A DNA stretch of 25,802 bases from a virus. Shown here one piece after another: positions 1 through 25,802 of the stretch (position 1 is its first letter; every line of letters begins with the position of its first letter). The notes under the pieces were generated by a model. It saw nothing but the letters and a program-made list of their open reading frames with translations. It made no database searches and was not told the origin of the DNA. Location: the IMG/VR virus record IMGVR_UViG_3300032157_000043, positions 1 through 25,802 of that record; one strand, given 5' to 3'. The position numbers were made by a program, and so were the translations under genes.

Positions 1-202
1 TGCGTTTATCTCTTACATCGGCCAATGAAGTATCGGGATAAACACCCATTGCGAGTGTTTTGCGTTTGCCCAAATAGCGATAATCAAAACGCCAATACTT
101 ACCGGCATTATTGACTAACAGATAAAGCCCTGCGCTATCGGTAAGTTTATAAGGCTTGCTGGTGGGCTTAGCGTTAAGAATAGCGGTATTTGTAAGTGCC
201 AT
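1..202 (-). CDS. int: Tyrosine integrase, P4/DUF4102 type, N-terminal part only
   Basis: The ATG is at 202 and the gene runs off the left edge, so only about 67 residues are visible. They read MALTNTAILNAKPTSKPYKL, then a TDSAGLYLLV stretch, YWRFDYRYLGKRKTLAMGVYP and DVRDKR. This is the N-terminal arm-binding DUF4102 domain typical of P4/CP4-57-type integrases; the catalytic domain is outside the window. Such enzymes recombine phage attP with a tRNA gene. The gene points away from a partial tRNA-Leu about 160 bp upstream, which is the usual geometry of a tRNA-targeting integrase. A strong promoter-like sequence overlapped by repeats precedes it, suggesting autoregulation. No strong ribosome binding site is visible. 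Family call is from the N-terminus only. Confidence 0.88.
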   Translation of the reverse strand, partial: MALTNTAILNAKPTSKPYKLTDSAGLYLLVNNAGKYWRFDYRYLGKRKTLAMGVYPDTSLADVRDKR

Positions 203-266
203 GACGGTATCTCAATCTGAGAAAAGTTAACATACCGTCAAAAATACCGTCAAAAGTGACGGTATG
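202..266. repeat. Four ATACCGTCA sites (two direct, two inverted)
   Basis: Copies of the 9-mer lie at 232-240 and 244-252 (reading ATACCGTCA on the plus strand) and at 202-210 and 257-265 (reading TGACGGTAT). The outer pair at 231-240 and 257-266 forms a 10-bp inverted repeat. The copy at 202-210 touches the int start codon and the others overlap the int promoter. They are best explained as integrase arm-type sites or excisionase sites. Confidence 0.7.
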
Positions 267-270
267 TCAA
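241..270 (-). promoter_or_regulatory. Putative int promoter
   Basis: On the minus strand a perfect -35 TTGACA (270-265) is followed after 18 bp by TATTTT (246-241), about 40 bp upstream of the int ATG. Two ATACCGTCA-type sites fill the spacer and overlap the hexamers, so a protein bound there would block RNA polymerase. P4-type integrases are known to repress their own promoters by binding arm sites; that this happens here is inference. Confidence 0.6.
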
Positions 271-364
271 GAGATGAATTGATACGCTATGAAAGTAACG
301 CTAGCTATTAATGGCTTATTTAGTGGAATCTAAAGCTGTTTTGATTCAATGTGAAATACTGTAT

Positions 365-424
365 TGGTGCCCGGGGCCGGAATCGAACCGGCACGACCGT
401 TTCCAGTCGAGGGATTTTAAGTCT
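365..424 (-). other. Partial tRNA-Leu(UAA), 3' half: attachment core
   Basis: Read on the minus strand this is the anticodon loop CTTAAAA (anticodon UAA), the 3' anticodon stem, a class II variable arm (CGAC...GTCG), a perfect T-arm (GCCGG TTCGATT CCGGC), the acceptor strand CCCGGGC, discriminator A and CCA (367-365). Upstream of the loop there is no D-arm or 5' acceptor strand. The 5' anticodon stem already carries a mismatch (AGAGA against TCCCT). tRNA identity therefore begins at about the anticodon loop, a common crossover point for tRNA-targeting integrases. It is not a functional tRNA on its own; on integration it would restore the 3' end of the host gene. Confidence 0.85.
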
Positions 425-503
425 CTTTCGACAAGATGCGCACAAGCCGCAAAGCCAGTGTTATAGCCATTTGTTAGTTTCAGCACTATCCAACAATATG
501 CAG

Positions 504-537
504 TTTGTGCCACACGGATGGCACAAAAATGGCACAA
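504..537. repeat. TGGCACAA repeats on the far side of the att core
   Basis: TTTGTGCCA (504-512) and TGGCACAAA (519-527) form a 9-bp inverted repeat, and a third copy, TGGCACAA (530-537), follows directly. They lie on the side of the tRNA core opposite the ATACCGTCA sites and are nested in a larger inverted repeat (454-468, 547-561; 14 of 15 match). They are plausible arm or Xis-binding sites, with no direct proof. Confidence 0.5.
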
Positions 538-585
538 TTCAACGTAGGCCATAACACTGGCAGCAAAAATACTGCAGCGCCGATA

Positions 586-1389
586 TCAAACTCCATCGAA
601 TAGCCCGCCGGTGTTGCCGGCATCCCAGTTGGTGATGACCAGCTCGCCGGAGGTATCGGACTCGCCGCCATTCTGCAGGGTGTATTTGATATCGAGCTCA
701 AGCATGTGGTGGCCGGCGAATGCCTGGCGGATGTCGGGGTGGTCGTTGATGCTGACCATGACCTTGCCTTTCACCTCGTGCATGATCCTCGCCAGCTGCA
801 CGTAGTTATCGAACGGGAACGGCATGCCGTAGCCCTCGGTCTGCCAGTATGGCGGGTCGCAGTAGAAGAAAGTGTACGGGCGATCGTAGCGCGCAAAGCA
901 CTCTGGCCAGGGGATGTTCTCGATATTGACGCCGGACAGGCGCAGGTGCGCTGCTGAGAGGCTTTCCTCGATGCGGCACAGGTTGATGCCCGCCACGCCG
1001 TTGGTGACGGTGCCGTAGTTCTGGCCATGCGTCTTGGCGCCGAATGCGTGATTCATCAGGTAATAGAAGCGCGCCGCGCGCTGGATATCGGTCAGCGTCT
1101 CCGGCCGCGTCATCTTCTGCCACTCGAACACCTGGCGGCTGGATAACGCCCACTTGAACTGTCTAACGAATTCTTCCAGATGATGCTGCAGCACACGATA
1201 AAGCGATACCAGCTCAAGGTTGATGTCGTTGATGACTTCGCAATTGGCCTGGTGCGGCTTGAGGAAAAACAGGGCAGCGCCGCCGCAGAACACCTCGACG
1301 TAGCATTCATGGGGTGGGAACAGCGGGATAAGCCGGTCAGCAAGCCTGCGCTTGCCACCGACATAGGGGATAACAGGGAGTGCCTGCAT
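586..1389 (-). CDS. dam: DNA adenine N6-methyltransferase, D12 class (Dam-like)
   Basis: 267 residues, the normal size for the family. It transfers a methyl group from S-adenosylmethionine to adenine N6 in DNA. Visible motifs are PYVGGKRRLA at 8-17 (D12-class N-terminal motif), the SAM-binding stretch VFCGGAALFF at 33-42, NDIN at 54-57 and the catalytic DPPY at 178-181 in FFYCDPPYW. The sequence specificity (GATC or another site) cannot be read from sequence alone. It is the last late gene before the att region. It has a weak GGAAAGGG ribosome binding site and is separated from the lysis/DUF1353 block by 150 bp of hairpins. Phage orphan methylases usually protect DNA from host restriction or alter regulation; which applies here is unknown. 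Confidence 0.92.
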   Translation of the reverse strand: MQALPVIPYVGGKRRLADRLIPLFPPHECYVEVFCGGAALFFLKPHQANCEVINDINLELVSLYRVLQHHLEEFVRQFKWALSSRQVFEWQKMTRPETLTDIQRAARFYYLMNHAFGAKTHGQNYGTVTNGVAGINLCRIEESLSAAHLRLSGVNIENIPWPECFARYDRPYTFFYCDPPYWQTEGYGMPFPFDNYVQLARIMHEVKGKVMVSINDHPDIRQAFAGHHMLELDIKYTLQNGGESDTSGELVITNWDAGNTGGLFDGV

Positions 1390-1420
1390 GGTGAGCCCTT
1401 TCCGCTTAAATGGAAATCTG

Positions 1421-1536
1421 CTAGGCTTTCCCCGCTGCGTACGTGGCGGGAGGCCTAGTCAGTCCTGGCTCACAAGTCTCGGCTTGTGGGTTAAGGGGCC
1501 GGGCGGTGGTGCTACACCGCCTGGTCGCCTCTTTTT
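1421..1536. other. Three consecutive hairpins between dam and the next gene
   Basis: Non-coding. Hairpin 1 (1421-1458) pairs CTAGGC with GCCTAG plus an inner CCCGC/GCGGG. Hairpin 2 (1469-1490) pairs CACAAG with CTTGTG. Hairpin 3 (1502-1521) pairs GGCGGTG with CACCGCC, and on the plus strand a T5 run follows 10 bases later. On the minus strand there is no U-run after any stem. It could be a structured 3'UTR ending the lysis operon, or a plus-strand small RNA antisense to the operon. No convincing promoter was seen for the latter. Confidence 0.4.
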
Positions 1537-1541
1537 ACGTT

Positions 1542-1790
1542 CTACTTATCTGGAGCTTCAGTAAAAGTAACGTAGTAGCTCTTGCCTGGCTTAAAGAAAT
1601 CCAAGGCTGGTCGCCCCTCTTCAATATTCATCCAAAGCGCACCTGCTGGCGTGGCCTTGGTGAAGGATGCATTCTCACCTTCATTGCCGCAGACAGCGCC
1701 CAGCTCGACCTTGTGCTGTTTGTACGTCTCAGAAAATTGAGAGGTTTGCACCGAGTTACATCTCATCTTTGCTACGACTGCATTTAACAT
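1542..1790 (-). CDS. Small conserved phage protein, unknown function
   Basis: 82 residues with a good ribosome binding site (AGGAG, 9 bases before the ATG). The layout (an early CNSV motif, a polar middle with GENASFTKATPAGAL, then FFKPGKSYYVTFTEA) resembles a family of short proteins I recall from many tailed phages near lysis or DNA-modification genes. No catalytic motif, signal peptide or membrane segment is visible. The compact beta-rich pattern suggests a small folded domain. It lies downstream of the DUF1353 gene after 72 bp and upstream of the hairpin cluster, so it may be co-transcribed with the lysis block. Function is not known. Confidence 0.75.
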   Translation of the reverse strand: MLNAVVAKMRCNSVQTSQFSETYKQHKVELGAVCGNEGENASFTKATPAGALWMNIEEGRPALDFFKPGKSYYVTFTEAPDK

Positions 1791-1862
1791 TTTTAATGCT
1801 CCTGTAAAGTGCCTTGCGGCGGGTTACAGAGTGTTGTCTTACGGTCTTGCGCCCTGCGAAAT

Positions 1863-2273
1863 TTATCTTTTCTTATAAAATTGCCAACCAAAAGTCCGCA
1901 CGGCGGCATACATGGACCCGCGCTTGAACCATCCCACGCTGCAGGCCTCAAGCCCTGCCGCCAGCACGTTGTCCGCCCAGCCTCTGTCATAGAGATACTC
2001 AAGCTCCAGCTCGATATCCACCACGGTGATGCCGCCCCAGTCCGAATAGAGCGCGTCATGCACCAGCCCGGCCTTGTTGCCGATGCCGCCGAACAGCAGG
2101 TAGGCGAAGGGGATATGCGGCACGCTGCAAAAGTCGGTGACGAAGCCTGGCGGAATCGTGATCAGGTAGCGATGGCTGCCGTCCTGCACGATGGCGCGGA
2201 ACACGGTATTAAGCCGCCATGCGCCATCGGCAATCTCGGTCACGCTGAGCTGGTCGAGGTATTCTACTTTCAT
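1863..2273 (-). CDS. DUF1353 family phage protein
   Basis: 136 residues. The family signature is clear: IPPGFVTDFCSVPHIPF around 40-56, an FGG turn, and VHDALYSDWG around 71-80, ending with WFKRGSMYAAVRTFGWQFY. DUF1353 proteins are small, conserved, probably enzyme-like or structural proteins often found in or near phage tail and lysis modules. Their role is unknown. The ATG overlaps the stop of the upstream lipoprotein gene (CCATGA), which implies translational coupling. The Asp-Phe-x-Ser-Val-Pro and His-Asp pair are the conserved polar residues of the family. Confidence 0.85.
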   Translation of the reverse strand: MKVEYLDQLSVTEIADGAWRLNTVFRAIVQDGSHRYLITIPPGFVTDFCSVPHIPFAYLLFGGIGNKAGLVHDALYSDWGGITVVDIELELEYLYDRGWADNVLAAGLEACSVGWFKRGSMYAAVRTFGWQFYKKR

Positions 2274-2416
2274 GGCGGCGGCAGGCTTCTCTGGTAATAC
2301 ACGATACCGGAGGCGATGCCGTATGCCACCGCAGGCATGGCAGCGCAGCCGCTTAACGCGATTAAGGCAAGGGCATAGCCTACGCCGTTCAAAAATAATC
2401 GCTTAAATCGCGTCAA
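2270..2416 (-). CDS. Small lipoprotein (possible outer-membrane spanin)
   Basis: 48 residues starting with TTG at 2416. The TTG overlaps the TGA of the upstream membrane protein, and its own TGA overlaps the next ATG. The sequence starts MTRFKRLFLN, then a hydrophobic core GVGYALALIALSGC with lipobox LSGC, and ends IVYYQRSLPPP. This is a textbook signal peptidase II substrate with a mature part of only about 25 residues. Tight overlap on both sides argues strongly for a real gene despite its size and unusual start codon. A short lipoprotein just after holin/endolysin genes fits an Rz1-like o-spanin, and the Pro-rich end agrees. However, the neighbouring membrane protein lacks the coiled coil of a classical i-spanin, so the spanin role is a guess. 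Confidence 0.7.
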   Translation of the reverse strand: MTRFKRLFLNGVGYALALIALSGCAAMPAVAYGIASGIVYYQRSLPPP

Positions 2417-2826
2417 AGCGGGTCGCCTTCTGCTTTAAGTGCCGGTTTTTTGGTGATCGCCGCCTGCCCTTGCGAATCTGGTGTAAGAAACTCATCAGCC
2501 AGCAACTCAGAGACGTCGCCCTTGTTCCACTGTATGAGTATCAGGTCGGTCTTGATGCCGGTGCCGAACCTCCAGCAGCCCTCCAGATGCAAGCCGGATT
2601 CCACATGCACGACATACGCTACCCAAGGATGCGTGTCTTTATACTCGGTAAGCACGCAGGGCTGGTTGGTGATGAACACCGGCTTGCCCATAATCACGGC
2701 TTTGGATGCCCTGAAATCATCGGCATAGGCATAGCCAGCCATAGCTATCGCCAGAACAACCACTATCGCCGGGACTATCCAGGCGACATATTCAGCCTGC
2801 CGCTCAATATCGTCATCTTTATCCAT
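2413..2826 (-). CDS. Single-pass membrane protein in the lysis block
   Basis: 137 residues. A short charged N-terminus (MDKDDDIERQ) precedes one hydrophobic segment at about 16-34 (WIVPAIVVVLAIAMAGYAYA), then a soluble domain with two cysteines (about C57 and C83) that could form a disulphide in the periplasm, and a hydrophilic tail. It starts 2 bp after the endolysin stop. It could be an inner-membrane lysis accessory (an i-spanin analogue pairing with the downstream lipoprotein) or a superinfection or envelope protein. I do not recognise a family, and there is no coiled coil. Confidence 0.7.
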   Translation of the reverse strand: MDKDDDIERQAEYVAWIVPAIVVVLAIAMAGYAYADDFRASKAVIMGKPVFITNQPCVLTEYKDTHPWVAYVVHVESGLHLEGCWRFGTGIKTDLILIQWNKGDVSELLADEFLTPDSQGQAAITKKPALKAEGDPL

Positions 2827-2828
2827 GA

Positions 2829-3335
2829 TCAGCTCAATTTCACTTGGTCGTTTAGGAAAACATTCATATTGACAACCGGCAAAGGATCACCAAGCGGCAC
2901 ACCTGCTGGCCAGCGCCAGCCAGTGACTTCTTCAATCAGGAACGGCGCGTAGGTCACGCCATCGCGCTGGTTGCCGCCCAAGCCGACTACATACTTTCTG
3001 TCTTTGCTCACGCCGACTGGAATAAACACATGATTGCCGCCCTTGCGCTTCTTTACCCCAACGCAGCCGAGCAATGGTGTTCCAAGAGGTATGCCCCATT
3101 TCAGCCACTCCGCAGCACGGAACGCTTCTTTAGGGAAGGCTAGTCCGGCTTTCTTGAAACATAAGGCAAGGAAAGCGCCGCACCAGGCAAGCAGCGAATC
3201 ATCGCTAAACTTTTTCCATAGCCAGCCATAGCCAAGTTCGTTCCACATGGATTCAATCCACGGGTTCGATTCAACGCCGGGGATTTCACGCTGGCCGATA
3301 TAACTCTCAGCAATTTCATGCCATTTTGGTTTCAT
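2829..3335 (-). CDS. CHAP/NlpC-like peptidoglycan hydrolase (endolysin, TIGR02594-type)
   Basis: 168 residues when started at the ATG at 3335, which overlaps the stop of the holin candidate (ATAATG); the longer reading frame upstream is not supported. It opens with MKPKWHEIAESYIGQREIPG, the typical start of the TIGR02594 family, followed by NPWIESMWNELG and the catalytic Cys in AWCGAFLALC (C52) and His in GGNHVFIPVG (H102), with GLGGNQRDGV after it. The fold is a papain-like cysteine amidase/endopeptidase that cleaves cell-wall peptides. No signal peptide is seen, so release through a holin is expected, which fits the gene just upstream. Confidence 0.85.
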   Translation of the reverse strand: MKPKWHEIAESYIGQREIPGVESNPWIESMWNELGYGWLWKKFSDDSLLAWCGAFLALCFKKAGLAFPKEAFRAAEWLKWGIPLGTPLLGCVGVKKRKGGNHVFIPVGVSKDRKYVVGLGGNQRDGVTYAPFLIEEVTGWRWPAGVPLGDPLPVVNMNVFLNDQVKLS

Positions 3336-3604
3336 TATCTGAACTCCCGCAGGTAGGCGACCAGCGCGATGACCGCCGCGACAAGGGGGGCGCCCCACAC
3401 AACCAGGCTGCGCAGCCCCTTGATGCCTTTCATCAGCTCCACCAGCTCAGAGGTATTGGTCGCCACCTGCCGCGTCAGCTCGGTATTCTCCGACAGCGCC
3501 ACCGTGTGCGCCTTGATTTCGCTTTCAAGCGCGCTGAGGCGGACACCGTGCTCGTCCAGACGCGCGTGGGCGCGCATATCACATTTAACTCCGGGGGTCG
3601 GCAT
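3335..3604 (-). CDS. Putative holin or holin-like membrane protein
   Basis: 89 residues. The first 60 are polar and heptad-like (LDEHGVRLSALESEIKAH, then NTELTRQVATNTSELVELM), then one hydrophobic segment at about 68-85 (VVWGAPLVAAVIALVAYL) and a short basic tail. A coiled coil with a C-terminal membrane segment matches XhlA-type and other single-pass phage lysis proteins. An AAAGGAG ribosome binding site sits 6 bases before the ATG. The gene is immediately upstream of, and coupled to, the endolysin. Role is inferred from topology and position. Confidence 0.65.
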   Translation of the reverse strand: MPTPGVKCDMRAHARLDEHGVRLSALESEIKAHTVALSENTELTRQVATNTSELVELMKGIKGLRSLVVWGAPLVAAVIALVAYLREFR

Positions 3605-3624
3605 GGCTTGCTCCTTTCTTTTGG

Positions 3625-4146
3625 TTATCTCAATGTATGACGCGCGATGACCGACAGCGCCATCGCCATCCTGGCCTGAATATCCTCCAGCTTAATAATC
3701 GCGGCCTTGGCATCCGCTTGTGTAGTGATGGCCGAGGCATTAACCTGGTCACGCACATACTGCGCACACTCCGCCGGCGTGTGGCTGACCAGGTAGGTGA
3801 TGACCGGGTCAGCCTTGGCGCTGGCCGCTGCCTGGGTGTCCTTCGCCGCCTGCGCCTGCGCCGCATCGTCGGCGGCTATCTGTTCCGGCGTGCGCGGCGG
3901 TGGCTCACCGGCGGCGCGCCAGCGCTTGAGGAAACGGTTGAACAGCTTCTCGAACAGCATCTTGCCCAGCGGCTGGTTGGGCAGGCGCGGGTCTAGGCTG
4001 GCGTCAAACTCGATATGCCCGACGCCGGCGACGTCATCGTATTGCACCGCGTGGATGCGGGTGTCGAGGTCAGACAGGTCGACTTCGCGGAACTCGCCGT
4101 TGATGCCGACCACGCCGTCGGCCTGAATGATGGTGATTTTGCTCAT
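3625..4146 (-). CDS. Tail-fibre-associated phage protein
   Basis: 173 residues from the ATG at 4146, which overlaps the stop of the upstream gene (ATGA). The longer frame continuing to 4419 is out of frame with the upstream gene's sequence and looks spurious. The N-terminal domain MSKITIIQADGVVGINGEF with HAVQYDDVAGVGHIEFD is a pattern I recall from small proteins encoded just after phage tail fibres. The middle is an Ala/Asp/Gln-rich linker (about 100-125), and the end is helical. It may be a fibre chaperone or a distal fibre component; no enzymatic motif is visible. Confidence 0.7.
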   Translation of the reverse strand: MSKITIIQADGVVGINGEFREVDLSDLDTRIHAVQYDDVAGVGHIEFDASLDPRLPNQPLGKMLFEKLFNRFLKRWRAAGEPPPRTPEQIAADDAAQAQAAKDTQAAASAKADPVITYLVSHTPAECAQYVRDQVNASAITTQADAKAAIIKLEDIQARMAMALSVIARHTLR

Positions 4147-4448
4147 GATGGTTTCTCCAGTAGTGGTTTGTTGGTCTCGGCCAGATAGGCGATGGCGCCA
4201 GCCACCTGCTGCGAGGCGGTGATTGATTCGTTGCGCAGGCTCTCCACCGCGGCGGCTGCCTGCCGCGTCTCCTTGCTGTTCTCTATCAGCAGCACCGGCA
4301 GCCACTTCACCGCGCAGTCCGGCATGTCCATCTCGGCGCCGGTCTGCGGGTGGGTGCCGCGCACATGTGTCCAGAACATGCAGCCGGACTCGATACAGGC
4401 GCCCTTCAGCAGCGGGCACATCGGGGTTTTGGGTTTATTGTTGAACAT
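4143..4448 (-). CDS. Small Cys-rich conserved phage protein
   Basis: 101 residues. The N-terminus has MCPLLKGACIESGCMFW, giving C11, C18 and C23, with another Cys at about 46 in MPDCAVKWLP. This spacing could hold a metal ion or an iron-sulphur cluster. The C-terminal half is a helical, polar segment (ETRQAAAAVESLRNESITAS). Similar short proteins are common next to tail fibre genes in proteobacterial phages, with no assigned function. It is coupled to the following gene by an ATGA overlap and lies 2 bp after the fibre gene. Confidence 0.7.
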   Translation of the reverse strand: MFNNKPKTPMCPLLKGACIESGCMFWTHVRGTHPQTGAEMDMPDCAVKWLPVLLIENSKETRQAAAAVESLRNESITASQQVAGAIAYLAETNKPLLEKPS

Positions 4449-4450
4449 GG

Positions 4451-5185
4451 CTAATCCTTGCTCGCGATGATGACGTCGCGGTATTTGAGGTCGAAATTGC
4501 TGATGACGTGCGAGTGCGATCCGCCGCCGCCAGCGCTACCGGAGGCACCAAGGGCGAGGGTGTTCGGAATACTGCCGCTGAACACGAATGAGCTGCCAGC
4601 TATGACGGCGCCACCATGCGTGTGTGCCGGCATGTGCGCAGTGGTCAGGGTAAAGGCGTCGGTGCTTTTGCTCGCAGAAAATACACTGGTGAAGGCATGC
4701 GTGCCGCCGTTGCCCACGCTGCCGGTGACGATGCGCAGCGCCACGTTGTTATAGGCGGCGCTGATCTCCTTGGTCCAGCCGGTGGGCGCGGCAGTCTGCT
4801 GGAACAGCAGGCGCGTGCCGCTGTCAAAGCCGCCGCCCTCGGTCTGGTAGCTCGGCGCGACACCAGCGCCGTTGCTCTTGAGCACGAAGCCTGCCGAGCC
4901 TGCGGCCAGCTTGGATAAAGCAGTGGCAGAGCTGGCATACAGCAGGTCGCCGGTGGTATAGGCGGTCTGCCCGGTGCCGCCCTTGACCGCGGTGATGGTG
5001 GGCACCTCGGCGATAGGCACCAGCCCGCCGGAGTCCAGCTCGGCAATGCCGTCGGCGGCGCCCCTGGCGTCCTTGACGGCATTGACATTGTCCGCCATCT
5101 GCTTGATTTCTGCGCGCGCCAGGCTGGCGTCGTCAGCGCCCGCGTCCATGGCGGTGGTTACGATTGTTACGGTAGGCCAGGTCAT
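4451..5185 (-). CDS. Tail fibre protein with collar-like C-terminus
   Basis: 244 residues. The N-terminal helix (about 20-45) is followed by the common fibre stalk motif KGGTGQTAYTTGDLLYASS (about 68-86) and then by a head domain with MPAHTHGG and, near the end, GGGSHSHVISNFDLKYRDVI. The paired His motifs and the FDLKYRDVI ending resemble the metal-binding needle/collar domains of phage short fibres. Its likely role is host-surface binding, attached through the J-like tip protein encoded just upstream (TAATG overlap). It is short for a fibre, so it is probably a distal, trimeric piece. Confidence 0.82.
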   Translation of the reverse strand: MTWPTVTIVTTAMDAGADDASLARAEIKQMADNVNAVKDARGAADGIAELDSGGLVPIAEVPTITAVKGGTGQTAYTTGDLLYASSATALSKLAAGSAGFVLKSNGAGVAPSYQTEGGGFDSGTRLLFQQTAAPTGWTKEISAAYNNVALRIVTGSVGNGGTHAFTSVFSASKSTDAFTLTTAHMPAHTHGGAVIAGSSFVFSGSIPNTLALGASGSAGGGGSHSHVISNFDLKYRDVIIASKD

Positions 5186-8100
5186 TATTTAGCTCCTCTC
5201 ACATAGGCGTCTATGGTGCAGTCTGCCAGCGTGTTGCTGGCGTTGTAGATCTTGATGCGCGGACCCACGCTGGTGTCCTTGTCTATCAGCTCCCAGCTCC
5301 AGCCGCCGCCGACGTTCTGCAGCGTGACGGTGGCCTGGGTGATGATGGTGTAGCTCTTGGCGATCGGCAGGCGGATATCGCCCACGCCGATGCGGTAGCT
5401 GCCGCTTAAGCTAGAGGTGACGATGTCGTTCAGGTCCTCGTCCTGCGAGACGGCGCTGAGCTTGATATTCATGCTGGTGATGACCGGCACGCCGCTGACG
5501 CCGGTGAGCGCCACGCGGATCTTGATATAGCGCGCCGTGACCAGGTCGCCGATGGCAGCCCAGCTGCTGTAGCCGCTGCCGTCATCGGAGTGGCTCTCCT
5601 CGATGGTCAGCGTGCCGTTGGCCACCACGTCAACAAATGGCGTGAACGCCAGGATGGCGCCGATATCGATGGCGGTGTGCTCGTAGCTGATGGTGGCGTA
5701 TGGCACGGTCACCCATTGCGTCCAGGCATCCCATGAGGTCTTGTCCGCCCAGGTCTCCTGGTCGTTGCTGACCAGCTTGTTGTCCTGCGCGTTGCAGTTG
5801 GTCTTGGTGCCAGGCCAGTTCTGCGTGTGCGGCAGCTCGTTGAACAGCACGCCTGCCAGGCGTGGATCGGACAGCGTGCCACTGATGAAGGTGGCGTTCT
5901 CCGAGCGCACATAGCTGTCGTCCACCGCCTTGATGGCGAAAGTGTAATCGCCGGCCGAGAGCTGGTTGCTCTCGAACGGGCTGGCGGTCAAGAGGCCGTT
6001 GTGCAGCGCGCTGAGGTCGTCCCATGTCCAGCCGCTGCCGAGACGGTAGCGGATCTCGAAGCCGAGCAGGTCGGGCGGCGTTTCCGCCATGCTCCAGCTG
6101 AATTCGCGCGTGCCGTCCGGCTGCACGCTGACCAGGAACACCGGCACGTCCGGCGGCGCGACGCTGTAAGGGTTGCCCGCCCAGTAGGCATAGTCGCCCT
6201 GTGCCAGGCCGGTGGCTGCCACGCGCACGTTGACATAGCCACGCCGTGCGGGCACTGCCGCGTCGCTGGTGGAAGGCTCGGCCATGCGCGTCCAGGTGAC
6301 GCCGCCGTCATAGCTCAGCTCGACATAGTATCTGTCGGCGCCGGCGCTGGCCTGCCACGAGATCAGCAGCAGCGGATTGTTGGCGCTGCCGCCCAGGGTC
6401 ACCTGCAGCTCGCCCACCGATGGCCGCGTGATGACTGCCGGCAGATTCCATTGCGTGGAAGTGGGCGGCGCGGTGCTGGTGTCGGCGGTGTGGATGGCGT
6501 CGTCCTCGTTGATGGTGGCGATCTCCACGCTGGACAGCGAGCGCGGCTGCACCTTCATCACCAGCGCCTGCCTGCCGAACTGCTGCCCTGCGCCGAAGCG
6601 GTAGGAGGTGCGCTCGCGGTCTGAGCCGGTATCCGGCACGAAATCCAGCGGCGTTGTCAGCACCGCATGGTAATCGTCCACACCGGCAGTGGCCTCGTAG
6701 GGACCGTCAAAGCTCAGGTCGCGCAGGCGGAAGCCGAAATACCATGGGCCGCTGCCGGAAAAATCCAGAGGCTCCGAGGTCGTGATGGTTTGCGTGCCGC
6801 TGTCATAGCTCAGCACGTCGCCGCTGCTGCCCCAGTTGGCACGGTCGTGCGCCAGCGATATCAGGTCGCCGAAGGTCGGGATGAAGCCTTCCATTTCGGT
6901 GCTGAAGGTGAAAGGCAGGCGCTGGTAGCGGTTGCAGGCGGCTTTATACATGCCCTCGCGCCAGGCCTGCGCGGCGCTGGTGACGCCGAACAGCTTGATC
7001 TGCGCCGGGTTGTTGGCAGTGCCGTCCGGCAGCTGGCAGCGCACCGTCTTTTCGGTCCAGGTGTTCTCGTCCAGGTAGCTTACGTCCACCGCGTCGGCGC
7101 CGACCTCGGTGGGCAGCGCGAATTCGGCGTGCGCCGAGTTGCGCGCGATGTTGCGCATATTGAACAGCGCCACCGGCATGGCCTGCGCCTCGTGCCGCCA
7201 GCAATACCAGATGCCGCCCTGCTCGTAGACCTTGGCGCGGCCTGCCGCCGCCACCGTGTTCACCGCCTCGAACAGCGTGCCGGCATTGTCAAAGCCGCCG
7301 TTGAACTGGTCGCCGCGCGCGTCCCAGGTCTCTGCGCGCTCAAGGAAGCTGTCCAGCGCCAGGCGGCTGTCCGGCAGGTTGCCGCCGTATTCCGCCTTGA
7401 GCATGTTGCACATGGCCCATGCCGGGTTGCGCGTGGCGATACGTGCGCTCCAGCTGCTGCCGTTCCATACTTCCAGCTTGCGCGTCTTGGTCACGTTCAC
7501 CTGGCGGCTGGACTGCGTGGTGAGGTTGTTGGTGGCTTTTGCCCGCATCGCCAGCATGGTCACGTCGCCATAGTAGTTGGCGCCCGCGGTATAACCGCGC
7601 AGGCTGGCCCAGACAATCTCATGGCCGGCGCGCGAGCTGGTGTTCTTGACGTCAGTGCGTGTCACCCGCGCCTCATAGCGCGCCTCACTGACGCTGTAGC
7701 GGTAGCTGCGGCGGATCGGCGTGGCATCGGCGGCGCTCATGCTGCCATTGCCGACGGTGCTCCAGCCACCCAGCGCCGCGCCGTCGTCGTCGATGGCACG
7801 CACTTCCAGCCGGAAGGTGGTGGTGAGCGCGTCCAGGCCGCCGGAATTGTTGGCATAGAACAGGCCGCGCGTGGCGACGATGTCGAACGCCACCGCGGTC
7901 ACCCTGACGCCGGGCGGGCACACCACGAACGGCCCCAGCGCCACGTTATAGGTGGCCTCCTGCCCCGCCACTTCGCCCGAGGTATTGACGATGCTGGGGA
8001 ACAGCGTCACGCGCTGGTCAGGCCCGTAGATCTCGCAGGTGATCTCGGGGAAGCTGCTGACCGGCGTGTCGCCGATGTAGATGGTGTCGATATCGTATTC

Positions 8101-8724
8101 GCCCTGGCCGAGGCAGAACAGCTGGTAGAGATACTGGTTATTGCCGGCATATTCGGTGTAGGGATCGGCGGCAAAATCTGGAAAGTGCTTGTGGTAGCCG
8201 TAAAAATCCGGTATCGGCTCACCCGGCCGCGCGCGGTTGCCCTGCGCGCTCAGGTTATAGGTCGGCGACGGCGACACAAGCGCCTGCTGGCGCTGGCTGC
8301 TGGTCTGGTTGCTGGACGAGAACGCGGCGCTGATGAGCTGGTTGCCCAGAAAACCGATGGCGCCGCCGATGAAACTGCCTAATGCAGAGGTCGATGCAAA
8401 CGCGCCAATCGAAGTGCCGAAAGAGGATGCAATCCCAAAGCCGATTTGAGGAGCGACCACGGCGAGGGCCACCATCAGCACGATTTTGAGCGGGTTGGAA
8501 TCGCCGCCGCCTTGCGGCATGGTCACGAATACCGCGATATCGCGGTGCTTCAGCTTCACCTTGTATTCGTCCTTCAGGAGCGGCACGCCGTTCAGCACGC
8601 AGATATACGGCAGCATGGTCTTGGGCGCCAGCTTGTCCAGGCGGCGCGGGCGGTGGTATTGCGCGACCTCGCGGTGCTGGGTCGGGTTGAACGGGTTCTT
8701 CACGGTGATGACGGTGGCGAGCAT
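5185..8724 (-). CDS. J: Tail tip / central fibre protein, λ J-like host-specificity protein
   Basis: 1179 residues, the size expected for J proteins. The first 75 residues look like a small beta-grasp-like domain, followed by a long hydrophobic Gly/Ala stretch (about 80-137) resembling the membrane-active part of λ gpI. This suggests an I-J type fusion; there is no separate gpI gene. The middle contains the tail-tip domains, including the region around LPTEVGADAVDVSYLDENTW. Two fibronectin-III-like modules follow (about 790-980: WQASAGADRYYVELSYDGG and FSWSMAETPPDLLGFEIRY). The C-terminal 200 residues are beta-rich and would bear receptor specificity. An AGGAGG ribosome binding site precedes the ATG by 11 bases. 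It lies after the NlpC/K-like gene, as in λ. Confidence 0.9.
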   Translation of the reverse strand: MLATVITVKNPFNPTQHREVAQYHRPRRLDKLAPKTMLPYICVLNGVPLLKDEYKVKLKHRDIAVFVTMPQGGGDSNPLKIVLMVALAVVAPQIGFGIASSFGTSIGAFASTSALGSFIGGAIGFLGNQLISAAFSSSNQTSSQRQQALVSPSPTYNLSAQGNRARPGEPIPDFYGYHKHFPDFAADPYTEYAGNNQYLYQLFCLGQGEYDIDTIYIGDTPVSSFPEITCEIYGPDQRVTLFPSIVNTSGEVAGQEATYNVALGPFVVCPPGVRVTAVAFDIVATRGLFYANNSGGLDALTTTFRLEVRAIDDDGAALGGWSTVGNGSMSAADATPIRRSYRYSVSEARYEARVTRTDVKNTSSRAGHEIVWASLRGYTAGANYYGDVTMLAMRAKATNNLTTQSSRQVNVTKTRKLEVWNGSSWSARIATRNPAWAMCNMLKAEYGGNLPDSRLALDSFLERAETWDARGDQFNGGFDNAGTLFEAVNTVAAAGRAKVYEQGGIWYCWRHEAQAMPVALFNMRNIARNSAHAEFALPTEVGADAVDVSYLDENTWTEKTVRCQLPDGTANNPAQIKLFGVTSAAQAWREGMYKAACNRYQRLPFTFSTEMEGFIPTFGDLISLAHDRANWGSSGDVLSYDSGTQTITTSEPLDFSGSGPWYFGFRLRDLSFDGPYEATAGVDDYHAVLTTPLDFVPDTGSDRERTSYRFGAGQQFGRQALVMKVQPRSLSSVEIATINEDDAIHTADTSTAPPTSTQWNLPAVITRPSVGELQVTLGGSANNPLLLISWQASAGADRYYVELSYDGGVTWTRMAEPSTSDAAVPARRGYVNVRVAATGLAQGDYAYWAGNPYSVAPPDVPVFLVSVQPDGTREFSWSMAETPPDLLGFEIRYRLGSGWTWDDLSALHNGLLTASPFESNQLSAGDYTFAIKAVDDSYVRSENATFISGTLSDPRLAGVLFNELPHTQNWPGTKTNCNAQDNKLVSNDQETWADKTSWDAWTQWVTVPYATISYEHTAIDIGAILAFTPFVDVVANGTLTIEESHSDDGSGYSSWAAIGDLVTARYIKIRVALTGVSGVPVITSMNIKLSAVSQDEDLNDIVTSSLSGSYRIGVGDIRLPIAKSYTIITQATVTLQNVGGGWSWELIDKDTSVGPRIKIYNASNTLADCTIDAYVRGAK

Positions 8725-8730
8725 TGCTGT

Positions 8731-9141
8731 CTATGCCTCCTTCCAGCGCCAGAATTGCAGGTGCTGGCCGATGCTGCGGCGCGTGGCGCGCAGGCTGGGC
8801 GCCACCACGCCGGAGCCGGTGACGCACTGCAGGATGCGCCCGCCGTCTATCTCAAGATAGACGCCGACATGGCTGGGCTCATCCGGCGCGGTCATGGTGA
8901 CCACGCAGTCGCCCTCGGCAGGCTTTTCCACCAGCTGCCAGCGCGCATACTCGGCATGGCCATCAAACGCGGCGAGGATCTCCGCCTTGCAGGTGGCGTC
9001 CACCACCACCAGCGGCAGCTCGCGCCCGAAGTGCTCGCGCTGCACCCAGCGCACCAGCCCCCAGCAGTCGAAATCATGCGGCCCCTGTCCGCCGCTCACC
9101 CAGGGACGGCCGAGATATTGCATCGCCCAGTGTGCCGTCAT
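8731..9141 (-). CDS. NlpC/P60 tail protein, λ gpK-like
   Basis: 136 residues. The catalytic Cys is in HDFDCWGLVRW (C26) and the His in EPSHVGVYLE (H91), the standard NlpC/P60 pair; the third polar residue lies in the following beta hairpin. Such proteins sit at the tail tip in siphophages and cleave peptidoglycan cross-links during DNA entry, or process tail proteins. It lies between the DUF1833 protein (4-bp overlap) and the J-like protein, exactly the K slot. It lacks the extra N-terminal JAMM domain of λ K. Confidence 0.88.
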   Translation of the reverse strand: MTAHWAMQYLGRPWVSGGQGPHDFDCWGLVRWVQREHFGRELPLVVVDATCKAEILAAFDGHAEYARWQLVEKPAEGDCVVTMTAPDEPSHVGVYLEIDGGRILQCVTGSGVVAPSLRATRRSIGQHLQFWRWKEA

Positions 9142-11876
9142 CTCATCAGCCCCGGGAACCTGGTGGTATTGTAGAGCTGCGCCGGATAGGGGCGGTTGGC
9201 GGTGTTGCCGTAGCTGGCGCGCGCAGTGACGCGGAAGTCGTCGGCCTCGGCCGAGGTCAGCGTCAGCGTCAGCGGCGGGTTCATCTGCGGCGCGCTGAGG
9301 TCGGTGTTGAGGTATGGCCGGTAAGTCACCTCCACCGGATATGGCGACAGCGCGGCCAGCGCCAGGCTGTCCTCGATCTCGCGCGTGACGTTGTCCAGCG
9401 ATATGCTGATCTCCGGCGTGCTCGACGCCTCGATATTCGGCAGGCTGAGCTCAAAGGCAAAGGCGATGAAGGTCACGTATTCGCCCGGGTTCTGCGGCGC
9501 GTCCAGCTCAAGGCGCGCATCGAGGTTGGCATGGTCCAGCACCACGCGGATGGCAGTCGCCTGCCCGAAGTCATCGACGAAATTCGGGTGTCGGAACTCC
9601 AGCGTGTGCAGGATGATGACCCCTGCCGGTGCGCTGGCGTAGGCCTCGCGTATCGCCTGGCTGAGGCGCGGCGGCAGCTCGATAAGGGCAGCCAGCGTGC
9701 CGATGGCGGCGCTGGCACTGACGCCGCTGAGCGCTTTGGCAAGGCCGGGCACGACGATGCCCACGTCCGCACTGGCGGCGTTGCCGCTGAGCGCGATGCC
9801 AAGGGTGTTGCCAACTGTGCCGACTGCCGCAGTGGCGGCCACGCCGGTGAGAGCGACAGTAGTGTCACCGACCACAGTGACTGTGCCCACGGCGCCGGTG
9901 GCGGCGTTGCCCGTCAGCGCGACGGCAAGGGTGTTGCTGACTGTTCCCACGGCTGCGGTGGCGGCGTTGCCCGTCAGCGCGACGGCAAGGGTGTTGCTGA
10001 CTGTTCCCACGGCTGCGGTGGCGGCGTTGCCCGTCAGCGCCTTGTCCATGGCAGGCACTGCCGTGCCAACAGCGGCAGTGGCGGCGTTGCCTGTCAATGC
10101 CTTGTCACGACTGCTGCCCAGCGTGCCCACGGCGCCGGTGGCAGCGTTGCCGCTGAGTGCGATGGCGACATCGCCGCCGAGTGTGCCGACCGTGCCCACG
10201 GCGCCGGTGGCGGCGTTGCCTGTCAGTGCCTTGTCCAGCGCGGGGGCAAGCGTGCCGGGTGCACCGGTGGCAGCGTTGCCGGTGAGGGCTTTGTCCAGCG
10301 CGGGTGTGGTAGTGCCCACGGCTGCTGTTGCAGCGTTGCCGGTGAGTGCCTTGTCACGGCTGCTGCCCAGCGTGCCCACGGCGCCGGTGGCGGCGGTGCC
10401 TGTGATGGCGACGGAGGTGCCGCCGGGCGTGGCGGCAAAAGTAATAGCAAAAGTAGTGCAGGCGTCGCCTGTTACGGTGTTCTGTGTTTTATCTACCGCA
10501 CCTGTAGCGCCAGCAGAGGTCTGTAATTTATATTCATAGGCCGCGCTTTGGTCAGAACCCGATGTATTTCTATATTGCGCGGTTCCTGCTACCTGCCAGC
10601 CTGTATCTCCCGAAGCATTCCACGAGTTATCGTCGGCGGTGAACCATCCGACTAGCGTTACCGTAGGGTCGGTTCCGGTGGTCGTCTGTCCGGGGTTGGC
10701 ATAGGGGCTGCTCGCATCTTCGGTTTCAGCTAATGCTTGATTAACTTCCCACGTGTAATCTGTAGATGGTGGTCTGAAAACGTGCATCTGCACAGAATTG
10801 CAGGTGGCCGCGCTGAAATCCACCGAGGGGTCGGCAGACCAGGTGCCGTTGAAGGTGCACCAGAAAAGCCTATCGGTCTGGTTGGTTATTCCGATTGCCG
10901 CTTCACTTGTCCAAGTCTGTCCACCAGCTTGACTTATGGCTAGGGTGGCGCCAGTGGCTCTTTGCTGTCCTATCATGCAGACCAAATCACCTGCAAGCAT
11001 GCCGGAGGGTGGGGTTACCGCTGTTGGGTCTGCGGTTCCTGTCGCTGCCGCCCCGTCTGCTGGGGTAGAGGCCGAGCCGTAAAGGTAAACCGGCATCATG
11101 TCGTACTCATAGACGGTGGCGCTAGTAGTTCCCGACACATACATTTTGCTGCCGTCAGCATTGAAGGCGAGACCGAATGGTTCGTCGTCCTGCCCTGACA
11201 CCAGCTTGCTGATGCCGTTATAAGTGGCAGAGCTGACCAGCCAAGCAGTGCTGAGGTCGTATTCGTAGACGCCATCGCCGCCGCGACCAACCATATACAT
11301 CTTGCTGCCGTCAGAGTTAAAGGCAAGGCCGCACGGAATATTAGTCTGCCCTGAAACCAGCTTGCTTACACTGTTATAAGTAGCGCTAGATACCAGCCAA
11401 GCAGTGCTGAGGTCATACTCGTAAATAGTGTCGTTAGTGTTTCCCGACACATACATTTTGCTGCCGTCAGACTTGAAGGTGACGGCGGCTGGACTTGAAT
11501 CTTGCCCTGAAACCAGCTTGCTGACGCTATTATAAGTGGCAGAGCTGACCAGCCAAGCAGTGCTGAGGTCGTACTCATAGATAGTAGCGCCTCCTCCTCC
11601 TCCTGTCACATACATTTTGCTGCCGTCAGACTTGAAGGCGAGCCCGAATGGACTTGTAGTCTGCCCTGAAACCAGCTTGCTTACACTGTTATAAGTAGCG
11701 CTAGATACCAGCCAAGCAGTGCTGAGGTCATACTCGTAAATAGTGTCGTTAGTAGTTCCCGACACATACATTTTGCTGCCGTCAGACTTGAAGGCGAGCC
11801 CGAATGGACTTGAATCTTGCCCTGACACCAGCTTGCTGATGCCGTTATAAGTTGCCCCCGCTACAGGCAGTGTCAT
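9138..11876 (-). CDS. Repeat-rich minor tail protein with C-terminal DUF1833
   Basis: 912 residues, several times longer than ordinary DUF1833 proteins (roughly 150-200 residues as I recall). Four parts are visible. Residues 8-268 are five near-identical 52-53-residue repeats with FGLAFKSDGSKMYVSG and TIYEYDLSTAWLVSS, a beta-propeller-like blade pattern. Residues 270-480 form a beta-rich domain (TPPSGMLAGDLVCMIG, TFNGTWSADPSVDFS) like carbohydrate-binding phage fibre domains. Residues 489-728 are twelve roughly 20-residue repeats with core ALTGNAATGAVGT. Residues 729-912 are DUF1833 (LSQAIREAYASAP, then LEFRHPNF). DUF1833 genes normally sit just before the NlpC gene, as here, so the C-terminus probably anchors the protein in the tail tip while the added domains project out. 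The receptor role is inferred. Confidence 0.8.
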   Translation of the reverse strand: MTLPVAGATYNGISKLVSGQDSSPFGLAFKSDGSKMYVSGTTNDTIYEYDLSTAWLVSSATYNSVSKLVSGQTTSPFGLAFKSDGSKMYVTGGGGGATIYEYDLSTAWLVSSATYNSVSKLVSGQDSSPAAVTFKSDGSKMYVSGNTNDTIYEYDLSTAWLVSSATYNSVSKLVSGQTNIPCGLAFNSDGSKMYMVGRGGDGVYEYDLSTAWLVSSATYNGISKLVSGQDDEPFGLAFNADGSKMYVSGTTSATVYEYDMMPVYLYGSASTPADGAAATGTADPTAVTPPSGMLAGDLVCMIGQQRATGATLAISQAGGQTWTSEAAIGITNQTDRLFWCTFNGTWSADPSVDFSAATCNSVQMHVFRPPSTDYTWEVNQALAETEDASSPYANPGQTTTGTDPTVTLVGWFTADDNSWNASGDTGWQVAGTAQYRNTSGSDQSAAYEYKLQTSAGATGAVDKTQNTVTGDACTTFAITFAATPGGTSVAITGTAATGAVGTLGSSRDKALTGNAATAAVGTTTPALDKALTGNAATGAPGTLAPALDKALTGNAATGAVGTVGTLGGDVAIALSGNAATGAVGTLGSSRDKALTGNAATAAVGTAVPAMDKALTGNAATAAVGTVSNTLAVALTGNAATAAVGTVSNTLAVALTGNAATGAVGTVTVVGDTTVALTGVAATAAVGTVGNTLGIALSGNAASADVGIVVPGLAKALSGVSASAAIGTLAALIELPPRLSQAIREAYASAPAGVIILHTLEFRHPNFVDDFGQATAIRVVLDHANLDARLELDAPQNPGEYVTFIAFAFELSLPNIEASSTPEISISLDNVTREIEDSLALAALSPYPVEVTYRPYLNTDLSAPQMNPPLTLTLTSAEADDFRVTARASYGNTANRPYPAQLYNTTRFPGLMR
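9681..10411 (-). repeat. Array of twelve ~60-bp tandem repeats inside the DUF1833 gene
   Basis: Each unit encodes about 20 residues built on ALTGNAATGAVGT with a variable 6-8-residue end (LGSSRDK, TTPALDK, VSNTLAV and others). Two adjacent units, 9901-9960 and 9961-10020, are identical over all 60 bp, and the identity continues about 20 bp into the next unit. This pattern points to recent slippage or unequal recombination. The frame is kept throughout. Confidence 0.93.
11073..11855 (-). repeat. Five ~156-bp tandem repeats (propeller-like blades)
   Basis: Units of 52, 53, 52, 52 and 52 codons starting at ATYN and ending at LVSS, with the last one diverging at its end. DNA identity between blades is high (for example the stretch coding for STAWLVSSATYN recurs four times with few changes). 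Diversity concentrates in the loop after MYV (SGTTND, TGGGGGA, SGNTND, VGRGGD, SGTTSA). Confidence 0.9.
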
Positions 11877-11970
11877 GCCCTGCCCCTTTCAGGCATGGCT
11901 GCGCCGCAGCGCCGCTTCAGGCGATGCGGGAGTTCACCATGCCGGTGCCTGGTTGCCATGTGAGGCAACC

Positions 11971-12465
11971 TTAAGCGATACGGACAAGCGCGTTGCTGGC
12001 GTCGTGGGTCGGCATGGTCAGCGAAAAGTTGCCGGCGGTGACGGTCTGGCTGCCGAAGGTGTGCACGCTGATGGCGCGGTTGGATTGCGAGCTGTTATAG
12101 AGCAGCACGCAGTCGAACGCGGTGGCGAGCGTGACGGTGGTCCAGCTGATGCTGGCGGACGGCGTCCAGATGCCGGTGGTGCCCGATGTGCTGGGCGCGG
12201 TGGCATTGGTTACGGTGGCGCCGCCTGCGCTGTAGCCTGAGCCGCTGACCTCGTTGGTGGCGGAATAGGCGGTGGTGGCAGCAGACACCGTGGCAGTCGC
12301 CAGGTAGAGCGCCGCCTTGATGGTGTCGGCGGTGGTCGCGCCGCGCGTGACCGTGGTGCCGAGCGCGTGCAGCGCCAGCATCACCTCCGACTTGAAGCTG
12401 CTGCATAGCCCCTGAGTATTCGCATACAGGGTGAAGAATTTTTCAAACCATTTTGATATAAACAT
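11971..12465 (-). CDS. Accessory phage structural protein
   Basis: 164 residues with an AAAGGAG ribosome binding site 8 bases upstream. The middle and end read TIKAALYLATATVSAATTAY, EVSGSGYSAGGATVTNATAP, then SISWTTVTLATAFDCVLLYN and VTAGNFSLTMPTHDASNALVRI. This matches a recurring family of phage virion proteins of about 130-170 residues, with the motif E-V-SGxGYxxGG-A and the ending AGNFxLxMP. They are thought to be minor tail or decoration proteins; no enzymatic site is visible. The gene lies between the minor tail protein and the DUF1833 protein and is probably an insertion relative to the usual order. Confidence 0.75.
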   Translation of the reverse strand: MFISKWFEKFFTLYANTQGLCSSFKSEVMLALHALGTTVTRGATTADTIKAALYLATATVSAATTAYSATNEVSGSGYSAGGATVTNATAPSTSGTTGIWTPSASISWTTVTLATAFDCVLLYNSSQSNRAISVHTFGSQTVTAGNFSLTMPTHDASNALVRIA

Positions 12466-12482
12466 GATGACGCTCCTTTTGT

Positions 12483-12515
12483 TAAAAAAAAATCAGAATC
12501 AGCCAAGATTGGCTG
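12483..12515 (-). terminator. Weak candidate intrinsic terminator
   Basis: On the minus strand CAGCCAA/TTGGCTG can fold (6-7 bp with a very small loop), and a run of nine Ts follows about 8 bases later, just before the ribosome binding site of the next gene. The gap between stem and U-run and the tight loop make it a poor terminator; partial termination at most. Confidence 0.25.
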
Positions 12516-12810
12516 TGTATCCAAGCGCTTCCACGCCCTTTTTCAAACGCTTATGCGTGCTGCTCTTGACCATCTCGCCGTCGAGCCAGTATTGCTCGAC
12601 GAACGTGATCTCGTTGTCGTCCTCGAACCAGTCGGTGCGGTATTCCAGCGCGCTGCCCGGCAGGTTGCCCTTGGTCGTCCATACCAGCGGCTGGTGCAGC
12701 ACGCTGTGCGCCAGCTTCTCCGCCTCGCGCTTCGCAGCCTGCATGTGGCCTATGGTCGCCAGCCACAGGCCGGTGGTGATAATGAGTAGCAGCAGCAAAA
12801 AATAAGTCAT
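12499..12810 (-). CDS. Membrane-anchored hypothetical protein
   Basis: 103 residues with an AAAAGGA ribosome binding site 8 bases upstream. The first 20 residues are hydrophobic (MTYFLLLLLIITTGLWLATI), either a signal anchor or an uncleaved membrane segment. The rest is soluble and charged, with DWFEDDNEITFVEQYWLDGE in the middle and a basic end. Not recognised. Its place inside a tail operon, next to another accessory gene, suggests a lysogenic-conversion or superinfection-exclusion cargo gene rather than a core tail part, but that is only positional. Confidence 0.65.
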   Translation of the reverse strand: MTYFLLLLLIITTGLWLATIGHMQAAKREAEKLAHSVLHQPLVWTTKGNLPGSALEYRTDWFEDDNEITFVEQYWLDGEMVKSSTHKRLKKGVEALGYTANLG

Positions 12811-12829
12811 GGCGTTGTCCTTTTAACAA

Positions 12830-13195
12830 TCAAACATTCGGGTCGCGCACGTCGAGCTGGGCATTCACCTGCCAATTCATGCCGGATAGCGCGTTATAGG
12901 GGAACTTGCCGCCGACGAAGCGCGCCTCAAGCAGCGTGAGGCCAAAGCCGATATCCAGCGTGATATCGAACCAGTCGGTGCCGCGATGCAGGTCGTCCGT
13001 CCAGAACGCGCGGAAAATCGCCATCTCGGCACCGGTGAAGCGCCATGCCGCGCTCTGCATGTCCGGCGCATCGGTGAAGCGCTGGCGCTGGCGCGCTGCG
13101 CCCGCGTCGAACTCGGTGCGCTGCACCGCGGAGACCGGCTCGCCGCCGTAGCCTGCCAGCAAGGGTGCCGGTAATGTGCCTGGCCAGGTCGCCAT
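12830..13195 (-). CDS. Minor tail protein (after the tape measure)
   Basis: 121 residues. The opening MATWPGTLPAPLLAGYGGEP, the following RTEFDAGAARQRQRFTDAPD and the later MNWQVNAQLDVRD match a family of small phage tail proteins encoded directly after the tape measure gene, in the position of λ gpM. The ATG directly abuts the tape measure stop (TAGATG) with a GGGGG ribosome binding site. Likely role: tail tip assembly on the tape measure initiator complex. No motif gives a biochemical activity. Confidence 0.78.
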   Translation of the reverse strand: MATWPGTLPAPLLAGYGGEPVSAVQRTEFDAGAARQRQRFTDAPDMQSAAWRFTGAEMAIFRAFWTDDLHRGTDWFDITLDIGFGLTLLEARFVGGKFPYNALSGMNWQVNAQLDVRDPNV

Positions 13196-15412
13196 CTAAG
13201 CTGCCCCCGGCGCGCGGTTGAGCGCGTAGGTGTTCTGCATGGACTGCGCCACGATGCCGCCGCGCATGATGTCGCGCGCGACTTCTTTTTTGATCGACTC
13301 CACCATCACCGTGATGATCTCGTTGCCGCTGCCGTCGCTCTGCTGCTGCACCTGCCCGCCCTTGCCGGGCGACTCGATGACATTCACCGTGACATTGCCG
13401 CCACCGCCCTGCACGCCGAGCTTGCCGTCCGCGCCGCGCGACAGCGGCAGTATCGCCTCCGGCCCGGCCTCGCCCATGACCCCAAGGCGGCCACCGCTGC
13501 CGAACATGAAAGGCGTGGGCGCATTCACCACGCCGCCCAGGGCGAAAGGCATGAGTCCGTCGCGGTCAAAGGCATTGCCGTCGGCATTGAACAGGCCGGA
13601 GAACCAGTCGCCGATGCCGGAATCCTTGAGCAGACTGTCAACGCCAGACATGATCGGCTCGGTGACGCTCTTGCGCACCAGCAGCTTGGTGAGGTCTTTC
13701 TCCAGCGCTTCCAGCACGTCGCTCAAATCCTCGCCCGCGCTGATCGCCTCCTCGAACGACGAGGTGAAGGTCAGCCCCAGCTCTTTCACCAGGTCGATGG
13801 ATGTATTGCTGCTCTGCTCAAGCGCGCGCTGCTGCAGGCGGTAATGCTCGGCCTGCTCGTCCAGCAGGTCCTGCACCTGCTCGGTCTCCAGACCGAGGTC
13901 ATAGATGCGCTGCACCGCGCGCTCGTTCTCTATCCTGAGCTGCTCTTCGGCGCGCTTGCGGTCGTTCCTGATCAGCGCCGCGTTGAGGTCCTCGTTCTCG
14001 TCCACCAGGCGGCGGCTCATCTCGTCGGCGGCGGTGAGGCGCTGGTTGTCGGCGGCGTCGCGCGCGTCGGCCTCGGCCTGCTCGGCCTCCTGCTGGCGCG
14101 CGTCGCCTTCGGCTGATACCTTGTCGAACTCCGCCAGCGATTCCTTCAGCGTCACCTCGCGTGCCAGGTTGGCGAGCTGCTCCTGCTGCCAGGGCAAGAG
14201 CTCGGCAAAGCGGCCATTCTGGATATCCCTGAGCGTCTGTTCTGATTTGCTGAGCGTTGCCGTGCCGTCGATTATTTTCGTGAATTCGCCGTAGAGCTTG
14301 GCGTATTCCTCTGCCGCCTGTTTGGCCACCTCCGGTTTCGGCCCCTTGGCGGCGCCGTCGCCAGCGCCGAATACCTTGTCGATTTTATCTGCGGTGGCTT
14401 TATCGGTCGTTTTAGGCTTTGGCGGCTCAGGCTTATCCAGGGAATCTCTGAATTTTTCAGTGGCAGCTATCAGGTTCCTGGTCTGTGTGATTTTTGCATC
14501 CAGCTCTTCCTTGGTGCCGCCAGCCAGCCACCGTTGTAACAGGCCGCCGCGCGCGACTTCTTTACTTCCCTTTTCAAGATTGGCCAGCTCGGCGCGCAAA
14601 TCCTTTAGGTGCTCGGTAATCGTGAACTTCTGGTCCGGGAATCCAAAATCAAGCACAATCTTCCCCAGCCCGGCATAACCGCGCCAAAGCGCCAGCAACG
14701 GATGGCCTGCTTCTATCATCTTGGTCATGGCTTCCGTCGTTTGTGCCAGCTCCGGCATCAGCTGGGTTGCCAGTGTCACGCCTAAGCGGCTGCTGGCAAG
14801 ATTCATCTCGGCCATCAGGTCCTTCAGCTTGTCGGCATTGGCCGCTATCTCGGCAGTGATCGGGTTCAGCTCTTCGCCGCGCGCCACCATCTTGCGCAGG
14901 CCTTCCTCGCCCTCTGACAGCAAAGGTATCAACTCTTTTGCGCCCCTGCCCAATACACTTAGTAAAGTATTACGGCGAGGATCGTCTATCGCCAGCTTCT
15001 CCAGCATGCCAGCCAACTGGAATACCAGCTCCCTGGAAGTGGTAGCGGTGATGCCCAGCTTCTTCAGCTTGTCGCCATGCTCGACGATGTATTTACTACC
15101 CTTGTCCAACGCAGTAGCGAGCGCCTCGATGCTGGTGCCGGATTGCTCGGTAACTAACTTCCACGCGCCTATCTCCTTCACCGAGATACCTGTTTGCAGG
15201 GAAAGGTCGTGCATGGCGTCGGCGCCGTCGATGGCGCCCTTGATCAGCGCGGTGAAGGTGGCGGCACCCAAGAGTGGTGCCAGGCGTGCCAGGGTGGTGT
15301 TGAGGGTGGTGCCTACGCCTTCCAGCCCTTTCAGGCTGGCGCTGGCGGAAGTGACGGCGGCGCGGGTGTTGTCCACCGCGCTGATGACGATATTGGTCTT
15401 TTGGTCAGCCAT
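13196..15412 (-). CDS. Tail tape measure protein
   Basis: 738 residues. The N-terminus reads MADQKTNIVISAVDNTRAA, followed by long predicted helices. Hydrophobic segments occur around 40-60 and near the C-terminal third. A long coiled-coil, Glu/Arg/Ala-rich stretch follows at about 420-540. The C-terminus has the typical GRLGVMGEAGPEAILPLSR motif and a Gly-rich VTVNVIESPGKGG part. It is the largest gene of the first tail block and sits right after the G/GT chaperones, whose product folds around it. By the λ ruler logic this length predicts a tail of roughly 110 nm, an estimate only. The ATG overlaps the end of the GT reading frame by 8 bp. Confidence 0.93.
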   Translation of the reverse strand: MADQKTNIVISAVDNTRAAVTSASASLKGLEGVGTTLNTTLARLAPLLGAATFTALIKGAIDGADAMHDLSLQTGISVKEIGAWKLVTEQSGTSIEALATALDKGSKYIVEHGDKLKKLGITATTSRELVFQLAGMLEKLAIDDPRRNTLLSVLGRGAKELIPLLSEGEEGLRKMVARGEELNPITAEIAANADKLKDLMAEMNLASSRLGVTLATQLMPELAQTTEAMTKMIEAGHPLLALWRGYAGLGKIVLDFGFPDQKFTITEHLKDLRAELANLEKGSKEVARGGLLQRWLAGGTKEELDAKITQTRNLIAATEKFRDSLDKPEPPKPKTTDKATADKIDKVFGAGDGAAKGPKPEVAKQAAEEYAKLYGEFTKIIDGTATLSKSEQTLRDIQNGRFAELLPWQQEQLANLAREVTLKESLAEFDKVSAEGDARQQEAEQAEADARDAADNQRLTAADEMSRRLVDENEDLNAALIRNDRKRAEEQLRIENERAVQRIYDLGLETEQVQDLLDEQAEHYRLQQRALEQSSNTSIDLVKELGLTFTSSFEEAISAGEDLSDVLEALEKDLTKLLVRKSVTEPIMSGVDSLLKDSGIGDWFSGLFNADGNAFDRDGLMPFALGGVVNAPTPFMFGSGGRLGVMGEAGPEAILPLSRGADGKLGVQGGGGNVTVNVIESPGKGGQVQQQSDGSGNEIITVMVESIKKEVARDIMRGGIVAQSMQNTYALNRAPGAA

Positions 15413-15737
15413 TCCTGAAAATCTCCAGTGCTGCGCGCTCCATCGCGCGCACGTCCTTAAAAACCTGTTGCGGCTGGCTGACTTCCAGCATCTGCATTAC
15501 CGACTGCACCGCCGGGTAGTCCAGGCCGAGGAATTCGACGCGGTTGCCGCGGACGATGCGCCGCCACTGGGTCGCGCTGCTGATGAACACTTCGAGCGCC
15601 TCGTAATTGCACGGCCACACCTCGAATTCGGCGGCGGTCTCATAATCCGGCTGCAGGCCGAATGCCCGCAGCGCCTCCAGCTCGTCCTGCCTCTCATCAC
15701 GGCCGCCGCTGGCCCACCAGCGCGCAGCCGCGATCAG
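15405..15737 (-). CDS. Frameshift extension of the tail chaperone (T part, DUF1799 domain)
   Basis: This -1-frame segment codes for 110 residues from LIAAARWWASGG to the stop at 15405. It matches DUF1799 (AFGLQP, then EVWPCNYEALEVFISSATQW, then LDYPAVQSVMQML and MERAALEIF). It has no ATG near its start; the first is about 75 codons in. The open frame upstream of 15737 is the shadow of the G gene. It must therefore be reached by a -1 slip from the G frame at 15737-15743, giving a G-T fusion of about 220 residues. In λ the GT fusion binds the tape measure protein through T. Here the T part also sits immediately before the tape measure gene. Confidence 0.85.
   Translation of the reverse strand: MIAAARWWASGGRDERQDELEALRAFGLQPDYETAAEFEVWPCNYEALEVFISSATQWRRIVRGNRVEFLGLDYPAVQSVMQMLEVSQPQQVFKDVRAMERAALEIFRNG
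15701..15729 (-). promoter_or_regulatory. Frameshift-stimulating hairpin
   Basis: In the mRNA GGCUGC (15729-15724) pairs with GCGGCC (15706-15701, one G-U), then after one bulged G the inner CGCUGG (15722-15717) pairs with CCAGCG (15712-15707) around a UGGG loop. The stem is 12 bp and GC-rich and begins 7 nt after the slippery heptamer, the usual spacing for a stimulator of -1 frameshifting. Confidence 0.75.
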
Positions 15738-16066
15738 TTTTTTATTCGCACCCCCAGCACTTCGCGCATATAGGCCATCATGATCTGGTGGCCTGCACGG
15801 TGGTATTCCTTCAGCAGGCGCGCCAGGGCATCCTTGCTGTAAGCCACATCCCTGCCGTCTGGATCCTTCACCGCGCCGGCGTCCCAACCGACGATAATCT
15901 CGAACAAGCCATCAAGCTCAGGTTTGCCGCCATACTTTTCCTCCCACTTTCCCAGCGCTTCCGGGTTAAGGTAATTCACCTCCAGCGGCAGGATGGCAGG
16001 CTCCTCTCCCGGAACGGTCAGGGAGGCATTCAGCTTGAAAGTGGGGCTGGGCTTGAGCTTGAACAT
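15734..16066 (-). CDS. Tail assembly chaperone, λ gpG analogue
   Basis: 110 residues. It opens MFKLKPSPTFKLNASLTVPG and carries ALGKWEEKYGGKPELDGLFE, typical of small phage tail assembly chaperones that follow the tail tube gene. It ends GVRIKN with TGA directly after the slippery A AAA AAC. The ATG overlaps the tail tube stop by one base (TGATG). The product is expected not to be in the finished virion; it coats the tape measure protein during tail assembly and recruits tube subunits. The unshifted product should be made in excess of the G-T fusion. Confidence 0.85.
   Translation of the reverse strand: MFKLKPSPTFKLNASLTVPGEEPAILPLEVNYLNPEALGKWEEKYGGKPELDGLFEIIVGWDAGAVKDPDGRDVAYSKDALARLLKEYHRAGHQIMMAYMREVLGVRIKN
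15737..15743 (-). promoter_or_regulatory. -1 ribosomal frameshift slippery site A AAA AAC
   Basis: In the G frame the codons are AUA AAA AAC UGA, so the heptamer A AAA AAC is exactly in register (X XXY YYZ) and the 0-frame stop comes next. A slip of one base to the left re-pairs both tRNAs on AAA AAA and continues into CUG AUC GCG, the DUF1799 frame. The slippery sequence differs from the GGGAAAG of λ. In E. coli A AAA AAG is known to be more efficient than A AAA AAC, so the rate may be modest. Confidence 0.85.
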
Positions 16067-17025
16067 CAGAGCGCCACAATTCTTAATTCGTCATTGCCGG
16101 CGGATGGCACCAGGCGCAGGTCATACCCGATCAGGCGCTTGCCGTTGAGCTCCTGCTTGGTCGGGTTGATCAGCTGCGCGGCGATGCCGAATATCAGCAC
16201 CTTCTGTGTGCTGGTGGTGCCGTGCACCAGGCCGATGCCCTGCGTGGTGTTGGCCTTGACGCTGGTCATGAAGCTGGCCTCCTGCGCCGCAGTGAGGTCA
16301 AAGTCCACATGGCCAGTGACTTCGCGCTGCGACAGCTCTACGCTCTCGCCGCCCAGCAGCGGCGTGTGGTTCACCACATTGCCGCTGGACAGTTGCAGTC
16401 CGCGCGAGGGGTAGACCGTGCCGCCCACCAGCGCGCCGGTGGCATAGGTGCAGCCGAGGGTCACGTCGCCGGTGTTGGTGTCGGTGATGACCAGCGGCTT
16501 CTGCCAGGCGGTCAGCGTCAGGCTGGGGTTGGCGACTGCGGTGTCGCCGCCGTCGATGCCGATGAACTTGAACGCCAGCACAGGACGCTCGCCTATGCCC
16601 GCCTTCAGCTCGAAGCTGCCACGCGCGCCGAGCAATTTATGCAGCACGCCGTCGTCGTGGTAATGCAGGGTGACGCTCTCCAGCGCATCGCTCACCGGCG
16701 TGTAGTCCACGCGCGTGACGGCGGTCACCGTCTCGGCAAAGCCGCATGCGCGCAATAGTGGCCCCCAGGGCGGCGCGGTGCCGAGCGTGCCGGAGGAGGC
16801 CAGCTCGACCTCGAAGTCCAGCGACTTATAGACCGTGCCCACCAGCTGCTCGCTGCCGCCGAGATAGGCGCGGATCAGGGCGCGGTCGACATTGTTGGCA
16901 TTCAGCACATTGGCGCTGAGGTTGGAGACCAGCATCGCGTTGGCGGCACCGGTAGGGGTCGGGTCTACCCCGTAGCTGCTTTCGATCTTGGCGAGGATGG
17001 CGGAGTTTCTGACTAGGCGTCCCAT
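16066..17025 (-). CDS. Major tail tube protein
   Basis: 319 residues. The N-terminus MGRLVRNSAILAKIESSYGV, the following DPTPTGAANAMLVSNLS and the tube-type middle (LDFEVELASSGTLGTAPPWG, LLRACGFAETV) match siphophage tail tube proteins of the Phage_tube/λ V group. The C-terminal part (about 180-319) is beta-rich with GHVDFDLTAAQEASF. It lies between the tail terminator plus a 49-residue protein and the chaperone pair, which is the conserved slot. It should form stacked hexameric rings around the tape measure protein. Confidence 0.9.
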   Translation of the reverse strand: MGRLVRNSAILAKIESSYGVDPTPTGAANAMLVSNLSANVLNANNVDRALIRAYLGGSEQLVGTVYKSLDFEVELASSGTLGTAPPWGPLLRACGFAETVTAVTRVDYTPVSDALESVTLHYHDDGVLHKLLGARGSFELKAGIGERPVLAFKFIGIDGGDTAVANPSLTLTAWQKPLVITDTNTGDVTLGCTYATGALVGGTVYPSRGLQLSSGNVVNHTPLLGGESVELSQREVTGHVDFDLTAAQEASFMTSVKANTTQGIGLVHGTTSTQKVLIFGIAAQLINPTKQELNGKRLIGYDLRLVPSAGNDELRIVAL

Positions 17026-17028
17026 GGT

Positions 17029-17178
17029 CTATTCCTTTTCGGTATCGGGTTCGTTGGATGGCGCGGCAGGCTCGCTGGCCTTCACCAGCGTGCCGTCCTC
17101 GTTGCGCAGCCAGGAGCCGCCCTGTTGCGGGTCGCTCTCGGCTGCTGGCGGGGTCTGGGCTGGGGTGGTTTTTGGCAT
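17029..17178 (-). CDS. Small conserved tail-module protein (49 residues)
   Basis: Starts at the ATG at 17178 with GGAG 6 bases upstream and ends with TAG two bases before the tail tube ATG. The sequence is MPKTTPAQTPPAAESDPQQG, then GSWLRNEDGTLVKASEP and an acidic end PDTEKE. Short, Pro/Ala-rich proteins with a central GGS(Y/W)-(L/V)R-(N/D) motif recur just before tail tube genes in many siphophages. No function is known. It is probably disordered apart from the small central strand. Position, ribosome binding site and recurrence support a real gene. Confidence 0.8.
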   Translation of the reverse strand: MPKTTPAQTPPAAESDPQQGGSWLRNEDGTLVKASEPAAPSNEPDTEKE

Positions 17179-17188
17179 GATGGGCTCC

Positions 17189-17647
17189 TTATCTCGCCAC
17201 GTCGGGGGTGTTTTTCAGGTAGTAATACTGGGCACGCCAGGTCATATCGACCGCTGCCACCGGATGCTCTGCATCGGTAAGAATTGAAACTTCACTGGTG
17301 TCCGTCAGCACCATGCCGCCGGAAGCCAGGCCGCCGAAGGTGTCATCACTGGCGATGGCTGCCTTGACTTCCTTGCTCATGGTGCCGATCACGTTATTCA
17401 GCCCGCTATTGGACTTGGCCAGCAGACGCACAATGAAATCGGCGTGGCACTGCACCTCTCCTGGATTGCCAAGCAAGATAGTCTCTGCAGTCTCTGGGCC
17501 TATGCGCAAAGACAGGCAAGGCAGTTCAGAATCCTGGCGCGGCAGATCCTCGGCCGTATCGGAAAAGACATTGCTGCCGGTGCTGGTGAGGCCAGTGAGG
17601 CGGGTCTTGCCTGCCTCGAATATCTGGGTGCGCACGTCGGTAGTCAT
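17189..17647 (-). CDS. Tail terminator / tail completion protein (λ gpU-like)
   Basis: 152 residues starting MTTDVRTQIFEAGKTRLTGL, with the mixed alpha/beta pattern of tail terminators: an N-terminal helix, then LPCLSLRIGPETAETI, CHADFIVRLLAKSNSGLNNV, a helix TMSKEVKAAI and final strands VDMTWRAQYYYL. Such proteins form a hexameric ring that ends tail growth and joins the tail to the head. The order joiner, terminator, tail tube fits. Sequence similarity within this family is low, so the call rests on pattern and place. Confidence 0.78.
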   Translation of the reverse strand: MTTDVRTQIFEAGKTRLTGLTSTGSNVFSDTAEDLPRQDSELPCLSLRIGPETAETILLGNPGEVQCHADFIVRLLAKSNSGLNNVIGTMSKEVKAAIASDDTFGGLASGGMVLTDTSEVSILTDAEHPVAAVDMTWRAQYYYLKNTPDVAR

Positions 17648-17649
17648 CG

Positions 17650-17934
17650 CTAGACCTTCTGCAGCTCAAGGCGAGTGATGCCGGTGCCGTCCGGTTCCGG
17701 ATTTTTAATGGTGTAACTGGTCCCGCCAACAGGCACCACAAGCGAATCACCGCGCGCTACACCAGGCATATCAGCCGTCGGGACCAACACAACAGGGTTG
17801 CTGCCGTTGACGCCAGCAACCTCTGCGTATTGATTATCAAGAATCACCTGCACCGTGGTGGTGCCCTTCCACAGGGCATCCACCGCGTGCTCGGCGGTAT
17901 TGAAAAATACAGACATGTCCTCGACCATCGCCAC
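17650..17934 (-). CDS. Head-tail joining protein, λ gpFII-like
   Basis: 94 residues if it starts at the GTG at 17934, which has GGAG 9 bases upstream; an ATG at 17928 is the alternative. The sequence reads MSVFFNTAEHAVDALWKGTT, VQVILDNQYAEVAG, PVVLVPTADMPGVARGDSLV, then a beta end GTSYTIKNPEPDGTGITRLEL. This matches the FII-type connector fold (helix, then a small beta barrel with the VARGD turn). FII completes the head connector and provides the tail attachment site. It follows the FI-position gene with a 6-bp gap and precedes the tail terminator. Confidence 0.82.
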   Translation of the reverse strand: MAMVEDMSVFFNTAEHAVDALWKGTTTVQVILDNQYAEVAGVNGSNPVVLVPTADMPGVARGDSLVVPVGGTSYTIKNPEPDGTGITRLELQKV

Positions 17935-17940
17935 GGGTTA

Positions 17941-18408
17941 CTACTCCGGCGCTTCTTCTGCTCTGGCTATCAGCGCATCCTTCTCGGCAGGCGGCAAGGC
18001 GTTGTAGTCATCGCGGCTAAGCCCGCTCAGTTCCACAGCCTTGTTTGTCACCTTGGTCGCATAGGCGAGCAGGTCTGCAAGCGTTGCCTTGTTGGCATTC
18101 TTGTTGTAAGCAACGCCGAGCGCTTCCAGCTCTTTCTTGAGGTCTGCCACAGTCTGGCCTGTATCCGCTGCCGCCTTTTCCCGTTCGGCCTTGGCTTTTT
18201 CAGACAGCAGCTCGTTGGCCATGCCTTTGGGCAGGTCACCTTCGTAGCCTATGGTCTCGCCGATCTTGAACTCGACCGGGTTGACCACTTCATACCTGTC
18301 CTTGCCAAGTGCCTTCAGGTTGTGTGCGCGGGGTACTGCCTGGTGCTTGGTCAGCACCAGGACTCCAGCCGGAATGCGGGCTGCCTGATTTACGATTTCG
18401 TATTTCAT
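17941..18408 (-). CDS. FI-position head protein with C-terminal SAP/HeH-like motif
   Basis: 155 residues from the ATG at 18408; the longer frame that continues to 18720 runs antisense-like through the capsid gene and has no family pattern. The N-terminal half (MKYEIVNQAARIPAGVLVLT, then YEVVNPVEFKIGETIGYEGD) forms a small beta domain. A Lys/Ala/Glu-rich helix follows (about 80-100), then TVADLKKELEALGVAYNKNA with KATLADLLAY, a SAP/HeH-type helical motif often found in phage packaging accessory proteins. The gene holds the place of λ FI, between capsid and FII. A role in DNA packaging or connector completion is inferred. Confidence 0.72.
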   Translation of the reverse strand: MKYEIVNQAARIPAGVLVLTKHQAVPRAHNLKALGKDRYEVVNPVEFKIGETIGYEGDLPKGMANELLSEKAKAEREKAAADTGQTVADLKKELEALGVAYNKNANKATLADLLAYATKVTNKAVELSGLSRDDYNALPPAEKDALIARAEEAPE

Positions 18409-18419
18409 GGCAGCACCCC

Positions 18420-19373
18420 TTAGATCATGGTTACGTAGCAGGCACGCTGCCAGTAACCGTAGCCGACACCGCGCCAGGCATCGATGCCGAACTGCCAGGC
18501 ATCGTTGTCGAACTCGAACTCGGAGCCTTCGGCTTTCGCTTTCAGCTCTGCTTCCTGCTCGGTCTGGCGGATGAATGCCTTGATCGGGCTGTCGGTGCGG
18601 AACACCGCGAACGAGTCGGTCCAGGTCAGGCGTGCGTTCATCTGCACGTCCACCGTCAGGCCTGCGATCAGGTTGGGGTTGAGGTTTTGCTGCATGGCGG
18701 CGGTCACGATAGAGCTGCAAGCAGCAGTTGCTGCAAAGTAGAGCCCGACCGGAACCACCACCATGAAGCGGCGCGCACCTTCATTCATCGGCTCGCCCTG
18801 GTCATCCTTGAAGCTCAATATCTGGGCGATAGCCTTCAGGATGGCTTGCTGCATCTGCGTGACAGATGGTGCGGAAGGCGTATTGTCGCTGCCGGCGCCA
18901 GGCAAGGTCGAGATATCCACGGATATATCGTTGTCCTGTGTGCCGCTGGAGCCTTCGGCATGGTCGGTATCGAAGTAATACTGGCCGTCATAACAGACAG
19001 TCGATGGCCCGTTCAGCAGCAGGGTGGAAAGCAGGCTGGCCCAATGGGTCTGCGCGCGGTCGGCGAATTCGTCCACACGGGCTTGCAACTGCCCGGTCTT
19101 GTCGCGGCGCGCATCGGTCTTGCGCACTTCCAGCGTCGCCTCGTAGTGCTTGTTGACGATGGTCACACCCTGGCCGCTGAAGCCCTTGGCTTGGCGGCCT
19201 GCGATCCATTCCCGCATCGCCGGGCTCTGGCCAAGGAAGTTGTAGGTCTCGCTGCTTTGGTCGGAGCCGAACAGGTTGGAGATGCCGTTTACCCAGGCGA
19301 GGCCGGGGTCTGCTTCCAGGCGGGCAAAATACATGCCCATAATCGCGCGGCTTGATAATAGTTGTTGATCCAT
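18420..19373 (-). CDS. Major capsid protein, Mu gpT family
   Basis: 317 residues. The motif NFLGQSPAMREWIAGRQAKG (about 44-63), followed by VTIVNKHYEATLEVRKTDAR, is a strong signature of Mu-type major head proteins (HK97 fold, gpT family). The C-terminal half carries FMVVVPVGLYFAATA and a LTWTDSFAVFRTDSPIKAFI stretch. Mu gpT is cut from a scaffold-bearing shell; here the protease and scaffold genes are just upstream. A Mu-type capsid protein combined with λ-type portal, terminase and tail genes makes this a mosaic. Confidence 0.9.
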   Translation of the reverse strand: MDQQLLSSRAIMGMYFARLEADPGLAWVNGISNLFGSDQSSETYNFLGQSPAMREWIAGRQAKGFSGQGVTIVNKHYEATLEVRKTDARRDKTGQLQARVDEFADRAQTHWASLLSTLLLNGPSTVCYDGQYYFDTDHAEGSSGTQDNDISVDISTLPGAGSDNTPSAPSVTQMQQAILKAIAQILSFKDDQGEPMNEGARRFMVVVPVGLYFAATAACSSIVTAAMQQNLNPNLIAGLTVDVQMNARLTWTDSFAVFRTDSPIKAFIRQTEQEAELKAKAEGSEFEFDNDAWQFGIDAWRGVGYGYWQRACYVTMI

Positions 19374-19402
19374 GATGTTTATCCTTTCGTTATCGGGTCA
19401 GG

Positions 19403-20173
19403 TTAGGCTTGGCGTGCCCAGGTGCCGCGAAGCGCCTGTACCGCATAGCCATCGGCGTCGTTGCCGCCAAGAATGACGAAGTCGCCGCGCTTGGCTGTTG
19501 CCTTGGTGTTGATCAGGTCCTTGTCGTCGGCGCCGGTGATGTCAGGGCCGAGAATCATGTCCGAGGCGTTCGGGCTGAGCGTCACCGCGATGGCGCCGTA
19601 GCTGCCGCCATTGACAACCAGGCATCCGTCGAGGCCGGTGGCGATGGCGGGCAAGGTGATGGTGAAAGCGTCGGTGTCCACCCAGAACAGCTTGCCGCTG
19701 TCTTCCGCGTCCAGCGTCTTGTTGGCGGACAAGGTCTCGCGCACGGTGTAGCGGGCATAAGGGTCCTGGTAAACGCCTGCGTTGAAATCCACGACAACCA
19801 CGCCGGAAGACACATAGCGCTTGACGTAGCCGACGAACACGCCGCCCACAGGACTCAAGACGAAGGTGTCATCGTCAGTGGCATACACCGGCTGACCCTT
19901 GTCGGTGATCACCGCACCGGTCACGGCAAGCTGTATCTCGCCGGACTTGATGGTGGTGACATTGATGGCGGCGGCTGCACCGGCGGCATTGTCCGCGGTG
20001 AATTCGGCGAAACCGGCGAACAGGTCGCCTGCTGCCAGTGGCCGTGCGTGGCCGGTGCCGACTACGACCCCGACCGCTGCGCCCTCGTAGATGATATCGC
20101 TGGCGATGACCGGGGTATCGTCGCGGGTGCCCAGCTCATAGGAGCGTTTTTTGTTGGCTGCTAAAGTAGTCAT
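19403..20173 (-). CDS. Capsid decoration protein (DUF2190-like, fused to a beta domain)
   Basis: 256 residues. The first half (IASDIIYEGAAVGVVVGTGH, ARPLAAGDLFAGFAEF, then GAVITDKGQPVYATDDDTF and GYVKRYVSSGVVVVDFNAG) has the DUF2190/D-like trimeric decoration pattern. The second half, from YARYTVRETLSANKTLDAED, looks like a separate beta-rich module with KLFWVDTDAFTITLP and GDFVILGGNDADGYAV, common in other phage surface proteins. The gene lies between protease/scaffold and major capsid, the usual place of gpD. It probably clamps the expanded shell and may display the added module on the head surface. Confidence 0.78.
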   Translation of the reverse strand: MTTLAANKKRSYELGTRDDTPVIASDIIYEGAAVGVVVGTGHARPLAAGDLFAGFAEFTADNAAGAAAAINVTTIKSGEIQLAVTGAVITDKGQPVYATDDDTFVLSPVGGVFVGYVKRYVSSGVVVVDFNAGVYQDPYARYTVRETLSANKTLDAEDSGKLFWVDTDAFTITLPAIATGLDGCLVVNGGSYGAIAVTLSPNASDMILGPDITGADDKDLINTKATAKRGDFVILGGNDADGYAVQALRGTWARQA

Positions 20174-20176
20174 GAT

Positions 20177-20659
20177 TTATCCTTTCCTGTTCAGAATCTT
20201 GACCTGGCCAGAAGCATTCGCTTTTTCAAAGGCCATATAAGATTCAAAGTTAGTGAATTCCGAGCGGATGTTGGCATCCGTCTCCCAGATCGCCTTGGCG
20301 CGCTCTTCGATTGGCAGCGCTGCTGTCTCTGCGGCTTTGGCTGCTGCTTCTGCCTCGGCATCAGGCGCGGCAGCAAATGCAGCGGCACCTGGTGCAGCAC
20401 CAGTGATAATGCCGAGCGCGGCGCTGCCTGCCTTTTTATCGGCAGCGATCACCTGCACGGCCGCTTCCGGCCCTGTGGTCTTGCCGTCGTATTTAAGGGT
20501 GTTAATCAGGACTTCGTGGCCGGGAACTGCCTGTGCCTCTACGTCCTTGATGCGTTGACTTTCTGCGACTGCTCCGGCGGCGAAGCCGGCAACGCGGCCT
20601 TCCTCTACCAGGGCAGCGCACAGGTCTGGGTGCGCGGTGCGCAATTCGTCCAGATTCAT
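20177..20659 (-). CDS. Nested head scaffold protein (λ Nu3-like), in frame inside the protease gene
   Basis: 160 residues from the ATG at 20659 (residue 328 of the protease). A perfect AAAGGAG lies 8 bases upstream inside the coding sequence. The product starts MNLDELRTAHPDLCAALVEE, continues with a helical GRVAGFAAGAVAESQRIKDV, a Pro/Gly hinge, then long Ala-rich stretches and the conserved end FESYMAFEKANASGQVKIL. Nested scaffolds sharing the protease C-terminus are known in λ (C/Nu3) and Mu (I/Z). Ribosome binding site strength and domain boundary support it here; the shared C-terminus would also target the protease to the prohead. Confidence 0.8.
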   Translation of the reverse strand: MNLDELRTAHPDLCAALVEEGRVAGFAAGAVAESQRIKDVEAQAVPGHEVLINTLKYDGKTTGPEAAVQVIAADKKAGSAALGIITGAAPGAAAFAAAPDAEAEAAAKAAETAALPIEERAKAIWETDANIRSEFTNFESYMAFEKANASGQVKILNRKG

Positions 20660-21640
20660 GGCTGTTGCTCCTTTGGTTGAAATGGGGTTTGCTGTCTGGA
20701 TCTGCTGGCCGGACAGCCCGGCGCTGACTTCTTCGCGAGTTGCGCTCGCTGGCATGCTGTGTATGTGTGCCGTCCGTCTTGCGGCCAGCTCGGCAATAAG
20801 ATTGTCGGTGGTGGACACCCTGTCAGCCAGACCGACGGTGACCGCTTTTTGCCCGCGATAGACATCCGCCTGGGTGTTCCTGAGCGCTTCTGCGGAAATG
20901 CGGCGGTTCAGCGCCACCGTCTCGATAAACATTTCATAGAGGCCGTCCACTTCCTCCTGGAAGTCGGCGCGTACCGATTCCGGTAGCGGGTTGAACGGGT
21001 TGCCGTCGACCTTGTGCGAGCCGGCATAGATCTGGGTGACATTGACGCCTTCCAGCGCCAGCGCGCGCGACATGTCCATGTGGCGCATCACCACGCCGAT
21101 AGAGCCTGCGTAACCGGTGCGGGAGACTACGAATTCATCGGCGGCGCTGCCGGCGAGGTAGGCGGCGGAGCAGGCAAAGCAATCGGCGATGGAGACCATA
21201 GGCTTCTTGCCGAGCATCTCGCGCATGCGGTCCGCATGCTCGAATGCGCCCGAGGATTCACCACCTGGACTGTCATATACCCGCAGGATGGCGTGCACGT
21301 CGGGGTTATCCATGGCGTGCTCGACATCCGTGGTGATGTCGTTATAGCCCAGCAGCATGCTTGACATGGTCTCCATGCGAGAGCGGTGCACGGTAACGCC
21401 GCTGATATTGATCACCGCCACGCCGTCCACAATCTTGTAGCCGCGCTCCTGGTTGGCAACGCCTTTTTTCGTGGAGAACAATTCCGCAGGGAGGGATGAT
21501 GCCTCGGACTGGATATGCAGCTGCTCGCCAGCCACATCGAGCAGCCTCGGGCCGATACCGGCGATAATCGCATCCAGCTTCTGCGGATGGATCAGCAGCG
21601 GCGTATTGAATATCCTGGCAGCTAGGTGGGGATAGCGCAT
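20177..21640 (-). CDS. S49-family capsid maturation protease with C-terminal scaffold (λ gpC-like)
   Basis: 487 residues. The protease part spans about 70-300: VINISGV around 77-82, YDSPGGESSGAFEHA around 122-136, catalytic Ser158 in DCFACSAAYLAGSA and general-base Lys210 in YAGSHKVDGNPF. The Ser-Lys gap of 52 equals that given for λ gpC (Ser166/Lys218). The C-terminal part after 328 is Ala-rich and helical, as in scaffolds, and is also made alone from a nested start. The protease trims scaffold and head proteins in the prohead. The start matches family N-termini (MRYPHLAARIFNTPLLIHPQ). No Shine-Dalgarno is seen before it; instead the start lies in a structured leader (21641-21751). Confidence 0.9.
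   Translation of the reverse strand: MRYPHLAARIFNTPLLIHPQKLDAIIAGIGPRLLDVAGEQLHIQSEASSLPAELFSTKKGVANQERGYKIVDGVAVINISGVTVHRSRMETMSSMLLGYNDITTDVEHAMDNPDVHAILRVYDSPGGESSGAFEHADRMREMLGKKPMVSIADCFACSAAYLAGSAADEFVVSRTGYAGSIGVVMRHMDMSRALALEGVNVTQIYAGSHKVDGNPFNPLPESVRADFQEEVDGLYEMFIETVALNRRISAEALRNTQADVYRGQKAVTVGLADRVSTTDNLIAELAARRTAHIHSMPASATREEVSAGLSGQQIQTANPISTKGATAMNLDELRTAHPDLCAALVEEGRVAGFAAGAVAESQRIKDVEAQAVPGHEVLINTLKYDGKTTGPEAAVQVIAADKKAGSAALGIITGAAPGAAAFAAAPDAEAEAAAKAAETAALPIEERAKAIWETDANIRSEFTNFESYMAFEKANASGQVKILNRKG
20668..20674 (-). promoter_or_regulatory. Internal ribosome binding site for the nested scaffold
   Basis: AAAGGAG, fully complementary to the 16S rRNA tail core, 8 bases before an in-frame ATG within the protease gene. 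It is much stronger than anything before the protease ATG itself, which fits a need for excess scaffold over protease. Confidence 0.8.
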
Positions 21641-21751
21641 GGTGCGAACATTACTGAGTTGTTCCGTCTCATTTCAGGGGGAAATGAGACGTGTCGCACC
21701 AATCTTGCAAATTTATTTGCTTTAGATTGGTGGTGATGCCCTTTACGGGCA
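21641..21751 (-). promoter_or_regulatory. Structured leader of the protease gene with two competing folds
   Basis: In the mRNA, 5' to 3': a UGCCC/GGGCA hairpin (21751-21737); a long hairpin CACCAAUCU/AGAUUGGUG (21732-21697) with inner GCAAAU/AUUUGC; and the 25-bp palindrome hairpin (21690-21666). In addition GGUGCGA (21700-21694) can pair with UCGCACC (21647-21641), which touches the start codon. This pairing uses bases of the second hairpin, so the two folds exclude each other. No Shine-Dalgarno is visible. Translational control is inferred. Confidence 0.45.
21666..21690. repeat. 25-bp palindrome, copy 1 (before the protease gene)
   Basis: Arms GTCTCATTTC and GAAATGAGAC around AGGGG. On the minus strand it is followed by 9 variable bases and then CAGTAATGT. 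An identical palindrome with the same spacing and box occurs at 23630-23654. Confidence 0.9.
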
Positions 21752-21763
21752 CGATGTGGGGCT

Positions 21764-23356
21764 CTAATCCTCGACACGGCTGGCCGCATCAGGGCTTGGG
21801 TTTTGTGGCGGCTGTTCGCCCTTGGGTGCAGCCGTGAGTCCATCCTCGTCCCGCATCTTCTTTTCGCGCACCAGCTGCGGATGCTTGGTCTGGTAGTCAA
21901 CGCCGTCATGCAGGATGCTCTCGGCATCGCGCGTGGATATTCCGAGCGCAACGCGCTTCTCTGCCGCATCCACTTCCTTGACCGGGTCGATCGAGCCGGG
22001 GCCGTCACCGATCCATGTTGCGCCGCACCATGCGGCACGCACTGCCGGATCCTGGAAGAACCCCGGAGCATTGATGCGCTGCCGCGCCACCGCCTCTGCC
22101 AGCCACAGTTCATAGACCGGCTGGCACAGGTCGGTTGACATCCAGTCGCGGGCGATGCGGAAGGTGCGCCAGGCAGAGAGCAGCGCAGCCCTGGCAGCGG
22201 AATAGCTGGAGGTGTAGTGCATGATCAGCACTTCGTAGGGAATGCCCAGTGCCATGCCGATCTGGCGGATGATGGCCTGCACGAAGGGGTCGAACTCGGA
22301 ATTGGGGCGGCCCGGGTTGGCGGTGCTGATGTCCTCGCCCGGCAACAGGTTGACGGCCTTGCCACCGTTGTCCATGTTACCTTCCCATTTACTGGCGGAT
22401 GACGTGATTTCCCTTTTTGATGTCTCGTCGAACAGTTCCTGGAATGCGTTATGGTCCATCTTCACAAAGATCGAGAACATGCCGGCGGTCACGGCCGCCT
22501 GCAGCTCGGCATCGGTATAGCGGCCAAGCTGCTTCAGCGGCTCGATGACGGGCGCAAAATCCGGCACGCCGCGCACCTGACTGGGCCGTAGCGGCTTGAA
22601 CAGGTGCAGCACGTTGCGGCGGCCCTTGGCGCCATAGAACGGGTAGGCTGACCACTGCATGCTGCGGGAGCGCAGGTCACCCGGGTGCTTGTTGGAAATA
22701 TGGCACTTTATGGGCGCGCCGCTCTCGTCCACCTCGATGCCGTCGATGATCCTGTCGGTGTTCTGCGCGCGGTTCGGGTTGCTGACACGGTCTGCCTCTA
22801 TGACCTGCAGGCAGAGCGAATAGGCGTTGCCCCTGTCCTTGTTCGGCGTCAGCACGAATACGTCGCCCGACTCCATGCGGGCGCGGAATGCCAGCGCCTG
22901 CAGCTGGTAAAAATTCATGCGGCGGCCAATATCTACATCCTTGCTGTTGGCAAACAGCGCCCACTCGCGCTTGACATTCGCCACCCAGGCGCTGCTCTGC
23001 TCCTCGGTCATGCCGAGATATTCATAATTCGGGGATGGCGCGGGGGTCAGCCCGGTGCCGATGACGTGCGTGGTGGCCAGCTCCACCGCGCCGGTGGCGA
23101 TCGGGGTATTGCGCACCAGGTCGCGGCTGCGCTCGCGCAGGTTCGGTAAATCAGGGCTGATATCCGCTTCGGCGGATCCTGCCGATGTCTGCCAGTTGGA
23201 AAGTGCCGTGCGGCGTTTGCTTGCCCCGGAATACCCGCCGCCGGAGCCGGAGAGTGCCAGCATCACGCGTGCTTTGCGGCGCTGGAAGGCAATGCGCGGC
23301 GCCACGAATTCCAGCGCCTTGTCGATGAAGTTTTCCTTGATGAGGGGCTTGGCCAT
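21764..23356 (-). CDS. Portal protein, λ gpB family
   Basis: 530 residues from the ATG at 23356, two bases after the stop of the upstream gene; a GTG at 23374 in the same frame is possible. Signature parts are the start MAKPLIKENFIDKALEFVAP, then LRERSRDLVRNTPIATGAVE, FALQ-type core positions such as MNFYQLQALAFRARMESGDV, HLFKPLRPSQVRGVPDFAPV and IGMALGIPYEVLIMHYTSSY. The C-terminus is charged and disordered. The dodecameric portal is the DNA entry channel and docks the terminase. Place and length fit the Phage_portal_2 family. Confidence 0.93.
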   Translation of the reverse strand: MAKPLIKENFIDKALEFVAPRIAFQRRKARVMLALSGSGGGYSGASKRRTALSNWQTSAGSAEADISPDLPNLRERSRDLVRNTPIATGAVELATTHVIGTGLTPAPSPNYEYLGMTEEQSSAWVANVKREWALFANSKDVDIGRRMNFYQLQALAFRARMESGDVFVLTPNKDRGNAYSLCLQVIEADRVSNPNRAQNTDRIIDGIEVDESGAPIKCHISNKHPGDLRSRSMQWSAYPFYGAKGRRNVLHLFKPLRPSQVRGVPDFAPVIEPLKQLGRYTDAELQAAVTAGMFSIFVKMDHNAFQELFDETSKREITSSASKWEGNMDNGGKAVNLLPGEDISTANPGRPNSEFDPFVQAIIRQIGMALGIPYEVLIMHYTSSYSAARAALLSAWRTFRIARDWMSTDLCQPVYELWLAEAVARQRINAPGFFQDPAVRAAWCGATWIGDGPGSIDPVKEVDAAEKRVALGISTRDAESILHDGVDYQTKHPQLVREKKMRDEDGLTAAPKGEQPPQNPSPDAASRVED

Positions 23357-23358
23357 GC

Positions 23359-23586
23359 TCAGCCGCCCGGACACATATTGATGACGCGGCCCCGCCCGGA
23401 AGCCTGCCCGCCCAGAGCCTGCACGCGCTGGTTCCAGGTGTCGATGCCCTTCTGGATGAACTCAAGGTCTGCGCGGCGCAGTGAGCGGCCGGCGATTTCG
23501 TAGGATTGCCCGGATAAAACGGCTATTTCAGCGGCGAGGTATGCTTCTAGTTGTGTCTCAGCCTGCGCGAGTGTAATGCCTGCCAT
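23359..23586 (-). CDS. DUF6148 protein in the gpW position
   Basis: 75 residues: MAGITLAQAETQLEAYLAAE, then GQSYEIAGRSLRRADLEFIQ and NQRVQALGGQ, ending with MCPGG. The AGRSLRRADL motif and helix-hairpin-helix build match DUF6148 (similar in layout to λ gpW), a small head protein encoded between terminase and portal. A GGAG ribosome binding site lies 7 bases before the ATG. It is preceded by the second copy of the 25-bp palindrome. gpW-like proteins stabilise packaged DNA and help form the connector; the role here is by analogy. Confidence 0.85.
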   Translation of the reverse strand: MAGITLAQAETQLEAYLAAEIAVLSGQSYEIAGRSLRRADLEFIQKGIDTWNQRVQALGGQASGRGRVINMCPGG

Positions 23587-23629
23587 TCGGAATCTCCGAG
23601 TTGATGGCGTGACATTACTGGTTTGGGTT

Positions 23630-23654
23630 GTCTCATTTCAGGGGGAAATGAGAC
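23630..23654. repeat. 25-bp palindrome, copy 2 (before the DUF6148/portal genes)
   Basis: Identical to 21666-21690. On the minus strand it is followed by 9 different bases and CAGTAATGT, 20-odd bases before a normal GGAG ribosome binding site. If TAATGT acts as a -10 box the palindrome spans about -25 to -49, the place of an activator site. There is no U-run, so it is not a terminator. Confidence 0.9.
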
Positions 23655-23668
23655 GGGGTGATGGTGTA

Positions 23669-23953
23669 TTACTGTAGGATTTCCCTGAATTTATGCCAGC
23701 ACTGGCCTGGAGCATAGCGGCCTGCGAGGTAGCCGCATGGTGCAATCAGGCCTCCATTTTTTAATGCTATTTTTTCAAAACGTTTATCTATAACAGAGAT
23801 ATGTTGCCTCAATTTTTTTTGAAGAACTAAGATTGAATCAACATCTTTTGCGGTGCCAGTCCTTCCTAAAGACACCGATAGTTCATCTAGCGCCTTTCTC
23901 GCATTCCTGGCCTTATATGCAACGTCCATCCAGTCCTTGTATATAGATTCCAT
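23669..23953 (-). CDS. Small hypothetical protein in the AT-rich cargo block
   Basis: 94 residues, AGGAG ribosome binding site 5 bases upstream. The first two thirds are helical and Lys-rich (KDWMDVAYKARNARKALDEL, LVLQKKLRQHISVIDKRFEK); the end carries GLIAPCGYLAGRYAPGQCWH with two Cys. No family recognised. It is more AT-rich than its neighbours and its ribosome binding site and start region repeats that of the AlpA gene almost exactly, so it probably belongs to an inserted cassette. It lies in the gap between terminase and the head genes. Confidence 0.65.
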   Translation of the reverse strand: MESIYKDWMDVAYKARNARKALDELSVSLGRTGTAKDVDSILVLQKKLRQHISVIDKRFEKIALKNGGLIAPCGYLAGRYAPGQCWHKFREILQ

Positions 23954-23974
23954 TTTCTCTCCTATTTTTTCAAA
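23948..23974 (-). repeat. Gene-junction direct repeat, copy 1
   Basis: About 27 bp covering the upstream gene's Lys-Lys stop, TAGGAGAGAAA and ATGGA of the next gene. It matches 24650-24677 with about two mismatches and one indel. The two copies bracket the alpha-CTD-like and AlpA-like genes. Confidence 0.7.
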
Positions 23975-24444
23975 ATTCTTTTAGGCTCTGTCCAGGTCAG
24001 CCAAGCTCCTATTTCACTTAGAGTGCCTGCACCTAAGTTGTATATCTCTGCCAACTTGCCAGAGTTATAAGCTACCAACAGTTCGTCTTTATTACTTATA
24101 TTGGCTTGGCTTAGGCAACTGATTGCTCTGTTCGAAAGCCCCCAGAATGGTAAATCTGGAAATTTCTCTGCCCTAAGTGCGCAATAGACAAGGCGGATAG
24201 CCTTGAATTTCGCTATTCCATACTTTTTAGATAACTCAATGTATGTTGCCCCTGCGCGGTGCGCAGCAAGTATTTCAGCAAGCGCATGTTTGCCCCATAT
24301 TTTGTCTTTTAACATTGGGTCAATGGGGAATTTTTTAATGCACGCAGCCGCCACTCTCTCTGTTTTGTGGCGGTGCCAAGGATAATTGCAAGTCCAGTAA
24401 CACACTTGCACTTGCTTGCATTTAAGTTCTGGGAAATAAGCCAT
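23962..24444 (-). CDS. Phage protein with RNA polymerase alpha-CTD-like domain
   Basis: 160 residues in three parts. Residues 1-38 are Cys/His-rich (C9, C15, C19, H24, H26, C35), a possible zinc site. Residues 52-92 look like a helix-turn-helix (ALAEILAAHRAGATYIELSK, then KYGIAKFKAIRLV). Residues 100-150 resemble the alpha-CTD: LSNRAISCLSQANISNKDEL, then IYNLGAGTLSEIGAWL. Aligned with E. coli alpha, Arg265, Gly296 and Glu302 are kept (R106, G138, E144); Asn268 and Lys298 are changed (S109, G140). Alpha-CTD binds UP elements and activators. A phage DNA-binding factor that joins or mimics polymerase is a reasonable guess. AT-rich; weak ribosome binding site (AGAG); not recognised as a known named protein. 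Confidence 0.7.
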   Translation of the reverse strand: MAYFPELKCKQVQVCYWTCNYPWHRHKTERVAAACIKKFPIDPMLKDKIWGKHALAEILAAHRAGATYIELSKKYGIAKFKAIRLVYCALRAEKFPDLPFWGLSNRAISCLSQANISNKDELLVAYNSGKLAEIYNLGAGTLSEIGAWLTWTEPKRILKK

Positions 24445-24469
24445 ATATCTCTATATCATTATCATGTAA

Positions 24470-24655
24470 TCAGCAAGTTGCTGACTCTTTGATTTTTTTC
24501 TGTATCCATTCTTGCAGCTGGCTTTGTGGCCAGCGAATGCTGGCACCAATGCGGACAGGTGCTGGGAAAGTTTTTTCGCGAACCATGTCATTTATTTGGC
24601 TTCGGCTGAAACCGACTATCTCCTGCACATCCTGCATTTTTAAAAGTTTTTCCAT
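24470..24655 (-). CDS. AlpA-family DNA-binding regulator
   Basis: 61 residues, a normal size for the family. MEKLLKMQDVQEIVGFSRSQ, then INDMVREKTFPAPVRIGASI and RWPQSQLQEWIQ is the full winged-helix AlpA pattern. AlpA proteins activate or assist excision of P4/CP4-57-type elements by acting on integrase expression or on att DNA. The window also contains an integrase of exactly that type, with unexplained repeated sites at its promoter. AGGAG ribosome binding site 6 bases upstream. Its place inside the packaging module, far from int on the linear map, is unusual. Confidence 0.88.
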   Translation of the reverse strand: MEKLLKMQDVQEIVGFSRSQINDMVREKTFPAPVRIGASIRWPQSQLQEWIQKKIKESATC

Positions 24656-24677
24656 TTTTCTCTCCTATTTCTTCAAA
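24650..24677 (-). repeat. Gene-junction direct repeat, copy 2
   Basis: The junction between the Mor-like and AlpA-like genes: codons for Leu-Lys-Lys, the stop TAG merged with AGGAG, and ATGGA. It is nearly identical to 23948-23974. Confidence 0.7.
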
Positions 24678-24940
24678 TACCGATAAAGCGTTGCCCGCGA
24701 TATGCCATGCTGCTTACTGGCTTTCTTGGTGTCCTCACCGGCGATATATTCCTGCACTGCTGCGTCTTTTTCTTGCGGTGAAGCCTTGCGCTTTTTTGCT
24801 ATATACCCGACTTCGCTGCCACCCCAGTCCTGCCGTATCTGGTCCTCCAGCTCAAGCGCCCGGTCGTGATCCATGCCGGGGCAGAACTTTTCCACCAGGC
24901 GGACGAAATAGCTGACGATGTCCTGTTTATCGTCTTTCAT
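24665..24940 (-). CDS. Mor/C-like HTH transcription activator candidate
   Basis: 91 residues; the ATG overlaps the terminase stop (ATGA). The N-terminal helix part DIVSYFVRLVEKFCPGMDHD with ALELEDQIRQDWGGSEVGYI matches the Mor dimerisation region, in which a helix precedes a GG-x-x-x-YI strand. A basic linker follows (AKKRKASPQEKDAAVQEYIA), then a clear helix-turn-helix, TKKASKQHGISRATLYRYLKK. Mu Mor and C bind palindromes next to weak promoters and switch on middle or late genes. A small terminase subunit is an alternative given the place next to the large terminase, but the GG...YI motif favours Mor. Confidence 0.7.
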   Translation of the reverse strand: MKDDKQDIVSYFVRLVEKFCPGMDHDRALELEDQIRQDWGGSEVGYIAKKRKASPQEKDAAVQEYIAGEDTKKASKQHGISRATLYRYLKK

Positions 24941-25802
24941 CTGCCCTCCTGAAAACGCTTGAAACCCTTGAGCGATATCTGTCCGCCCACGCTGGCGGAC
25001 AGCTCTTTGCGCGCACCGGCTTCTATGCGCGCCTTGAGGTCAATCTTGGCAAGCCGCAATGCAGCGAGCGCCATCTTCCAGGTGTCGTAGGCTTCGTTGC
25101 GGATACGCACCTGCCGCCATTCCACGATGCGGCGGCCGCGCACCTTGCGTTCTTCCAGGCGGTTGGAGGTGAGCTGCGCAAAGAACTCGTCGTCGAAACA
25201 GGCGAGTTTGGCGAAGTGGATATAGCCAGGGCCGGGCTTTTCCAGTGACAGCCGGTGTGCCAGCAATGCCATGGCAGCATAGTCGCTGACCAGGTAGGGC
25301 GAGAAACCTTTTTTCCTGCGGTGGCGCAGGCGGCGTTTGCGTGCCTCATCATCCTCAGTGAGCGGCTTGCCCTTGCCCTCTATGCCCTTGAGCGGGAATG
25401 CCCAGCGGCGGCGCTCGCAGAATTCCCTGGCCTTGTCGGTGTTGTAACCGGTATCGATGCCGGCAGCGTCCGGCGCAAATGCCTTCATGACTTCATCCAG
25501 CTCCAGCCACGGTCCGTCGCCTGCGGTATCGCCCTCGATAATCACATGCTCGATCGCCCAGGATTCCTCGCCCACTCCCCAGTCATACACGGTGAGCTCG
25601 AGCCGGTCTTTCTGCACGTCGACAGCGACCGTGCGCGCCCCGACCGGCAGCGCCTCTGCGTATTCTTCGCAGCGCATGAGCAAGGCGCCGGGGTCGGCGC
25701 CTTCGGTTATCTGCTCCCATGGCTCGCCAAGCTGCGTGTTGATGAAGGCCTGCAGCTTGGCGCTGTCCTGCTGGGCGATATGGAACTGCTGCGCCAGGTC
25801 CA
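24937..25802 (-). CDS. Large terminase subunit (λ gpA family), C-terminal part
   Basis: The frame is open to the right edge, so the visible 287 residues are the C-terminal nuclease half; the ATPase part lies outside. At the edge it reads FINTQLGEPWEQ, a hallmark of GpA proteins. It is followed by TVAVDVQKDRLELTVYDWGV (first acidic residue of the nuclease site), AAGIDTGYNTDKAREF (second) and, near the end, NEAYDTWKMALAALRLA, which is typical of the family. The enzyme packages DNA into the prohead and cuts concatemers, in λ at cos. The gene overlaps the Mor-like gene by 4 bp. No frameshift is seen. Confidence 0.93.
   Translation of the reverse strand, partial: DLAQQFHIAQQDSAKLQAFINTQLGEPWEQITEGADPGALLMRCEEYAEALPVGARTVAVDVQKDRLELTVYDWGVGEESWAIEHVIIEGDTAGDGPWLELDEVMKAFAPDAAGIDTGYNTDKAREFCERRRWAFPLKGIEGKGKPLTEDDEARKRRLRHRRKKGFSPYLVSDYAAMALLAHRLSLEKPGPGYIHFAKLACFDDEFFAQLTSNRLEERKVRGRRIVEWRQVRIRNEAYDTWKMALAALRLAKIDLKARIEAGARKELSASVGGQISLKGFKRFQEGR

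Follow-up and report, generated by a model that had tools for sequence, protein, structure and literature searches.

Identical palindromes ahead of two head genes in an uncultured phage: predicted promoters for a Mor-like activator

Introduction

Why should one phage carry the same 25-bp palindrome ahead of two different head genes? The question is raised by an IMG/VR virus record of 25.8 kb, possibly incomplete and analysed over its whole length (the window in what follows), in which GTCTCATTTC-AGGGG-GAAATGAGAC is present twice, at 21666-21690 and 23630-23654, in identical copies of 25 bp each. At up to three mismatches the window holds no third copy, and 100 shuffles returned 0 matches. On the minus strand, which is the coding strand, each palindrome is followed by nine differing bases and then by CAGTAATGT (21656-21648 and 23620-23612), which has no other exact occurrence in the window. 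A sequence-only reading had pointed out the two palindromes, their equal spacing to TAATGT and their position ahead of two head genes; both copies are present in this arrangement and unique in the window, and the genes could be assigned to a gpW-like adaptor (phrog_118) and an S49 protease (phrog_53). The answer favored here, and held with considerable confidence, is that each palindrome together with TAATGT constitutes a promoter of the sigma70 type that lacks a -35 element and is switched on by the 91-aa Mor-like protein encoded in the same phage. That this protein activates rather than represses is inferred from homology, and its binding, its binding as a dimer, and the start points of transcription are likewise inferences.

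Predicted promoters and genes in the window

Palindrome 1 (23630..23654, minus strand), a predicted Mor-like binding site whose family members precede gpW in the relatives, consists of the half-site GTCTCA (23654-23649), the core CCCCT (23644-23640) and the half-site TGAGAC (23635-23630). The -10 hexamer TAATGT of the corresponding promoter, P1, lies 22 nt past the core (23612..23617, minus strand); if the customary interval from a -10 to the +1 applies, transcription is predicted to start at ~23605, upstream of gpW. The first gene past P1 encodes the gpW-like head-tail adaptor (23359..23586, minus strand; phrog_118, E=8e-21); the portal protein of the lambda family (21764..23374, minus strand; PF05136, E=3e-107) is located between P1 and P2. 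Palindrome 2 (21666..21690, minus strand), the predicted Mor-like binding site of P2, whose family members precede the protease in the relatives, has the same parts (GTCTCA 21690-21685, CCCCT 21680-21676, TGAGAC 21671-21666) and the same TAATGT hexamer 22 nt past the core (21648..21653, minus strand). The first gene past P2 is that of the S49 head-maturation protease (20177..21640, minus strand; phrog_53, E=7e-108; PF01343). The start of P2, inferred at ~21641 (minus strand), falls within about one base of the protease ATG at 21640, so that the P2 mRNA is predicted to be possibly leaderless. A search of Rfam gave no meaningful match.

Two further features of the window may be recorded in passing. 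A longer inverted repeat at ~21697-21735, between the portal stop codon and palindrome 2, reads CACCAATCT..GCAAAT..ATTTGC..AGATTGGTG and has no T-run after it, and a 912-aa protein (9138-11876, minus strand) is built of repeated beta-propeller-like units with many short ALTGNAATGAVGT repeats.

The Mor-like protein

The candidate activator, a helix-turn-helix (HTH) protein of 91 residues (24665..24940, minus strand), contains the recognition motif GISRATLYR (S81 R82 A83) and matches phrog_532 at E=1.8e-4. Taken alone, it reaches 0.0019 with the Pfam Mor family PF08765, below the curated cut-off; its homologues match the same family in 17 of 47 cases (best 4.8e-12) and phrog_532 in 26 of 47. An HMM built from these homologues picks up Mu Mor (9e-5) and Mu C (6e-3), and a profile search of the PDB places Mu Mor (1rr7) first, at 0.0012. 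In the window record the homologue profile, which includes the window protein among its members, has this protein as its single match. The AlphaFold model (pLDDT 86.5) gave near full-length fold matches including Mu C (9l0x; Z 5.4, rmsd 5.1, 89 residues) and Mor (1rr7; Z 4.8, rmsd 7.3), both of them under Z 8 and tied with rows that match the HTH only. Membership of the Mor/C family is thus supported at the level of sequence and unproven by fold, for which a helical dimer domain at the N-terminus and an HTH at the C-terminus would be expected. By tblastn no close homologue was found in 50,697 phage records, nor in 72,556 plasmids queried with one Mor-like member; what these phage and plasmid searches returned were distant Mu-like regulators or HTH fragments.

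Directly past the Mor-like gene lies an AlpA-like excisionase/regulator (24470-24655, minus strand; PF05930, 2e-11). Between the Mor-like gene and P1 a 160-aa protein with an HTH-like middle is encoded (23962-24444, minus strand), the C-terminus of which matches the C-terminal domain of the RNA polymerase alpha subunit (PF03118, 4.8e-6); no homologue of it was found in the loci of the relatives. Mu Mor works via the alpha C-terminal domain, and it is for this reason that the match is of interest.

Architecture of the element in relatives

In viral_contigs an exact pattern scan brought up the palindrome in a single further contig, L003, where it stands upstream of gpW; the record of L003 holds a second copy, with one mismatch, preceding a protease-type gene. 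A slightly looser pattern gave ten matches in genome_contigs, in unrelated taxa, a few of which are expected by chance. Single-sequence searches with the portal and the protease found few relatives, and a DNA search of phage records gave no match. A survey was compiled of 80 IMG/VR loci fetched via a portal alignment, that is, chosen on portal similarity and not on the site. In 68 of the 80 an HMM detected a Mor-like HTH protein, mostly encoded between terminase and gpW, and in the DNA preceding gpW the element is visible by eye. Most have it upstream of gpW and of the S49 protease, and sometimes of lysis genes too; in the hand-entered site alignment the first base of the L058 row is wrong.

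The element opens with a half-site of 6 bp, separated by a few bases from a core whose last letters are CCT; the inverted half-site comes 3-5 nt later, and TAnnnT follows it. An EM motif search recovered it in 53 of 69 gpW-upstream sequences (window included) with a total of 24 bits. Shuffled sets, run with fewer iterations, also yielded 26-35 "sites", with just 12-13 bits, so that 53 sites are weak evidence by themselves and the argument rests instead on information content, on nhmmer, and on tests at the protease side. In 20 full palindromes just one TAnnnT candidate is present; the distance from core to -10 is 22 nt in 19 of these and 21 nt in one, whereas that from arm to -10 ranges from 10 to 13 (sd 0.22 versus 0.80); the search ranges for the core end and the -10 were limited, which bounds both spreads. 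The protease-side sites (n=34) were found from the arm and core columns only, without any -10 information, and TAnnnT stands at +22 in 17 of them and at +23 in 4 (binomial for 21/34 ~2e-32), compared with 4 at all remaining offsets examined. The distance of the right arm floats by 3 bp, the half-site centres are 18-21 bp apart, and the dyad lies at ~-37 relative to the inferred start. A half-site spacing that varies by 3 bp is unusual for a rigid dimer, and this counts against the promoter model favored here. An exception is the gpW site of L003, which lacks the C-rich core and has a 21-nt spacing.

The sequence-only reading had suspected a composite site under selection, with TAATGT as -10 element, no good -35, and a palindrome covering roughly -25 to -49. 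The same two sites do precede the same two genes in the relatives, the spacing from core to -10 is conserved there, and the -35 region offers just 1-4 of 6 consensus matches, with no sigma70 promoter consensus around either site of the window. From the proposed conserved CAGTAATGT box, TAnnnT is kept in the relatives and the leading CAG is not.

The lack of a -35 element also bears on the possibility that the Mor-like protein is a repressor at these sites, keeping the head genes off until its removal. The site overlaps the -35 region, where a bound protein could block polymerase; promoters with so few -35 matches would, however, be weak unaided, and the characterised relatives Mu Mor and C are activators (PMC4390567, PMC4287176), so that repression appears quite unlikely.

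Two departures from the common layout should be mentioned. L093 retains the right half-site TGAGAC alone, with TAAAAT/TACAAT 11-12 nt further on, upstream of gpW as well as of the protease. In L042 and L049 a variant, TTCCCAC-TTTC-N-CCC, precedes a canonical TTGAC -35 upstream of gpW and of the protease. As L049 combines a Mor-like protein with SRS in its helix, a TTCCCA element and a canonical -35, its geometry differs, and the variant may represent a class with the activator seated further upstream.

Covariation of the arms with the recognition helix

Within one phage the gpW and protease copies have the 6-bp arm in common in 26 of 30 cases, and the 18-nt identity between the copies of a phage was equalled in 0 of 10,000 shuffles. 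Between phages the arm varies with the helix: SRA goes with GTCTCA, SRR with GTGNCA, HRA or DRA with GTCGCA/C, and SRS often with GTCCCA. Arginine in the helix against G as base 3 of the arm gives counts of 9/0/0/35 (Fisher 1e-9, the rows not being independent); on the portal tree the arginine and the G each change 7 times, and 5 of 5 independent pairs change in the same direction. One such switch separates the close relatives L055 (SRA, GTCTCA) and L048 (SRR, GTGCCA). For histidine or aspartate against G as base 4 (GTCGC) the counts are 4/1/0/30, with 4 independent pairs in the same and 0 in the opposite direction. It should be borne in mind that the helix residues were selected after inspection of the data, and that the sign tests on independent pairs alone miss 0.05 (0.0625 and 0.125). 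Several loci bear on the code individually. L050, at first apparently without a Mor-like gene, proved, once the code had been noted, to have one in another part of its record, and the SRA of that protein fits the GTCTCA of L050; L049, a later case, pairs its SRS protein with TTCCCA and was counted as fitting; L063 and L073 (PRR) have a GTGCCA/TGGCAC palindrome at the protease. Exceptions are L041 (SRS, GTCGCA), L043 (SRS, GTCTCA) and L090 (SRA, arms inverted). The suggestion that the Mor-like protein serves as activator thus finds support in half-site bases that covary with its recognition helix, although activation and binding remain inferred.

The same covariation weighs on the idea that the palindrome acts as an RNA hairpin, controlling processing, stability or translation within a read-through transcript of the head operon. 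As RNA, the two window copies both give strong folds (z = -5.3 and -5.4). Yet L059 and L082 keep the left arm, the core and the -10 with the hairpin lost (z -0.8 and -0.7), no more than 3 of 6 arm positions pair in 12 of 53 sites, the -10 spacing is fixed relative to the core, and the arm bases track the DNA-recognition helix of a protein. An action as RNA only, which had been named beforehand as an outcome that would refute the promoter, is hence very unlikely, the hairpin being lost in relatives that keep the promoter elements.

Co-occurrence and location of the sites

Matches obtained with nhmmer lie on the coding strand, upstream of gpW and of the S49 protease. When whole records were scanned (n=29), 23 gave a match (two sites in 16, three in 3, one in 4) and 6 gave none. 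In 12 named phages with related portals neither a Mor-like gene nor the site was found, an empty result that is informative, since the model used for the scan does match 23 other records; L095 (36 kb) likewise shows neither. The proposed check, that sites and Mor-like gene should occur together, is met in that the named portal relatives without the gene also lack the sites. Within the relatives themselves the contingency is uninformative (p = 0.27), because nearly all encode Mor, and the named phages replaced it as controls. A Mor-like gene without a clear gpW site occurs in L063, L066, L071, L073, L085, L088 and L089; the other anticipated objection, absence of the element from relatives that keep Mor, consequently applies to a minority only, and some of these retain the protease-side site. 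The notion that Mor-less relatives regain a -35 was largely dropped, since L049 proved to encode Mor and L042, L096 and L097 are fragments.

In L003, L034, L043 and L086 the protease site stays with the protease despite several kb of genes after the portal, and G010 and G011 have two widely spaced sites each. In 11 annotated named relatives without Mor the portal and protease genes overlap. Third sites are present in G004 and G014, with a weaker one in G005; the genes that follow them are holin/endolysin-like, as judged from inspected translations. Binding of the Mor-like protein for a purpose other than transcription, e.g. packaging or replication, is suggested by little more than the nearness of the sites to the terminase gene and is barely tenable for sites that both lie on the coding strand, each just upstream of a gene start with a fixed -10, and that have extra copies preceding lysis genes. 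Taken together, covariation and co-occurrence strongly imply that the Mor-like proteins bind at these sites, an inference drawn from sequence comparison.

Comparison with Mu promoters

The element of Mu Pm, 16 bp long and centred at -43.5, takes the place of the -35 and is bound by a dimer of Mor (PMC4390567, PMC4287176). By placing the primer printed in PMC4390567 on the Mu genome, this element could be identified as AGTAA-AGCCGG-TTAAT. Common to both systems are a Mor-family HTH protein, an inverted pair of half-sites flanking a G/C-rich centre, with a TAnnnT -10 (TATCCT in Mu) downstream, and the absence of a -35 (PMC4390567, PMC4287176). Mu Pm, however, has 5-bp half-sites 11 bp apart, a dyad at -43.5 and a single promoter, in contrast to the 6-bp half-sites 18-21 bp apart, the conserved C-rich core, the dyad at ~-37 and the two or three promoters found here, which moreover belong to a lambda-type head module and differ in half-site sequence. 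Of the hallmarks of Pm, inverted half-sites and a -10 without -35 are met, whereas the 16-bp element, the 11-bp spacing and the -43.5 centre are not. The wider half-site spacing and the dyad at ~-37 point to the same general mechanism as likely, with a different geometry; the present sites, very probably promoters whose dependence on the Mor-like protein is inferred, are classed as a variant of the Mu Pm type and not as members of it. A resemblance also exists to the Mu late promoters (Plys, PI, PP, Pmom) and C, where several lysis and morphogenesis promoters answer to one activator of the Mor/C family (PMC4287176). Mu uses Mor and then C in sequence, for a Mu-type module, whereas the window record, which may be incomplete, yielded a single activator of this kind.

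Proposed mechanism and implications

According to the model, the product of the activator gene, located after the terminase gene, would bind as a dimer and put one HTH on each half-site (GTCTCA / TGAGAC), the half-sites flanking the conserved C-rich core at ~-39 to -35. The bound dimer would recruit host RNA polymerase to the TAnnnT -10 starting 22 nt past the core and so switch on P1, for gpW and portal, and P2, for the protease and the genes beyond it; the lysis genes of some relatives would be served by a third site. A more specific proposal, to which we give slightly less than even chances, is that the half-sites, 18-21 bp apart, can shift independently and still be reached by the two HTH domains, while the spacing to the -10 is dictated by a separate rigid core; the core would then determine the register of activation, and a simple two-residue helix code the specificity. 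If true, movable half-sites combined with a rigid core would amount to an activation geometry unlike that of Mu Mor and C. A literature search found the Mu Pm papers and no description of these sites, most subscription papers being outside its scope.

Dozens of uncultured phages carry the paired sites, very probably promoters, and in each phage the site sequence fits that phage's own activator, the binding of which is inferred. The link drawn here between a residue of the protein and a base of the DNA recurs in several natural replicates, so that specificity becomes directly testable. A probable late-gene switch can thereby be named for a broad group of uncultured phages, in which head and lysis genes of lambda-type modules would stand under the control of a Mu-type activator.
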